64,000 nt of DNA from Alphaproteobacteria bacterium (GTDB lineage: Bacteria; Pseudomonadota; Alphaproteobacteria; Caulobacterales; Hyphomonadaceae). Both the position numbers and the translations under genes were made by a program. Numbering within the stretch: position 1 is the stretch's first letter; each line of letters opens with the position of its first letter. The stretch covers positions 1 to 64,000 of the forward strand of contig JAGWYJ010000011.1 of the NCBI GenBank assembly GCA_018969425.1. Direction: 5' to 3'. This document shows, one piece after another, positions 1-64,000 of the stretch. The notes below the pieces were generated by a model that saw only the letters and a list, made by a program, of their open reading frames with translations, did not search any database and was not told the DNA's origin.

Positions 1-75
1 GCTGTCTACAATGAGGCGTCTGCCGAGAAGGCGTGGAGCCGTATGCTCGCACTCTTCGAAACCGCCCTCGCATGA
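1..75 (+). CDS. Dienelactone hydrolase family protein, C-terminal fragment
   Basis: Only the last 24 codons lie in the window, read in frame 1 and ending at TGA 73-75. The tail (VYNEASAEKAW followed by a short amphipathic helix) resembles the C-terminus of dienelactone-hydrolase-type alpha/beta hydrolases, where an aromatic-Asn/Asp-Ala segment follows the catalytic His. The catalytic residues are upstream of the window, so the assignment is an inference from a short tail. A stem-loop follows 7 bases after the stop. Confidence 0.5.
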   Translation, partial: AVYNEASAEKAWSRMLALFETALA

Positions 76-82
76 ACCTCTG

Positions 83-107
83 AGCCGGGGCGCACCCCGC
101 CCCGGCT
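83..107 (+). terminator. Stem-loop after the dienelactone hydrolase gene
   Basis: A perfect 10-bp GC-rich stem (83-92 with 98-107) and a 5-base loop lie just after the stop codon. There is no T run directly after the stem; a TTTT follows 9 bases later. It is probably a transcription terminator, possibly a weak one. Confidence 0.6.
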
Positions 108-377
108 TACCACTGCTTTTACGAGCGGCGTCCTCAGCCTCCATACTCTAACCCTGATGGCCCTTGCGCGCGCCAGGCACGTTCACCTGCGGGCCAGCGC
201 ATCCAGATATGGCCGTCGTATCCCATGAGGCGGACGATTACGCGCTGCGCCCTCCGGGTGTTCCTGCAAGTCCCCATTCCGGGTCCGCTTCTGAAAAAAA
301 ACATGGTCAGCGGGAAAAGACCGCCTAATCATTACGAAAAGCCGGGACATGAACAGCTGGCTTCGAGGGAGAGAGAC
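108..377. other. Intergenic region before the first carboxylesterase
   Basis: About 270 bases with no gene I can support. Several frames stay open on both strands, but they lack a ribosome site and family resemblance. The last 15 bases hold the purine-rich ribosome site (GAGGGAGAGAG) of the esterase that starts at 378. I cannot pick a convincing promoter. Confidence 0.5.
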
Positions 378-1796
378 ATGACCTTCATTCGACGGAGCGC
401 ATTCGCCTTTCTGGCATTCGGCCTTGTGCTGGGCTCCTCGGTTCAGACCGCGATCGCCGAACCGATCCGAACGCAAACCGCCAGCGGCATCCTGGTCGGC
501 GATGCGACGGAGGGAGTGGCCAGCTACAAGGGCGTTCCCTACGCCGCGGCGCCGGTCGGAGAGCGACGCTGGGCGCCGCCGCAGCCGGCCGCCTCGTGGA
601 CGGGAGAGCGGGAAGCCCTCCAATTCTCACCCGCCTGCATGCAGGCCTCCCGCAACGGACCGGTAGCCTCCGAGGACTGTCTCTATCTCAACGTCTACGC
701 TCCGGTCGGAGCGAAAAACGCGCCCGTCATGGTCTGGATACATGGCGGCTCCAACCTCAACGGCGCCGGATCGATCTATAACGGGGCGGCCTTCGCGCGT
801 GAGGGCATCGTGACGGTGACCGTCAATTATCGCATGGGCGCGTTCGGTTTCTTCGCCCATCCCGCCATTACGAAGGCTGCTGCGACTGACGCTCCGCTGG
901 CAAATTACGGCCTCATGGATCAGACCGCCGCCCTCCAGTGGGTGCAGGCTAATATCGGAGCCTTCGGCGGCGACAAAAATCGTGTGACTGTGTTCGGGGA
1001 ATCGGCAGGCGCCATCGACATCTACGCCCTGCTGGGACTCAAGACCTCCAGAGGTCTCTTCAATCAGGCGATCCTGCAGTCGAACATCCGGTGGGGCGAG
1101 GGAGACACCCTGTCGAAAGCCGAGGAGGATGGAGCAGCCCTCATCGCGAGAGCCGGCGGCCAGGCGAACGCATCGCTTGCAGACATGCGCGCGTTATCCG
1201 CCGAGGCTCTGGCGGCGGCTGCGAACGGATCACGTTTTCCGATCGTCGATGGTCGTTTCATGACCGAGAGCTCCTTCTCCGCCATGGCGGGCAAGCGCAC
1301 GATGGACGTCAGAACGATCGTCGGCTCGAACAGCTACGAAGCCTCCCTTCGTCCTGAACTCAAGGACCGCGCCGAACAGACCGACTGGACCAACTCCATG
1401 GCCGGCGCTCCGGCGCGCTTCATAGCCCGCCAGTCAGCCGACGGCGAACCGAGCTGGCTCTACTTCTTCTCCTATGTCGGATCCGCACGGCGCGGCCCTG
1501 AGTCTCCGGGCGCCGCCCACGCTTCGGAGATCAGCTATGTGTTCGGAGGAGCGATGCGCCCCGGCGGCGAGGCGGCGAGCGCTGACGAGGACCGCGCCAT
1601 GGCTCGCCTGATGCACTCGTGCTGGACAGCCTTCGCAAAGACCGGCGCGCCTGCGTGTGAGAGCGGACCTGCCTGGCCCCAATACGATCCGGCGCGGGAT
1701 CAGCTGATGGAGTTCGGGATCGAGAGCGGCGTTCGGACCAACTTCCGCAAGGAAGCCCTGGACGCAGCCGCCGCCAGCCAGCCTGGCGCCCGTTAG
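378..1796 (+). CDS. Type-B carboxylesterase, secreted
   Basis: Predicted carboxylic ester hydrolase of the PnbA/cholinesterase family, 472 residues, likely periplasmic. The open frame extends upstream to 225, but ATG 378 is preferred because GAGGGAGAGAG precedes it and a signal peptide (about residues 1-27, ending AIA) starts there. Visible family blocks are SEDCLYLNVYAP (about 98-109), the oxyanion-hole HGG (122-124), and the nucleophile elbow GESAG with Ser209. A conserved acidic position lies in VGSNSYEAS, and a catalytic-type His in AAHASEISYVFGG. The protein is slightly shorter than the 500-550 residues usual for the family. A second esterase of the same family converges on it 58 bp downstream. 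The substrate cannot be told from sequence. Confidence 0.9.
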   Translation: MTFIRRSAFAFLAFGLVLGSSVQTAIAEPIRTQTASGILVGDATEGVASYKGVPYAAAPVGERRWAPPQPAASWTGEREALQFSPACMQASRNGPVASEDCLYLNVYAPVGAKNAPVMVWIHGGSNLNGAGSIYNGAAFAREGIVTVTVNYRMGAFGFFAHPAITKAAATDAPLANYGLMDQTAALQWVQANIGAFGGDKNRVTVFGESAGAIDIYALLGLKTSRGLFNQAILQSNIRWGEGDTLSKAEEDGAALIARAGGQANASLADMRALSAEALAAAANGSRFPIVDGRFMTESSFSAMAGKRTMDVRTIVGSNSYEASLRPELKDRAEQTDWTNSMAGAPARFIARQSADGEPSWLYFFSYVGSARRGPESPGAAHASEISYVFGGAMRPGGEAASADEDRAMARLMHSCWTAFAKTGAPACESGPAWPQYDPARDQLMEFGIESGVRTNFRKEALDAAAASQPGAR

Positions 1797-1815
1797 AAGC
1801 GATGTCCGATCAACT

Positions 1816-1846
1816 GAGGATCCGGCCCATCTGGCGCCGGATCCTC
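1816..1846. terminator. Bidirectional terminator between the two carboxylesterases
   Basis: Perfect 11-bp inverted repeat (1816-1826 with 1836-1846) and a 9-base loop, placed between the convergent stops at 1796 and 1855. The symmetry and position suggest it serves both genes. Confidence 0.75.
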
Positions 1847-1854
1847 TTGAGATC

Positions 1855-3579
1855 CTAGAACCCCAGCCGTGACCACGCCGTGTCGCAAAGATGGTTCGCG
1901 GAGAACTCCGAGACCGCCATCGAGCCTACCCCGCCAGCGCTTTCGACATCGAGCGCCTGGAGCGCGCCTGACGCAAAGGGTTTCCATTCGGGAAGTCCGC
2001 GCGCGTTCGGGTTTCCGGTCCGGGCGAAGGATGTCCAGTAGCCGACCATGGCCTGCTTCAGCTTGGCGCGCTCCGCATTACCCAGATCCGCCATGTTGAA
2101 AAGATAAGGCAGCTCCGCCGCGTGCGCCGCCCCCTGCGGAAAACTCACCACATACCGGCCTTCGATCGTTCCCACGATCGGCAGCGCAGTCTGGTCCCGA
2201 AACTCGTACATATAGACCGGCGCGCCGCGGGAGGCGATGCGGCGCGACACGTTGAGACCGTTGCACGAGAAGGTGCTGTCGGTTCCTGCAGCCGCCATGG
2301 CGAGGGTCGGACGAAGGGCCTCGTCCGCGCCGAACCGGGAGAGAGGATAGTGTGTGTCCGTGAGGTCGGCGGCCGGAACGCCCATCTGGCCGCTCATGGC
2401 GCGGGCGCCCATGACATAAACGCCCGCAGACATCAGGAAACTCCGATCCTGAGGGTCGAGTTTGGGGGGATTTGCAGCCGTGCGACGCCCAAGCTCCGTG
2501 ATCGCCATGAAGAGAAGGTTCTCATCCTCATTCGACCCGTTGATGACCGGGACGCGGTTATCGTCTCCGGATGCGAAGATTTCCTTGATCGACCGGGGAA
2601 GGACCTTGCCGTCGACTGACGGAATCGGATTGGCGACGGCCGAGGCGTAGGCCGCCATCAGCGGACCGCGCACAACGGGTTCAGGCAGGGCGCGGAGACA
2701 CTCCGCGGTTACCCCCGACGGACAGGCATCAGCGAGAGCCGCCGTCATCTGGGCTTTGCCGAGGGCCGCTTCTCCGCGCGCCTCGTTTTGGGCCTTGGTC
2801 AGCTGGTCGTTGACGCCGTAGGCCCCGCTCTGAATGATCGCCTTGTCGAACAGTCCCTTTGAGCGAGGTGACGCCAGGTGGGTCAGTACGCTGAACCCGC
2901 CGGCCGATTCCCCGAAAATCGTCACATTGGACGGATCCCCCCCGAACGAGGCGATGTTCGATCGGACCCAGGCGAGGGCGGCCTGCTGATCCATCATGCC
3001 GTAATTGCCGACATCGCCGTCCGCATCGCGAAGGGCGGGATGAGCGAGAAAGCCGGCTGCGCCGAGCCTGTAGTTGATCGCAACGACGATCACACCGCGA
3101 GCGGTCAGGTCGGAGGGGTCTGCGTAACCCGATGCGCCTCCCGTCTGGAAAGCTCCGCCATGGATCCACACCATCACCGGGAAGGGTCCTTTCCCTTCAG
3201 GCGCGTGCACATCCAGGTAGAGACAGTCCTCGCTGTCTCCGCCCGCACGAAACGGTGAGCCGCCTGTCTGAAGGCAAGAGGCGCCGGAGACTGTCTCCGC
3301 ACGCGCAACTGACCATGGGGTGGGCGGGACCGGCGGACGCCAGCGGAGATCGCCCACAGGCGGCGCAGCATAAGGAATGGCGAAAAAGGATCGCATCGCG
3401 CCGCGATCCACACCTGTCACCGATCCGTAGGCGGTCGAAACCGTCAGGTCAGATGCCGACGCCCCTCCCCCAGGATATGCGGCGACACCGAGCCCCGCGC
3501 ATGCGCTGAGGGCCACCGCCGACACCAGGACGCATGAGGCTGTCGCAGCACGTCCGACCAGACTGAACCCACGTGACAT
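1855..3579 (-). CDS. Type-B carboxylesterase, lipoprotein
   Basis: Second member of the carboxylesterase type-B family in the window, 574 residues. The N-terminus is a hydrophobic signal ending in a lipobox (ALSAC, Cys27), so it is probably membrane-anchored. Family blocks are SEDCLYLDVHAP (about 116-127), HGG (140-142), NYRLGAAGFLAHPAL, and GESAGG with nucleophile Ser225. An acidic residue lies in GSNEDENLL and a His in AAHAAELPYLF. AGGGAGAAG lies 9 bases before ATG 3579. It shares block structure with the convergent neighbour at 378-1796 but is about 100 residues longer and lipid-anchored, so the two look like diverged paralogues rather than a fresh duplication. The substrate is unknown. 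Confidence 0.9.
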   Translation of the reverse strand: MSRGFSLVGRAATASCVLVSAVALSACAGLGVAAYPGGGASASDLTVSTAYGSVTGVDRGAMRSFFAIPYAAPPVGDLRWRPPVPPTPWSVARAETVSGASCLQTGGSPFRAGGDSEDCLYLDVHAPEGKGPFPVMVWIHGGAFQTGGASGYADPSDLTARGVIVVAINYRLGAAGFLAHPALRDADGDVGNYGMMDQQAALAWVRSNIASFGGDPSNVTIFGESAGGFSVLTHLASPRSKGLFDKAIIQSGAYGVNDQLTKAQNEARGEAALGKAQMTAALADACPSGVTAECLRALPEPVVRGPLMAAYASAVANPIPSVDGKVLPRSIKEIFASGDDNRVPVINGSNEDENLLFMAITELGRRTAANPPKLDPQDRSFLMSAGVYVMGARAMSGQMGVPAADLTDTHYPLSRFGADEALRPTLAMAAAGTDSTFSCNGLNVSRRIASRGAPVYMYEFRDQTALPIVGTIEGRYVVSFPQGAAHAAELPYLFNMADLGNAERAKLKQAMVGYWTSFARTGNPNARGLPEWKPFASGALQALDVESAGGVGSMAVSEFSANHLCDTAWSRLGF

Positions 3580-3766
3580 GACATCTTCTCCCTGTGCATC
3601 CCATCAAGATGGAACCCGGCTTAGGAGGGATCAGCGAAGCGAACAAGCCCGGATCGATCCGCGCTCCGGCCTCTCCGAGTTCGTCGTGCGCGCCTGCTTC
3701 GGGGCCGGCACGGCCGGGACGCTGATGGCCTCAAGCCGTCCATCAAGGCGGAGCAGACCTCCAGTC
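3580..3766. other. Intergenic region upstream of the second carboxylesterase
   Basis: It holds the ribosome site of the minus-strand esterase at about 3588-3596. Otherwise I see no gene or clear regulatory site. Confidence 0.4.
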
Positions 3767-4101
3767 ATGACCGATGTGGTGCTTTTGAACGATGCTGAGC
3801 GGCCGCGACGCTGGAGCAGGGAGAAACGCCACGCGGTTCTGGCGGCGGCTTTCGCCGCAGGTGCGGTGTTCAGCGCGGTTGCCCGACAGTTTAAGGTATC
3901 GACCGGACAGATTTACCTCTGCGGCGTCAGCTCAAGTTCAGGGCTGACGTTACGCGAGTGAAGATAGCCGAACCCGTCGATCCCAACCCTGGCGGAGAGG
4001 GGGCGTGTGAGATGCTGACCGGGTTTGCCGAAGGCCGTATCAGCGTGTCGGGATTAGTCTCGCCCACCGCGGCGACCGCGACGCTGAGGGCGCTGCGATG
4101 A
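3767..4101 (+). pseudogene. IS66-family TnpA (orf1) remnant, frameshifted
   Basis: From ATG 3767 the frame reads a helix-turn-helix of the IS66 TnpA/IS3 orfA type: RRWSREKRHAVLAAAF, then SAVARQFKVSTGQIY. Near 3922 one base appears to be missing. The original frame then runs to a stop at 3961, while the +1 frame continues as a sensible IS66 TnpA tail: (W)RRQLKF, then a spacer and a C-terminal ISVSGLVSPTAATATLRALR ending at TGA 4099-4101. This tail matches the usual short C-terminal beta/helix block of IS66 TnpA. No tnpB or tnpC follows and no terminal inverted repeats are obvious, so this is a decayed insertion-sequence scar next to tRNA-Lys. Confidence 0.65.
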
Positions 4102-4108
4102 TCCCTAT

Positions 4109-4127
4109 AATTCCACTGAGTGGAATT
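4109..4127. repeat. Short perfect inverted repeat between IS remnant and tRNA-Lys
   Basis: AATTCCACT-G-AGTGGAATT, a 9-bp dyad around one central base, in locally AT-rich DNA 28 bases beyond the 3' end of tRNA-Lys. It could fold as a 7-bp stem with a 5-base loop and act as a tRNA terminator, though no T run follows in the tRNA direction. It could also be a protein-binding site. Confidence 0.5.
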
Positions 4128-4155
4128 TCTGATCTGTTTATCCCATTGAAACGAA

Positions 4156-4231
4156 TGGTGAGCCCGACAGGAATCGAACCTGTGACCCGTTGATTAAAAG
4201 TCAACTGCTCTACCGACTGAGCTACGGGCTC
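4156..4231 (-). tRNA. tRNA-Lys (anticodon TTT), CCA encoded
   Basis: 76 nucleotides. The acceptor arm GAGCCCG (from 4231) pairs with CGGGCTC (4166-4160), followed by discriminator A and an encoded CCA (4158-4156). The anticodon loop reads CTTTTAA with anticodon TTT. The T arm carries GGTTCGATTCC. The D arm (TAGCTCAGTCGGTAGAGC) is canonical. It reads AAA and AAG codons. Confidence 0.97.
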
Positions 4232-4380
4232 TCTTAAGATCGGCGGAACCTAGTGATCGATTCCCTCCCGGTCAACGAAGGATGTTCGACATTTCTTCGA
4301 AAAACGACGCCTCCGCCCGTATGCCGCCGCAACTTTGCTTCATATATCCCTGAAGATCCGATCCGGAGGTCCTTTGGGTC

Positions 4381-5010
4381 ATGCGAAACACCAACCGTGT
4401 CGGACTGATCGCCGCAGGGTGCGCCTTGCTGGCGACGGCTTGTTCCAGCACCCCGGCGAAGCCCGACGCGCGGCCCCCGCCCGGCGATAGCGGGCTGGAC
4501 CGGGCGATTTCCCGAACTGGAGAGGGTCTGACGGACGCAGCCCTGTCTCCGCTCAACGATCTCAATCTCCGGCGAACGCCCATTCCGCCCCTTCTGGAGG
4601 CGCTTTCCTCGCCCTATGAGGCGGTCAGCCCGAAGACCTGCGAGACCATCGCGAGGCAGGTTACGGCCCTCACCTTCATCCTTGGGCCTGATTCGGACGC
4701 TGAAGCGCCGCCCGAAGACCGCCTCGACCAGAAGGCGGGCGATACGGCGGCTGACGCCGCGCTCGGAGAGGTCGCCTCAACCCTCAGCGGGTTCATTCCC
4801 TACCGTTCACTTGTCCGTCAGGCCACAGGCGCCAGCGCGCATGAGAAGAAACTGAGGGAGGCCTATGAAACTGGGATGCGGCGCCGGGCCTATCTCAAGG
4901 GGCTGGGCGCCATGCTCGAATGCGAGCCTCCCGCCGCTCCGATTTCGAGAAACGTCATCACGAAACGACCGCCGAAGATCGAGTATCGCCGCGCTCAGGG
5001 CGCCGGCTGA
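4381..5010 (+). CDS. Hypothetical lipoprotein
   Basis: 209 residues, not recognised as a named family. The N-terminus is a lipoprotein signal (lipobox LLATAC, Cys21) followed by a Pro/Asp-rich linker. The rest is mostly helical with a hydrophobic stretch near residue 135-150 and a Cys near 97 and 180. This suggests a periplasmic protein tethered to a membrane. Its 3' end overlaps the convergent tgt gene by 16 bp. Codon use is like its neighbours. Confidence 0.75.
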
Positions 5011-6119
5011 GGCGACCACGCCGCCCTGAGATCTGCGCGCAACGCCTCAAATTCCCCAGCTGCGATCGCGGCGCGCATCTTCGCCATCAGCTCCTGGAAG
5101 AAGGCGGTGTTGTGCCAGGTGAGGAGCATGGATCCCAGATACTCTTCAGACCTGATGAGGTGATGAAGGTAGGCGCGCGAGTAATCGCGGGAAGCTGGAC
5201 AGGCGGACGTCTCATCGAGCGGGCTTTCATCCTCAGCAAACCGCGCATTCTTGAGATTGACGGGACCGGCCCACGTCCATGCCTGACCATGTCGGCCTGA
5301 TCTCGTCGGCAGAACGCAGTCGAACATGTCGACGCCGCGGGCCACCGCTTCGAGAAGATCGATCGGCTTTCCAACCCCCATCAGATAGCGGGGACGCGCC
5401 TGAGGAAGCAAAGGGGCGGTGAGGTCGAGCGTCTCGCACATCGCCTCATGACCCTCACCGACGGCCAGGCCGCCAATGGCGTATCCGTCAAATCCTGTCG
5501 ACACCACGCGCTCGACGCTCTCACGGCGCAGATCGGGATAAACGGATCCCTGAACAATGCCGAACAGAGCCTGAAGGTCCCTCTGTCCGAAAGCTGCCTT
5601 AGAGCGCTCCCCCCAGCGCGCCGACAGGCGCATGGAGGCGGCCGCCGCCTCCGGCTCGCACGGATAGGGAGTGCACTCGTCGAGCTGCATGGAGATATCG
5701 GCGCCCAGAAGATCAGCCTGGATCTCGATGGAGCGTTCGGGGGTCAGGAGATGCTTCGAGCCGTCCAGATGGGAGGCGAAGGATACGCCCTCCTCTGTCA
5801 TCTTGCGCAGACCGGACAGAGAAAAAACCTGATAGCCGCCGCTGTCGGTGAGGATCGGATGAGGCCAGCGCATGAAACGGTGCAGGCCGCCGAGGCGACG
5901 CACGCGTTCGGCTCCTGGCCGAAGCATCAGATGGTAGGTGTTTCCCAGGAGAATGTCAGCGCCTGCGCCGCGGACCTGATCGGGATAGAGCGCCTTGACC
6001 GTGCCGGCGGTGCCCACCGGCATGAAGGCCGGAGTGCGAATGACGCCGCGCGGGGTCTCAAGGCGACCCGTGCGGGCCTCACCCTCACGACCGTCGATAT
6101 GAAAGGGAAACTCACCCAT
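4995..6119 (-). CDS. tgt: tRNA-guanine transglycosylase (queuosine)
   Basis: Exchanges guanine for preQ1 at position 34 of GUN-anticodon tRNAs in queuosine synthesis. 374 residues from ATG 6119; the frame is open to 6185, but the family N-terminus ([15 protein letters not shown]) and the 8-bp overlap with the end of queA favour 6119. [11 protein letters not shown] carries Asp92 (general base) and [13 protein letters not shown] carries the nucleophile Asp267. Odd: the zinc site, normally CxCxxC plus a distant His, reads S305-A-C307-P-A-S310 with His336 kept. Two ligand cysteines are therefore serine (both TCC codons). Substrate-binding blocks such as GGLAVGEG are intact. The gene is translationally coupled to queA. 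Identity is certain; metal binding is in question. Confidence 0.96.
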
Positions 6120-7170
6120 GGGGAAGCAGCAGACAGGCGTCGCCGTACGAATAAAAGCGATATCCGCCGGCGATGGCGTGAGCATAGGCGCGCTTCATGG
6201 TCTCCAGTCCCATCAGGGCGCAGACCAGCATGAAGAGGGTCGAACGCGGGAGGTGAAAATTGGTCATAAGCCCATCGCATCCGCGAAAGACATGGCCAGG
6301 CGTGATGAAGATTGAGGTGTCGCCCGAAAACGCCTCGAGGCGGCCTGTCGCCGAGGCGCTCTCGAGCGTTCGCAGAGCGGTTGTCCCGATAGCGATACAA
6401 CGTCCGCCCGCTGCTCGTGTGTCGCGGATCTCGCACGCTGTCGCTTCGTCGAGATGCGCCTCCTCGGCGTGCATGACATGGTCCTCGGTCCGATCGACCT
6501 TCACGGGCAGAAAGGTGCCCGCGTTGACGTGAAGGGTGAGGCGCGAAAGAGCGACACCCGCAGCGTTGAGCGCCTCGTGCAGCTCTGGCGTGAAGTGCAG
6601 TCCGGCCGTCGGCGCCGCCACGGATCCCGGAGCGCTGGCGAACAGGGTCTGATAGTCTTCAGCATCCTGCTCATCCACTGCGCGGCGGGAGGCGATATAA
6701 GGAGGGATGGGCGGAGACCCCACGCGCGCAAGGGCCGCATCAAGGTCAGGCCCTGCGCGATTAAACGCCAGAGCGATCTCTCCGCCCTCCCCGCGACGCG
6801 TCACCTGCGCCTCGAGGTCGGGACTAAAGACGACGCGATCGCCGACCTTCAGGCGTTTGGCGGGACGGGCGAAAGCCGACCAGTCCGCCGGGCTCTCCCG
6901 ACGATGAAGATTGACGTCGATCTCGGAGCCCGCCCCATCCGGCGTCCGGGCTTCACGCCGTCCCCGGAGGGCTGCCGAAATGACGCGGGTGTCGTTTGCG
7001 ACCAGGCGGTCGCCTGAGCGCAGGAGGCGCGGAAGGTCTCGAACGTGATGATCCTCAAGCGCTCCCTCAGGTCCCCGGACGACGAGCAGCCGCGCGCTGT
7101 CGCGAGGACGAGCCGGACGCAGGGCGATCCGGTCGTCGGGAAGTTCGAAGTCAAAATCCGAGACGCGCAT
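6112..7170 (-). CDS. queA: S-adenosylmethionine:tRNA ribosyltransferase-isomerase
   Basis: Transfers and isomerises the ribosyl group of SAM to preQ1-tRNA, forming epoxyqueuosine after Tgt. 352 residues, normal for the family. The N-terminus [20 protein letters not shown] is diagnostic. Further signature blocks are [11 protein letters not shown] and [11 protein letters not shown], and the C-terminal [18 protein letters not shown]. It is first of a two-gene operon with tgt: its stop lies inside the tgt start region (8-bp overlap). The order queA-tgt fits the downstream use of the preQ1-tRNA product, although Tgt acts first biochemically. Confidence 0.97.
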
Positions 7171-7227
7171 GACAGGGGCCCGATAGCCTCAATTCCCGAC
7201 ATCGCCAAGAGACGGCCGGATCGTGCC

Positions 7228-8709
7228 TTACAGGCCCAGCTTCTTCAGCAGGATCTCGTTGACGGCCTGAGGGTTCGCCTTGCCTCCGGATTCCTTCATG
7301 ATCTGCCCGACGAACCAGCCCAGCGCCTTCGGCTTTTCGTGCCCCTGGGCGCGCTGGGCCCGAACCTGATCCACCTGAGCGGGGTTGGCGGCGATGATGG
7401 CGTCGACCACCGCTTCGATCGCTCCTGTATCGGTAACCTGCCGAAGCCCCTCGCGCTCGACGATCACATGAGCCGCCTCGCCGCTGGCTATCATGCGGGC
7501 GAAGACCTCCTTGGCGATCTTCCCTGAAATCGTCGCATTGGCGATGAGATCGATCAGCCCGCCAAGCTGCTCGGCGCTCACGGGGGAGGCGGACAGGTCG
7601 AGGCCTTCCTTATTGAGATAACCGAAAAGCTCCTGCGTGACCCAGTTGGCGGCGAGGCGCGCATCGCGACCGGCGGCGACCTTCTCAAAGAAGGCCGACT
7701 TGTCGGCGTCTGCAGCGATGACGCCGGCGTCATAGTCCTTGAGACCGTACTGAGCGACAAAACGCGCGCGCTTCTGGTCAGGAAGCTCCGGAAGGGAGGC
7801 CTTGATCTCCTCGACATAGGCCGGGTCGAGCACAAGCGGCAGGAGATCAGGGTCCGGGAAGTAACGGTAGTCATGCGCATCCTCCTTGGAGCGCATGGAG
7901 CGGGTCTCGCCCTTCTCAGCATTGTACAGGCGGGTCTCCTGATCGATCTGACCGCCGTCCTCAAGGATCGCGATCTGTCGCCGCGCCTCATACTCCGCCG
8001 CCTGCATGATGAAGCGGAAAGAGTTGACGTTCTTGATCTCGCATCGCGTCCCGTAGGGTGCGCCGGGCCTGCGAACCGAGACGTTCACGTCGGCTCTGAG
8101 ATTGCCCTTCTCCATGTCTCCGTCACACGTCCCCAGGGCAATAAGGATCGATCGGAGCTTCTTGACATAGGCCGCCGCCTCGGCGGGCGAGCGGATGTCG
8201 GGGCGCGAGACAATCTCCATCAGGGCCACGCCCGATCTGTTCAGATCGACGAAAGTGGCGTTGGGATCGAGATCGTGAATCGACTTTCCCGCATCCTGCT
8301 CGAGATGCAGCCGTTCGATGCCGACGGTGAAGACATAGCCTTCGTCCGCCTCGACTTCGATCGAGCCTTCCCCGACGATCGGATGCTTGTACTGCGAGAT
8401 CTGATAGCCCTGGGGCAGATCCGGATAGAAGTAATTCTTGCGATCGAAACGCGACATCAGATTGATGGCCGCGTTCAGGCCAAGCCCGGTTCGGATCGCC
8501 TGCTCGACGCAATACCTATTGAGCACAGGAAGCATGCCCGGAAGAGCTGCATCCACCAGGGAGACATGGGTGTTGGGGTCGGCGCCGAAAGCCGTCGAAG
8601 CGCCCGAAAACAGCTTGGAGCGGGATGCGACCTGGGCATGGACCTCGAGACCCATCACAACTTCCCAGTCGCCTGTCGCTCCGGCAATGAGATAGGGAGT
8701 GCGCATCAT
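7228..8709 (-). CDS. gatB: Asp-tRNA(Asn)/Glu-tRNA(Gln) amidotransferase subunit B
   Basis: Subunit of the GatCAB complex that turns misacylated Glu-tRNA(Gln), and Asp-tRNA(Asn), into the amide form in bacteria lacking GlnRS or AsnRS. 493 residues from ATG 8709; the frame is open to ATG 8730, but GAGGACAGG just upstream favours 8709 or 8706. Hallmarks are [29 protein letters not shown], the GxxRxDVN(V)S block ([12 protein letters not shown]), and a C-terminal YqeY/GatB tail ending [16 protein letters not shown]. gatA and gatC are not in the window. Confidence 0.96.
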
Positions 8710-8963
8710 CCTGTCCGTCCTCAGGTCCATTCATCCGGCCCAGGCGCCCGAACGGCCCGCCTTGCCAGCGGTCCGCAGACGCCAGGAAAACGGAACCCAT
8801 TGAGCCGGCCTGTCGCCGATCCCTAGCTCTTGCCCGATTTGCAGGCGCGCGTCACCCCGGCAGATGATGCAGGCGGCCCCGAACCGGACGCGAAACTCGC
8901 CCAGGAGCGGTCAGAACCGATCCTGGGCCCTGAGGACGGTCAGGCGGTCCTTCCCGTCTCAGG

Positions 8964-10028
8964 CTAAGGATCGAGGGGGTCGAAGGCGTAGTGAAGGTCA
9001 GCCCCAAGCATGGGCATGTCGTAGGCGAAGCCCTGCACGAACTCGCATCCGACTTCGATGAGACCCGCCGCATCGGCCGGATCCTCAACGCCTTCGGCGG
9101 TCGTCTCCATGCCGAGGTCGCGTATCAGGGCGGTCAGGGCCGCCACGATGCGGGCGGCGCGCGGCTGTCGGGCCATACGCACCAGACGCGGATCAAGCTT
9201 CACCCCGTTGGCTGGAAACTCCGCCAGCCAGGCGAATGAGGAATGACCCGCTCCGAAATCGTCGAGGACGATCCCGGCGCCGGCCGCCCGGAACGCGGCC
9301 AGCGCCCCGAGGGCGCCGACATAATCCCTCAGCGCCGCCTGCTCGGTCAGTTCGATGCGCAGCACCCCGTCCGGAAGCTCGGCCTCTCGAATGATGTCGG
9401 CGATCTGCTCAACCAGAAGAGGCTGGGCGATCTCGGCAGCCGACAGATTGACCTGCATGAACACCGAATGACCTGCAGCGCGAAGAGAGGCCAGAACCAT
9501 GGCGGACTTAGCGAGCATGGTCGGGGCGAGCGCGGCCCAGTCGGCGTTGAGACCACGCGCCTCGAGGGAGGCTGGCGCGGACAGACGTCCTTCAGGAGAC
9601 CTGAACCTCGCCAGCGCCTCAAAGCCCACCACCTGCAGATCGGACAGGCGACGGATCGGCTGGAATACCGGCTCGACAGGACTGCGATCGAGGCCTGCGG
9701 CCTGCGACCGGTCGCCGGTCACGATCAGTCCGCGGGCGAGGCCTGCGTCATGAAAGGCGCCGATCAGTCGCAGACGACGACCATCGCGCAGACGCAACCG
9801 GGCATCGATCGTCTCACCGAGGCCTCCTGTCTCCAGACGGCCAAGAGACGCAGGGTCCGATCCCGACTCCATCAGGTCAGTGAACGCCTCCAGACGCCAG
9901 CGACCGTCCAGATGAGAGAGCGGTCCGCCGGCTTCAGCACGGATGGACAGACAGGCGTCGACAGACTGCCAGGTCCAAAGCGCGGCGCCTGCAGCGCTCA
10001 CGGCGGTTTCTGCGCTCAGATCGAGCAT
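8964..10028 (-). CDS. EAL-domain cyclic-di-GMP phosphodiesterase
   Basis: 354 residues. The N-terminal ~110 residues look like a degenerate PAS-type sensor (starts MLDLSAETAVSAAGAALW). The EAL domain spans about 118-350 and keeps the metal and catalytic residues: E137 in FEALARF, Asn in QVNLSAAE, Glu in IELTEQ, Asp-Asp in LDDFGAGHSS, Lys in VKLDPRLV, and Glu in AEGVED. An active phosphodiesterase hydrolysing c-di-GMP to pGpG is therefore expected. There is no GGDEF domain and no membrane segment, so it is cytoplasmic. AAAGGAT precedes the start by 10 bases. It lies downstream of the thrC-peptidase genes after a 220-bp gap, so it may have its own promoter. Confidence 0.88.
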   Translation of the reverse strand: MLDLSAETAVSAAGAALWTWQSVDACLSIRAEAGGPLSHLDGRWRLEAFTDLMESGSDPASLGRLETGGLGETIDARLRLRDGRRLRLIGAFHDAGLARGLIVTGDRSQAAGLDRSPVEPVFQPIRRLSDLQVVGFEALARFRSPEGRLSAPASLEARGLNADWAALAPTMLAKSAMVLASLRAAGHSVFMQVNLSAAEIAQPLLVEQIADIIREAELPDGVLRIELTEQAALRDYVGALGALAAFRAAGAGIVLDDFGAGHSSFAWLAEFPANGVKLDPRLVRMARQPRAARIVAALTALIRDLGMETTAEGVEDPADAAGLIEVGCEFVQGFAYDMPMLGADLHYAFDPLDP

Positions 10029-10250
10029 AGGCGAACGTCATCCTTTCAGGAGGGGCCCTTCCGGACCCCGAGCCCCATCATCCTCCAAGACCCCGTCTTG
10101 GCAAGGCCCTCCCGCAGGAAGGCCCCAAGCCCGCACCTCCGCCGCATGCCTGACAGGGATGACGAGCTCTGCCGACCCGATCGGACACGTCATCACGGTC
10201 ACGCCCGCCAGGTCGTCGAGTCGAACGTCACTCGCCGTTCAGGCCCGTTC

Positions 10251-11528
10251 TCAGGCGCTCCGAGCCGCGAAGATCTCCGCCGCCCCAAGCCCTGCCCCGG
10301 GGCCGACCGCGGCGGCCACTGACGGGCCCAGACAGGCCGCCTCCGCCGCCTTTCGAACATCCTCGCGGGTCACCGCGTCAACCAGGTCGAGCACCTCGCC
10401 GATGTCGACCAGACGCCCAAAGGTCAGGAGCTCGTGCGCCGAAGAACCAGCCCGCGCCGCCGGCCCTTCAGAGGACATCGCGAAGGACGCCTTCATGACC
10501 GCCTGGGCGCGGGCGAGTTCAGCCTCGGTGGGCCCTTTCGATGCGAGATCCTCCCAGATCGAGGCCGTGATGCGCGCAACTTCCGCGGAATCTTCCGGGG
10601 CGCATCCGGCATAAACGCTCAGGCGGCCGGCATCGGTATACTGCTCGCAGGATGCGTCGATCGTGTAGGCGAGACCGCGCGCCTCCCGAACCTCCTGAAA
10701 CAGTCGCGAAGCCATTCCCCCGCCCAGGATCTCAGCCAGAAGGCGCGCTGCGTAACGATCTGCAGCCCGCGCATGGGTGGTCATGCGCGACAGGACGAGG
10801 TGGCACTGTTCGAGATCGCGTTCGGCGGTTCTGGCTGCAGACACCGGCGATTGAGGGGGGACATTCTCTGAAGACGGTCTTGACGGCCGTGTCTCGAGCC
10901 AGCGACGGGCTCGGGCCTCGACCTCAGCGTGATCAAACGCGCCAGCCAGCGAAACAACGGTTCGGGCAGGAGTGTAGTGCTCGGACGCGAAGGCGAAAAG
11001 ATCCTCACGGGTCACCGACATAAGGGTCGCCGGCGCGCCGAGGATTGGTCGACCCAGGGCGTGGCCGGGAAAATTCGCACTCTGAGCCAGCTCCATCACC
11101 AGATCATCTGGCTGATCAGCCGCCTCGCCGATCTCCTGAAGCACAACCCCCTTCTCCCGGGGAATCTCAGCCGGCGGATGTTCGGGAGCGAACACCAGAG
11201 ACAGCGCGACATCCAGCATGTCAGGAGCGTCGGCGCTCAGGCAGCGAACATAGTAGCTCGTCCGTTCATGATCCGTGGACGCATTCATGACGGCGCCGCG
11301 TTTCTCCACAGCCTCGGCCAGTTCGCGCGCATCCCGACCTGCAGCCGCCTTGAACGCCATGTGCTCGAGAAAATGGGCGAGGCCGTTGCGTTCCTCGGGT
11401 TCGTTTCGTGCGCCTGCTGCGAGCCACACCCCGACGGAGGCCGTTCGGAGATGCGGCATGGGATCGAGGGCGATGCGCGCGCCGTTGCCAAGACCGATCA
11501 CGCTCCGGGCTGCTTCACCCGCGGTCAT
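10251..11528 (-). CDS. M16-family zinc peptidase (mitochondrial processing peptidase beta-like)
   Basis: 425 residues. The inverted zinc motif HxxEH is H52-F-L-E55-H56 in AHFLEHMAFK, with the distal Glu likely in the EIGEAADQPDD helix about 75 residues on. The NAST-containing block after it (GAVMNASTDHERTSYY) is typical of processing-peptidase beta-type M16 enzymes. The second half is the usual non-catalytic M16 repeat with a conserved Arg/Tyr region. No signal peptide is visible, so it is probably cytoplasmic. It starts in a 4-bp ATGA overlap with thrC, a conserved pairing in alphaproteobacteria. The physiological substrate is unknown. Confidence 0.92.
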   Translation of the reverse strand: MTAGEAARSVIGLGNGARIALDPMPHLRTASVGVWLAAGARNEPEERNGLAHFLEHMAFKAAAGRDARELAEAVEKRGAVMNASTDHERTSYYVRCLSADAPDMLDVALSLVFAPEHPPAEIPREKGVVLQEIGEAADQPDDLVMELAQSANFPGHALGRPILGAPATLMSVTREDLFAFASEHYTPARTVVSLAGAFDHAEVEARARRWLETRPSRPSSENVPPQSPVSAARTAERDLEQCHLVLSRMTTHARAADRYAARLLAEILGGGMASRLFQEVREARGLAYTIDASCEQYTDAGRLSVYAGCAPEDSAEVARITASIWEDLASKGPTEAELARAQAVMKASFAMSSEGPAARAGSSAHELLTFGRLVDIGEVLDLVDAVTREDVRKAAEAACLGPSVAAAVGPGAGLGAAEIFAARSA

Positions 11529-12913
11529 GATTTCGCCCTGACGACGGCCTCGATCCGGTCCTTCACGAAGGCGAGCGACATGGGCCCGACGTCGAAGCGT
11601 TCTGGCCGCGAGACCACATCTCCTACCCGATCCGGAAGACCCGGTCGAACGCCGAGCGCCTGCTCGACGGTCTCAGGGAACTTGGCCGCATGCGCCGTCG
11701 CAAGGGTCACGATCGCGCCCCCTTCAACCTGTCCCCGGCGCGCGGCGGCCAGACCGACAGCCGTATGCGGGCATACCATCCAGCCGGTCTCGGAATAGGT
11801 TCGTCGCATTTCCTCGAGCGTTTCAGCATCATCAACCCGCTCTGCCGAAAACCCCATCGACCGGAAAGCCTTGGAGGCGACCTGAGGCAATTGACCGGCG
11901 CCGTCGGAGGCGAGATCCGCGTAGGCGCGCGCGACGGCGGCTCCGTCCCGATCAACCGCCTCAAACAGCAGACGCTCGAAATTGCTCGGGAGCTGGATGT
12001 CCATGGCCGGCGAGAGCGTCGGATGGGTGCGCCCTCTCGTCAGAGGCTCGCCCGCCAGCAGACGGGCCATGGCGTCATTGGCGTTGACGGCGGCGACACA
12101 GTCGAAACCGTTCAGAAGCCCGCAGCGGAATGCGACATAAGCGGCGAGAGCGTCGCCGAAATTGCCGGTCGGCACCACGAAGCGGATCGGCGTTGCGGCC
12201 CCCAGCTGAGCCTGCGCCTGAGCGAAGTAGACGCTCTGCGCCGCCACACGGGTCCAGTTGATCGAGTTGACCGCCGCCAGCGAGGTGCGCCTGCGGAACG
12301 GCTCGTCGGCAAGGAGTTGTTTGAGAATCGCCTGGGTGCCGTCGAAATCGCCCTCAAGGGCCAGATTGTGCACATTGTCGGCGCCGGTCGCCGTCATGAA
12401 CAGACGCTGGGTCGGCGAGACCCGGTTGAACGGATGGAGGATCACGATGTCGACATGCTCGGCCCCGGCGAAGGCGCTTGCCGCCGCCCCGCCCGTGTCT
12501 CCCGATGTTGCGCACAGGATCGTCATGCGCTCCCCGCGCTGACCGAGGACATGATCGTACAGCTGGGCGATGAGACGCATCGCGATGTCCTTGAACGCGA
12601 GCGTCGGGCCATGATGGAGCTCGAGCATCCAGCGGCCCGGTCCGACCTGTGCGAGAGGCGCAACCGAGGCGTGAGCGAAGGGAGCGTAGGCCCTCTCAGC
12701 GAGAGTGCGGATCACATCCGCCGGAAGCGATGCGCCTGCGAAAGCCGAGATCACCTTCACGGCCGTCTCCACATAGGAACGGCTCGGGGCGTCCGGGGTC
12801 AGAGGGGGATAGACGATGGGGGTGTAAAGCCCGCCATCAGGGGCCAGCCCGAGGAGGCTGGCTTCCACAAAGTCTATTTCGGACGGGGCGCCGCGTGTGG
12901 AGCGGTACATCAT
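11525..12913 (-). CDS. thrC: Threonine synthase
   Basis: PLP enzyme converting O-phospho-homoserine to threonine. About 462 residues from ATG 12913 (an ATGATG pair that overlaps the SURF1 stop by 4 bp). The frame is open to 13009, but that extension lies inside SURF1. The family N-terminus YRSTRGAPSEIDFVEASLLGLAPDGGLY is present. The PLP lysine lies in GPTLAFKDIAMR, the phosphate-binding loop in CATSGDTGGAAASAF, and VVPTGNFGD follows later. The long form matches proteobacterial class-1 ThrC. It is cotranscribed with SURF1 upstream and the M16 peptidase downstream (both 4-bp overlaps). Confidence 0.95.
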   Translation of the reverse strand: MMYRSTRGAPSEIDFVEASLLGLAPDGGLYTPIVYPPLTPDAPSRSYVETAVKVISAFAGASLPADVIRTLAERAYAPFAHASVAPLAQVGPGRWMLELHHGPTLAFKDIAMRLIAQLYDHVLGQRGERMTILCATSGDTGGAAASAFAGAEHVDIVILHPFNRVSPTQRLFMTATGADNVHNLALEGDFDGTQAILKQLLADEPFRRRTSLAAVNSINWTRVAAQSVYFAQAQAQLGAATPIRFVVPTGNFGDALAAYVAFRCGLLNGFDCVAAVNANDAMARLLAGEPLTRGRTHPTLSPAMDIQLPSNFERLLFEAVDRDGAAVARAYADLASDGAGQLPQVASKAFRSMGFSAERVDDAETLEEMRRTYSETGWMVCPHTAVGLAAARRGQVEGGAIVTLATAHAAKFPETVEQALGVRPGLPDRVGDVVSRPERFDVGPMSLAFVKDRIEAVVRAKS

Positions 12914-13620
12914 GAGGAAGAGTTTCCCTCTCTTGTCAGGCGCAGGCGCCCAGCCCGGACGTGGAAGACCAGATAAAAGGCCAGAAGGGCGATCGCCATG
13001 CCGAACCATGTCACGGCATAGCCCACATGCCGAACAGGCGGGGTTCGGGTGAGGAAGTCCGGCATCTGCGAGGCCGCGAGAAGCACTATGTCGGTGCGCA
13101 ACTCGGCCACCCCCAACGCTTCAGCCATCGGCTCGGCGTCGAACCAGTACCACTCATTGCGATCGGACGCGTTGACGGCCGCCATCAGGGGCTTGGACGG
13201 CCAGCGATCCGTCAGAAATCGGTCCGGAAGGCTCGTCGTCGCGGGCGCCTGCGAGGCGATCTCTCCGCCAAGCGGCAGGGGTTCAAACCCTGCTTCGACC
13301 AGGACGGGAGGCCGATCGGATCCGCACACATAGGCCGGCGAAAACAGTCGCCAGCCGGCGGCCCCCTGAAGATCATGGCCGAAGACCCGGAGCTTCGCTG
13401 GCTCTACGGACGGAGGAGACAGGCTCAGGCCGGATGCTGGCGGCTCGCCGCACAGCGCAGCCGCAGCGGGCGACGCCGGGGCGGACGCGGACCGCTCATA
13501 GGCTTCAATGAGCCCGACCTTCCATTCCGCCCGCTGAAGCTGCCAGAAGCCAAGCCAGATGAGCGCTGCGAGAAGGGGGAGAGTGAAAAGGGTCAGAACC
13601 GGAAGCGGACGGAAAAGCAT
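12910..13620 (-). CDS. SURF1 family cytochrome oxidase assembly protein
   Basis: 236 residues. SURF1 proteins help insert heme a into subunit I of aa3 oxidase. Two membrane helices flank a periplasmic domain: the N-terminal LTLFTLPLLAALIWLGFWQLQR is the family signature, and a C-terminal helix lies in VTWFGMAIALLAFYLVF after HVGYA. Two internal Cys positions lie in the periplasmic loop (ALCGE and YVCGSD). It is located at the end of the cta operon and overlaps thrC. Confidence 0.92.
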   Translation of the reverse strand: MLFRPLPVLTLFTLPLLAALIWLGFWQLQRAEWKVGLIEAYERSASAPASPAAAALCGEPPASGLSLSPPSVEPAKLRVFGHDLQGAAGWRLFSPAYVCGSDRPPVLVEAGFEPLPLGGEIASQAPATTSLPDRFLTDRWPSKPLMAAVNASDRNEWYWFDAEPMAEALGVAELRTDIVLLAASQMPDFLTRTPPVRHVGYAVTWFGMAIALLAFYLVFHVRAGRLRLTREGNSSS

Positions 13621-13774
13621 GAGAGGCGTTTAGTCCCGGGACGCGCCTGACGCTAGTCCCCGAACCGCGCCCATAAGAGGAATCGCGTCTGGTTCATCGG
13701 TTTTGAAGCCGTTGCAGAGCGGCCGGCCCAAGATCTCATGTCACCCAATCGCCCGACGAGCAGGCCCTCACGTC

Positions 13775-14368
13775 TCAGATGCCGGTCAACATTGGGGGGA
13801 TCAGGTAGGCGAAAGCGTAGAGAGCGACCCAGACGCCTGAGCAGATCCACCAGTTCGCCACCGCAAACTCCCATCCGAGGGAACGCTCGCGGGTCGAAAG
13901 ACCTAACCCCACAAGGGCCGCATAAATGAGAAGGATCAGGTAAGCCAGAAAGACCTGCATCATCCAGGTGCGGGTCGCCATGTAGAGGATCGCCACGTTC
14001 AGCGAACCGGCGGGAAACATGACCGCCCGGGTCCATTCGGCGGCGATAAACGCGATCCCAGCCGCGCCGGTCACGAGGGCGATGGCGAGGTAAATGAGGC
14101 TGCGACCAGGCATCCCGGCGCGAAAGTCATTCCTCCCGACAAACAGTGCGGCGCAGGATCCCAGACTGAAAAGCGTCGCGGTCAGAAGGCCGCCCGATGG
14201 CCTGAAGGGGCGAGCCGCCTCCTCAGCTTCCCCGCTCCGGCTCCAGATCTGGATGGTCGTCGACAGAAGATCGTCTGAGCTGACCAGCGACAGAAGGACC
14301 GGCGCCCAGAGCCCGAGGGCCGCCGCCTGCACGATGAGAAATCCCCAGAGAAAAGGCGACGCCTTCAT
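13775..14368 (-). CDS. Subunit-III/NorE-like five-helix membrane protein of the cta operon
   Basis: 197 residues from ATG 14368 (a TTG lies one codon upstream). Five membrane helices are visible at about 7-30, 60-80, 90-112, 136-156 and 168-193. The C-terminal half lines up with the neighbouring ctaE product: LIYLAIALVTGAAG with its helix IV, AEW with VEY, LYMATRTW with FFMATGFH, and EFAVANWWICSGVWVALYAF with EFAAWYWHFVDVVWLFLFAF. The His residues of the ctaE helices are missing. The five-helix layout resembles the NorE/short subunit-III group rather than full COX3 (seven helices). It sits 36 bp after ctaE, in a slot where related bacteria often carry a DUF983 gene. The relationship is my alignment by eye, and the role is unknown. 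Confidence 0.6.
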   Translation of the reverse strand: MKASPFLWGFLIVQAAALGLWAPVLLSLVSSDDLLSTTIQIWSRSGEAEEAARPFRPSGGLLTATLFSLGSCAALFVGRNDFRAGMPGRSLIYLAIALVTGAAGIAFIAAEWTRAVMFPAGSLNVAILYMATRTWMMQVFLAYLILLIYAALVGLGLSTRERSLGWEFAVANWWICSGVWVALYAFAYLIPPMLTGI

Positions 14369-14404
14369 CAAACGGGGACCCTCAACGCGCCGGACACAGC
14401 CAGA

Positions 14405-15313
14405 TCAGTGAACCGCCGCACCGCCCGGCCAGATCACATGGGGGGCGACGTAGACGAAGGCGAAGAGGAAGAGCCACACCACGTCAACGAAATGCCAGTA
14501 CCAGGCGGCGAATTCGAAACCGAGGTGTTTGTCCGGCTTCATTCCGCCGGCCATGAGACGGAACAGGCAGACCGCCAGGAAGATGGTTCCGATCACCACG
14601 TGAGCGCCGTGGAACCCGGTCGCCATGAAGAAGGCCGACCCGTAAAGCGACCCGTCATAGGAGAAGCCGGCCTCGCCGTACTCGACGACCTGGAGAGCGG
14701 TGAAGCTCAGGCCCAGAAGAACCGTCAGAAGGAGGCCCCACTTGGCCGAGTTGCGGTCGCCAACCTGAAGGGCGTGGTGCGCCCAGGTCACGGTCGTGCC
14801 CGAGAGCAGAAGGATCAGCGTGTTGATGAGAGGAAGGTGGAAGGGATCGAAGGTGTGGATCTGCTCCGGACCTTCAGCCGTGATCTGCGTGATCGGCCAG
14901 GTGGCCCAGCCCTTCAGAGCTTCCAGATCGGGATTGGCAAGGTCATAATGACCCGAGGCGCGGAGATCGTGGAAGATCGCCATCTCGAAGAAGCCCCAGA
15001 ACCAGGCCACGAAGAACATGACCTCGGAGGCGATGAACAGCACCATGCCGTAGCGCAGAGAGATCTGAACAACCTCTTTATGGTCGCCGCCGCGGCTTTC
15101 CTTGATGACGTCCCCCCACCAGCCGGTGAGGACCCAGACGATAAAGAGGAAGCCAGGCAGGGGCGCCCAGATGGTTCCCTTCTCGATGCCGAAGAGGCCC
15201 TTCATATAGGCCACCCCGCCCAGAGCGAGCATAAGAATGCCGATCGAACCCAGAAGCGGCCACGGGCTCGGCTTCACCAGGTGGTAGTCGTGTTTCACGG
15301 CGCCGTCGGCCAT
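14405..15313 (-). CDS. ctaE: Cytochrome c oxidase subunit III
   Basis: 302 residues, seven predicted membrane helices. Subunit III of the aa3-type terminal oxidase in the inner membrane. Hallmarks are the N-terminal HDYHLVKPSPWPLLGS, SEVMFFVAWFWGFF (helix III), VVEYGEAGFSYDGSLYGSAFFMATGFHGAHV, and the C-terminal FEFAAWYWHFVDVVWLFLF. The conserved Glu (VVEYGE) and His residues are all present. It follows ctaG after 76 bp. Confidence 0.97.
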   Translation of the reverse strand: MADGAVKHDYHLVKPSPWPLLGSIGILMLALGGVAYMKGLFGIEKGTIWAPLPGFLFIVWVLTGWWGDVIKESRGGDHKEVVQISLRYGMVLFIASEVMFFVAWFWGFFEMAIFHDLRASGHYDLANPDLEALKGWATWPITQITAEGPEQIHTFDPFHLPLINTLILLLSGTTVTWAHHALQVGDRNSAKWGLLLTVLLGLSFTALQVVEYGEAGFSYDGSLYGSAFFMATGFHGAHVVIGTIFLAVCLFRLMAGGMKPDKHLGFEFAAWYWHFVDVVWLFLFAFVYVAPHVIWPGGAAVH

Positions 15314-15389
15314 AGGTCCAGCCCTTCGGTTGTCGCGGGGCCCTCAGGGGTGAGTCTCCCGCCCAGATAAATCCAAATCTACCGCCGGT

Positions 15390-15956
15390 CTAATAGACTG
15401 CGGATGCGTCCTCAAGCCGCGCCGTCTTCGGAACGTCATCGGCCAGAAAATAAGTGTACGACAAAGTGATCGAATGCACATCGTTCGCCAGACGGTCTTC
15501 GTCCATATCCGGAGAGACATAAAAAATGACCGGCAGACGCTCACTGACGCCCGGCTGGAAGATCTTCTTCTTGAAACAGAAGCACTCGATCTTGTTGAAA
15601 TAAACGCCGACCTTGTGCGGAGCGACATTATAAGAGGCCATGGCCGCTACCGGACCGTCCGAGGTGTTGGCGACTTCGTAGAAACTCAGGACCGTCTCCC
15701 CAAGCTTCGCCTCGATGAACGGCTCCACCGGCTTAAACGCCAGAGGGGCCGCAGGGTCCACGTTCGCATCGAACCGAACACGAACTGTCCGGTCCAGAAC
15801 GCGATCCGGCGCCTTAACCGCCACCTGGGTCGTGCCGCCAAAACCCGTCACCCGGCAGAACGTCGAATACAGCGGCTCAGCCGCAAAACTCAGAACCAGC
15901 ATGGCCACTGCGGCGGAGGACACGCCGATCAGGGTCAGCCTCGAACGCTTGTTCAT
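15390..15956 (-). CDS. ctaG: Cytochrome c oxidase assembly protein CtaG (Cox11)
   Basis: 188 residues. Delivers copper to the CuB site of subunit I. An N-terminal membrane anchor (LTLIGVSSAAVAMLVLSFA) is followed by a periplasmic immunoglobulin-like domain. It has the conserved Cys of AEPLYSTFCRVTGFGGTT and the copper-binding CFCF pair in KIECFCFKKK. ATG 15956 is chosen because it overlaps the stop of the small upstream gene by 4 bp and begins the conserved N-terminus; the frame is open further upstream without support. Confidence 0.96.
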   Translation of the reverse strand: MNKRSRLTLIGVSSAAVAMLVLSFAAEPLYSTFCRVTGFGGTTQVAVKAPDRVLDRTVRVRFDANVDPAAPLAFKPVEPFIEAKLGETVLSFYEVANTSDGPVAAMASYNVAPHKVGVYFNKIECFCFKKKIFQPGVSERLPVIFYVSPDMDEDRLANDVHSITLSYTYFLADDVPKTARLEDASAVY

Positions 15957-16123
15957 AGGTCCCTCACAACCACGTCTGCTCCAATCTTGGTCATGGTGAT
16001 GACGAAGATCAGGATCACGAAAGTGAACAGAGCGAGGGCCATCCACTGCCCCCTGCGCTTGCGGGCGGCCGCCTGCTCCGGCGTCAGGGTCACTCGCTCG
16101 CCAGTATCTCTTGCTTCGCTCAT
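15953..16123 (-). CDS. Small single-helix oxidase-cluster protein (CoxF-like)
   Basis: 56 residues, too short for most gene finders. It begins MSEARDTGERVTLTPEQAA, then a basic stretch (ARKRRGQW), then one membrane helix (about 28-47, ALALFTFVILIFVITMT), ending VVRDL. It overlaps ctaB by 4 bp at its start (ATGA) and ctaG by 4 bp at its end, so it is tightly coupled. Small proteins of this layout occur between ctaB and ctaG in alphaproteobacteria and are often labelled CoxF. The positive-inside basic segment predicts the N-terminus in the cytoplasm. Confidence 0.85.
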   Translation of the reverse strand: MSEARDTGERVTLTPEQAAARKRRGQWMALALFTFVILIFVITMTKIGADVVVRDL

Positions 16124-17070
16124 GACGCCCCTCCAACCGCCACATGGATCGGCAGCGTGTGCTCCGCAAGAATCGCTGCGAAGAGAACGAAAAGATAGAT
16201 GATCGACACGGCGAAGAGCTGCCGGGCCCGGCCCATATCGGCGGCGCCGTCAGCATCGCCCGCCCGACTTACGAAGACGCGAACGGCCCCTGCCGTAAAC
16301 GCCGCGCCGGCGATGACCGCGGTCACGAGATAAACCCACCCTCCGAGCCCGAAAGCGACAGGAAGAAGGGCGAACGGCGTACAGATGAGGGTGTAAATCA
16401 GGATCCTGCGCCGTGTTTCCCGGGCGCCATGGGTCACCGGCAGCATCGGCACCCCGGCGCGCTCATACTCTTTCGATGTCCAGAGCGACAACGCCCAGAA
16501 ATGAGGAGGGGTCCAGAGGAAGATGAGACCAAAGAGCAGCCACGCCTCCAGGGGCGTCGAGCCGCTCGCGGCCGCCCAGCCGATCACCGGCGGAAAGGCC
16601 CCGGCGGCGCCGCCGATCACAATGTTCTCCGCGGTCGAGCGCTTCAGCCACATTGTGTAGATGACGGCATAGAAAAAGATCGAAAAGGCCAGAAGCGCGG
16701 CGGCCAGCAGGTTTGCTGCGAGAAGCATCAACATGACCGACACGACCGACATGATGAGCCCGAAGGCGAGCGCCTCAGAGGGCGGCACCAGACCTGCAGG
16801 GACGGGACGGGTCACCGTCCGGGCCATCACCGCATCGATATCGGCGTCATACCACATGTTCAGAGCCCCGGCGGCGCCGGAGCCGAGAGCGACGCTCAGC
16901 ACTGCGATCGCCGCCATGACAGGGTTCATGTCCGTCGGGGCAGCCACCAGACCGACCAGGGCCGTGAACACCACGAGCGACATCACGCGCGGCTTCATCA
17001 GCCGGACATAATCCGTCGCTGTCGCGGGACCGGCGACCGGTGAAAGGCTGGAGACGGAGGCGTCCGACAT
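16120..17070 (-). CDS. ctaB: Protoheme IX farnesyltransferase (heme O synthase)
   Basis: 316 residues from ATG 17070 (a GTG lies one codon upstream). A polytopic UbiA-superfamily enzyme that farnesylates heme b to heme o for the oxidase. The first Asp-rich motif is NMWYDADIDAVMARTVTRPVP, and the second loop around LWTPPHFWALSL carries the family's Asn/His pattern. About nine hydrophobic helices are visible. It lies between ctaD (57 bp gap) and the small coxF-like gene (4-bp overlap). Confidence 0.96.
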   Translation of the reverse strand: MSDASVSSLSPVAGPATATDYVRLMKPRVMSLVVFTALVGLVAAPTDMNPVMAAIAVLSVALGSGAAGALNMWYDADIDAVMARTVTRPVPAGLVPPSEALAFGLIMSVVSVMLMLLAANLLAAALLAFSIFFYAVIYTMWLKRSTAENIVIGGAAGAFPPVIGWAAASGSTPLEAWLLFGLIFLWTPPHFWALSLWTSKEYERAGVPMLPVTHGARETRRRILIYTLICTPFALLPVAFGLGGWVYLVTAVIAGAAFTAGAVRVFVSRAGDADGAADMGRARQLFAVSIIYLFVLFAAILAEHTLPIHVAVGGAS

Positions 17071-17127
17071 CACAAGACCCGCTCGGCCGCGAACGGGACC
17101 CTCCGGAAAGGAGGGCCCCGTCAGGCT

Positions 17128-18807
17128 CTATCTGACTCTGGGAAGATCGTTGAACTGGTGGAACGGCGGAGGAGAGGACAGGGTCCACTCAAGCGTCGTG
17201 GCGCCTTCGCCCCAGGGGTTGGCTTCCGCCTTACGACGACGGATGGCCGCCTCAACCAGCGAAAGGAAGAAGAAGGCCATTCCCACCAGCATGACGAAGT
17301 AGCCGATGGTCGACCAGTGATGCCACTGCTCAAAAGCGGGCGTGTAGTCGACATAACGACGGGGCATGCCCTGCAGGCCAAGGAAGTGCTGCGGGAAGAA
17401 GATCATGTTCGAACCGACGAACATGAACCAGAAATGCAGCCCGGCCAGAACGCCGTTGTATTTGACGCCCCAGATCTTCTCGAACCAGTAATACCAGCCG
17501 CAGAAGAGCGTGAAGACGGCGCCGAGCGACAGCACGTAGTGGAAGTGAGCCACCACGTAGTACGTGTCGTGCAGCGCATGGTCGACGCCGGCGTTCGCCA
17601 GAACGACGCCGGTGACGCCGCCCACGGTGAACAGGAAGATGAAGCCGATCGCCCAGAGCATCGGGACCTTGAACTCGATCGAGCCGCCCCACATCGTGGC
17701 GATCCAGGAGAAGATCTTCACCCCCGTCGGAACCGCGATCACCATGGTTGCGGCGACAAAATACGCCTTGAGGTTCACGTTCATGCCCACCGTGTACATG
17801 TGGTGAGCCCACACGATGAAGCCGATGATGCCGATCGCGGCCATGGCGTACGCCATCGCAAGGTAACCGAAGACCGGCTTACGCGAGAAGGTCGACACCA
17901 CGTGGCTGACGATGCCGAAGCCCGGCAGGATCATGATGTAGACTTCCGGGTGCCCGAAGAACCAGAAGAGGTGCTGGAACATCACCGGATCCCCGCCGCC
18001 GGCAGGCACGAAGAACTTCGATCCGAAGTTCCGGTCGGTCAGCAGCATGGTGAGAGCGCCGGCCAGGACGGGAAGAGCCAGAACCAGAAGGAAAGCCGTC
18101 ACGAGCATCGACCAGGCGAACAGCGGCATCTTGTGAAGGGTCATGCCCGGAGCGCGCATGTTCAGGATGGTGACGATGAAGTTGATCGCCCCAAGAATGG
18201 AGGAAATGCCTGCGACGTGGAGAGACAGGATGACAAGGTCCATCGCCGGACCGCTGTGGCCGGCCGTCCCGGAGAGCGGCGGATAGAGCACCCACCCGCC
18301 GCCGAAACCGGTCGCATCGCCCGTCGCCTGAGCCGGAACGAACATCGAGAGAACCAGCAGGAAGAACGACGCCGGAAGCAGCCAGAAGGAAATATTGTTC
18401 ATCCGCGGCATCGCCATGTCCGGCGCGCCGATCATGAGGGGCACGAACCAGTTGCCGAACCCTCCGATCAGCGCGGGCATGACCATGAAGAAGATCATGA
18501 TCAGGCCGTGCATGGTCGTGATCACGTTATAATCGTGCTCATTCCCGAAAAATCCGCCGAACGCCTTGCCGTCGAAGAGCTGAAGACCCGGCTCCATGAG
18601 CTCCACGCGCATGAACCCGGAGAAGGCCGTTCCCACGATCCCCGCAAAGAGGGCGAAGATGAGATAGAGCGTTCCGATGTCCTTGTGATTGGTCGAGAAC
18701 AGCCAGCGGGACGGGCTGTACCACTTCGGATCGTGGTGATCGTCATGACCATGATCATGGGCGTGGCCGTGATCGTGGGCGGCGCCGTGATGAGCTTCTG
18801 TCGACAT
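17128..18807 (-). CDS. ctaD: Cytochrome c oxidase subunit I
   Basis: 559 residues, twelve membrane helices; holds heme a and the heme a3-CuB centre. Ligand regions are visible: [17 protein letters not shown] (heme a His), [13 protein letters not shown] (CuB His and cross-linked Tyr), [10 protein letters not shown] (CuB His pair), and [17 protein letters not shown] (heme a3 and a His). The D-channel Asn/Asp run ([23 protein letters not shown]) is intact. Unusual: the first 25 residues contain ten His in an HDHG-like repeat, giving a cytoplasmic His-rich tail. It follows ctaC after 34 bp. Confidence 0.98.
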
Positions 18808-18841
18808 CGGGTCTTAACTCCCTGAATTCTGGTTCGACAAA

Positions 18842-19699
18842 CTAGTTCGACGAGGCGAGCTGGGATCCGCCCAGAGGCTGGACCTCATCGAGATAAGCGC
18901 GGCCGTCAGCGACCGACGCCTTCGATTTCTCGAGCCAGGCGAGGTACTGGTCTTCCGGCAGCACGCGCACTTCGATCGGCATGTAGGCATGGCGCTGACC
19001 GCACAGCTCAGAACACTGCCCGTAGAAAACTCCCGGCTCGTCCACCTTGAACCACATCTGGTTCAGACGCCCCGGAATGGCGTCCGTCTTCAGGGTGAAC
19101 GCCGGCATAGCCCAGGAGTGGATGACATCCGAAGCAGTCACTGAAAGACGGACATACTTTCCCGCCGGAACAACCATCGGATAGTCGACCGAGAGCTGCG
19201 CGATCTGACCGGGTGCGAGGGCGTCAGCCGGCACCATGTTTGAGTCATACTCGAGGGCTTCATCCCCTTCGCCGTAGATGTAGCTCCAGAACCACTGACG
19301 TCCGTAAACCTTGACGTCGACCACCTCGTTCTCGGCCACCTCGGGGAACACGTCCTGCTCGTAGAGGAGCGGGAAGGATCGATAGGCGATGAAGACCAGG
19401 ATCAGAACCGGGATGACGGTCCACAGGACCTCAACCAGCGTGTTGTGGGAAAACTGGCTCGCCTTCGGGTTGGCCCGGCGATTGTAGCGAAGCATCACCC
19501 AGACCAGCAGAGCGGTGACGAACAGGGTGATGGCGGCGATGACCACCAGGACCGTGTCGTGAAACTCGTGCACTCTCTGAGCCGTGTCGGTCGCCGCCGC
19601 CTGAAAGTTGATCCCGCCCGGGGTCGGAGCGGCATACGCCGCGCCAGAGCCCAGAAGCAGGGCGGGAAGAGCTCCAAATAGCCGTTTGCGAGACCGCAT
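18842..19699 (-). CDS. ctaC: Cytochrome c oxidase subunit II
   Basis: About 285 residues. Carries the CuA electron-entry centre in the periplasm. ATG 19699 is preferred because GGAGG lies about 12 bases upstream; ATG 19711 touches that GGAGG directly, and an open frame runs to 19759. A signal-like N-terminus (LFGALPALLLGSGAAYA) is followed by two membrane helices. The CuA ligands are all present: His in SDVIHSWAMPAF, then the CSELCGQRHAYM block (Cys, Glu, Cys, His, Met). It is the first gene of the cta operon, so the promoter should lie in 19700-19840. Confidence 0.96.
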   Translation of the reverse strand: MRSRKRLFGALPALLLGSGAAYAAPTPGGINFQAAATDTAQRVHEFHDTVLVVIAAITLFVTALLVWVMLRYNRRANPKASQFSHNTLVEVLWTVIPVLILVFIAYRSFPLLYEQDVFPEVAENEVVDVKVYGRQWFWSYIYGEGDEALEYDSNMVPADALAPGQIAQLSVDYPMVVPAGKYVRLSVTASDVIHSWAMPAFTLKTDAIPGRLNQMWFKVDEPGVFYGQCSELCGQRHAYMPIEVRVLPEDQYLAWLEKSKASVADGRAYLDEVQPLGGSQLASSN

Positions 19700-19865
19700 G
19701 ACTGACGACATCCTCCGGACAGACGCGTGATCTGGGCGCTGTAGCGTGATATGACGCACCTATCCACCACTCGCGCTTCGCCGTCTGGTAGCATAGTGTC
19801 GCAGGCGGTGGAGGTCGGGGTCCTCGCCCGCATTGCGGGCCGCAACTCGAAGGGAGTTCAAGACG

Positions 19866-20441
19866 ATGAAAACACGTCTTTTTACAGGTGCTTGCCTTGC
19901 TCTGGCAATCGCCGCGACCGCGACGCCGACGTCACGAGCCGCGGTCAGCGTGATCGGCGGAGGCCTCGCCAGCGACTGTTATCAGGCGGTCGAGTTCCGC
20001 CGCGTCTCACCCCAGAAATCGCTCGAAATCTGCAACATGGCGCTGTCCTACGAATCGCTCAGTCGGCGCAATCGGGCGGCCACCTACGTCAATCGGGGCA
20101 TCCTCCACATGCGCGAAGCTCGTTTCGATCGCGCCCTCACCGATTTTGAACGCAGCCTCGGTCTGGAGCCGGCCCTTCTGGAGGCCAAGGTCAATCTGGG
20201 CGCCGCCCTCTACAATCTCAGCCGCTTCGAGGAGGCCCTTGCGGCTCTCAACGAAGGGGTGGGAGCGGAGGACGTCAATGCGCGTGCGACCGGTTTTTAC
20301 AATCGGGGCCTCACCCATGAGCGCCTCGGCGACCTTCAGTCCGCCTACTGGGATTACCGCACGGCCCTCGACACCAATCCCGCGTTCACGGACGCGGCGA
20401 GACAACTCGAGCGTTTCACCGTCGTCGAGCGCCAGGGCTGA
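19866..20441 (+). CDS. Secreted TPR-repeat protein
   Basis: 191 residues from ATG 19866, which has GGGAG about 11 bases upstream; the open frame reaches 19833. A signal peptide (ACLALAIAATATPTSRA) predicts export. The rest is at least three tetratricopeptide repeats: YVNRGILHMREARFDRALTD, VNLGAALYNLSRFEEALAAL and YNRGLTHERLGDLQSAYWDY. These are protein-binding scaffolds. It is divergent from ctaC and followed by tldD. No specific partner can be named. Confidence 0.85.
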   Translation: MKTRLFTGACLALAIAATATPTSRAAVSVIGGGLASDCYQAVEFRRVSPQKSLEICNMALSYESLSRRNRAATYVNRGILHMREARFDRALTDFERSLGLEPALLEAKVNLGAALYNLSRFEEALAALNEGVGAEDVNARATGFYNRGLTHERLGDLQSAYWDYRTALDTNPAFTDAARQLERFTVVERQG

Positions 20442-20546
20442 CCTCGCGAGGACGACCGACCTAATCGCTCGCAACCGGCCGTCACAGAGGCCGGAAGAAC
20501 GGGCCGGCGTCGGGGTGAGGCCCCGACCCGCAACACGGGGAAGATC

Positions 20547-21965
20547 ATGTCTGACGGCAGTCTGATTGACGAACTGGGTCCGGGCCTCGAGCGAGCGGCG
20601 TCGATCCTCGGCGAGGCCGCCCATGGGGCGGACGATGCGGAGATCTATGTCGAATCCGCCCGTTCGGAAGGATTTGTGTTCGATGACGGCCGCCTGAAGT
20701 CCGCCTCCTATGACAGCGGACAGGGGTTCGGTCTGAGGGTCGTCTCAGGCGAGACGACGGGCTATGCGCACGCCAGCGAGATTTCCGAGGATGCCCTGCG
20801 CAGGGCGGGAGACGCGGCCTCCGCTGCGAGGCGGGGCCGTTCGGGCGTGCTCGCCCTGCCCCCCTCCCCGGTCAATCGGCGCCTTTACGCCGACCTCGAC
20901 CCGACCCAGACTTACGATTTCTCTTTCAAATCCAACCTGATGGCGGAGATCGACGCCTGGTGCCGGGCCGCAGACCCCCGCGTCGTCCAGGTCTCCGTCT
21001 CACTGTCCGGATCAAAAACGTCGGTTCAGATCATCCGTGTCGGAGGGGCGAGCGTCTCGGATGCGCGCCCCCTCGTGCGGCTGAACGTTCAGGTGACTAT
21101 GGAACGGGAGGGACGACGGGAAACCGGATCGGCCGGCGCTGGCGGCCGGGCCGCCTATGACGAGTGGGTGACGCCCGAGCGGTGGAAGGCGCTGGCCCGA
21201 CGGGCGATGAGAAAAGCCGAGATCAATCTCGAGTCCGTCCCGGCCCCGGCCGGCGAAATGGAGGTCGCGCTCGGTCCGGGATGGCCGGCCGTGCTTCTCC
21301 ATGAGGCGGTGGGGCATGGCCTTGAAGGCGATTTCAATCGCAAGGGATCCTCTATCTATTCGGGCAAGATGGGACAGCAGGTGGCCGCACGGGGCGTCAC
21401 GGTGGTTGACGACGGCTCCATTCCGGACCGGCGCGGATCGCTTTCGTTCGATGATGAGGGCACCCCGACCCAGCGGACGGTCCTGATCGAGGACGGGATT
21501 CTCGTCGGATACATGCAGGACCGGCTCAATGCGCGCCTGATGGGCGTCGCCCCCACCGGCAACGGACGCCGGGAGAGCTATGCGCATCAGCCCATGCCGC
21601 GCATGACCAACACCCAGATGCTGGGCGGGAACCACGACCCTGAGGAAATCGTCCGCTCGATCCGCAAAGGGATCTGGGCCGTCGATTTCGGAGGCGGCCA
21701 GGTCGACATCACCAACGGACAGTTCGTGTTTCAATGCACGGAGGCCTATCTGGTGGAGAACGGTCGCGTCGGCGCCCCGGTCAAGGGCGCGACGCTGATC
21801 GGCCATGGGCCCACCGTGCTCAACCAGGTTTCCATGATCGGAAACGACTTCGCCATGGATGACGGGGTCGGGGTATGCGGCAAGGCTGGTCAGTCCCTCC
21901 CGGTCGGCGTCGGCCAGCCTTCGCTCAAGATCGACGCCATCACCGTCGGAGGCGCCGGTCTCTGA
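20547..21965 (+). CDS. tldD: Metalloprotease TldD
   Basis: 472 residues. TldD works with TldE/PmbA as a zinc-dependent protease that trims peptides (for example microcin and antitoxin precursors in enterobacteria). The zinc motif HEAVGHGLEGD places His252, Glu253 and His257. Other family blocks are DDGRLKSASYDSGQGFGLRV near the N-terminus, DDEGTPTQRTVLIEDGILVGYMQDR, and the C-terminal MGNGMCGKxGQ-like block (DDGVGVCGKAGQSLPVGVGQP). No pmbA is in the window. The following rhodanese gene starts 29 bp downstream, suggesting cotranscription. Confidence 0.96.
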   Translation: MSDGSLIDELGPGLERAASILGEAAHGADDAEIYVESARSEGFVFDDGRLKSASYDSGQGFGLRVVSGETTGYAHASEISEDALRRAGDAASAARRGRSGVLALPPSPVNRRLYADLDPTQTYDFSFKSNLMAEIDAWCRAADPRVVQVSVSLSGSKTSVQIIRVGGASVSDARPLVRLNVQVTMEREGRRETGSAGAGGRAAYDEWVTPERWKALARRAMRKAEINLESVPAPAGEMEVALGPGWPAVLLHEAVGHGLEGDFNRKGSSIYSGKMGQQVAARGVTVVDDGSIPDRRGSLSFDDEGTPTQRTVLIEDGILVGYMQDRLNARLMGVAPTGNGRRESYAHQPMPRMTNTQMLGGNHDPEEIVRSIRKGIWAVDFGGGQVDITNGQFVFQCTEAYLVENGRVGAPVKGATLIGHGPTVLNQVSMIGNDFAMDDGVGVCGKAGQSLPVGVGQPSLKIDAITVGGAGL

Positions 21966-21994
21966 CCGACGTCTCCCGTCCCGGAGGTTTCGCT

Positions 21995-22468
21995 ATGCCC
22001 CATCCCCGCATCATCCTCGCCGTCGCCAGCCTGCTGGCCATGACGCCGTCCGCAACAGCCCAGTCGAGCGCCCGGAGCCAACCCGCCCCGATCACATCCG
22101 TCGCAAGCTCCGCCTTCTCCAGCCTCCGGGGCGAGCCCCTCATCGTAGACGTTCGTGAGGAAGCCGAATGGCGTCAAACGGGCGTTCCCACAGGCGCGGC
22201 GACAATTTCGATCAGCCGCCCCGACTTCGTCGAAGCCGTCATCGCCCGCGTCGGGGGCGACAAAACCCGCCCCGTGGCGCTGATCTGTCGATCCGGCTCG
22301 CGATCGGCGCGCGCCGCCGATCAGCTCGCGGCCGCCGGCTTCACCCGCGTCATCAATGTCGCCGACGGCATGATGGGGCGAGGAGCGGACGGAGCAGGCT
22401 GGATCGCGGCTGGCCGGCCGGTGAGCCCCTGGGCGACGCCGGCCCAGACCGCTCACTCTCAGCGCTGA
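21995..22468 (+). CDS. Periplasmic rhodanese-like protein
   Basis: 157 residues from ATG 21995, with CGGAGG about 10 bases upstream; the open frame to 21875 lies inside tldD. A signal peptide (ILAVASLLAMTPSATA) predicts export. A single rhodanese domain spans about 40-140, with VDVREEAEWRQTGVP and an active-site loop starting at Cys98 (CRSGSRS). The CxxGxR loop suggests sulfur- or disulfide-handling chemistry, but substrates are not predictable. Confidence 0.85.
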   Translation: MPHPRIILAVASLLAMTPSATAQSSARSQPAPITSVASSAFSSLRGEPLIVDVREEAEWRQTGVPTGAATISISRPDFVEAVIARVGGDKTRPVALICRSGSRSARAADQLAAAGFTRVINVADGMMGRGADGAGWIAAGRPVSPWATPAQTAHSQR

Positions 22469-22474
22469 AGCGTT

Positions 22475-22529
22475 CGCAGGACAGCGCCGTCCTGCGATCC
22501 GGTCGGGACGGCTTCAGGACGCCGTCCCG
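22475..22529. terminator. Paired hairpins between convergent genes
   Basis: Two stem-loops lie between the rhodanese stop (22468) and the POT transporter stop (22540). One is an 8-bp stem at 22475-22496 and the other a 9-bp stem at 22504-22529 with an 8-base loop. They probably stop transcription from both sides. No long T run follows. Confidence 0.6.
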
Positions 22530-22539
22530 TGTTCGGATG

Positions 22540-24360
22540 TCACGTGCCGGCGTTCTCGGTCTCCGCCGCTGACGAGGCGCGCGGCCCGGCCAGACGATTC
22601 AGGAGCGGGCTGACGATCCCGAGCCCGACGCCGATCGCAATCGAGACCCACCCGATCATCGAGAACACCTCGACATAGGTCGCAAGGGCGGCCTGCGGAT
22701 CGAGAACCTGCCCTCCGACGGTCTCCTGCGCTGTGAGCTTGGAGATCTGCGCCCCCACCGCCTGAGCGATGGAGGAGCCGAGGAACCAGGTGGCCATCAT
22801 CGTCGCGCCCACTGCTGGCGGCGTGAGCTTGGTCATGGCGGACAGTCCCACAGGCGAGAGACACAGCTCTCCGGTGGTGTGAAGCAGGTAGAGCAGCACC
22901 AGGAAGATCAGGGGCACCTTTGCGCTTTCGTCGGCATAGGCTGCGCCCCAGACCAGCACGAGGAACCCGCCGCCGACCTGAATCAGGGCGAGCGCGAACT
23001 TAGCGGAATCGCCCGGATCCATCTTTCGGCGCTCCAGCCAGGTCCAGAGCGAGGCGAACACAGGCGCAAGAAGCAGAATGAAGGCCCCGTTGAAACTCTG
23101 TGTCTGGCCTGAAGTGATCGTCATGAAGCCGTCACTGGGCAACTGCGTGCTGCGCTCGGCGAACTGATTGAGCGCGCTTCCCGCCAGCTCGAAGAGGGTG
23201 AAAAACACCACCGACCCCGCAACGAGAATAAGAGCGAGCACCATTCTCATGGATTCCTGAAGGGTGCACTTCCGGATCATGTAGACGATAAAAAATAGCA
23301 GGATGGCCGCAGACGCCGCCGTGAGCGCCATGTTGACCACCGGTTCGCGCTGGACAAGTTGCCAGACGACAAGCACGCCGAGCAGACCCAGCCCGTAGAT
23401 CAGCCATTCCCGGTTGATGGGACCGAGCACAGGCTTTTTGAGGGCTTCAGGATCCGGCGGGCGACCGACGTCATCGGGCAGCTGCCCGGGGCCCGGAGTG
23501 AAGAAGAGGAGACGCTGACGGACGAAAACGAGCCAGCCGAGAAGCATCCCGATCCCTGCAAGACCAAAGCCCCAGCCCCAGCCGAACTCGGCGCCGACGA
23601 GCGCGCACAGGACCTGAGCCCAGAAAGCTCCCAGATTGATCCCGTAGTAGTAAAGGGTGAAGCCGGCGTCCCGCCTCGGATCGTCCTTCTCGTAGAGCTG
23701 GCCGACGATGGTTGAGATGTTGGGCTTCAGGAACCCCACGCCCATGATGATGAGCGCCATGGCTCCGAAGAAGATGTTCACGAAAAGAGGATCGCGTCCC
23801 TCGACGCGCATCTCATATCCGCCCTGGGGCAGGACCGCCGGAAGGGGCGAAGACGAGGGAAGATCGTTGATCTTCATGCCGCCGCCCTCGGCCGGACCAA
23901 AGGTGTAGCGCTCTCCCTCAACGACGATCCAGGCCTTGCGCTGGTCCTGCCGACCTTCGCTCGCAATCTCGTAATCCCGACCCTCGAAAGACAGAACGTT
24001 GCGCGCAGGCGCCTGTTCGATCGCCATGGCCAGATGCCCGGCGACAAGGAGCAGGGCCCCGTAAGCGATCGCCTTGCGCGTGCCGAGATAACGATCCGCC
24101 AACATGCCCCCAATCAGGGGCAGGAGGTAAACCAGAGAGGCGTAGGCGCCGTACTGACCCTGACCGACCCGGTCGTCAAAGAGGAAATGCTGGGTCATGT
24201 AGACCAGAAGAATGGTCCTCATGCCGTAATATGAGAACCGTTCCCACATCTCGGTGAAGAACAGGATATGCAGCCCCTTGGGGTGCTTGCGCAGCTGATT
24301 GAAGACAGGAATGCACGTCATGAGCGTGATGACGAGCCCGGCGAGGATAACGATGTTCAT
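22540..24360 (-). CDS. Proton-dependent oligopeptide (POT) family transporter
   Basis: 606 residues, longer than the ~480-500 of typical bacterial POT carriers. The family signature ExxERFxYYG is present as EMWERFSYYGMR. The second signature is NLGAFWAQVLCALVGAEFGWGWGF. The extra length is a hydrophilic insertion between helices near residues 115-190, containing a small beta-rich domain (DYEIASEGRQDQRKAWIVV and onward). Such insertions occur in some POT proteins of this phylum. It imports di- or tripeptides with protons in the family. It is divergent, with a 229-bp gap, from a TonB-dependent receptor, which suggests a peptide-uptake pair. Confidence 0.9.
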   Translation of the reverse strand: MNIVILAGLVITLMTCIPVFNQLRKHPKGLHILFFTEMWERFSYYGMRTILLVYMTQHFLFDDRVGQGQYGAYASLVYLLPLIGGMLADRYLGTRKAIAYGALLLVAGHLAMAIEQAPARNVLSFEGRDYEIASEGRQDQRKAWIVVEGERYTFGPAEGGGMKINDLPSSSPLPAVLPQGGYEMRVEGRDPLFVNIFFGAMALIIMGVGFLKPNISTIVGQLYEKDDPRRDAGFTLYYYGINLGAFWAQVLCALVGAEFGWGWGFGLAGIGMLLGWLVFVRQRLLFFTPGPGQLPDDVGRPPDPEALKKPVLGPINREWLIYGLGLLGVLVVWQLVQREPVVNMALTAASAAILLFFIVYMIRKCTLQESMRMVLALILVAGSVVFFTLFELAGSALNQFAERSTQLPSDGFMTITSGQTQSFNGAFILLLAPVFASLWTWLERRKMDPGDSAKFALALIQVGGGFLVLVWGAAYADESAKVPLIFLVLLYLLHTTGELCLSPVGLSAMTKLTPPAVGATMMATWFLGSSIAQAVGAQISKLTAQETVGGQVLDPQAALATYVEVFSMIGWVSIAIGVGLGIVSPLLNRLAGPRASSAAETENAGT

Positions 24361-24589
24361 TCGGAGCTGTTCCCCAGATCGACCGTCGGAACTTGACCAC
24401 GCCTGCCCGTCCGGCTCAAGCGGAAAGCCGTCGCAAGCCTCTGCAGGGCCGACTTTCCCCCGGTTCGCGGGGCGCGCGAACCGCCTCCCGACCGGCGATC
24501 ACGGGTGCGTCATCGAGAGACCGCTTTGACTGTTCAAGGCGTTAAAACCCCTCTATTGCCTCGCCGGGGCCAACTCGAAAGTTGATTTC

Positions 24590-26785
24590 ATGATCATTCG
24601 CCTGAGCGCGCTGGCCGGAACGGCGGCCCTTTTTCTCGGTCCGGCCGCCTATGCGCAGGCGCCCGCCGGGGCCCCTCAGCCGACCCGTCCCGCAGCCTCC
24701 GTCGAAACGGCGGCCGGCGAGGCGCCGGCCCCGGGGTCGAACGTCGAGGTGTTCGATCCGGCCTACTTCACCCGTTTCAATCCGGCCAACGCTGAGGAAA
24801 TGGTCCGTCAGCTCCCCGGGTTTTCCCTTTCGGAAGGTCAATCTGTCCGAGGGTTTGGGGGCGCAACCCCCAACGTCCTCATCAACGGCGAGCGCCCTTC
24901 GACCAAGACTTCGCTTCGCACCCTCCTGTCTCGCATCCCCGTCGCCAACGTCCTCCGGATCGAAATCGTCACGGGCGCCTCGGCGACGCTCGACATGCGC
25001 GGCCTCACCAAGGTGGCCAACGTCATCGTCAAGGGCGGCGTTGTCGACACCTCCGTGAGCTGGCAGGCGAATGCGCGGGCCTACAGACAGGGTCGCATCA
25101 CCGGCTCCGTTGAGGCGAGCACGACCCGACAGGCCTTCGGCGGTCAGCTGACGTTGTCCGTCGACGTCGATCACGGCGGCGGGTTTGGGGGAGGCGGATC
25201 CTCCTCCGGCGGACCTCCCGGCGGCGGGGTCCGCTCGACCGGAGACAGGACGTATTTCAGTCCTTCTATGGTCAAGACGGAAGAAGGGGACGGCATCTCA
25301 TTCAATGTCCGGAACTCGATCTCGCCATCCTTCGACTTCAGACGGAAACTCGACTGGGGAACATTGCGCCTGAACGGATCGCTCGACGATGCGGATTATG
25401 AAGGATGGCGCTTCCTGCAAGTTTACACGCCCAACTTCTCAGGCGCGCTCTCACGCCTTGAGGGCCAGACCTCCGGAGGCGAGAGCTTCAATTACGATCT
25501 CGGAGGAGACGTCGAGTTTCCGTTCCTTGGCGGCCTCACCAAGCTGATCGTCCTGCACGAACGCAGCGAAGGCAGCGGAGATTCCCTGTTTGGCTTCTAC
25601 ACGGGCACGGGAGCGCTGACGCGGTCGACCCGGGTGCTGAACGAAACCGCGCGCGGCGAGACGATCCTGCGCGGCCAGACGAACTGGAAGCTCAACGACG
25701 CCCACACGATCGAAGCCGGAATTGAGGGCGCCTACAATTTTCTCGACAGCACGGCTCAGGTCCTGCTGAACACCGGAGCGGACGTCACTCCCCCGGGATC
25801 GGACACGATCGTGGAGGAGCTTCGCGGAGAGGCTCAGATTTCGGACATCTGGCAGGTCGCCCCGGACCTGACCCTTGAGGCCGGCCTCAAGGTCGAATTT
25901 TCCCGAATTCAGCAGGAAGCCCGGCTGTCTCCGACCTCAAGCCTGTTCGCTGAGCGCGAGTTCACCTACCCCAAGCCCAGCTTCACGGCGACATGGCAGG
26001 CGAATGAAAGCCAGCAGCTCCGGCTGTCGCTGGCGCGAACCGTCGCCCAGCTTGATTTCAGGGATTTCGTTTCCGCCGTCGAGGTTGTGAACGACACGGT
26101 GACCGGCGGAAACGCTGACCTCGAACCTGAAAAGGTCTGGGGCCTTTCGGCAGAGTTCGAACAGAAGTTCTGGACGAACGGGGTGGTGACCCTGACGGCC
26201 TCCTACGACAAGGTTGAGGACGTGCAGGATCAGGTTCCGGTCATCCCGCTGGGAGGAAGCCTGACGACCGCCTATGACGGACCCGGCAATCTCGGCGACG
26301 GGGAGAAATGGTCCGTGGGCATGAAGGCGGCTGTTCCCCTGACCCGTATCGGGATCAAGGGCGGACGTCTCGACATCGATATCCGAAGCGGCAACTCCGA
26401 AGTCGTCGATCCTGTCACAGGCGTCATCCGGGAGTTTTCAGACGAGTTCAACCGGCGCTGGACGCTGGCTTTTCGTCAGGACGTGCAGGACCTCGGCTTC
26501 AGCTACGGCGTCAACATGGGCGGAAGCGGCGGAGGCACATCCTATAAGCTCAAGGAGCTGTCGAAACGGCAGCGAGAGGGTGAGGAGCTCAGCGTCTTCG
26601 TCGAAACCCGCAGGTTCTACGGCCTCAACCTGCGCGCCACCTACAGCGACATTCTGAGCCCGTCCTTCGTCAACAACCGCGTCCTCTACAACGGGCCGCG
26701 TTCGACGGGGACGGTCACCCAGTATCAGCGTCAGTTCTCTCAGACGGGCCCAAATCTTCAGGTCCGTCTCAGCGGCGTGTTCTGA
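24590..26785 (+). CDS. TonB-dependent outer-membrane receptor
   Basis: 731 residues. A signal peptide (ALAGTAALFLGPAAYAQ) is followed by a Pro/Ala-rich linker, a plug domain (about 55-150: DPAYFTRFNPANAEEMVRQLPGF, then VLINGERP and a GASATLDMRGLTKVANVIVKGG block) and a beta-barrel ending in the aromatic residue Phe (VRLSGVF). A Gly/Ser-rich loop (about residues 194-215) interrupts the barrel near 25170-25240. The plug lacks a clear classical TonB box that I can point to. It is divergent from the POT transporter, and the gap to gshA downstream is only 6 bp (convergent). The ligand may be peptide-derived, by context only. Confidence 0.88.
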   Translation: MIIRLSALAGTAALFLGPAAYAQAPAGAPQPTRPAASVETAAGEAPAPGSNVEVFDPAYFTRFNPANAEEMVRQLPGFSLSEGQSVRGFGGATPNVLINGERPSTKTSLRTLLSRIPVANVLRIEIVTGASATLDMRGLTKVANVIVKGGVVDTSVSWQANARAYRQGRITGSVEASTTRQAFGGQLTLSVDVDHGGGFGGGGSSSGGPPGGGVRSTGDRTYFSPSMVKTEEGDGISFNVRNSISPSFDFRRKLDWGTLRLNGSLDDADYEGWRFLQVYTPNFSGALSRLEGQTSGGESFNYDLGGDVEFPFLGGLTKLIVLHERSEGSGDSLFGFYTGTGALTRSTRVLNETARGETILRGQTNWKLNDAHTIEAGIEGAYNFLDSTAQVLLNTGADVTPPGSDTIVEELRGEAQISDIWQVAPDLTLEAGLKVEFSRIQQEARLSPTSSLFAEREFTYPKPSFTATWQANESQQLRLSLARTVAQLDFRDFVSAVEVVNDTVTGGNADLEPEKVWGLSAEFEQKFWTNGVVTLTASYDKVEDVQDQVPVIPLGGSLTTAYDGPGNLGDGEKWSVGMKAAVPLTRIGIKGGRLDIDIRSGNSEVVDPVTGVIREFSDEFNRRWTLAFRQDVQDLGFSYGVNMGGSGGGTSYKLKELSKRQREGEELSVFVETRRFYGLNLRATYSDILSPSFVNNRVLYNGPRSTGTVTQYQRQFSQTGPNLQVRLSGVF

Positions 26786-26791
26786 GGCGGA

Positions 26792-28168
26792 TCAGTAGCG
26801 GCGTTCCGCGAACACCTGGGAGATATCGCCCTTCCAGTCGCCGCTGAAGCGAGAGGCGAGGATCTGCGCCTGATTGAGACCGCTTTGCGCAATCTCCTCA
26901 ACCGGTTCGAGAAAGCGCGCCTCGTCCCGGCCTGAGGCGTCGTATCGTTTGCGGCGCGCAAGACCTCCTCTGGCCAGAGAGAGCGCCTCGATTGCGATCT
27001 CTTTCAGCGACGTGTTCCGAACAGGGGTCGAAAGACCGAGGGAGGGCGCGCAGCGACGCATCGCCTCGCGCTCGGCTGCGCTCCAGGAGGCGACCAGATC
27101 CATCGCGCCGTCGAGAGCGGTCTGATCGTAAAGCAGCCCCGTCCAGAACGCTGAGAGGGCGCACAGGAAGGGCTGGGGCCCCGCATCAGCGCCGCGCATC
27201 TCGAGGAAGGTCTTGAGCCTGACCTCAGGGAAAATGGTCGAGAGGTGGTCGTCAAAATCCTCCATCGCAGGACGCTCCCCCGGCAAGGCGGGCAGACGCC
27301 CGTCGAAAAAGTCCCGGAAGGACTGTCCCGAACAGTCGATATAGCGACCGCCGCGACGCACGAAGTACATGGGCACGTCCAATGCGTAGTCGATATAACG
27401 CTCAAAACCGAACCCGTCTTGGAACGCGAACGGAAGCGTTCCGGTGCGGTCAGGATCCGTATCTGTCCAGACATGGGCGCGATAGGATTGAAAGCCGTTG
27501 AGACGCCCCTCTGCGAAGGGGGAGTTGGCGAAGAGAGCCGTGGCCACCGGCTGAAGGGCGAGAGACACCCTCATCTTGCGCACCATGTCCGCCTCAGAGG
27601 CGTAATCCAGATTGGTCTGCACGGTGCACGATCGGTACATCATCTGACGTCCCAACCGCCCCACGCGGTCCATATACGCCGTCATGATGGCGTAGCGCCC
27701 CTTGGGCATGGAGGGCGTAGCGGCCAGGGACCAGAGCGGGGAAAAGCCCATAGCCAGACACTCGAGGCCCATAGGCCCGGCGACGGCCCGAACCTCCGCG
27801 AGATGGTCGGAGATCTCCTCACAGGTCTGATGGATGGTCTCAAGCGGCGCGCCTGACAGCTCGAACTGACCGCCAGGCTCCAGACTGACGCTCGCCCCGT
27901 CCCGCTTCAGACCGATCAGGGTCGACCCTTCGAGGATCGGCGCCCAGCCGAAACGAGACTGGAGCCCCTCCAGAAGAGCCCGGATTGACACCTCGCCGTC
28001 ATAGGGAACAGGGCTCAGATCGGACGTTCTGAACACGATCTTCTCGTGCTCGGTCCCGATGCGCCAGTCCGATCCCGGCTTGCAGCCCCCCTCAAGGCGC
28101 GCGATCAGCTCGCCCTTGCCCTCTATACGAGGAGCGGCCTCGTCGATCTCGCGCGTGGGTGTGCTCAT
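26792..28168 (-). CDS. gshA: Glutamate-cysteine ligase
   Basis: 458 residues, of the alphaproteobacterial/plant GCL group. It ligates glutamate and cysteine, the first step of glutathione synthesis. Signature stretches are GTEHEKIVFR near residue 38, TVQTNLDYASEADMVRKMRVSLALQPVATALFANSPF, and MEDFDDHLSTIFPEVRLKTFLEMRGAD. It is downstream of rsmE with about 116 bp between, on the same strand, a common neighbourhood in Caulobacterales. Confidence 0.95.
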   Translation of the reverse strand: MSTPTREIDEAAPRIEGKGELIARLEGGCKPGSDWRIGTEHEKIVFRTSDLSPVPYDGEVSIRALLEGLQSRFGWAPILEGSTLIGLKRDGASVSLEPGGQFELSGAPLETIHQTCEEISDHLAEVRAVAGPMGLECLAMGFSPLWSLAATPSMPKGRYAIMTAYMDRVGRLGRQMMYRSCTVQTNLDYASEADMVRKMRVSLALQPVATALFANSPFAEGRLNGFQSYRAHVWTDTDPDRTGTLPFAFQDGFGFERYIDYALDVPMYFVRRGGRYIDCSGQSFRDFFDGRLPALPGERPAMEDFDDHLSTIFPEVRLKTFLEMRGADAGPQPFLCALSAFWTGLLYDQTALDGAMDLVASWSAAEREAMRRCAPSLGLSTPVRNTSLKEIAIEALSLARGGLARRKRYDASGRDEARFLEPVEEIAQSGLNQAQILASRFSGDWKGDISQVFAERRY

Positions 28169-28284
28169 GACCGTCCGCCTTCTCCGCCGGTCGACTGAGC
28201 CCCGCCCCGCAGCTCGGGGTCGATCCTCATCCGGACTGGCGCCACTTGGGGTCCCGCCCCCCCCGGCGTCAAGGCCGGTTCGGC

Positions 28285-29043
28285 TTACCTGTTTTGTTCC
28301 CAGCCGACGAGCCCCTGCCAGAGGGCGAGAGCGGCGAGGGCGGCTGTCTCCGCCCGGAGAACCCGCGCCCCCAGGCTCACCGGACGAACAAAAGTCAATT
28401 GGGTCAGATAGTTACGCTCCGAAGGCGTCCAGCCCCCCTCCGGCCCGATGAGAATAGCCGCCGCTGGGCCGCCGGCCGCTCTGACGGCCTCGGCCATGGG
28501 GGGAGCGCCTCGGCGAACCCCCGGGGAGATCTCTTCGCCTTCCTCGCACACAAAGAGAGGACGATTCGGATCCCAGCCGGATACCGCCGAGGCGAGGGAT
28601 ACAGGCTCGCGAATCGTCGGAACCTCCAGCCGTTCGCACTGCTCCGAAGCCTCAACGGCGATCCTGTGCAGACGATCGATGCGGACGCTCTGGGCCTCGC
28701 AGCGCGCCGTCAGCACCGGTCTCAGCTCGCTTACGCCCAGCTCAGAGGCCTTTTCGATCAGAAAGTCGGTTCGCGTCTTTTTCAGGGGCGCGAACAGGAG
28801 CCACAGATCCGGACCGGAGGTCTGAGCCCGGATCACCGCCTCAATGTTCAGCTCGACGCGATCCCGACCGAGGGCGGCGACGGAGGACAGCACCTCCCCG
28901 TCGCGCCCGTTGAACGCTCTGACCTGGTCTCCGGGCCCCAGCCTCAGAACCCGGCCCAGATAATGAGCGGCTTCGTCCCGGAGGACGATGCGACCTCCCG
29001 GCGACAGGTCGAGATCGACAAAAAGGCGGGGCGCAGCGCTCAT
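28285..29043 (-). CDS. rsmE: 16S rRNA (uracil1498-N3)-methyltransferase RsmE
   Basis: 252 residues from ATG 29043 (a TTG lies one codon upstream). SPOUT-class methyltransferase that modifies U1498 of 16S rRNA. The N-terminal PUA-like part holds HYLGRVLRLGPGDQVRAFNGRDGE. The knotted SAM site is IGPEGGWTPSE and SLGARVLRAETAALAAL, both diagnostic. It is divergent from ubiA, and the start regions almost touch. Confidence 0.95.
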   Translation of the reverse strand: MSAAPRLFVDLDLSPGGRIVLRDEAAHYLGRVLRLGPGDQVRAFNGRDGEVLSSVAALGRDRVELNIEAVIRAQTSGPDLWLLFAPLKKTRTDFLIEKASELGVSELRPVLTARCEAQSVRIDRLHRIAVEASEQCERLEVPTIREPVSLASAVSGWDPNRPLFVCEEGEEISPGVRRGAPPMAEAVRAAGGPAAAILIGPEGGWTPSERNYLTQLTFVRPVSLGARVLRAETAALAALALWQGLVGWEQNR

Positions 29044-29089
29044 CAAGGTGCGCTATACGGGGATCAACCGCCTGTGCAAGAGCCTGACC

Positions 29090-30028
29090 GTGACCCTGCC
29101 GTCTCACAACCTCCCGAACGATGAGCCTCAGGATGCGGAGGCGGGCAGTTTCGTGTCGTCAAGCCCGAGGCGGATACGGCCCTTTCTTCAGCTCTCCCGC
29201 TATGATCGGCCGGTCGGGTTCTGGCTCCTGGCCCTGCCCTGCCTGGCGGGCCTGTCCCTTGCGCGCATGAGCGAGGGGTTTGCGCCCGGGGATGCCGGCG
29301 TCGCAGGCCTTTACGTTCTCGGGGCCGTCGCCATGCGCGGGGCAGGCTGCACGTATAACGACATCCTGGACCGGAAGATCGACGCCGCCGTCGCCCGCAC
29401 GGCGCGCCGCCCCCTGCCGGCGGGGGCCGTCAGTCTTCGCTCCGCGATCGTCTGGCTTGCCGCGCAATGTCTCGCCGGGCTGGGCGTCCTCCTGCTTTTG
29501 CCGGAGGGCGCGCGCCTGATCGCCCTTATGGCCCTGCCGCTTGTGGCTCTCTATCCGCTGATGAAGCGCATCACCTGGTGGCCCCAGGCCTGGCTGGGCC
29601 TGACCTTCAACTGGGGCGTTCTGACCGCCGCTGCCGGCGCACGCGGCCAGATCGAGGCGCCTGACCTGCTTCTCTACGCCGGACTCGCGTTATGGACGCT
29701 GGGTTACGACACGCTGTACGCCCTTCAGGACAGAGAGGATGACGCCCTGATCGGCGTGCGATCGACAGCCCGCCGTTTCGGGAGCCGCGTTCGCCTGGCG
29801 GTCAGCGTCATCTATTTGCTGAGCGCAGGCTTGTGCGCTCTGGCGGGAGGCCTGGCGGGCGGATGGGCGGGGGCGGCCCTGGCTCTTCCTTTCGCGGGGC
29901 ATCTGATGCTGCAGGCGGCCAACCTCAGACCTGACGATCCCAGCCAAGCCCTGCGCCTGTTCCGCTCCAACCGCGACGCGGGCGTCCTCCTCGTCGCAGG
30001 TTGGGTCTTCATCGCCGCCTTTCTTTAG
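29090..30028 (+). CDS. ubiA: 4-hydroxybenzoate polyprenyltransferase
   Basis: About 312 residues if GTG 29090 is the start. The frame is open to 28988, but that overlaps rsmE, and no ATG lies in between. A polytopic membrane enzyme that attaches the isoprenoid tail to 4-hydroxybenzoate in ubiquinone synthesis. The N-terminal RPFLQLSRYDRPVGFWLLALP is typical. The two Asp-rich motifs are GCTYNDILDRKIDAAVARTARRPLP and YALQDREDDALIGVRST. A start at GTG 29048 is an alternative. Confidence 0.93.
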   Translation: MTLPSHNLPNDEPQDAEAGSFVSSSPRRIRPFLQLSRYDRPVGFWLLALPCLAGLSLARMSEGFAPGDAGVAGLYVLGAVAMRGAGCTYNDILDRKIDAAVARTARRPLPAGAVSLRSAIVWLAAQCLAGLGVLLLLPEGARLIALMALPLVALYPLMKRITWWPQAWLGLTFNWGVLTAAAGARGQIEAPDLLLYAGLALWTLGYDTLYALQDREDDALIGVRSTARRFGSRVRLAVSVIYLLSAGLCALAGGLAGGWAGAALALPFAGHLMLQAANLRPDDPSQALRLFRSNRDAGVLLVAGWVFIAAFL

Positions 30029-30086
30029 ACGATACTCATCTCAGGCGAGACTCGATTCATCGACATCCGCCGTGCGGGAGACAAGG

Positions 30087-30992
30087 ATGGCCCGGATTCT
30101 TTCCCCTGGCGTGATCATCGGCCTCGGCGCCGGCGCGGCGGCGGTTGTGGCCGGCATCGCGCTGATCGGAGGACCATCGGCGGACAGGCCGGGGGGAGCG
30201 ACCGGGCCCGTCTCATCGCCGCCCTCCGAGGCGGGCTCCGGGGCCGCTCCGACAGGAGAGGATAGCCTTATTCAACCGGCGCAGGCGAACGCGCCCCTGG
30301 CGCCGGGCGCGGCCGACATCTCCTTTGAGGATGAGACGCTCGTCTTCCGTGCGGACTTTCCAGCGGGCGCCGGGAACGATCTGATCCTCCGCTCCCTGAG
30401 GGATGAGGCGCAGGACTATCTTGACCGGATGAAGTCGTCCGCCCGAACGGAATTTGAGAGGGCGGCGCGCGAGGGCGATGTGTCGCGTCCCTGGTCGGTC
30501 TCCGTCGCGTGGCGGGTCACGGCCAGAGGCGGAGGCCTCATCTCGCTTGCGGGACAGGCGATCGAGGACACCGGAGGGGCTCATCCCTCGCTTGCCTTCG
30601 ACGCCCGAACGGGCCGGTCGGCGACCGGCGAAAAAATCGGGATCGAAGACATGCTGATCCCGGAGCGCTCGCCCTCGCCCGCCCTCGTGATCGCAGTGTG
30701 CGAAGCGCTGAAGGCGGAAAAGAGCCGGACCATCGGCTCTGCGACGATATTCGACGAACCCATCGTCTGCGCAGGCTCCAGCGCCAACCTCTCCCTTGAG
30801 GATGCCCAGATCTCCCTCGCCTCCTCAGATCAGGAAGGTCGCTTCGGGGGGCTGCACGTGGAGTTCCCGCCCTACGCTGTCGGATCGTGGGCCGAGGGAC
30901 CCTACAGGCTCATCATCCAGCAGTCGGTTTTCGCCGATGACTTGCGGGCAGAGTATCGAGCGCTTTTTTCCGGGACCGCGCCTGCGAGGTGA
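30087..30992 (+). CDS. DUF3298-like exported protein
   Basis: 301 residues from ATG 30087, with GGGAGACAAGG just upstream. An N-terminal membrane or signal segment (IIGLGAGAAAVVAGIALIGG) is followed by a Pro/Gly-rich linker and a soluble domain. That domain has DUF4163/DUF3298 traits: TGGAHPSLAFDARTG and the near-terminal FPPYAVGSWAEGPYRLII. RsiV-type proteins carry this fold, but here no sigma factor is adjacent. Likely a periplasmic membrane-anchored protein of unknown role. It converges on tadA. Confidence 0.8.
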   Translation: MARILSPGVIIGLGAGAAAVVAGIALIGGPSADRPGGATGPVSSPPSEAGSGAAPTGEDSLIQPAQANAPLAPGAADISFEDETLVFRADFPAGAGNDLILRSLRDEAQDYLDRMKSSARTEFERAAREGDVSRPWSVSVAWRVTARGGGLISLAGQAIEDTGGAHPSLAFDARTGRSATGEKIGIEDMLIPERSPSPALVIAVCEALKAEKSRTIGSATIFDEPIVCAGSSANLSLEDAQISLASSDQEGRFGGLHVEFPPYAVGSWAEGPYRLIIQQSVFADDLRAEYRALFSGTAPAR

Positions 30993-30999
30993 CCGACGC

Positions 31000-31017
31000 C
31001 CCGGCCTGCAGGCCGGG
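31000..31017. terminator. Hairpin between convergent genes
   Basis: 7-bp perfect GC stem (31000-31006 with 31011-31017) with loop TGCA, between the DUF3298 stop and the tadA stop. It is short and lacks a T run, so it is a possible terminator only. Confidence 0.45.
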
Positions 31018-31028
31018 AGAGGGCACGG

Positions 31029-31499
31029 TCAGCCTCTTCGGGCCCGGAAGAATATCCTGAGAAGAGACGCCGCTTCGTCCGCCAGAAGACCGCCCTCGAC
31101 AACGGGGCGAGAATGGAGCGTCGCCTGTTCGAACAGACGCGGTCCTGACATCACTGCGCCGCCCTTCGGATCCGTGGCCCCGAAAACCAGGCGACCGATC
31201 CGGGCATGGGAGATCGCTCCGGCGCACATCGCGCAGGGCTCCAGGGTCGAGTACAAAGTCAGGCCTGTCAGTCGATAATTGCCCAGACGCCGAGAGGCCT
31301 CCCTCATGGCGAGGATCTCGGCATGGGCGCTGGGATCGCACAGGGCGATGGGCTGATTGTGCGCCTCGGAGATGATCTGTCCGGACGCCGGATCAACGAT
31401 CACCGCCCCGACTGGCGCCTCCCCGAGCGATGCCGCAAGGGAGGCCAGCCCGATGGCCCTTCGCATCATCCTTTCGTCATGGTCTGTATCAATCGTCAT
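31029..31499 (-). CDS. tadA: tRNA adenosine(34) deaminase
   Basis: 156 residues from ATG 31499 (open frame to 31553). Cytidine-deaminase-fold enzyme forming inosine at the wobble position of tRNA-Arg(ACG). The zinc and catalytic motif is H59-A-E61 in PSAHAEI, with C89 and C92 in LEPCAMC. GEAPVGAVIV and the C-terminal FGATDPKGGAVMS match TadA rather than other deaminases. It is divergent from rsmD (84-bp gap). Confidence 0.93.
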   Translation of the reverse strand: MTIDTDHDERMMRRAIGLASLAASLGEAPVGAVIVDPASGQIISEAHNQPIALCDPSAHAEILAMREASRRLGNYRLTGLTLYSTLEPCAMCAGAISHARIGRLVFGATDPKGGAVMSGPRLFEQATLHSRPVVEGGLLADEAASLLRIFFRARRG

Positions 31500-31582
31500 G
31501 ATGCGCACCGGCTCGCGACCGCAGGCGGGAGATCCCCCAAAGTCTCTTCGCATGGACCGGGTGATGATGATAGGGAGAGCCC

Positions 31583-32149
31583 ATGCGGATCATCAGCGGT
31601 CAATTCAAGGGACGCGCCATCCGGGCGCCGGAGGGGCGAGCGACGCGCCCCACCTCGGACCGCACCCGCGAGGCGATGTTCAACGTTCTGGCTCACGCCG
31701 ACTGGAGCCCGGGGCTCGCAGACGCGCGGATCATGGACGTCTTCGCAGGCTCGGGCGCACTTGGATTCGAAGCTCTTTCGCGCGGCGCCGCCTTCTGCCT
31801 GTTCGTGGAGACCGACAGCGCTGCGCGCGGCGCCATCCGGGACAATATCGAAACCTTCAATGTCTTTGGACGAACCCGCATTCACAGACGGTCGGCGATG
31901 GACCTCGGGCCGAAGCCTGCCGCCGCGGGAGATCCGTTCTCAATCGTCTTCATGGATCCGCCCTACGAATACGACCTGACAACCGGCGCCCTCCGACAGC
32001 TCGCACAGGGAGGCTGGATCACAAGGGACGCTCTGGTGATCGCCGAGACCTCGTCGGATACGCCCGCCCCGGATACCCCGGGGTGGGACAAACTGGATGA
32101 ACGTCTGTCGAGCTCTGCGCGTCTGACGTTTCTCAGACGCCTGCCCTGA
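31583..32149 (+). CDS. rsmD: 16S rRNA (guanine966-N2)-methyltransferase
   Basis: 188 residues. Start MRIISGQFKGRAIRAPEG is diagnostic, followed by TRPTSDRTREAMFNVL. The SAM-binding core is VFAGSGALGFEALSRGA and the catalytic N6/N2-amine motif is MDPPYE. AGGGAG precedes the ATG. A strong terminator follows 17 bases after the stop. Confidence 0.96.
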   Translation: MRIISGQFKGRAIRAPEGRATRPTSDRTREAMFNVLAHADWSPGLADARIMDVFAGSGALGFEALSRGAAFCLFVETDSAARGAIRDNIETFNVFGRTRIHRRSAMDLGPKPAAAGDPFSIVFMDPPYEYDLTTGALRQLAQGGWITRDALVIAETSSDTPAPDTPGWDKLDERLSSSARLTFLRRLP

Positions 32150-32166
32150 CCTCATGACATCATGCG

Positions 32167-32200
32167 AGAACGCCCGCGCGGTTCGCGCGGGCGTTCTTTT
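32167..32200 (+). terminator. Rho-independent terminator after rsmD
   Basis: 14-bp stem (32167-32180 with 32184-32197), 3-base loop GTT, then a T run to 32200. It converges with the chemoreceptor gene that stops at 32248. Confidence 0.92.
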
Positions 32201-32247
32201 ATCGTCTCATCCGGCCCTGCAACCGCAGGACGAGACAATCAGACCGT

Positions 32248-34251
32248 TCAGCTCGCCTTCTTCTTGGCGGTCGGATCGGTGATCGCGGTCAGACCGCGGG
32301 TCAGACGCTCAAACGCTTCCATGTAGCGGTTGTCTGAGCCCTCGATCTTCACCCGAGCCTGACCATCCTTGCTGGAGATAACCCGGAAGGGCACCTGGGC
32401 ATCCTCGATCCGGATCCGTCCGGTCTGACCGGGCAGAAGCTTCGCGTCGCTCTTGATAAGCGCGCCCGAACGCGAGAGGTTTTCAACCGTGACCGGCCCG
32501 ATCGCCGGCTCGGTGATGGCGCCGGGAACGTCGATCCGGAAGCGGGGCTCGGAGCGGCGGTTCACTTCGGGCGATGCGGTGCGCACGACTTTCACGATCA
32601 TCTGGTTCAGACGCGACATGGAAGTCGCGACGTCATCGGCGCCGACATTGAGGGAGCGCGCTGCATCTCCCGTCTTGTTGGCCTCTTCCAGAACCACGCT
32701 CACCGAAGAGGACACGTAGCTGGCGGCGCGCGCCGTTTCCGACACGTTCTTGGCGATGTCGTTGATGACAGCGCTCTGCTCTTCCATCGCGGCGGAGATG
32801 ATGGTTGAAACCTCATCCACGCTCGAGATCTGACGGCTGATTTCCGAGACGACTTCAGCGGTGTATTTCGTGACCGACTGAATTTCCTCGATCTGGCGAC
32901 GGATGTCTTCCGTCGACTTCGCAGTCTGCGTCGAGAGGCTCTTCACCTCGTTGGCGACGACTGCAAAGCCCTTGCCGGCTTCGCCCGCTCTCGCCGCCTC
33001 TATGGTGGCGTTGAGCGCGAGAAGGTTGGTCTGTCCTGCGATCTCGGAGATGATGTTGGCCACATCGCCGATCTTCGCGACTGCGTCGGAGAGGCTGGCG
33101 ACCGCTTCACGCGTCCGCTCGCTGGTGGCGACCGTCTGCTCGGTGATCGACTTCGCACGGTTGACCTGGCCGGAAACCTCGCGGATCGATGCCGAGAACT
33201 CTTCGGTCGCCGAGGTCACCGAAGTGGCGCTCGCCATGGCCTGCTCGGCGGCGGCGGCGACACCCTGGCACTGCTCCGTCACAGAGAAGACAGAGGCGGA
33301 CATTTCGCCGGCCAGCTTCATCATCGCGCCGGTGCGCTCGGTGACTGTGCTAACCGCCGAACCCGCTTCTCTTTCAACAGTATTCGCCATGGTCTGAAGA
33401 GATGCGATGCGCTCTTCCTCGGCCTTCGCCTCGGCTTCAGCCTGACGCAGACGCATCGCTTCAGTTTCCGCAAGATTTTTACGGAAGACCTCGATCGAAC
33501 GGATCATGTCGCCGATCTCGTCCTTGCGATCAGCGCCGTCAATGCGGGCGGTGAGGTTGCCCGATGCGATCTTGTCCATGAGACCTGTGACATTGACCAC
33601 GGGCTGAACGACGCGGCGAGACAGAAGCCAGAGACCGCCGAGGGTCACAAGGAACGCCAGGGCCGAACCCGCCCAGACGATCAGATCGAAGAAGCGGCCG
33701 CGATCAGCGGCATACCCTTCAATGCTTGCATTCTCCTCAGTCGCGGCCGCCACAATCCGGTCGATAACCTGGCGATGTTCCGAATAGGCGGCCTGAACTT
33801 TCGCATAGGCGGCTTCAGCGGCGAGGGTATCTCCCGCTCTCAACGCAGGAAGCAGATCTGTTTCAACGGATGACCAGAACTGTTTGGCCGGGGCGTCGCT
33901 GTCGGTGGCGATTCCGGAGCGAAGCTCGGCCTTCAGACCTTCGTCAGCAGACCAGAAGTCGCGGCGCGTCTCATAATCTTTTCGGAGCTGGGCAAGACGG
34001 GTCTCGCGGGCGTCCACTGTGGAGGGATCATCCTTGGCGAGGGTCGCCTCGAGATAAGCCTCAATCAGATAGGCTGGAGGCGGAAGGATGTCCGCGATCA
34101 GGTCTTTGCCGCGAACGATGTTTTTGTAGACCGGCCCGCCTACCTTGAGCTCGCTGCTCGCCAGCAGGCCGACGCCGACAGCGCCCATGAAGGAGCAACA
34201 GATCGCCACTCCCAATATCACAAGCAGTCGGCCGATGCGAAGATTCGCCAT
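32248..34251 (-). CDS. Methyl-accepting chemotaxis protein with C-terminal PilZ domain
   Basis: 667 residues. Membrane helix 1 (about 8-31), a helical periplasmic sensor (about 32-190), membrane helix 2 (about 190-212), a HAMP domain ([23 protein letters not shown]), and a signalling domain with the hairpin tip [22 protein letters not shown]. After about residue 563 comes a PilZ domain with the RxxxR motif (NRRSEPR) and the NxSxxG motif (ENLSRSG), the two c-di-GMP binding elements. So chemotaxis signalling may respond to c-di-GMP. The far C-terminus ends in a basic Lys-rich tail with no CheR-docking pentapeptide. Confidence 0.94.
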
Positions 34252-34432
34252 GGTTCAGTGTCCTTGAAACCCAGTTTCGTGAGGATCCCATAGACGCCAA
34301 ATGCCAAAACAATCGTTAAACCGAGGGTGCGAAGCCGCCGCATCCCCCCCATTCCCGGAATAAAAATACGGGTAATTCCGCAAAATTCCGCTTGTCCAGC
34401 CCGCCCCATCCCGGGTTAAGGCGACCAGCCGC

Positions 34433-35404
34433 TTAGGGAATCAGCACTGTGGCTCCCTTGGTCCGCCGGGATTCAAGAGCGTGGTGAGCCCCAGCCGCCT
34501 CACGCAGGGCGAAGCGCTGGCGAATATCCGCCCGCACCGCGCCGGACCGCATCGCCCCCCAAAGAGCCGCCGCTCCCCGTTCAAGGTCGGCCCGATGATG
34601 GGTGTAATGAAACAGGCCGGGACGGGTCATGATGAGCGATCCGCCCTGATTGAGGCGAGCCGGCGCGATGGGATCGACCGGCCCAGACGCGTTTCCATAG
34701 GTCACGAACCACCCTTTAGGAGCCAGGGACTTCAGACTTGCCTCAGCAGAAGCCCGTCCGACGCTGTCATAAACCACGGGCACCCCTCCCCCGCAGATTG
34801 CGCGAACCCGAGCCGGCACGTCCTCGCTGTCCAGAAGAACCTCCGAGCATCCGTAGCCGCGGGCGATGTCCGCCTTTTCAGGGGTTGAGACGACCCCGAT
34901 CACCCGCGCTCCGAGGGCGTTGGCCCAGGGAGTTAAGATCGACCCCACTCCTCCGGCTGCGGCCCAGACCAGGATCGTCTCTCCCGGAGACAGACGCCGA
35001 ATTTCAAATATGAGCATCCAGACGGTGAGCCCCTTGAGAAATACGGCGGCGGCGTCTTCATCGCTGACCGTATCGGGGATCTTCACCAGACGATCGGCGG
35101 GCGCATTGCGGTAGGTGCAATAAGCCCCCGGGAGACCGTTATAGACAACCCGATCGCCCGGCGCGACCAGCGTTACGCCCGGACCGACCTCCTCGACCAC
35201 GCCGGCCGCCTCAACTCCCAGAATCGCCGGGGGCGCAACCGGGTAGAGGCCCGTCCGGGTGTAGACATCTATGAAATTCAGACCGATCGCAGTGTGGCGA
35301 ACCCTCGCCTGACCTGGCCCCGGGGGGGCGAGCTCAAGGGTCTCGAAGACCATTTCCTCGGGACCGCCTGTGCGATGAATGCGGACGACGTCAGTGGCGG
35401 ACAT
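34433..35404 (-). CDS. NADPH:quinone oxidoreductase (zeta-crystallin type)
   Basis: 323 residues from ATG 35404, with GAGAGG 4-9 bases upstream; the open frame to 35698 lies inside rnhB on the other strand. Medium-chain dehydrogenase fold without zinc ligands. N-terminal signature is [13 protein letters not shown] and [15 protein letters not shown]. The nucleotide-binding loop is AAAGGVGSI. It reduces quinones with NADPH in one-electron reactions in the family. Divergent from rnhB with a 49-bp gap. Confidence 0.92.
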
Positions 35405-35453
35405 GGTGCCTCTCGGGTTGCAGGGGGCCGAAGTTCGAAGTCTAACCGTGTTC

Positions 35454-36035
35454 ATGGGAAATTCGAGCCTTGTTTGCGGTGTGGACGAAGCGGGTCGCGG
35501 CTCGCTGGCGGGGCCTGTCTGCGCCGGCGCCGTCATCCTTGATCCGACGCGCCCGATTGAGGGGCTGGCGGACTCAAAACGCCTGTCGGCCCGTGCACGA
35601 GACCGCCTCGCCGCGGAAATTGCCGAACGCGCGCTGACATGGGCGGTGGGGTGGGCGAGCGTTGAGGAAATTGACCGGCTCAATATTCGCCAGGCCAATT
35701 TTCTGGCGATGCGCCGCGCGGTCGAGGGATTGTCCCTGAAGCCTCAGCTGGCCCTGGTCGACGGCCATGACCCTCCCCCACTCGCCTGCGCGGTGCGCTG
35801 CATCGTGGGCGGAGACGCCAGCGAGCCCGTGATTTCCGCCGCCTCCATTCTCGCCAAGACCCATCGCGACGCTCATATGGAGCAGCTGGACCTCCTTCAC
35901 CCAGGCTATGGGCTGGCTTCGCACAAGGGCTACGGAACCCGCGTTCACCTGGAGGCCCTCGCGCGCCTCGGCCCGAGCCCGGCGCATCGCATGAGCTTTC
36001 GACCTGTCCGGGAAGCCGCCACTCCCCAGCGGTAA
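35454..36035 (+). CDS. rnhB: Ribonuclease HII
   Basis: 193 residues from ATG 35454; the frame is open to 35379 and GTG 35448 is a near alternative. Cleaves RNA in RNA-DNA hybrids. The active-site block [20 protein letters not shown] is diagnostic, followed by LADSKRLS and LVDGHDPP. The C-terminal block is [14 protein letters not shown] and [11 protein letters not shown]. In Caulobacter crescentus, from memory, the next gene is the methyltransferase ccrM; here a SUFU-type gene follows. Confidence 0.95.
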
Positions 36036-36283
36036 CGCCGTCGATGACAAACGCAGATGTCTCGTTTTAACGGCCAGGGAAATGTCTGTCTCTTACCTGA
36101 CGCCTGATTGGGTTTCAGCCGCCGGGCGGACCGAGGGGGGTGAAATCTCGTTTCCATCTTCAGGGCGGCTCTGTACGAGGCGAGCGGATCACAGATTGCA
36201 AGATCGAACGACTGACCCATCGCGACCTAAGTTCACTCTGCACGTATACGGGTATCGCAGAGACTTTCGGGCAGGAGCGGATC
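36036..36283. other. Low-GC intergenic stretch between rnhB and the SUFU gene
   Basis: No supported gene. The only ATG-initiated reading I noted (about 36059) ends after 16 codons. No tRNA or repeat seen. It may be the scar of an insertion. Confidence 0.35.
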
Positions 36284-36943
36284 ATGGAGTTTGACCTTAA
36301 GGACGTTTGGCGAATTCGTGAGGAAGACGTTTTCCCTGCGCTCTTCGGACAGCAGGTTCGAGGGATATTCCCGTTGCAGATGGAGATGTTCACTCGACAG
36401 TTCGGGCAGTCGGAGATCGATCCCCGGTGGCTCCATTACGGCGTCTTCGAATTTGCTCCCACAGACTCACGAGGCTCCTCGCTCTATGTGACGTCGGGCC
36501 ATTCGACCCCGTGGGAGCAATCGCCCTCGGATTACGAGCCGAACGGCGAGTCCGGGTCGGGTGTCGAGTTCACGATGGCCGTAACGGAACCGGGAGACTG
36601 GGCGATCCGTACCCTTCAAGCCATGCTGGCGTTTGATATTCTCCTATGGGCGGGTCGCTTTCCGGGCAGAGACTATCTTGGCCTGAACGACAGAATTCCT
36701 CTCGGCGGTCCGCTGACTGGCGACCCGAAGTGTGTTCTGAGACACCTCATCATGACCGAGGCGGAGGGGCTCCCATCGGAGTTTCAACTGCCGTCGGGAA
36801 AGGTGCTCCTCACGGGTTTCACCGCTATAACTGATGAGGAGCTGAACGAGGCGAAGCGTTGCGGCTCTCCTGCTCTCATCGACCGACTGAGGGAGGCCGG
36901 CGTCCACCCGGTGAACAATCCGCACCGTCAGTCCGTCATTTAG
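36284..36943 (+). CDS. SUFU (suppressor of fused) domain protein
   Basis: 219 residues from ATG 36284, with CAGGAGCGG just before; an open frame reaches 36140 without support. Similar to bacterial SUFU-domain proteins: YVTSGHSTPW, then GSGVEFTMAVTEPGDWAIRTLQAMLAF, DYLGLNDRIPLGGPL, and a C-terminal TGFTAITDEELNEAKRCG. In bacteria these often serve as immunity proteins of polymorphic toxin systems, but no toxin partner is adjacent. Base composition is visibly lower in GC than its neighbours, and both flanks (36036-36283 and 36944-37090) are non-coding, consistent with acquisition. Function unknown. Confidence 0.75.
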   Translation: MEFDLKDVWRIREEDVFPALFGQQVRGIFPLQMEMFTRQFGQSEIDPRWLHYGVFEFAPTDSRGSSLYVTSGHSTPWEQSPSDYEPNGESGSGVEFTMAVTEPGDWAIRTLQAMLAFDILLWAGRFPGRDYLGLNDRIPLGGPLTGDPKCVLRHLIMTEAEGLPSEFQLPSGKVLLTGFTAITDEELNEAKRCGSPALIDRLREAGVHPVNNPHRQSVI

Positions 36944-37090
36944 ACTGTGACCGCAACCGGCGAGAGACACGCTGGGCGTCGGCGACCTCTGAACGCCCGC
37001 ACCGGCTCAGGGACTACCCGGGAATACGTTTCCCGCAAGTCCAGAGCTCGCCGTCCTGGGTAAGTTCATGAACAGGGGAGGGTCTTACGA

Positions 37091-38968
37091 TCAGCGCCTG
37101 CCGAACAGGCGTTCAATGTCCGCGAGCTTAAGTTCGACATAGGTGGGGCGGCCGTGGTTGCACTGCCCGGAATGTGGTGTCGCCTCCATCTTGCGCAGAA
37201 GAGCGTTCATCTCCTCGGCGGTCAGTCGCCGGCCCGCGCGCACGGAGCCGCGGCACGCCATCGTTCCCATCACCTCCTCGAGACGCTCCTTGAGTGAGAT
37301 CCCGACTTCATACTCGGCGAAGTCATCGGCAAGATCGCGAATAAGGCCAGCCACATCCATGACCCCGAACAGAGACGGGGTGGCGCGAACCGCCACGGCG
37401 CCGCCGCCGAAAGGCTCCACTTCAAGACCCATCTGAAGGAGCTCCTCCGATCTTGCCAGAACGCGATCCGCCTCGGCGTCCGACAACTCGACGATCTCCG
37501 GAATAAGGAGCGTCTGACGGCGAACGCCCTCTCGCTCCAATTCCTCCTTCATGCGCTCATAGACCAGCCTCTCATGAGCGGCGTGCTGGTCGACGATGAC
37601 GACGCCGTCATGGGTTTGCGCCACGATGTAAGTCTCATGAAGCTGAGCGCGGGCGATCCCCAGGGGAAAGCTCTGCGTCTCGCCCGGCGCGATCGATGCG
37701 ACGGGCTCCAGACGCGCACTCAAGGGAAGATCAAATCCTGACTGGGCGCCTGGCGGCCCACCGCCTTCAGCCGTCTCAAGGAGATCCATTGCAACAGGAC
37801 GCGCTGGCGACATGCCGGCGCCGTACCCGCGCCAGAGAACAGACGAAGCCCCCGCCGGACGGGCCGCACCGAGGGCGGCGGTGGCCACTGTCGTGCTTGA
37901 ACGATGCCCGGCGGCCGCCAGAGAATGACGGAGAGCTCCGATCATCAGACCGCGAACCCCTCCGGGATCGCGAAACCGGACCTCGGTCTTTGCCGGATGA
38001 ACGTTGACGTCGACCTCGGTCGGCGACAGGTCCACGTAGAGCACGGCCATCGGATGCCGGTCCCGGGCGAGAAAGTCCTGGTAGGCGGCCCGGATGACCC
38101 CGGTCAGAAGTCGATCGCGAACAGGGCGCCCGTTCACGAACAGATACTGATGCTGAGCGTTGGAGCGATTGAAGGTGGGCAGCCCGGCATACCCCGTCAG
38201 GCGCACCCCCTCGCGCTCCGCCTCGATGAGCACCGCGTTCTCGCGGAACTCCCGCCCAAGGAGGGCGCCCAGACGCGCCAGACGCGCCTCGCTCTCCGGG
38301 CCCGTCTCCGCGGCAAGCCGGATCAGCGTTCGCTCTTCCGACTCAAGTCGAAAGGCCACGTCCGGACGCCCCAGAGCTAGACGACGAACCGTGTCGGCAA
38401 CCGCCATCGCCTCGGCGCGGGAGGACTTGAGAAACTTCAGACGCGCGGGCGTTGCGAAGAAGATATCCCGAACATCGATCCGGGTTCCGCTGAGCCCGGC
38501 GCCGATCCAGGCGGACGGACGCGGACGCGACAGCCTCCCTCCCTCGACATCCAGACAGAAGGCCTCGGCGGCGCCGGAGACCCGCGAGAGAAGGGACATG
38601 CGCGAGACGGAGCCGATCGAAGGCAGCGCCTCTCCGCGAAAGCCCATGGTGCGGATATTGAGGAGATCGACATGCCCGTCGGGCGAAACCGGGAGTTTGG
38701 AGGTGGCGTGGCGCTCGAGCGCCATGGACAGGTCGGACGGGGTCATCCCGCATCCGTCATCTTCAATAAGGAGACGCGAAAGCCCCCCGTTCTCGATCCG
38801 GATCAGGACTGACCTCGCACCGGCGTCAAGGGAGTTCTCGACCAGTTCCTTGACTGCGGCTGCCGGTCGCTCGACCACCTCGCCAGCTGCGATGCGGTTG
38901 ACCGCATCAGGAGGAAGGCGACGGATGCGCCCCAGACTGTCGCCGGATGGAACTGATGATTCGGTCAT
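37091..38968 (-). CDS. mutL: DNA mismatch repair protein MutL
   Basis: 625 residues. GHKL ATPase motifs: [36 protein letters not shown], and [12 protein letters not shown]. The C-terminal domain carries the metal-dependent endonuclease motif [12 protein letters not shown] (DQHA-x2-E-x4-E), the ACR block ([10 protein letters not shown]), and CNHGRPTY near the end. This is the nicking type found in organisms without MutH. The mutS partner is not in the window. It is convergent with the SUFU gene. Confidence 0.97.
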
Positions 38969-39037
38969 GTCCCACCTTAGCCCGAAGCGGACATGGGAAT
39001 CCCGCCAGATCGTTCCCCCCAGCGCCCAGAGGCGACC

Positions 39038-39550
39038 TCAGAGACCCGGGAGCTTGCCCGAACGCTTGCGCTTAACGATCACGTCCTTGCCGCCTGTCAG
39101 ATCCTCAACGGCGACCTTCTCGGCCCGCAGGCGCTCGGCCTCCGCTTCCTGATCGATCACGGGTTCGGTCTTAGGGCGACCGAAATTGAGAATGGAGTCC
39201 GAGAAACTCCGGCTTTTACGAAGGGTCTGAGCGGCATCGAAATCGATCGCTGCGCGCACGGACCGGTCCACCGCGTCGCCGCCGGCCTCCCGGACGAGAA
39301 GCTTCTCGCCCTCACTCGCATCCTTGCCGATATCCGCTCCGAATACCGCGATCCGCGCCTGGGCGTCCGGTTCGAGCTCCTGGGGGCGGCTCGAGCCCGG
39401 CGCCGGCGGACGGAGATTGTAGTCAGGCGGAACCGTGAGGGGCGCCTTACGAACCACCCGAAACTCATCCGGGGTTCTCGGCCCGGTGCTGCAGGACGCT
39501 GTGAGGCCCACCGATGCGACGGCCAGTCCAAGGGTCACGATACGTTTCAC
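39038..39550 (-). CDS. DUF3035-family lipoprotein (BamF-like)
   Basis: 170 residues, starting at GTG 39550 with GAAGGAGAG 7-8 bases before it. A lipoprotein signal ends at the lipobox LTASC. The conserved motif TPDEFRVVRKAPLTVPPDYNLRPP is typical of the DUF3035 family in alphaproteobacteria, for which a link to the outer-membrane beta-barrel assembly complex (BamF-like) has been proposed; I recall this without being able to check it. It lies downstream of lspA, the signal peptidase that would process it, separated by 54 bp. Confidence 0.85.
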   Translation of the reverse strand: MKRIVTLGLAVASVGLTASCSTGPRTPDEFRVVRKAPLTVPPDYNLRPPAPGSSRPQELEPDAQARIAVFGADIGKDASEGEKLLVREAGGDAVDRSVRAAIDFDAAQTLRKSRSFSDSILNFGRPKTEPVIDQEAEAERLRAEKVAVEDLTGGKDVIVKRKRSGKLPGL

Positions 39551-39604
39551 TCGGGTCTCTCCTTCAGACGTTCTCAGGCAGGCGGAACGACGCCGCCGCG
39601 CACT

Positions 39605-40138
39605 CTAGCCTTTGGCGGCTCGGCCCGCCAGCAATTGATCCAGCAACAGACATCCCGCGCCGACGGTGATCGAAGCGTCCGCGACATTGAACACCCAGGG
39701 GAAGTACATCCCTGAAAAGTCAAGAAAATCGACGACCGCCCCGAATCGGGCCCTGTCGATGAGATTGCCCACCGCCCCTCCGATGACAAGACACAGGGCG
39801 AGGGCTGTCAGACGTCGGGCCGCTCCAAGGAGCCAGACCGAGAAACCCAGAGCTATGACCGCCGTCACGGCGAACAGCCCCCATCTCGCCAGTCCCTCGG
39901 CCTGAAAAGCGCCGAAGCTTACGCCTCGGTTCCATGTCATCGACAGGTCGAACAGGGACGATATCTCGATACGCCCGCATATCCCGGCGTTCAGGCAGTC
40001 CAGAGCCCTGAAGGAGGGCTCGGCGAGCACCATGGCCTTGGTGATCTGATCGATCACGATCACCGCAGCGGAAAGCGGAGCGGCCCAGATCCAATGACGG
40101 GTCATTCGTTCGGGAGATAACCCTTCCGGCAGGTTCAT
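39605..40138 (-). CDS. lspA: Lipoprotein signal peptidase (signal peptidase II)
   Basis: 177 residues, four membrane helices. Cleaves the signal peptide of lipid-modified prolipoproteins. Catalytic Asp motifs: GNLIDRARFG (first Asp) and FNVADASI (second Asp). Also IDQITKAMV and WNRGVSFG. ATG 40138 overlaps the ileS stop by one base (TGATG), so translation is coupled. An internal ATG at 40105 is an alternative. Confidence 0.96.
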   Translation of the reverse strand: MNLPEGLSPERMTRHWIWAAPLSAAVIVIDQITKAMVLAEPSFRALDCLNAGICGRIEISSLFDLSMTWNRGVSFGAFQAEGLARWGLFAVTAVIALGFSVWLLGAARRLTALALCLVIGGAVGNLIDRARFGAVVDFLDFSGMYFPWVFNVADASITVGAGCLLLDQLLAGRAAKG

Positions 40139-43047
40139 CAGCTCTCTCCTCTGCGACGCGCACGCACCTCACGAACCGCCTGCGCATCACGGGGAGTGAT
40201 GTCGGGGAAATCAGGATCCGCGAGCGAGGGGTCGAAATATTTCCACGAGCGGGCGCACTTGACGCCCTCTGCGCGAAGAGCCTGGACGGAGGCCGGCGCG
40301 CCCTCAGGGGCGGGACCCGCCTCAAGGCGAGCGCCTGAGGTGATGAAAATGTCCGCGGCGTCCTCTCCCGAAAATGCGGCCAGCATGTCCGGATCGGGAA
40401 TCGTCACATGGACGCTGGCCTCAAGCGAGGATCCGATACGGCGCTCGCGGCGCTCAACCTCCAGGGCGGCCGTGACCGCACGACGGACGGCGAAGATCCG
40501 CTCCCAGCGAAGAGCAAGATCGGCGTCCAGCCAGCCCTCCGGGGTTTCGGGGAACTGACGCAGATGGACTGAGCCGTCTCCGGGGCGGCGGGCCTCCCAG
40601 GCCTCTTCGCATGTGAACACCATGATCGGGGCGAACCAGCAGACAAGCCTGTCGAACACGCAATCCATGACCGTCCTGCAGGCCCGCCGACGGATCGAGG
40701 AGGGCGGATCGCAGTAGAGAGCATCCTTGCGGATATCGAAATAGACGGCCGACAGGTCGACCACGCAGAAATTCATGAGAACGACAAAGGCCCGCTTGAA
40801 ATCATACGCTTCAATGGCGCGCCGAACGGCGAGATCGATCTCTGCGAGACGATGCAGGACCCAGCGCTCAAGCCCGGGCATCTCCTCACGCGTCACAGCT
40901 TCGTCCGCCGAGAACCCGTCCAGAGCTCCGAGCAGATAACGAAGCGTGTTTCTCAGCTTGCGATACGTCTCGACATTCGAGGCGATTATGTCCGGACCGA
41001 AGGTCGGATCATCGGTGAAGTCGCTCGAGGCGACCCACAGACGCAGGATGTCGGCCCCATATTTGTCGCACACTTCCTGAGGCGCGATCACATTGCCAAG
41101 GGATTTGGACATCTTGCGCCCGTCCTGGGCGAGAACGAAACCGTGCGTGAGTATGGCGTCATAAGGCGCCCTGCCCCGCGTCGCGCAGCTTTCCAGGAGC
41201 GAGGACTGGAACCAGCCGCGATGCTGATCCGAGCCTTCCAGATAGAGATCGGCCGGCCACTTCTTACCCCGATCTTCCAGAGTGAAGGCGTGGGTCGTTC
41301 CGCTGTCGAACCAGACGTCAAGAATATCGTTGATCTTGTCATATCCGTCCGGATCGCGATCCGGACCGAGGAAAGCCGACGCGGGAGCGGAAAACCACGC
41401 ATCCGCTCCGCCCGCAGCGACCGCCGCGACAATGCGGGCGTTCACTTCATCATCCTTGAGGATGTCCCCGGTCTTCCGGTCGACAAACAGCGTCAGCGGC
41501 ACGCCCCAGGCCCGCTGCCGGGAGATCAGCCAGTCGGGCCGGTCCTCAACCATTGAACGAAGACGATCACGGCCGCGCTCCGGGGTGAATGCGGTTGCGT
41601 CAATGGCGCTGAGCGCCTTCTGCCGAAGCGTGCGACCGGACGCGTCCGGGGCGTCCATGGCGATAAACCATTGCGGAGTGGCCCGACGAATGACAGGCGC
41701 CCGCGAGCGCCAGGAATGAGCGTCGCGAAGCGTCACGATGCTCCGTGCGAGCAGTCGGCCTGCGGCGACCAGAGCCTCGATCACCGCCTTGTTGGCCGGA
41801 CCGTCCTCGCCTCGCTTCTTGCCTTCCAGACGAATGATCTCGAGGCCTTCAAAACCCGGACACTCCGCCGTGTAGCGGCCGAAGGCGTCCACCGTGTCAG
41901 GGATGTCCTGATTGCTGAAGCCTGACGCGAGCCAGACGTTATAATCGTCCTCACCGTGTCCTGGCGCCGTGTGAACGAAACCTGTTCCTGCATCGTCGGC
42001 GACATGAGCCCCTGCGATCAGGGGAGAGGGAAACGCATACCCGCCGAGACCGGCGTCCCGAAACGGATGAGCGCAGACCAGTCCCCGCGGATCGACGCCG
42101 CCCCGCCGGACCCACGCGCCCGCGCGCGCTGAGCGAAGCACCCCCTCGGCGAGGGCGTCGGCCAGAATAAAGGTATCGCCCGGCCGAACCCACGGTTCGA
42201 AAGCGAGCCCTTCCTCAAGGGCGCCCACCTCATACAGCCCATAAGAAATCTGAGGATTGTAGGCGATCGCCCGGTTGGCGGGGATGGTCCACGGGGTGGT
42301 GGTCCAGATCGCCACACACGCCCCGTCGGGAAGTCCGGCGGCGGCCGCGCCCGAGGCGGCTTTGTCGACAAGGAAGGAAACGAAAATCGCCGTGGCCTTA
42401 CGATCCTCGTACTCGACCTCGGCCTCGGCGAGAGCGGTCTGCTCAACCGGGGACCACATCACCGGCTTTGCGCCCCTCTTGAGCTGACCGGACATGGCGA
42501 CCTTCAGAAACTCCTTCACCGTCGCGGCTTCGGAGCTGTAATCCATGGTCAGATAGGGGCGGTCCCAGTCGCCGACCACGCCCAGACGACGGAACTCCTT
42601 CCGCTGGACGTCGATCCAGGTCTGGGCGTAGTCCCGGCAGGCGCGGCGGAACTCGCCCGGGTCGACATCGCGCTTCTGACGATTGCGCGCCCGAAACTCC
42701 TCCTCAACCTTCCACTCGATCGGCAGTCCGTGGCAATCCCAGCCGGGAATATAGTCGGCGTCGTAACCGGTCATCTGACGGGTGCGGACGACGATGTCCT
42801 TGAGGATCTTGTTCATCCCCGTACCGGTGTGAATGTTGCCGTTGGCGTAGGGCGGACCGTCGTGGAGCATGAAAGCGGGACGTCCGGCCGCCTCCCGCCT
42901 CAGACGACCGTACAGATCCTCCCTCTCCCACTGGGCGAGACGAAGAGGCTCCTGCGTCGGCAGAGCGCCGCGCATCGGAAACTCGGTTACGGGAAGGAAA
43001 AGCGTGTCCTTGTAGTCGGAGGCTGCGGGGGAAGTGTCCTTGGTCAT
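40138..43047 (-). CDS. ileS: Isoleucyl-tRNA synthetase
   Basis: 969 residues. Class-I synthetase: HIGH signature as HDGPPYANGNIHTG (about 62-75) and KMSKS as GRKMSKSLGN (about residue 645). The editing (CP1) domain includes TTTPWTIPANRAIAYNP and the HTAPGHGEDDYNVW block. Bacterial type; the C-terminal zinc-finger found in many bacterial IleRS is not obvious (the tail ends in ARRRGES). It overlaps lspA by one base. Confidence 0.98.
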   Translation of the reverse strand: MTKDTSPAASDYKDTLFLPVTEFPMRGALPTQEPLRLAQWEREDLYGRLRREAAGRPAFMLHDGPPYANGNIHTGTGMNKILKDIVVRTRQMTGYDADYIPGWDCHGLPIEWKVEEEFRARNRQKRDVDPGEFRRACRDYAQTWIDVQRKEFRRLGVVGDWDRPYLTMDYSSEAATVKEFLKVAMSGQLKRGAKPVMWSPVEQTALAEAEVEYEDRKATAIFVSFLVDKAASGAAAAGLPDGACVAIWTTTPWTIPANRAIAYNPQISYGLYEVGALEEGLAFEPWVRPGDTFILADALAEGVLRSARAGAWVRRGGVDPRGLVCAHPFRDAGLGGYAFPSPLIAGAHVADDAGTGFVHTAPGHGEDDYNVWLASGFSNQDIPDTVDAFGRYTAECPGFEGLEIIRLEGKKRGEDGPANKAVIEALVAAGRLLARSIVTLRDAHSWRSRAPVIRRATPQWFIAMDAPDASGRTLRQKALSAIDATAFTPERGRDRLRSMVEDRPDWLISRQRAWGVPLTLFVDRKTGDILKDDEVNARIVAAVAAGGADAWFSAPASAFLGPDRDPDGYDKINDILDVWFDSGTTHAFTLEDRGKKWPADLYLEGSDQHRGWFQSSLLESCATRGRAPYDAILTHGFVLAQDGRKMSKSLGNVIAPQEVCDKYGADILRLWVASSDFTDDPTFGPDIIASNVETYRKLRNTLRYLLGALDGFSADEAVTREEMPGLERWVLHRLAEIDLAVRRAIEAYDFKRAFVVLMNFCVVDLSAVYFDIRKDALYCDPPSSIRRRACRTVMDCVFDRLVCWFAPIMVFTCEEAWEARRPGDGSVHLRQFPETPEGWLDADLALRWERIFAVRRAVTAALEVERRERRIGSSLEASVHVTIPDPDMLAAFSGEDAADIFITSGARLEAGPAPEGAPASVQALRAEGVKCARSWKYFDPSLADPDFPDITPRDAQAVREVRARRRGES

Positions 43048-43237
43048 GATGGGTATCCGGCGGTGTGATCAGAAAACGGGGCGGCTCGCCAAGACTTCGA
43101 CGGCGGCCGAATATGCGGCGTCCCGGCGCAAGCGCCCGTCAGGCGCGCGCCGGGCCCCTAATTCGGATGATCAAGCGCTGGCTCATACCGCAAGCTGATA
43201 GCAGCGCCGGGGCGATCCCGCCAAGGAAAAACGACCG

Positions 43238-44194
43238 TCAGGTCTCCGACGGCGGATCCAGGCGCCGCAGAAGGGTCGCCGCCTCGGCGACGTCCGCGGC
43301 CATCTGCACCGTCAGGGCCTCGATGGACGGAAAGACAAGCTCAGGCCGCAGCCGAACCGCGAAAGCCGTCTCGAGACGACGGCCGTAGAGGTCGCCCGAA
43401 TAATCGAAAATGAAAACTTCAAGCAGAGGATCCCGAAGTCCGGTGGTCGGCGTCCGGCCGAAACTGGCCGCGGCCGGCCGCCAGGCGCGCTCTCCCTCCG
43501 GCCTCGCCCAGACGGCGTAGACGCCGAACGGGGGCTGGATCAGGTCGCCCAGATGAAGGTTCGCCGTCGGAAAGCCCAGCGTCCGCCCCCGCTTCTCTCC
43601 ATGCTCCACGACCCCGTCCACGATCCACCAGTCTCCGAGGAGACCGGCGGCCGCCTCCATCTCGCCCGCCCGGATAAGAGCGCGGATCGAGGAGGAGGAA
43701 ACCTTCTCACCGCCCCCCGGAGCTCCGACCGGATCGGCGATCAGGGCCTCAAAGCCGCAGTCGGCCGCGAGGCGCGCCAGGGAGGCGACATCGCCCATGC
43801 GGCCCTTGCCGAACCGAAAGTCGAACCCGACCGCAACGGCGCGGGCGGCCAGCCCGTCGTGCAGGACGCGCGAGACGAAGTCTGCGTCGGTCATCGCAGC
43901 GGTCGCAGCGTCGAAGGGCAGCGACACGCACAGATCCGCCCCGAGAGAGGACAGGATGCGGGCGCGCCGCTCGGGGCTCATCAGACGCATGCTTGGCCCG
44001 CCCGGCTGAAAAAAGGCCCGCGGCGAGGGCTCGAAGGTCAGAACTCCAAGGGGGGCGCCGAGGGCCTCGGAGCGCGATCGGGCTAGGGAGATCACGGCGC
44101 GATGACCCGGATGGAGGCCGTCAAAGGCGCCCATGGCGAAACAGGCGCCTCTCAGCTCGGAGGGCAGACGGTCAAGGGCGCGGACATGAATCAT
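43238..44194 (-). CDS. ribF: Bifunctional riboflavin kinase / FAD synthetase
   Basis: 318 residues. N-terminal FAD synthetase (nucleotidyltransferase) signature AMGAFDGLHPGHRAVI. Middle block ISSSSIRALIRAGEMEAAAGLLG is preserved as VSSSSIRALI. The C-terminal riboflavin kinase domain has KRGRTLGFPTANL and FDYSGDLYGR. It makes FMN and FAD. A 190-bp gap separates it from ileS downstream. Confidence 0.96.
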   Translation of the reverse strand: MIHVRALDRLPSELRGACFAMGAFDGLHPGHRAVISLARSRSEALGAPLGVLTFEPSPRAFFQPGGPSMRLMSPERRARILSSLGADLCVSLPFDAATAAMTDADFVSRVLHDGLAARAVAVGFDFRFGKGRMGDVASLARLAADCGFEALIADPVGAPGGGEKVSSSSIRALIRAGEMEAAAGLLGDWWIVDGVVEHGEKRGRTLGFPTANLHLGDLIQPPFGVYAVWARPEGERAWRPAAASFGRTPTTGLRDPLLEVFIFDYSGDLYGRRLETAFAVRLRPELVFPSIEALTVQMAADVAEAATLLRRLDPPSET

Positions 44195-44270
44195 GGGCGA
44201 AGGTCACACTAAAAGGGCGGTCCGACGGACAGAGCCCGCCGCCTGCGACGCGGCGAGAATGCCCGACAGG

Positions 44271-44711
44271 TCACGAGGCGGCGCCGCTCGGCACCATGAC
44301 CGTGGCCTCGCCCTTCATCACCATTTTGCCTCCGACGTCACAGCGGATCGCCAGGCGAACGCGGCATCCGCGTTCGATCATTTCCACGACTTCGGCTGTG
44401 GAAATCACCGTGTCGCCGATTTTGACCGGTCGTTTGAAGCTCAGCGTCATCTCGGTAAAGATCGCTCCGGGACCCGGCAGCTCATTGCCCAAAATCGCCG
44501 AAATATAGGAAGCGGTGAGCGCACCGTGCGCAACCCGAGTGCCGAAAACCGTGTTGCGGGCATACTCCTCATCCATGTGAAGAGGATTGTAGTCGCCAGA
44601 AATTCGAGCGAAATCCGATACATCCTGCTCGGAAACAGTGTTCTCGATCGACACTTTCATTCCAACCTGCAGGTCGGCAAACGTCTTTCCGGCCTTTACG
44701 TCCGCTTTCAT
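44271..44711 (-). CDS. MaoC-family (R)-enoyl-CoA hydratase
   Basis: 146 residues, hot-dog fold. The hydratase-2 motif DYNPLH with the catalytic Asp and His is in RISGDYNPLHMDEEYA, followed by VAHGALTASYIS. It resembles PhaJ-type hydratases acting on (R)-3-hydroxyacyl-CoA or enoyl-CoA, a small stand-alone version. Divergent from the cheY gene. Confidence 0.9.
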   Translation of the reverse strand: MKADVKAGKTFADLQVGMKVSIENTVSEQDVSDFARISGDYNPLHMDEEYARNTVFGTRVAHGALTASYISAILGNELPGPGAIFTEMTLSFKRPVKIGDTVISTAEVVEMIERGCRVRLAIRCDVGGKMVMKGEATVMVPSGAAS

Positions 44712-44877
44712 AGACTATCCCCGAGCGTCAGGGCGCCAGAGCGACTCGCCGCCGGCAAACCCGCGATAATTTCCTGAAACTGATAGGATATGAGGCTCGG
44801 ATATTCATCATTTATTTGCGCCCTTCAGCTACATCTCGCCTCAGTTGACCGCCCCGGCGCTTCTGGAGCCTGCCTCG

Positions 44878-45264
44878 ATGTCAGTAGATCTGTCCATGCC
44901 CGTCCTTGTTGTCGATGACTACAAGACGATGATCCGTATCATCCGAAACCTGCTCACTCAGCTCGGTTTCAAGAACATCGAGGAGGCGTCTGACGGCAAG
45001 ATGGCCCTCGACAAACTCAGGTCCAGCAAGTTCGGTCTGGTCATCTCGGACTGGAACATGGAGCCGATGACCGGCTACGAACTCCTTCGGGAAGTGCGGG
45101 CTGACGAAAAACTCAAGACCACCCCGTTCATCATGGTCACGGCGGAGTCCAAGACCGAGAACGTCATCGCCGCCAAAAAGGCCGGCGTGAACAACTACAT
45201 CGTGAAACCGTTCAACGCCGCGACGCTGAAAGGCAAACTTGTCGCCGTTCTCGGCGAATTCTGA
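44878..45264 (+). CDS. CheY-like single-domain response regulator
   Basis: 128 residues from ATG 44878, with GGAG 9 bases upstream (a TTG-started frame reaches 44845). Receiver-only protein: acidic pair D13-D14, phospho-acceptor D58 (VISDWNMEP), T88 (MVTAES), and K110 (VKPFN). This is the CheY set of residues, with the CheY-type WNMEPMTG. It is followed after 35 bp by cheZ, so it is the likely CheZ substrate that binds the flagellar motor. Confidence 0.92.
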   Translation: MSVDLSMPVLVVDDYKTMIRIIRNLLTQLGFKNIEEASDGKMALDKLRSSKFGLVISDWNMEPMTGYELLREVRADEKLKTTPFIMVTAESKTENVIAAKKAGVNNYIVKPFNAATLKGKLVAVLGEF

Positions 45265-45299
45265 GCCTCGCGTCAGTCAGTTTTAGTTGGAGTATTGTT

Positions 45300-45929
45300 A
45301 TGTCAGCTCAGGAAGCTGCTGCGAAGGTCAGAAGCGCCATCGAACGGCTGAAAGCGTCGGATCTGCGCAGCCGTCCGCTCGTGGAGGTTCTCGACCTCTC
45401 GCACGAAATGGCCGATGCGATGAACGCGTTTTTCGGCTCGCTCGACAAGTCGGTGATCGGAGAATTCCGCTATATCGCCGATTTCATTCAGCAGACGCGT
45501 AACGAAATCGCCGATCTGCAGCCGAACGAGATCCGGAACAATCGCATTCCGGGCGCTTCGGTCGAGCTGGACGCGGTCGTGAAGGACACGGAGACCGCCA
45601 CCAGCATCATCATGACTGAGGCCGAAGGGCTGATGGCCGTCGAACCGGACGATCTTGAATCCTATAAAGCCCGCGTCGACGAAGCGATGATGCGCGTCAT
45701 TGAAGCGTGCGCATTCCAGGACCTGACGGGACAGCGAGTGACCAAGGTTGTCGCCACGCTTCGTCACATCGAAGGTCGTGTCAGCCAGTTCGCCGAAACC
45801 CTCGGCGTCAAAGACGCCAAGGCGGAGGAATCCGAAGAAGAGCGCCGCCGTCGCGAGCTCATGCTCAACGGGCCTGCGATCGGAGGACCTGCCTCCTCGC
45901 AGGACGATATCGACGCTCTCTTCAACTAG
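45300..45929 (+). CDS. cheZ: Protein phosphatase CheZ
   Basis: 209 residues, mostly helical. The active-site motif is in ACAFQDLTGQRVTKV (D141 and Q145), matching CheZ's catalytic Gln and its partner Asp. The C-terminal peptide ending SQDDIDALFN matches the CheY-binding tail, preceded by a charged linker. Dephosphorylates CheY-P. Translation start has GGAG about 10 bases upstream. The pair with cheY stands apart from any other che genes in this window. Confidence 0.93.
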   Translation: MSAQEAAAKVRSAIERLKASDLRSRPLVEVLDLSHEMADAMNAFFGSLDKSVIGEFRYIADFIQQTRNEIADLQPNEIRNNRIPGASVELDAVVKDTETATSIIMTEAEGLMAVEPDDLESYKARVDEAMMRVIEACAFQDLTGQRVTKVVATLRHIEGRVSQFAETLGVKDAKAEESEEERRRRELMLNGPAIGGPASSQDDIDALFN

Positions 45930-45960
45930 ACGCGGGTCAGACCTCTACGTCTGTTTCTGG

Positions 45961-45990
45961 CGGGCGGCTCCCTCAGGGGCCGCCCGTTCT
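45961..45990 (+). terminator. Rho-independent terminator after cheZ
   Basis: An 8-bp GC stem (45961-45968 with 45979-45986) extended by a CCC/GGG pair around a TCA loop, followed by TTCT. It lies between the cheZ stop (45929) and the convergent HAD gene's stop (46003). Confidence 0.8.
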
Positions 45991-46002
45991 GCGTTCGAAC
46001 GC

Positions 46003-46866
46003 TCACCACTTCAGCTGAGGCATCGCGTAACGGGCCTCGGCCCCGTCCGCCTCAAGAACCTCCCGCGCGCTGTCGAGAAAGCCCTCGCCGTCGGCCATGG
46101 CGTGACCATGGATTCCCGCTCCGATGAACAGGCTGTCCATTCCCTGCCCTGACGCTCCGCGGATATCCGTCGCCGGACCGTCGCCAATCCCCAGAACTCG
46201 CGAGGCGGAGACCGGACGGCCGTTGAGGGTCGCCAGACGTTCGAACGCCAGGCGATAAATGGTCTCGTCCGGCTTGCCGGGACGAATGACGCGTCCGCCG
46301 AGCGTTTCATATAGGCCGGCGAGCGACCCGGCGGACCATATCAGCCGATCGCCATAGCGAAACTGAACATCCGGATTGGCGCAGATCATCGTGAGACCCC
46401 GCTCAGCCAGCGCGGCAAGCTCATTTCGATAGGTCTCCGGACGTCCGTCGGGAACCTCCCGAAGGGATGTGCAGCACACGACGCGCGCCTTATCGGCCTC
46501 GGTCGTGAATTCAAGCTCGAGCCCTGCATAGACGGACATGTCGTCCGCAAGACCGATCGGATAGACCGGTCCGGGCGCATGCCTCAGCAATTCGTGGGTC
46601 GTCGCCTCTCCGGAGGTGACCACGTCGTCATAGCAATCCTCGGGCACGCCGAGACGCGGAAACAGCGCCGTGACGCGGCTCCTCGGCACAGGGGCGTTGG
46701 TGATAAGGACGACCGGCCCGCGTTTGTCGCGGAAGCGACGCAAAGCGTCACAGGCGCCCGGGAAAGCTCGCCGCCCGTCATGGACCACACCCCAGACATC
46801 GCACAATATCGCCTCGTAGTCGTCGGCGACGTGTCCGAGGCCCTCAAGACGAGAGAGAGATGTCAT
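46003..46866 (-). CDS. HAD-superfamily hydrolase (TIGR01459-like, NagD type)
   Basis: 287 residues from ATG 46866; the open frame to 46998 is inside tipF. HAD motifs: nucleophile Asp in AILCDVWGVVHDG, LITNAPVPRS, Lys in RPGKPDETIY, and Asp in GIGDGPATDIRGA. The large cap between motifs fits the NagD/C2 class. The substrate is unknown. It is cotranscribed with tipF (22-bp gap). Confidence 0.88.
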   Translation of the reverse strand: MTSLSRLEGLGHVADDYEAILCDVWGVVHDGRRAFPGACDALRRFRDKRGPVVLITNAPVPRSRVTALFPRLGVPEDCYDDVVTSGEATTHELLRHAPGPVYPIGLADDMSVYAGLELEFTTEADKARVVCCTSLREVPDGRPETYRNELAALAERGLTMICANPDVQFRYGDRLIWSAGSLAGLYETLGGRVIRPGKPDETIYRLAFERLATLNGRPVSASRVLGIGDGPATDIRGASGQGMDSLFIGAGIHGHAMADGEGFLDSAREVLEADGAEARYAMPQLKW

Positions 46867-46888
46867 AAGACCCCTCCGGCGATGACGA

Positions 46889-48130
46889 TCACATCGCCGC
46901 CTGACTGACGCGCCGCAGGAAATCCGGGGGCGGAGCCGTCTCTTCCAGCAGAGACCCTTTGATAGGTCGAGGGGCTCCGAAGACATGGCCCTGACCATAG
47001 GGGATCGCGAATTCGAGGATCTCGATCACCGACTTCTCGCTCTCCACCTTTTCCGCGATCAGATCAACGCCATACCTCGCGAAAACCGCGGGAACGTCCT
47101 CAGCGGCGATCTCGCGGGAAACGGCTGAGATCGGTCGCTCGCCCCCCGGGGTGAGCTCCTGAAGCAGGCGATCGCCCTGGACTTTCACGAACCGGACGCC
47201 GGAGGCCTGAAGCTCAGGGAGATCGAAAATCAGGCCATCGCCCTTATCGAGCGAGAACCGAAACCCAAGATCGCGCAGCCTTCCCATGTTCCTGGAGGCC
47301 GTATCGGAACGCTGACGAAAAGCCCGAACGCCGATCTCGAAGATCATGGACCCCGCCAGATCCCTGTTTTCCTTCATGAACTCCAGAAAAGGAGGAAAGA
47401 AATTCTCGTCCTCAAGGGACGCCATGGCGATGTTGCAGAACACGCCGATGCGACGATCCCGCTCCGACAGACGTCGGACGATCTGAACGCAGCGGAACAG
47501 CAGCATGTTATCGATGACGCCGAGCAGATTGGCCCGCTCGGCCGCCGCGAGGAACTCGCCCGGCATGATGAGTTTGCCGTCGGCGCGGCGAAGCCGGGTA
47601 TAACCCTCATAAAAACAGACCCGCCGCTGCGGCAGATTCACGATTGGCTGCAGATGAAGGTCGACGCGGTTCTCTCTCAGGGCGTCGCGCACCGCATCCA
47701 GGGCTCCGGAGGCGTCGACGCGCGTCTCACTCGCCTCGAGCCGGATCGACTGAAGCCGCGTTTCAAAACTGCGACCGAGTCGCCCGATCGCATCCTCAAG
47801 GCCGCGCATTTCGGTGACGATCGTCTCGCGTCGAGCCGCCGCCTCGCGTTCAAGGTCGACCCTGAGATCGGCGGTCCGGGCTTCGCTTTCCGCCACGCGG
47901 GCTCCCAGACGTCGCATTTCTGTCTTGAGCTTGCGAACCTCGCGCTCCGCCTCCCCGCCGCCGATGCGCGAAACGGCCATATGAAGCTGCATGACGGCAA
48001 GGCAGGCGGCCGCCGCCACGAGCCCCGCGGTCACGGGCTCATAGGCGAGAAAGCGATACAACGCGACCCCGCCCACCGCCGACGCGGTGATGTAGGCGAG
48101 CGCCAGCGTGATGTGCGCGATCACTGGCAT
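46889..48130 (-). CDS. tipF: TipF-like flagellar positioning protein (degenerate EAL)
   Basis: 413 residues. Two N-terminal membrane helices (about 8-25 and 33-50), a coiled-coil (about 60-135) and a C-terminal EAL domain in which active residues are altered: EGY replaces EAL (FYEGYTRL), FEIG replaces ELTE, LDKGDG replaces the DDFG motif, and AEKVES replaces AEGVE. A non-catalytic c-di-GMP-binding EAL with two N-terminal helices and coiled-coil is the TipF arrangement; in Caulobacter TipF binds c-di-GMP and places the flagellum at the pole. Confidence 0.85.
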   Translation of the reverse strand: MPVIAHITLALAYITASAVGGVALYRFLAYEPVTAGLVAAAACLAVMQLHMAVSRIGGGEAEREVRKLKTEMRRLGARVAESEARTADLRVDLEREAAARRETIVTEMRGLEDAIGRLGRSFETRLQSIRLEASETRVDASGALDAVRDALRENRVDLHLQPIVNLPQRRVCFYEGYTRLRRADGKLIMPGEFLAAAERANLLGVIDNMLLFRCVQIVRRLSERDRRIGVFCNIAMASLEDENFFPPFLEFMKENRDLAGSMIFEIGVRAFRQRSDTASRNMGRLRDLGFRFSLDKGDGLIFDLPELQASGVRFVKVQGDRLLQELTPGGERPISAVSREIAAEDVPAVFARYGVDLIAEKVESEKSVIEILEFAIPYGQGHVFGAPRPIKGSLLEETAPPPDFLRRVSQAAM

Positions 48131-48334
48131 AGCGTGCGGTCAGCCCCTCAGAGCGATGATTCGCCCGTGTTCGTTTTGTCGACTTTTTTTACCGACAAGT
48201 CACCCGTCCTAGCACGCCCCCCAAGGTCAGGGCGAGACGTCCGGCGCAGCGCAGGGGCGTCAGGCGGCCCCGCGCCTCCACAAGCCTGTGGATGACCGGG
48301 GACTATCCGGTCCTTCGCCGCCGCTGGCGCCGGG

Positions 48335-49207
48335 TCAGCCGATGATCGGCGCGTCCGTCTCCGCCTCGATCAGGGCCTCGATGGCTCCCAGTCGATCGAT
48401 CTCGACACGCACCCGGTCGCCGGCTCTCAGATAGGACGGCGGCTTTCGGGCGAACCCGACGCCTTCAGGGGTTCCCGTGAACAGGAGGTCGCCCGGCTCG
48501 AGGGTGAAGGCCTTGGTCAGATGCTCGATCTGCGCGGCGACGTCGAATATCATATCGCCCACAACGCTGTTCTGACGAATCTCTCCATTGACGATGCAGC
48601 GAAGCCCCAGTTTCGAGACATCTCCCACCTCGTCAGGCGTGGTGATCCAGGGTCCGGCCGGCGCATGGGTGTCGAACCCCTTCCCCATGATCATGGTCGG
48701 GCTCGCGGCCTGCCAGTCCCTTATGGTGTAGTCGCACCCGCACATATAGCCGCCGACAATCTCGTGGGCGCGCTCACGCGGTACGCGTCGGCCCCGTCGA
48801 CCGATGACGACCACCAGCTCCACCTCGTAATCGAGAGCCGAGGAGACCGCAGGCAGCATGACAGGAGCGAACGGATCGTTGACGGCGGTCACCTGCTTGT
48901 TGAACCAGAGCTGAACCTTGGGCGCCTCCCGGCCCGTCTCAGCGGCGTGAGCATGGTAGTTGAGACCGATGCCGAGAATTTTCCGCGGCCGTGCGACGGG
49001 CGCCAGCAGACGAACGGAGGAGAGCGCATGACGGGGGGCCGTCTTCGCCGCTGCGCGGACTGCGGCAAGGCCGGCCTCGCCTGCAGAGAGGATATCGACC
49101 GGCGAGGGGGAGAGATGCGGGGCCGATCGCCTGACGTCGACCACCTCCTCGCCTTCAACCACGCCAAGGCTCGGGCCTGCGCCTGCGTCGAACACCGCCA
49201 GTTTCAT
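48335..49207 (-). CDS. Fumarylacetoacetate hydrolase family protein
   Basis: 290 residues from ATG 49207 (a TTG 5 codons upstream is an alternative). FAH/2-hydroxyhepta-2,4-diene-1,7-dioate isomerase group: ILGIGLNYHAHAAE, then the metal-binding YEVELVVVIGR, GKGFDTHAPAGPWITTPDEVG, and C-terminal LEPGDLLFTGTPEGVGFAR. Likely acts on a catabolic beta-diketone or 2-oxo acid. The reaction is not specified by sequence. Confidence 0.9.
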   Translation of the reverse strand: MKLAVFDAGAGPSLGVVEGEEVVDVRRSAPHLSPSPVDILSAGEAGLAAVRAAAKTAPRHALSSVRLLAPVARPRKILGIGLNYHAHAAETGREAPKVQLWFNKQVTAVNDPFAPVMLPAVSSALDYEVELVVVIGRRGRRVPRERAHEIVGGYMCGCDYTIRDWQAASPTMIMGKGFDTHAPAGPWITTPDEVGDVSKLGLRCIVNGEIRQNSVVGDMIFDVAAQIEHLTKAFTLEPGDLLFTGTPEGVGFARKPPSYLRAGDRVRVEIDRLGAIEALIEAETDAPIIG

Positions 49208-49294
49208 GCCAATCACCGCCAAAAAACATACGGGACTCTGGTCCCCGCCGAAAGATACGAGTAGGTAGCCTAATTCTTAAGGGAGACCACAGCA

Positions 49295-50962
49295 ATGTCC
49301 TCGGCTCTTCAGGCCGAAGTGCTCAGCATTCGCGAGATCTTCGGATCGACAGCCGACCTTCGCGTCCCTCCCTATCAGAGGGGCTTCGCGTGGGAGGACG
49401 CCGAAACCAGCGCTCTGCTCGCCGATCTTCTCGAAGCCTTCGAGACCGACACGATCTACTTCCTGGGCGCCATTGTGGTCATTCACCCCAAGGCGCGAGG
49501 CCCCTCCGACGTTGTTGACGGACAGCAGCGCCTGACGACGCTCACCATCATGCTCGCCGTCCTTCGCGATCTGGCCCCTGAGGAGAGCGAGGCGGCTGAT
49601 CTGCACGCGATGATCGGACATGAAGCGCTGATCTGGGGTGAGCGCAGACGATGGAGGATCACGCTCAATCATCTCGACACCGCCTTCTTCCGCACCCATG
49701 TGCAAAAGCGGGGCGCAACTCTCAATCTTGACGAGATCGAAGCGGCGGCCGCCTCCGAATCCCAGCTCCGCATCGCGTCGGCGGTGCGCGCCATCCACGA
49801 CGAACTCCGGGAGATGGCGCCCGAAGAACGCATCAGGTTCGCCCGCTGGCTCGCACAGAACGTATCGTTCGCGAGGGTCCGGGTCGGCGAGCACAATTTG
49901 GGATACAAGGTCTTCCTCGTGCTCAATCAGCGCGGCAAACCTCTGTCGGATCACGATATTCTGAAGTCCGCCCTGTTTGAACAGGCCGGATTTTCCGACG
50001 AGGAGGCGATCGCCAATTCAAGCCGATGGAACGAGTTCTCCGGGCGACTGGGATCGGCCGCTTTCGAGGGAATGCTGAAGCAGATCCGTTTTCTTTATGA
50101 CCGGTCGATGAAAGGGGAGTTCATAGACGGTCTGATGAAATCCGTGACCGCCCGCATGCCGGTGTCGCGGTTCATCAACGAGGTTCTGCCGCGCTTCGTC
50201 GACGCCTACGACACCGTGTCGACCGGAGAGGTTCACGACATCGACCCGGGTGCGGAGGCTCTCAAGAGCCTGTGTTACCTGAGGTCGATCCATCACGAGA
50301 GCTGGAGGGCTCCAGCCATCAAGTTCCTGATCGAGGGCCCCGGCGACCCTGAAACCTCCGCGCGCTTTTTCTCCCGGCTCGAGCGCCTCGCCTACATGAT
50401 GCAATACTCGATCAAGGAGCGCGATTACCGCCACAAGCGCTATCGTCGTCTCATGGACGCCATGGACACGCCGGGAGCGGTCTTCGCACCGGGCTCTCCG
50501 CTTGACCTCTCGCGTGAGGAAGAGATCCGTTTTCTCGAAAGGCTCAGAGGGCGCTTCCCCAATTTCAAGCAGAGGCGGGCGCTGGTCATGCGCCTCAACG
50601 CTGCGGTTCCCGGGGGCGCCCCCCTCGCCCCGGAGAGCGACGCGACCCTTGAGCACATCTTTCCGCGAACCCTGCCCAAGACCTCGGTCTGGCTGAAGCA
50701 CTGGACCTCCTCGGAGGACATTGCCGAACTCACCGAATGTCTCGGTAATTTCACGCTTCTGCCGGATGCGGTGAACCAGGCGGCGGACCGGGCGGACTTC
50801 GAAACGAAGAAGGCCCTCTATTTTCCGGACGGAGGGCCTGCGGCCTTCGCCCTGTCGGAGAACCTGCGGAATGTGGCGGCGTGGACGCCCGAAGAGGCGC
50901 GCCGGAGACGGGACCTCATGGTGGCTCATCTTGCGCGGGCCTGGGATCTCGCTGCGGGCTGA
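49295..50962 (+). CDS. DUF262/DUF1524 (GmrSD-like) protein
   Basis: 555 residues. N-terminal DUF262 domain: VPPYQRGFAWE (about 24-34) and the ParB-like DGQQR at 75-79 with QRLTTLTIML after it, and NQRGKPLSDHDILKS. The C-terminal DUF1524 HNH-like domain has ATLEHIFPRTL (His454) and the LGN signature CLGNFTLL about 30 residues later. This is the arrangement of GmrSD-type Type IV restriction enzymes and relatives, NTP-dependent nucleases that attack modified DNA, fused into one chain. No methylase or other defence gene is adjacent. AAGGGAG precedes the start. Confidence 0.87.
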   Translation: MSSALQAEVLSIREIFGSTADLRVPPYQRGFAWEDAETSALLADLLEAFETDTIYFLGAIVVIHPKARGPSDVVDGQQRLTTLTIMLAVLRDLAPEESEAADLHAMIGHEALIWGERRRWRITLNHLDTAFFRTHVQKRGATLNLDEIEAAAASESQLRIASAVRAIHDELREMAPEERIRFARWLAQNVSFARVRVGEHNLGYKVFLVLNQRGKPLSDHDILKSALFEQAGFSDEEAIANSSRWNEFSGRLGSAAFEGMLKQIRFLYDRSMKGEFIDGLMKSVTARMPVSRFINEVLPRFVDAYDTVSTGEVHDIDPGAEALKSLCYLRSIHHESWRAPAIKFLIEGPGDPETSARFFSRLERLAYMMQYSIKERDYRHKRYRRLMDAMDTPGAVFAPGSPLDLSREEEIRFLERLRGRFPNFKQRRALVMRLNAAVPGGAPLAPESDATLEHIFPRTLPKTSVWLKHWTSSEDIAELTECLGNFTLLPDAVNQAADRADFETKKALYFPDGGPAAFALSENLRNVAAWTPEEARRRRDLMVAHLARAWDLAAG

Positions 50963-51090
50963 ACCGTCGGAAAGAACCAGCCGGTGATTGACGCGGGCTC
51001 CCGCGCAGGAGACCCTCCGCTCGATCGGCCGGCCCGGGTCAGGCCGGCGCAAGAGGGCGGACAGGCCCCTGAGTTCACTGGGAGAGACAC

Positions 51091-52383
51091 ATGACACTAT
51101 CACGCCGACTGCTGATGGGAGCCGCTCTCGCAGGCGCCTGTCTCATCGCCTCGGGATGCGCCGGAGTTCCAACCGAGACAGCGGCGATACGGGCTTCAGC
51201 CGCCGCCGGTCTGGGACTTCCGACAACGTCCCCGGAGGCGGCAGGCTTCTCAGGAGCGGGACTGGACGCGCTCAGGTCAGAGCTCCGTCAGCTCGTCGAC
51301 GCCGGGAAGCTGGCCGGGGTGACCACGCTCGCGGCGCGGGGGGGTAAAATCGTCCATTTCGACACCTACGGCCTCGCCAATGCGGAGACGCGCGAACCTC
51401 TGAAGCCGGACAGCATTTTCCGGATCGCCTCCATGACGAAGCCGATCGTCGGAGTGGCCATGATGCAACTGTGGGAGCAGGGAAAATGGAAACTGGACGA
51501 CCCCGTCGCCCTCCACATTCCCGAGTTCGCCAGCCTCAAGGTCAGAACCGCCGACGGCCGGCTCGAACCCATGGCCCGACCCATGACCATGGCGCAGCTG
51601 ATGAGCCACTCGGCGGGCTTCGGGGTCAGCGCGGTTTATGAAGGCGATCAGCTTCAGGCGGGCTCCCTCCAGGATATGATCGACAAGCTGGCGAAGCTTC
51701 CCCTGTCGAGCCAGCCCGGAACGGTCTGGGACTATGGTCCGAGCGTCAACATTCAGGGATATCTGGTGGAGAAACTCTCCGGGCAGACCCTCGATGTCTA
51801 TCTGGACGAACACATCTTCCGTCCCCTCGGCATGACCGATACGGGCTTCTGGGCCCCTGGAGACAAGGCCGCGCGCGTGGTGGCGGTCCATACCTATGAC
51901 GCCGAAGGCCGCATCCGGACGAACGGTCCCAATCGCGTGACGTCCGAGCGACCCCGTTTCCTGTCCGGATCCGGCGGCCTCATGTCGACGGCGGCTGACT
52001 ACTGGCGCTTCGCTCAGGCGGTCGGCAATGGAGGCACCCTCAACGGCCACCGTATCCTGAAGGCTGACACCGTCCGCCTCATGCGCACCAACGTCCTTCC
52101 CCCGAGCGCGAAGGTCGACCTCTACGGTCCCAGCCAGGAGGGGATCGGTTTCGGCATGGACTTCGCCGTGGTGATGGATCCCGCCGCCGCAGGCACGCCT
52201 CAGGGCCTCAACACGTTCTACTGGGGCGGAGCGTTCGGAACCTGGTTCTGGATCGACCCGACCCATGATGTCGTCTTTGTGGGCATGATCCAGAATCTCA
52301 ACGGATCGACCCCAACCGGCGGCACGCCGCGTGTGCGCGAGATCACTCCGCGCGCGCTTTACGCCGCTCTTACCGGTCGGTAG
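51091..52383 (+). CDS. Beta-lactamase-fold serine hydrolase lipoprotein
   Basis: 430 residues. Lipoprotein signal ends IASGC. Class-C beta-lactamase/esterase fold: the SxxK motif is SMTK (in FRIASMTKPIVG), the second motif Tyr is in DYGPSVN, and the third region is WGGAFGTWFW rather than KTG, typical of EstB-type esterases. So it is more likely an esterase or peptidase than an antibiotic-inactivating lactamase. It ends 12 bp before a small membrane protein on the same strand. Confidence 0.88.
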   Translation: MTLSRRLLMGAALAGACLIASGCAGVPTETAAIRASAAAGLGLPTTSPEAAGFSGAGLDALRSELRQLVDAGKLAGVTTLAARGGKIVHFDTYGLANAETREPLKPDSIFRIASMTKPIVGVAMMQLWEQGKWKLDDPVALHIPEFASLKVRTADGRLEPMARPMTMAQLMSHSAGFGVSAVYEGDQLQAGSLQDMIDKLAKLPLSSQPGTVWDYGPSVNIQGYLVEKLSGQTLDVYLDEHIFRPLGMTDTGFWAPGDKAARVVAVHTYDAEGRIRTNGPNRVTSERPRFLSGSGGLMSTAADYWRFAQAVGNGGTLNGHRILKADTVRLMRTNVLPPSAKVDLYGPSQEGIGFGMDFAVVMDPAAAGTPQGLNTFYWGGAFGTWFWIDPTHDVVFVGMIQNLNGSTPTGGTPRVREITPRALYAALTGR

Positions 52384-52395
52384 GCGCGACCCGAG

Positions 52396-52671
52396 ATGAA
52401 GGTTGAGGGGGGGTCGGAGGAGACAGCAAGACGGGTGCGGCGGGCGCACCGGCGGGAGCAGCTTTTCGGCCTGCTCCTGGTCGTCCTCGGCGCCTGCGCC
52501 ATGATGTGGGCGCGCCTCAGCCCGCAGGACGCCCCCGCCTACGCGCTCGCGGTCGGGGTCGGGGTCATGGTGTTCGGCTGGGGCCTTATCATCCACGTTG
52601 TCCTTCTCCGGCGAGGCGAAGCGCGCAGGATGAGCGAACAGGCGCCGGCCAGAGACATCCCGGAGCCCTGA
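52396..52671 (+). CDS. Small two-helix membrane protein
   Basis: 91 residues, unrecognised. An N-terminal basic segment is followed by two hydrophobic helices (about 23-40 and 48-70), then a polar tail. Its start is 12 bases after the previous stop, so they are likely cotranscribed. No strong ribosome site. It converges with the LysR gene. Confidence 0.55.
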   Translation: MKVEGGSEETARRVRRAHRREQLFGLLLVVLGACAMMWARLSPQDAPAYALAVGVGVMVFGWGLIIHVVLLRRGEARRMSEQAPARDIPEP

Positions 52672-52693
52672 CATCCCGGAAAACTCCGGCCGT

Positions 52694-53620
52694 TCACTTT
52701 GAACCTGTCATCGCGTCAGGATAGGAGCGGCAGGATTGCCGCAGCGCAGTCATTTCCTCTGCGATCTGGAGAACACGCCGGATTGCCGGGCGTCGCTTGC
52801 GGTCATTTCGACAGGCGATATAGACGGAGACCCGAGCCGAGGCCGGTTCGCAGGCGATCGAGAGAATTCCGAGCCTATAATCCGGCGGACATTCGCTGGC
52901 GAACATGAAGCTGACTCCAAGGCCGCGCGCCACGCACTCCCTGATCATCTCGCGCGTGTGAACCTCCATCGTCCTCAGCGGCGCAATGTCTTCAGCCTCC
53001 AGAACCTGACTAATCGTCGCTCGCGTCCTCGAGGCCGGCTCCCGCGTCAATAGCGTCAGACGCTCCAGCTGCCGAAGGTCGAACATGTCGCCGAAATCGT
53101 CACGAAGACCGGCAGGAACCACGGCGACCAGGACGTCTTCAAAAAAGGGGCGGTAGCTGTAGTCATTGCGGCCGACCGGCTCGCAGACAATAGCGAGGTC
53201 AATCGCAGCGGCCATCAGAAGCTGGTTTGTACCCGCCGCGTTCGATACGCTGACCTTGAAATCCAGGTCGACGTTCTGGTGACGGCAACGAGCGATCAGA
53301 TCGGCCGCCAGGGCTGGACTATCCGTCCCAATTCTAAGAAGCCCGCCACCGTCAGAGGCCCCTGAGCCAAGGCTTTCGTCGATTTCGCCGGCGAGTTCAA
53401 ACAGCTTATGGACGCGCTCAAAGAGTTCCTCACCCTCCCTCGTGAGAATTAGAGGCGGACGGCTTGTCGCGAAGAGACGCACGCCGTGCCGATCCTCCAA
53501 TGCACGGATCTGCTTTGAGAGGGTTGATTGGGACAGATTCAACCTACTGGCTGCACGGGTCATGTTCTGATCCGCAGCTACGGCCAGGAAAGAACGCAGA
53601 TGTTGAAAGTTCACAGACAT
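52694..53620 (-). CDS. LysR-family transcriptional regulator of the phosphonate locus
   Basis: 308 residues. N-terminal winged helix-turn-helix: FQHLRSFLAVAADQNMTRAASRLNLSQSTLSKQIRALED. The C-terminal effector domain (about 90-300) is of the periplasmic-binding-protein type and ends in a Cys/Arg-containing tail. It is divergently transcribed from the oxidoreductase gene with a 204-bp gap. LysR proteins often regulate a divergent operon using a small-molecule effector; here that could be an aminophosphonate. Base use is slightly AT-richer than the core genes. Confidence 0.88.
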   Translation of the reverse strand: MSVNFQHLRSFLAVAADQNMTRAASRLNLSQSTLSKQIRALEDRHGVRLFATSRPPLILTREGEELFERVHKLFELAGEIDESLGSGASDGGGLLRIGTDSPALAADLIARCRHQNVDLDFKVSVSNAAGTNQLLMAAAIDLAIVCEPVGRNDYSYRPFFEDVLVAVVPAGLRDDFGDMFDLRQLERLTLLTREPASRTRATISQVLEAEDIAPLRTMEVHTREMIRECVARGLGVSFMFASECPPDYRLGILSIACEPASARVSVYIACRNDRKRRPAIRRVLQIAEEMTALRQSCRSYPDAMTGSK

Positions 53621-53824
53621 TACGACGCCTCAGCGACATCCAGTCTGACTGCGAATTGTAACACTTTCTTAGCGCTGCCTGCAGGCGCCTAAGCCATTCG
53701 GATCATGCATGGAATGAATTCGCGTCAAACCGGCTGAGACCGCTATTTCCCTACCAGCGCTCGTCGTCAGGGTCGGGAGTCGTCTCCGGGGACCGTCCGG
53801 GCTCAGCCTTGGGAGGGGCCGGAC
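53621..53824. promoter_or_regulatory. Divergent promoter region of the phosphonate locus
   Basis: It holds a perfect 10-bp palindrome GCCTGCAGGC (53677-53686), flanked by CTTAG on one side and CTAAG on the other, a possible LysR-type site. A TTGTAACACTT run lies about 35 bases upstream. No CTGTCAT-type Pho box was seen. The oxidoreductase ribosome site GGGAGG is at about 53811-53816. Confidence 0.4.
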
Positions 53825-54961
53825 TTGACCTACGATGTCGCTGTCGTCGGTATGGGCGTGGTAGGCCTTGCGCATGCCTACGCAGCCGCAAGATCGGGCG
53901 CCCGGGTGGTTGTGATCGACCGAGAGCCCAAGGCTCTCGGGGCCAGCATCCGAAACTTCGGTTTTATCACCGTCTCCGGGCAGGCTCGCGGCGAAATGTG
54001 GTCTGCGGCCATGCGATCCCGCGACATCTGGGAGGCTATGGCGCCCGAGGCGGGCATACCCATCGTCCAGCGTGGCCTGAGCCTACTGGCTCACAGGGTT
54101 GAGGCGGAGAGGGTCCTTGAGGCCTTTCTGGCTACCGAGATGGGAGCGGAATGCGAACTTCTGTCTGAGAGGGAGTATCGATCCAGGTTCACAGGTTTCG
54201 ACCCGACCCCGTTCAGAACGGCGCTCCTGAGCCCACACGAACTCAGGGTGGAGCCCCGCACGGCCTTGCCGGCCCTCGCGCGATGGCTGCATGAGCGCTG
54301 GAAGGTGAAGTTCAGGACGGTCACAGCCTGCCTGTCGGCAAGCCCGGGCGGGGTCGAGACCTCAAGCGGCCCCATCGAGGCTTCCATTGTCTTCATTTGC
54401 CCAGGAGGAGACTTGTCGGGGCTTTTCCCGGAGACTCTCGCCCGCCGAGGGGTGACCCGGTGCAAGTTGCAGATGCTTCGTCTCCGGCCGAACGGCATGC
54501 GTCTGCCGACGCCTGTCATGGCCGACCTGTCTCTGGCTCGCTACGAGGGGTATGCAGAGCTTGAGGCGTCCAAAGACCTTCTCGCTCGACTAAAGCTGGA
54601 AAGGCGGGAAGCCATAGATGCAGGCGTTCACCTGATCGTGGTTCAGTCTGAAGACGGATCGATCGTCGTCGGCGACAGCCATGTCTACACTGATGCCCCC
54701 GATCCCTTCCAGTCCCTTGAATACGACCACCTGATCCTGCAGGCATTCTCGGATTCCTTTGAAAGCGCTCCCGGCGAAGCGATTGAACGCTGGACCGGCG
54801 TTTATCCATGGTCCCCTCAGGGCCCCTGGTTCTCGGAAGAGGTCGCCTCCGGTGTTCACATGACGGTCGTGACCTGCGGCGCCGGCATGTCGACCGCATT
54901 CGCTCTTGCCGAAACGGTTGTTTCCTCAGCTCTCCAGACGACACCAGGACCTTTGGCATGA
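53825..54961 (+). CDS. FAD-dependent oxidoreductase, TIGR03364-like (aminophosphonate catabolism)
   Basis: 378 residues, starting with TTG 53825, with GGGAGG 8-13 bases upstream. The FAD-binding GxGxxG is GMGVVG near the N-terminus (YDVAVVGMGVVGLAHAYAAA), then SIRNFGFITVSGQARGE, and C-terminal RWTGVYPW and TCGAGMSTAFALAE. It is a DAO-fold amine oxidase/dehydrogenase like the TIGR03364 family, which recurs in phosphonate gene clusters. Its stop overlaps the phnX start by 4 bp (ATGA). With no PhnW transaminase here, it plausibly converts an aminophosphonate to phosphonoacetaldehyde. The exact substrate is inferred. Confidence 0.8.
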   Translation: MTYDVAVVGMGVVGLAHAYAAARSGARVVVIDREPKALGASIRNFGFITVSGQARGEMWSAAMRSRDIWEAMAPEAGIPIVQRGLSLLAHRVEAERVLEAFLATEMGAECELLSEREYRSRFTGFDPTPFRTALLSPHELRVEPRTALPALARWLHERWKVKFRTVTACLSASPGGVETSSGPIEASIVFICPGGDLSGLFPETLARRGVTRCKLQMLRLRPNGMRLPTPVMADLSLARYEGYAELEASKDLLARLKLERREAIDAGVHLIVVQSEDGSIVVGDSHVYTDAPDPFQSLEYDHLILQAFSDSFESAPGEAIERWTGVYPWSPQGPWFSEEVASGVHMTVVTCGAGMSTAFALAETVVSSALQTTPGPLA

Positions 54962-55815
54962 CCAATGACATCAGAGCCGTCGTTTTCGACTGGGCCGGAA
55001 CGATGGTCGACTTCGGATCCCGCGCGCCGATCGGGGCGTTCGCACAGGCGTTCGCAGAGCGGGGTGTAGACCTTCACGAGCACGAGATCCTTGCCGATAT
55101 GGGAAGGGCAAAACGCGAACACATCGTTCGTCTCCTTGAGCGCCCGGAAGTCGCTGAGAGATGGCGAATGTGCACGGGAAGCCGCTGGACCAGTCTCGAT
55201 GTTGATCAGCTCATGATCAGACTCGAGCCGCTGATGCGATCGTCTATCGAGATGCACGGGCAACTGATTCCCGGAGCCTGCGAGAGTGTCGAGGCACTGA
55301 GATCAGCCGGCACGAAGATTGGATCCACGACGGGCTATACTCAGGCCATGATGCCGCCCCTGCTTCGAACCGCAGCCGATCAGGGATATGTTCCAGACGC
55401 GGTGTTCTGCTCGGACGACGCGCCGCTGGGAAGGCCCGCACCGTTTCTTATCTGGAAAGCGCTGCTGAGCCTGGAGAGATGGCCCATCCGACAGTGCGTG
55501 GTAGTGGACGACACCTGCACAGGCGTCGAGGCGGGTCGTGCGGCAGGCGCCTGGACTGTGGGTTGCGCGATCTCCGGCGCGCTGGTGGGGCTGACGCAGT
55601 CTGACTGGGAGGCTCTCGACGGTGGCGAGAAGTCTCGTCGCTTCTATGCCGCAAGAGCTGCGCTTGAGGCGTCCGGCGCCGACTTTGTGATCGAGACCGT
55701 CGCTCAGCTTCCAGCTGCGATCGCAGAGATCCGCAACCGCCTATTGGACGGCGGCATGCCAGGCCTGCCCCCTGCCGATCTTATCGTGACGGACAAGTCA
55801 CAATCGGACAACTGA
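54958..55815 (+). CDS. phnX: Phosphonoacetaldehyde hydrolase (phosphonatase)
   Basis: 285 residues. HAD-superfamily phosphonatase, hydrolysing the C-P bond of phosphonoacetaldehyde to acetaldehyde and phosphate. Asp11 nucleophile in VVFDWAGTMVDFG (the A of DWAGT is typical for phosphonatase). Cap-domain Schiff-base Lys52 in MGRAKREHI. Later motifs GSTTGYTQAMM and CVVVDDTCTGVEAGRAAGAW. It overlaps the oxidoreductase stop by 4 bp. The following DUF5690 gene starts 49 bp after. Confidence 0.93.
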   Translation: MTNDIRAVVFDWAGTMVDFGSRAPIGAFAQAFAERGVDLHEHEILADMGRAKREHIVRLLERPEVAERWRMCTGSRWTSLDVDQLMIRLEPLMRSSIEMHGQLIPGACESVEALRSAGTKIGSTTGYTQAMMPPLLRTAADQGYVPDAVFCSDDAPLGRPAPFLIWKALLSLERWPIRQCVVVDDTCTGVEAGRAAGAWTVGCAISGALVGLTQSDWEALDGGEKSRRFYAARAALEASGADFVIETVAQLPAAIAEIRNRLLDGGMPGLPPADLIVTDKSQSDN

Positions 55816-55864
55816 CGCCGTACCGGCGGCTCGGTTCGAAGGAGCGATATCAGAGGGTCGTCGA

Positions 55865-57175
55865 ATGAGTGATCCTGTCTCAGCGATGCCTGCTCCATGC
55901 TCGCGCAGGAGGCGGTACCGAACCTTTATGATGATCGCGGCTGGCCTGTCAGCCTTCTCTGCCTATTTTTCAATGTATGCCTTTCGTAAGGCCTTTGCAG
56001 CCGGATCCTATGGCGGGGTGGAAGGATGGACGGCTCTACTTGACTTCAAGACCGCTGCAATCATTGCTCAGGTCGCCGGTTACGCGCTGTCGAAGGCGGC
56101 GGGAGTGACATTCATCGCCGAGCTGTCTTCGCGAAGACGAGGACTGCTCATTATCGGTCTCATTTCGGCTTCCTGGCTCGCCCTTGTCGCCTTCGCGTGT
56201 CTTCCACCCTCCTGGAAGATCGTAGCGATGGTGCTGAACGGGTTTCCTCTGGGGATGATCTGGGGCCTGATCTTCAGCTATCTTGAAGGCCGTCGTGAAT
56301 CTGAGTTCCTCGGAGCGGTGCTGTGCGCGAGTTTCATCGTAGCTTCCGGGGCTGTGAAGTCGACGGCGATGTGGCTGATGACAGTGATGAAGATTCCGGA
56401 GTTCTGGGCGCCTGCGTGCACGGGCCTTCTGTATGCGCCGCTTTTGGTGGCGTCCGTCGTTATCCTGAGCCGGACGCCTCCTCCTAATGAGGAGGACGTC
56501 CGGGACCGGACGCTTCGAAAGCCCATGATGAGAGCCGATCGTCAGGCATTTCTTACCGCCTTCGGGCCAGGCCTGCTTGTCCTGATTTTGGCCTACGTCA
56601 TCTTCACGGCGCTCAGAGATTTTCGTGACAATTTCGCGACCGAGCTATGGCTCGAACTTGGAGAGGGGGGATCCGCCTCAATCTTTACTCTGAGCGAACT
56701 ACCGGTTGCGATCGTCACCTTAACCGCATTGGCTGGTCTGATGATGATCCGAGATAATGTCCGAGCGCTCCTGCTCATACACGGCGTCTGCGGCATGGGA
56801 GCCCTTCTGATCGGTCTTTCGACATTCGCCTATCAGGCTGACCTTATCAGCGGTCTGTCCTGGATGATCACAACGGGCGCTGGTCTGTATCTCGCCTACA
56901 CTCCTTTCAACGCTATGCTGTTCGACCGTCTGATCGCGGCGGCGCGCTGGTCAGGCACGGCTGGCTTTCTTATCTATCTGGCGGATGCATCGGGTTATGC
57001 TGGAACCGTTTCGCTCCTGATCTGGAAGAGCCTGGCGGAGAAAAATCTGGACTGGCTGAGCTTCTATTCGGGACTGTCATATTTCGGCAGCGGGGCCGGC
57101 CTCATCCTCATGTCTGTGTCCATGCTTTTTTTCGTCCGCAGGCTGAGAGCGATGGGTCCCCAGACCGGGGATTAA
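55865..57175 (+). CDS. DUF5690 family MFS-like membrane protein
   Basis: 436 residues, about twelve hydrophobic segments. The opening YRTFMMIAAGLSAFSAYFSMYAFRKAFAAGSYGG and QVAGYALSKAAGV resemble the DUF5690 family. Major-facilitator-like, with the two-half arrangement. It sits between phnX and a TonB receptor, suggesting an inner-membrane transporter for the same substrate. No transport substrate is known to me for DUF5690, so this is an inference from position. Confidence 0.75.
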   Translation: MSDPVSAMPAPCSRRRRYRTFMMIAAGLSAFSAYFSMYAFRKAFAAGSYGGVEGWTALLDFKTAAIIAQVAGYALSKAAGVTFIAELSSRRRGLLIIGLISASWLALVAFACLPPSWKIVAMVLNGFPLGMIWGLIFSYLEGRRESEFLGAVLCASFIVASGAVKSTAMWLMTVMKIPEFWAPACTGLLYAPLLVASVVILSRTPPPNEEDVRDRTLRKPMMRADRQAFLTAFGPGLLVLILAYVIFTALRDFRDNFATELWLELGEGGSASIFTLSELPVAIVTLTALAGLMMIRDNVRALLLIHGVCGMGALLIGLSTFAYQADLISGLSWMITTGAGLYLAYTPFNAMLFDRLIAAARWSGTAGFLIYLADASGYAGTVSLLIWKSLAEKNLDWLSFYSGLSYFGSGAGLILMSVSMLFFVRRLRAMGPQTGD

Positions 57176-57288
57176 AGGCGACGTCGGAATGACAACCATG
57201 AACAAGAGCCATTGGCGTGTGTCGCATCCCACGTGCGAGGAGCCTACTCGTCGCTAAGCGGCATGGGTTCGAACACAGGGGTGATAGT

Positions 57289-59751
57289 GTGAGGTCTGTC
57301 TCGAAAATTCTCGCTGGGGCCACGCTGGCCGTCTCGATTGCAACCAATCCGTCCCTGGCGCAGGAAGGTGCGTCAGGTCCCGCTACGCCGGAGTCATCTT
57401 CGGGAGAAGATGTCGTGGTGGTTACGGGCGAATCTATCTCTCGAACAAACAACGTCGTCAGCGCCGATTCGATCGCGGCGATACCGGCTGCCCAGAACAT
57501 TCTTGACGCGATCAAGCTCGTACCAGGCGTTCAGATTCGCGGCGCTGACTCGTTCAACAATGATCCATGGTCATCGGCGATCAATATTCGCGGCTTCGAA
57601 GTCAATCTGCGTTCCTCGAAGATTGGTCAGACGCTTGACGGCGTTCCTCTGTTCAACGCGTCTTATTATCTCGCGGGAGCGCCGGCTCAGAAGTTCATCA
57701 TAAATGAAAATGTCGAGTCCATACAGGTCATTCAGGGAGCCGCCGATGTCGGATCGCCCTCGAGTTCAGCACTCGGGGGAACCATCGCCTACGTCTCCCG
57801 CGACCCGTCGGAAGAGGCCTCCGGCCTTATCCGCGCGACCTTTGGAGACTTCAACAGCCAGCGTATCGCGGCCCGGTACGACTTTGGACGTTTTCTCAGC
57901 AATACAAGAGGTTATCTTGCGCTGACGAAACTCGACAGCGGTATCTGGCCGCATGGCGGATCGACCCCTGCCGGCATCGAGCAATTCTCCCTGTCCGGAA
58001 AATCGATCAGCGAGTTCGGGTCGCTGACCGTAACCGCCTACGGATCATACAATGAAAGCGATGACGATCCCATTATTGAATCCACTCGCCTGTTCATCGA
58101 ACAGACAGGTTATAAGGTTGATGGATCAAGCTCGGTCTTCAACACCCAGGATGCGACGAAGAATGAGTATTGGGCCGATGAGTGGGCATCAATACGCACC
58201 AATAAGTTCGGCTACCTGAATTTCGATTATCAGACCGCCACCTCCCTTCGCCTGCAGGCGACGCCATATATTCAGAGTAACCAGGGCGTCGGAGAGTTCC
58301 TCCCCCCGTTTCAGGAACCTCGTTTCGTCAACACCGTCTCTCCGGGCGCGCTCAGGCAGGTTCTTCTGGGAGGATCGCGTATCCGAACCACCCGAGCCAA
58401 CGCATCGGGCCAGGCGGTCCTGCCCTACGCTAACGCCACGACCGAAAGGGTTTACACAGCCCTCAACGGCGCCACGGTGCGATCTTCCGAGTGCTTTAAT
58501 CCAGACAATACGGTCAAGACCAGCGCGCTGGGTCAGAGCGTCTGCTCGTCAGCTCAGTCCTACCGAAACTCGCAGTATGAACACACCCGCATGGGTGTCG
58601 TTGCGGACGCGTCGGTCGAACTCGGCGACCACGCGGTCACAGCCGGGGTCTGGATCGAGCGCCTCAACCGCGACTTCAGCCGAGTCTGGAAGCCCTATCT
58701 CGATATTCGTCTGGGCCCCATCGCCCTCAACAGCGTCTACCGAGCTGACTTCTGGCAGGGGTTCAGCACAGACATCGTCAAGTTTCATGTTTCCGATACA
58801 TGGCGTGTTTCGGATCAGCTGACCGTGAATGGCGGGCTTCAGTCCTTCAAGGTCGACATCTCCGGACGGTCGATCGAGGATAAGAACATTGGCCCGAACG
58901 GCGAGCTTCTGGGGGCGAGCCGCCTCTCAGTCTCTTCCGACAGCGATCTTCTGCCATCTCTCGGAGCCGTCTACGAGGTCAACGACAGCCTGCAGCTCTT
59001 CGCAGGCTATTCAAGAAACTTCGGGGCCATTGGAGACTGGGCGCTCGAAAAGACCGGGACCGATCTCTCACGCCTAAAGCCTGAAACCGCCGACAGCGTG
59101 GACGTCGGGCTTCGTTACAGGAGCGATCGTCTTCGCGGAGCCCTCAGCGCCTACCAGATCCGGTATCGGGATGCGATCGTCTTCCTGACTAACGACTTCG
59201 CCGTCGGCACGCCGGGGATCAACTATTCAGCTGGCACCGGAGGGACGTATTTCAACCTGTCGGGAGGAGTGGACTCAAGTGGCTTCGAGGCAACGGCGGA
59301 GTATGATATCAGCGATCAGCTGACGGCCTACGGCGCGATCGCAAAGCCCGACGCGACCTATACCTCGTCCTTCAGAGCTGCTTCCTACGGGGGCAATCCG
59401 GTGATTGTCGATGCGGGGGACTCGGTCGCAGGGACGCCCGATCTGATCGCCTCGGCCTCTCTCGACTATCTCAATGGTCCCTTCCGGGGCGTCCTGAGCG
59501 TTCGTCATGTCGGAGAAGCGGCGGGAGATGCTCCCAATACTAAGGCCCTGATCATGCCAGCCTATACAGTGGTGGACCTGTCCGCCTCCTACACGATGGA
59601 GCTTGCATCCGGGCAGACGGCCGAGTTTTCCGCCGCCGTCTCAAACCTGACGGATGAACGCTACATCGCGGGTATGCTCGATGAGTTCACCCAGCGCTTT
59701 ATTCCTTCTGCTCCCCGAACAGCTTCCGTCACGGTATCGTTCGGGTTCTGA
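57289..59751 (+). CDS. TonB-dependent receptor of the phosphonate locus
   Basis: About 820 residues if GTG 57289 is the start (frame open to 57217). Signal peptide (KILAGATLAVSIATNPSLA), a TonB-box-like DVVVVTG stretch, plug (about 70-180: IPAAQNILDAIKLVPGVQIRG, DGVPLFNASYYLAG, SIQVIQGAADVGSPSSSALGG), then a barrel ending in Phe (ASVTVSFGF). Outer-membrane uptake of a scarce substrate, energised by TonB. It closes the operon, followed by a strong terminator. Confidence 0.88.
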   Translation: MRSVSKILAGATLAVSIATNPSLAQEGASGPATPESSSGEDVVVVTGESISRTNNVVSADSIAAIPAAQNILDAIKLVPGVQIRGADSFNNDPWSSAINIRGFEVNLRSSKIGQTLDGVPLFNASYYLAGAPAQKFIINENVESIQVIQGAADVGSPSSSALGGTIAYVSRDPSEEASGLIRATFGDFNSQRIAARYDFGRFLSNTRGYLALTKLDSGIWPHGGSTPAGIEQFSLSGKSISEFGSLTVTAYGSYNESDDDPIIESTRLFIEQTGYKVDGSSSVFNTQDATKNEYWADEWASIRTNKFGYLNFDYQTATSLRLQATPYIQSNQGVGEFLPPFQEPRFVNTVSPGALRQVLLGGSRIRTTRANASGQAVLPYANATTERVYTALNGATVRSSECFNPDNTVKTSALGQSVCSSAQSYRNSQYEHTRMGVVADASVELGDHAVTAGVWIERLNRDFSRVWKPYLDIRLGPIALNSVYRADFWQGFSTDIVKFHVSDTWRVSDQLTVNGGLQSFKVDISGRSIEDKNIGPNGELLGASRLSVSSDSDLLPSLGAVYEVNDSLQLFAGYSRNFGAIGDWALEKTGTDLSRLKPETADSVDVGLRYRSDRLRGALSAYQIRYRDAIVFLTNDFAVGTPGINYSAGTGGTYFNLSGGVDSSGFEATAEYDISDQLTAYGAIAKPDATYTSSFRAASYGGNPVIVDAGDSVAGTPDLIASASLDYLNGPFRGVLSVRHVGEAAGDAPNTKALIMPAYTVVDLSASYTMELASGQTAEFSAAVSNLTDERYIAGMLDEFTQRFIPSAPRTASVTVSFGF

Positions 59752-59797
59752 GGGCGCACCGCTCCTGACCGGCAAATCGGCTCGGGTCTCCAGTGGA

Positions 59798-59829
59798 CGC
59801 GATCCTCGCTCCTGCGAGGATCGCGTTTT
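59798..59829 (+). terminator. Rho-independent terminator of the phosphonate operon
   Basis: Perfect 11-bp stem (59798-59808 with 59815-59825), 6-base loop, then TTTT at 59826-59829 and another T-rich stretch after. It lies 46 bases after the TonB receptor stop. Confidence 0.93.
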
Positions 59830-59950
59830 CATTTTACCTGACCCTTGATCTCTAGGCGCTTCACTTGACCGTCGGACGCGCATCGTGAAAGTGCGCTTCG
59901 TTCGCGCGGCGCAAACGCGCAGGCGTTTAGCCACTGCAAGGGAGATGTCG

Positions 59951-60715
59951 ATGTCGCTGTTCGATCTTTCAGGAAAATCCGCCCTCATCACCGGTTCGAC
60001 CAAGGGGATCGGCAAAGCCATCGCTGAACAGTTCGCCGTCCACGGCGCCCGGGTGACGATCTCCTCGAGGAAGCCCGGCCCCTGCGAAGAGGTGGCCGGG
60101 GACATCAACGCCCGCCACGGGGCCGGGACGGCGATCGCCTGCCCGGCGAATATCTCTTCAAAGGACGACCTGCAGCGACTGGTCGACGAGACGAACTCGG
60201 CCTTCGGCAAGATCGACGTCGTCGTGTGCAACGCCGCCTCCAACCCGTATTACGGGCCGATGTCGGGGATCAACGACGAACAGTTCATGAAGATCCTTTC
60301 GAACAACATCATCTCGAACAACTGGCTGATCCAGATGGTCGCCCCGCAGATGATCGCCCGCAAGGAAGGCTCGATCATCATCGTCTCCTCCATCGGCGGC
60401 CTGCGGGCCTCAACGGTCATCGGAGCCTACTGCATCTCGAAGGCCGCCGACTTCCAGCTGGCGCGCAACCTCGCCGCCGAGCTGGGACCGCACAATATCC
60501 GCGTGAACTGCATCGCTCCGGGCCTGATCAAGACCGACTTTGCACGAGCGCTCTGGGAAAACCCCGACCAGAAGGAAGCCCGGGAGGCGGAGACCCCTCT
60601 GCGTCGCATCGGAGAGCCGGACGATATCGCCGGGGCGGCCGTTTACCTGGCGTCCCGGGCCTCAGCATTCACCACGGGACAGACGATCGTTTGCGACGGC
60701 GGCGTCACCATCTAA
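59951..60715 (+). CDS. Short-chain dehydrogenase/reductase
   Basis: 254 residues from ATG 59951, whose spacing to AAGGGAG (59938-59944) is right; ATG 59945 touches the ribosome site. Classical SDR: TGSTKGIG (TGxxxGxG), NAAS block, catalytic Ser in IVSSIGG, and Tyr/Lys in YCISKAA. C-terminal GQTIVCDGGVTI. NAD(P)-linked. Substrate unknown; it is a few dozen bases from the thioesterase gene and may be cotranscribed. Confidence 0.9.
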   Translation: MSLFDLSGKSALITGSTKGIGKAIAEQFAVHGARVTISSRKPGPCEEVAGDINARHGAGTAIACPANISSKDDLQRLVDETNSAFGKIDVVVCNAASNPYYGPMSGINDEQFMKILSNNIISNNWLIQMVAPQMIARKEGSIIIVSSIGGLRASTVIGAYCISKAADFQLARNLAAELGPHNIRVNCIAPGLIKTDFARALWENPDQKEAREAETPLRRIGEPDDIAGAAVYLASRASAFTTGQTIVCDGGVTI

Positions 60716-60760
60716 TCGTTCCCACCCGCCTGCTGTCTCCTTGTCCGGACCTGCGACCCC

Positions 60761-61231
60761 ATGACCGACGCCGTCATCGACCCGCTTGTCGCCCCGCGCA
60801 TCCGCGGGTTTCTGACCGGCGAACTGCCGCCTGCACACCGGAATCTGGGCATCCGCCCCGATCTCTGGGTCAAGGAGGTCGAGAAGGGGCGCGTTCTTTA
60901 CCGATGGCCCAATGACGGATCCCGGGACATCGGTTCCGGCCGGGTCTTCGGGGGCTGGATTGCGGCCCTGTCCGACAATGTGGTGTCCCTGTGCATGGCC
61001 ACCGCCCTTGAGGACGGAGAGGGGTTCACCACTCAGGACCTCCAGGTGAAGATCTTCCGCCCCGTCTCGGGAGATCTGATCGAGATCGAGGCCTGGGTGA
61101 AGAACCGTTCCCGGACGACTGGGTATGTGGAGGCCGACTGGCGCCTCCCGAATGGCAAGATCGCGGTGAAGGTGCTCTCCTGGAAGGCCATCCGACCGAG
61201 CGAAAGTTTTCGAATGCGCGAACCGGGATAG
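60761..61231 (+). CDS. PaaI-family thioesterase
   Basis: 156 residues, hot-dog fold. VFGGWIAALSDNVVSLCMATAL matches the HGG(xxxx)AD region of PaaI-type acyl-CoA thioesterases, with Asp in the ALSDN helix. The rest gives a typical alpha-helix/beta-sheet. Preceded by the SDR gene (46-bp gap), hinting at fatty-acyl or aromatic-CoA metabolism. Confidence 0.85.
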   Translation: MTDAVIDPLVAPRIRGFLTGELPPAHRNLGIRPDLWVKEVEKGRVLYRWPNDGSRDIGSGRVFGGWIAALSDNVVSLCMATALEDGEGFTTQDLQVKIFRPVSGDLIEIEAWVKNRSRTTGYVEADWRLPNGKIAVKVLSWKAIRPSESFRMREPG

Positions 61232-61280
61232 ACCCGGCGCGTTTTTTCGGAAATGGCCCGTTTCCTGCAAGGTGGAGGGC

Positions 61281-62315
61281 ATGATGTTCTCTCGCCGCCT
61301 CGCACCCGCCCTGATCGCTCTGGCCTGCGCCGCCCTGGCCGGCTGCACCAGTCCGGAAATGCGTTTTCTCGGCCGCGTCAGCCCTGGACATGCCGGAGAA
61401 GTCTTCCTGCAATGGCCGGGCAGCGGCTTTGAAACCGCCTTCAACGGCGCATGGCTGACGGCGCGCATTTCGGATCCGGGCGGGAACTGGCTGGAAGTGG
61501 AGGCCGACGGCGCCTCCTCCCGCATCGAGCTCAAGCCTGGCACTCACACTTACGCGCTCTTTCAGGGGACGCCCGGAAGGCACGTCGTTCGCGTCGCGCG
61601 CCGAACCGGGGCCAATTCCGGTATGACCCGAATTGAAACAGTGTCCTCGGACGGCCGTCTCGAAGCGACGCCCGCGCCGACCCGGCGGATGATGGTGATC
61701 GGCGATTCCATGGCGAGCGGGTTCGGCGTCGAAGGCGACAATCAGACCTGCATCTACTCGCCGGCTACGCAAAATCACGAAGCCGCTTTCGGCGCCCTGA
61801 CGGCGAGACGGTTCGGCGCGGATCTCCACTCCGTGTCGATCGACGGGGCCGGACTCATCCGCAATCAGTCCGGACAGGGCCCCTCCCTTAGGGAAATCAT
61901 CTGGGAGACGCTTCCGGCCATTCCCGAGCCGTGGCCCGCGACGGCCTACAGCCCCCAGGCCATCGTCATCAATGTCGGGGTCAGCGATTTCGATCAGGGA
62001 GATCCTGGGCCGGCGTTCGACGAAGCGTATGTCGACCTGCTCAAAGACCTGAGAGCGTCGTATCCTGACGCTGTGATCATCGGGGCCTTTGGAGCCATGC
62101 TCGACGGCGAGCGTTATTTCGCTGCGCGCGACTCGATCCGGGACGCTGTCGCCGCCCGGGCCGACGCAGGAGACTCGAAGGTGCGGTTCCTCGAATTCAA
62201 CCTGACCGAGGGACCCCGTCGGTGGGGCTGCGCCTGGCATCCCGGGCTGGACGCCCAGCAGGACATGGCCCGCCAGGTCGAAGAGATCCTGATCAGGGAT
62301 CTCGACTGGTACTGA
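61281..62315 (+). CDS. SGNH/GDSL esterase lipoprotein (CE2-like)
   Basis: 344 residues from ATG 61281; ATG 61284 is better spaced from GGAGG and equally likely. Lipobox LAGC gives a lipoprotein. An N-terminal beta-rich part (about 30-130) precedes an SGNH hydrolase domain: nucleophile Ser in VIGDSMASGFG, VINVGVSDFD (block III), and C-terminal CAWHPGLDAQQ with the Asp/His pair. The layout (jelly-roll plus SGNH) resembles carbohydrate esterase family 2 deacetylases. Immediately upstream of the groESL promoter. Confidence 0.85.
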   Translation: MMFSRRLAPALIALACAALAGCTSPEMRFLGRVSPGHAGEVFLQWPGSGFETAFNGAWLTARISDPGGNWLEVEADGASSRIELKPGTHTYALFQGTPGRHVVRVARRTGANSGMTRIETVSSDGRLEATPAPTRRMMVIGDSMASGFGVEGDNQTCIYSPATQNHEAAFGALTARRFGADLHSVSIDGAGLIRNQSGQGPSLREIIWETLPAIPEPWPATAYSPQAIVINVGVSDFDQGDPGPAFDEAYVDLLKDLRASYPDAVIIGAFGAMLDGERYFAARDSIRDAVAARADAGDSKVRFLEFNLTEGPRRWGCAWHPGLDAQQDMARQVEEILIRDLDWY

Positions 62316-62409
62316 CCCCGGACGCACGGCCGGACGCGAAAGCCGGGATCCGGCCAAAAACCATCTCCAAAAACGGGACTTTTGGGGCGTATCTTTGCGC
62401 ATCGCGCGT

Positions 62410-62438
62410 CTTGACGCCGTCCCCGGGCCACCCTATTT
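62410..62438 (+). promoter_or_regulatory. Heat-shock (RpoH-type) promoter of groESL
   Basis: A -35-like CTTGAC (62410-62415) and a -10-like CCCTATTT (62431-62438), spaced 15 bases, resembling the RpoH consensus (CTTGAA and CCCCATNT). A TTGAC-type sigma-70 reading is also possible. It lies just upstream of the CIRCE element. Confidence 0.6.
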
Positions 62439-62449
62439 CCCCGGCATCG

Positions 62450-62476
62450 CTAGCAGTCCCCGTCGGTGAGTGCTAA
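62450..62476 (+). promoter_or_regulatory. CIRCE operator (HrcA site)
   Basis: CTAGCAGTC-N9-GAGTGCTAA. The right arm matches the consensus GAGTGCTAA exactly; the left arm differs from TTAGCACTC at positions 1 and 7. HrcA would repress groESL here. It lies 67 bases before groES. Confidence 0.9.
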
Positions 62477-62543
62477 CGAAACCGTTATGTTTGGGTCGAG
62501 GCGCCGCCTCGCCCTCAGCCGCTAAAACAACAGAGGTCAATCC

Positions 62544-62855
62544 ATGAGCTTCAGGCCGCTTCATGACCGCGTGCTGGTTCGCCGCGTCAAGGAAGAAGAA
62601 AAGACAAAGGGCGGGATCATCATCCCCGACACCGTGAAGGAAAAGCCCCAGGAAGGCGAAGTGATCGCGACCGGACCGGGCACTCTCGGAGACGACGGAA
62701 AGCGCGTTGCGCTGGATGTCGCCGCTGGCGACCGCATCCTGTTCGGCAAGTGGTCGGGCACCGAAGTCACGATCGACGGTGAAGAACTGATCATCATGAA
62801 GGAAAGCGACATCCTCGGCGTGATCGAGACCAAGACGAACGGCAAAAAGAAGTAA
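62544..62855 (+). CDS. groES: Co-chaperonin GroES
   Basis: 103 residues, slightly longer than typical because of a C-terminal Lys-rich tail. [29 protein letters not shown] is diagnostic, and the mobile loop [16 protein letters not shown] is intact. Forms the cap of GroEL. Preceded by RpoH-type promoter and CIRCE. Confidence 0.98.
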
Positions 62856-62906
62856 GCCGCGCGTCCTGTCGCTTCCAACTCCAGTCAACATTCTGAAAGA
62901 AACTGA

Positions 62907-64000
<1,094 letters not shown>

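What the first reader, a model, noticed from the sequence alone, without database searches (positions are those of the whole stretch)
53825..54961. Flavin oxidoreductase in place of PhnW may produce phosphonoacetaldehyde
In the classical route PhnW transaminates 2-aminoethylphosphonate. Here the only enzyme upstream of PhnX is a DAO-fold flavoprotein (GMGVVG FAD site, SIRNFG and GAGMSTAFALAE blocks), translationally coupled to it by overlap. Flavoproteins of this family are known to recur in phosphonate clusters; I infer oxidative deamination or N-demethylation-like chemistry.
Basis: inference. Interest (0 to 1): 0.55.

Follow-up and report, generated by a model that had tools for sequence, protein, structure and literature searches.

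The report
Flavin oxidase feeding phosphonate-cleaving enzyme
This is an aminophosphonate oxidase of an already described kind that takes the place of the usual transaminase before a phosphonate-splitting enzyme, and next to it lies a transporter of unknown function that keeps company with such enzymes and is probably their uptake system.

Summary
Window 53825-54961 encodes a complete TIGR03364/DAO-fold flavoprotein whose stop overlaps the start of a true phnX (ATGA). The genome (scored 99.98% complete) has no phnW and no C-P lyase gene above threshold. The idea is already in print: Zangelmi et al. 2023 (iScience, PMC10590968) named this family PbfD, showed that it oxidises N-methyl-AEP and AEP to phosphonoacetaldehyde, and described a pbfD-phnX pathway without phnW. 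So the flavoprotein is a new member of a known kind; its own substrate remains untested.

My surveys make the substitution a rule in this order: of 249 genomes, PhnX and PbfD occur in exactly the same 23 and PhnW in none.

The less expected part is the next gene, DUF5690, a 12-helix MFS-fold protein found in no paper searched. It occurs in 22 of the 23 PhnX/PbfD genomes and in 9 of the other 226. Among 80 DUF5690 loci, 61 carry PbfD and/or PhnX within about 10 kb. It also sits beside phnX-phnW in three Bacteroidota plasmids, in one confirmed phnWYA cluster, and near phosphocholine phospholipase C in 30 of 80 loci. I infer an inner-membrane importer of aminoalkyl phosphonates/phosphates; transport is untested.

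The parts
52694..53620 (-). LysR-family regulator, divergent from the catabolic genes; best NCBIfam match is phn_lysR (TIGR03339) but below its cut-off
   Evidence: 163.6 bits, cut-off 341.1; a related LysR gene stands at the same place in L035, L036, L041, L043, L092, L098, L101, L109
53825..54961 (+). PbfD-type (TIGR03364) FAD-dependent aminophosphonate oxidase, TTG start
54958..55815 (+). phnX, phosphonoacetaldehyde hydrolase, overlapping the previous gene by 4 bases (ATGA)
55865..57175 (+). DUF5690 protein, 12-helix MFS-fold membrane protein; inferred importer of aminophosphonates
57217..59751 (+). TonB-dependent outer-membrane receptor, probably the outer-membrane step of uptake (inferred)
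   Evidence: related receptor near the cluster at over 600 bits in L033, L035, L040, L073, L074, L092, L098, L101

Best explanation
A small, probably inducible catabolic unit for aminoethylphosphonates. The TonB receptor and the DUF5690 protein bring the substrate in (inferred). The PbfD flavoprotein oxidises the C-N bond of N-methyl-AEP and/or AEP with FAD and probably O2; the imine hydrolyses to phosphonoacetaldehyde with release of methylamine or ammonia (shown for family members, inferred here). PhnX then splits phosphonoacetaldehyde into acetaldehyde and phosphate (shown for the family; catalytic residues present here). No PhnW was found. The divergent LysR protein probably senses the substrate (inferred).
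For: TIGR03364 and TIGR01422 well over their cut-offs; overlap of the genes; phnW and phnJ not found in a genome scored 99.98% complete. Family (105 genomes): PbfD over cut-off in 7, PhnX in the same 7, PhnW in 1 other genome. Order (249 genomes): PbfD and PhnX in the same 23, PhnW in 0. Model of the flavoprotein (pLDDT 92.8) is closest to glycine oxidase, Z 37.1, rmsd 2.7, 336 aligned. Published activity of two PbfD enzymes (PMC10590968).
Against: No assay of this protein. The two assayed PbfD enzymes are only about 30% identical to each other and differ 26-fold in efficiency on plain AEP (130 against 3400 per M per s), so which substrate matters here cannot be read from sequence. PbfD also occurs next to phnW (L116 and, by tblastn, L081 and L082), so its presence alone does not prove replacement. 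The LysR protein and the TonB receptor miss the specific family cut-offs.
Confidence: 0.85

Rival explanations
1. The enzyme serves N-methyl-AEP (or another N-alkyl aminophosphonate) only and leaves plain AEP essentially untouched, so it does not replace PhnW but gives the bacterium a different diet.
For: All assayed PbfC and PbfD enzymes prefer N-methyl-AEP; one PbfD is 18-fold better on it than on AEP (2300 against 130).
Against: All 23 PhnX-bearing genomes of the order (of 249) have PbfD and none has PhnW; phnW-less clusters go with the AEP-active type in the paper.
Confidence: 0.3
2. Another aminotransferase of the genome makes phosphonoacetaldehyde and the flavoprotein has an accessory role.
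For: Aminotransferases can be promiscuous (established knowledge).
Against: No PhnW above cut-off; PbfD and PhnX occur together without exception in 249 genomes.
Confidence: 0.07
3. It is an ordinary amino-acid oxidase (glycine, sarcosine or N-methyltryptophan oxidase) that lies beside phnX by accident.
For: Nearest folds are glycine and sarcosine oxidases.
Against: ThiO 58.5 bits against cut-off 250.8, N-methyltryptophan oxidase 50.9 against 257, TIGR03364 386.7 against 285.1; pairing with phnX in 22 of 23 genomes; the assayed PbfD enzymes ignore sarcosine.
Confidence: 0.03

Closest known systems
PbfD (TIGR03364, 'HpnW'), FAD-dependent aminophosphonate oxidase (PMC10590968)
   Same: Family model far over cut-off, DAO fold, gene directly upstream of phnX, no phnW in cluster or genome.
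   Different: No sequence of the two assayed enzymes was at hand, so identity to them and the PbfD1/PbfD2 placement were not measured; activity untested.
hpnW-phnX operons of Achromobacter (PMC11203657, passages read)
   Same: LysR gene, flavin oxidase in place of phnW, phnX.
   Different: Those strains keep a phnW elsewhere and have an HD-domain oxygenase (PhnHD) in the cluster; no DUF5690 is mentioned in the passages read.
Classical PhnW-PhnX pathway
   Same: PhnX and its intermediate.
   Different: Oxidative instead of PLP-dependent deamination; no phnW found.
AepP / GlpT-type organophosphate:phosphate antiporters (PMC8316502, passages read), compared with DUF5690
   Same: MFS fold, single-gene permease beside AEP-degrading genes; R41 and K77 of DUF5690 align with R45 and K80 of E. 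coli GlpT.
   Different: No phmmer match to any solved structure up to E = 1; own Pfam family; second GlpT arginine (R269, recalled) not aligned with R251. AepP's own sequence was not at hand.

Membership tests
PbfD / TIGR03364 | Score over the curated model cut-off | tested here: met
   386.7 bits, cut-off 285.1
PbfD / TIGR03364 | PF01266 fold of amine oxidases | tested here: met
   PF01266 138.6 bits; glycine oxidase Z 37.1, rmsd 2.7, 336 aligned
PbfD / TIGR03364 | Gene in an AEP-degradation cluster | tested here: met
   Overlaps phnX
PbfD / TIGR03364 | Falls in the PbfD clade (PbfD1 or PbfD2) of the published tree | not tested
   Reference sequences not available; own tree holds no assayed enzyme
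PbfD / TIGR03364 | Oxidises N-methyl-AEP (and AEP) to phosphonoacetaldehyde | not testable with these tools
   needs an enzyme assay
PhnX, phosphonoacetaldehyde hydrolase | TIGR01422 over cut-off | tested here: met
   303.2 bits, cut-off 220
PhnX, phosphonoacetaldehyde hydrolase | Nucleophile Asp and Schiff-base Lys (roles recalled) | tested here: met
   D11 and K52, 59 of 59 aligned; both align in 3iru
PhnW-dependent pathway | A phnW gene in cluster or genome | tested here: not met
   no match over cut-off
Glycine oxidase ThiO | TIGR02352 over cut-off | tested here: not met
   58.5 of 250.8 bits
phn_lysR regulator (TIGR03339) | Score over cut-off | tested here: not met
   163.6 of 341.1 bits, though the best NCBIfam match
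Organophosphate:phosphate antiporter family, for DUF5690 | MFS fold, closest to OPA members | tested here: inconclusive
   Foldseek ranks 1-6 are all human SLC37A4/G6PT1; by VIA the best is SLC37A4, Z 33.6, rmsd 3.2, 365 aligned, but other MFS families follow at 31-32
Organophosphate:phosphate antiporter family, for DUF5690 | Sequence-profile kinship | tested here: inconclusive
   hhalign against GlpT/UhpT/UhpC: score 34.4, E 0.0013, probability only 18%; LacY control 13.0, E 0.66

The most novel reading that the evidence does not exclude
DUF5690 (PF18943) is an uncharacterised family of single-gene inner-membrane importers for zwitterionic aminoalkyl phosphonates and phosphates (AEP, N-methyl-AEP, phosphocholine, perhaps phosphoethanolamine). 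It serves three different AEP pathways (pbfD-phnX, phnX-phnW, phnWYA) and phospholipid head-group scavenging, in two phyla, in places teamed with a dedicated TonB receptor.
Probability: 0.65. Interest if true: 0.55.

Novelty: new member of a known kind. Interest (0 to 1): 0.35.

Why it matters
It shows that in this bacterial order the phosphonatase pathway appears to run on an oxidase alone: surveys that use phnW as the marker of AEP degradation would miss every one of the 23 carriers found among 249 genomes. It also gives a testable function to a family (DUF5690) that is annotated as unknown and, in gut Bacteroidota, stands beside phnX and phnW.

Tried and rejected
A distant transaminase: the only PhnW-model match in the genome lies in an ORF among Suf-type genes and is a cysteine desulfurase by eye; rejected. 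C-P lyase as the real route: phnJ not found. The SDR and thioesterase genes downstream (59951-61231) as pathway members: found beside the cluster at high score only in the near-identical genome (L037/L040); rejected. A claim that GlpT's second phosphate-binding arginine is conserved in DUF5690: dropped, because in the profile alignment it falls four residues away from R251. DUF5690 as strictly bound to phosphonate genes: rejected; 19 of 80 loci have neither PbfD nor PhnX, and 11 of the 30 order-level loci looked at had no PbfD, PhnX or phospholipase C in the DNA taken, six of them from one genus. Background frequency of phospholipase C per 20 kb was not measured. PDB sequence search for the DUF5690 protein gave nothing up to E = 1.

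Literature: searches for DUF5690 and PF18943 gave 0 papers each; TIGR03364 gave 2; aminoethylphosphonate with TonB-dependent gave 10 papers, of which I saw listing and abstract starts only.

Full report
What is there. NCBIfam places it in TIGR03364 at 386.7 bits against a cut-off of 285.1; Pfam places it in DAO. Its TGA overlaps the ATG of the next gene (ATGA at 54958-54961). That gene is a true phosphonoacetaldehyde hydrolase: TIGR01422 at 303.2 bits, cut-off 220; the 'PhnX-like' model TIGR03351 scores only 86.1 of 218.9. D11 and K52, the positions of nucleophile and Schiff-base lysine (roles recalled), are present in 59 of 59 aligned PhnX sequences. Around the pair lie a divergent LysR gene (52694-53620), a DUF5690 gene (55865-57175, 485 bits) and a TonB-dependent receptor (57217-59751).

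Is phnW missing? In the window's own genome (3.25 Mb, 91 contigs, scored 99.98% complete) neither PhnW model reaches its cut-off; the single weak match (23 and 26 bits over about 70 residues) is a 387-aa ORF next to Suf-type genes, read by eye as a cysteine desulfurase. PhnJ of C-P lyase is not found (the E. coli control rings). In the window's family (105 genomes) TIGR03364 passes its cut-off in 7, PhnX occurs in the same 7, DUF5690 in 6 of those and nowhere else, and PhnW in one genome, which is not one of the 7; that last hit (471 bits) shows that the PhnW search works. In the order (249 genomes, drawn evenly) PhnX and PbfD occur in exactly the same 23 genomes and PhnW in none. The tool warns that one search had no positive anywhere; the positive control is. 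In 22 of 23 PbfD lies directly upstream of PhnX on the same strand; in the other (G578) they lie about 4 kb apart on opposite strands. Related genomes are not independent, so Fisher values describe association, not probability of chance.

What it does. Zangelmi et al. 2023 (PMC10590968; abstract, sections 8, 15 part 1 and 20, and passages read) purified two PbfD enzymes: both oxidise N-methyl-AEP, and also AEP, to phosphonoacetaldehyde, using O2, with methylamine or ammonia as the other product and no formaldehyde. The Mariniblastus enzyme works on AEP only fourfold less well, and its genome apparently lacks phnW; the authors list PbfD2 plus PhnX as a third AEP pathway. They also quote the TIGR03364 description, so the hypothesis is older still. 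The Achromobacter paper (PMC11203657, passages) describes the same replacement of phnW by 'hpnW' in operons. The predicted structure (53 sequences, pLDDT 92.8) is closest to glycine oxidase (Z 37.1, rmsd 2.7, 336 aligned residues, 20% identity), which fits oxidation of a small amine; it says nothing about the substrate.

Relatives. In a tree of 62 sequences the window protein and its 97% identical twin in an uncultured alphaproteobacterium (L040) group with six sphingomonad sequences (support 98/93). By gene order those six lie in clusters with a divergent LysR gene, then PbfD, PhnX and DUF5690, with the TonB receptor behind it in four of them (one, L109, only as a partial match at the contig end). 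A separate group holds Caballeronia, Proteus and Cupriavidus sequences; a PhnW homologue lies near one of the three (L191). The tree holds no assayed enzyme, so PbfD1/PbfD2 placement is open.

The neighbour DUF5690. A pattern-based scan with the window protein gave 166 relatives, of which the best 80 loci were kept, up to 10 kb each side. Of 80, 53 have both PbfD and PhnX, 7 PbfD alone, 1 PhnX alone, 19 neither; several contigs are short. In the evenly drawn order sample DUF5690 occurs in 31 of 249 genomes: in 22 of the 23 with PhnX/PbfD and in 9 of the 226 without; in 19 of the 23 it lies on the same contig within 10 kb of the pair. In a sample of 299 genomes of the phylum it occurs in 6, so it is rare overall. 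It is not tied to PbfD chemistry. In three Bacteroidota plasmids (Parabacteroides, Bacteroides, Phocaeicola) it stands next to phnX and phnW (tblastn for the unannotated third). In L116 it stands beside PbfD, PhnW (509 bits), PhnY (TIGR03250, 871 bits) and PhnA (TIGR02335, 600 bits), and tblastn finds PhnW in L081, L082 and L095 too. In 30 of 80 loci a phosphocholine-type phospholipase C homologue is present, in 8 of them without PbfD or PhnX; three such proteins, one from each of L052, L058 and L061, were checked and pass TIGR03396. A phnR-like GntR regulator precedes DUF5690 in L061 but scores below its cut-off. Phosphocholine and AEP are both small zwitterionic amines with a phosphorus acid group, so one importer family for both is a simple reading; it is inference.

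Fold of DUF5690. The model (48 sequences, pLDDT 87.0) is a 12-helix MFS fold; Foldseek's six best PDB matches are all human SLC37A4/G6PT1, an organophosphate:phosphate antiporter. VIA-align puts SLC37A4 first (Z 33.6, rmsd 3.2, 365 aligned) but other MFS families within two units, so the fold shows MFS, and the OPA kinship is only suggested. Profile comparison with GlpT/UhpT/UhpC scores 34.4 (E 0.0013, probability 18%) against 13.0 for LacY; R41 and K77 fall on GlpT R45 and K80. R41, K77 and R251 are invariant in 51 of 51 sequences, three Bacteroidota ones included. 7 of 48 family members match MFS_1 weakly.

Verdict. The flavoprotein is a new member of a known kind and its replacement of PhnW is known in principle. 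The surveys turn it from one odd cluster into the rule of an order. The most open and most useful lead is the transporter next door.

Noticed in passing
window 55865-57175; L040-L119; L137, L138, L174: DUF5690, a family of unknown function, is strongly linked to phosphonate-degrading genes of three different pathway types and in two phyla.
   Followed up: yes
L052, L058, L061 and 27 other loci: DUF5690 loci often carry phosphocholine-type phospholipase C, in 8 of 80 loci without PbfD or PhnX; the control genome of Caulobacter vibrioides has DUF5690 but no PhnX.
   Followed up: partly
window 57217-59751: TonB-dependent receptor of unknown ligand behind DUF5690; relatives stand near the same cluster in several sphingomonads. 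A receptor for an aminophosphonate or its conjugate would be unusual.
   Followed up: partly
L139:4123-4689 and L134:5085-5666: HD-domain genes (in L139 annotated as phosphonate degradation HD-domain oxygenase) stand beside pbfD-phnX in Comamonas and Asticcacaulis plasmids.
   Followed up: no
L195:3168-5083: In Gloeocapsa a TIGR03364 protein lies behind a HAD hydrolase-like gene among C-P lyase and AEP-transport annotations: a different partner from PhnX.
   Followed up: no
G469 (order survey): The one genome of 23 with pbfD-phnX but no DUF5690; its transporter was not looked for.
   Followed up: no
window 49295-50962: Large ORF that looks by eye like a DUF262-type protein; not tested.
   Followed up: no
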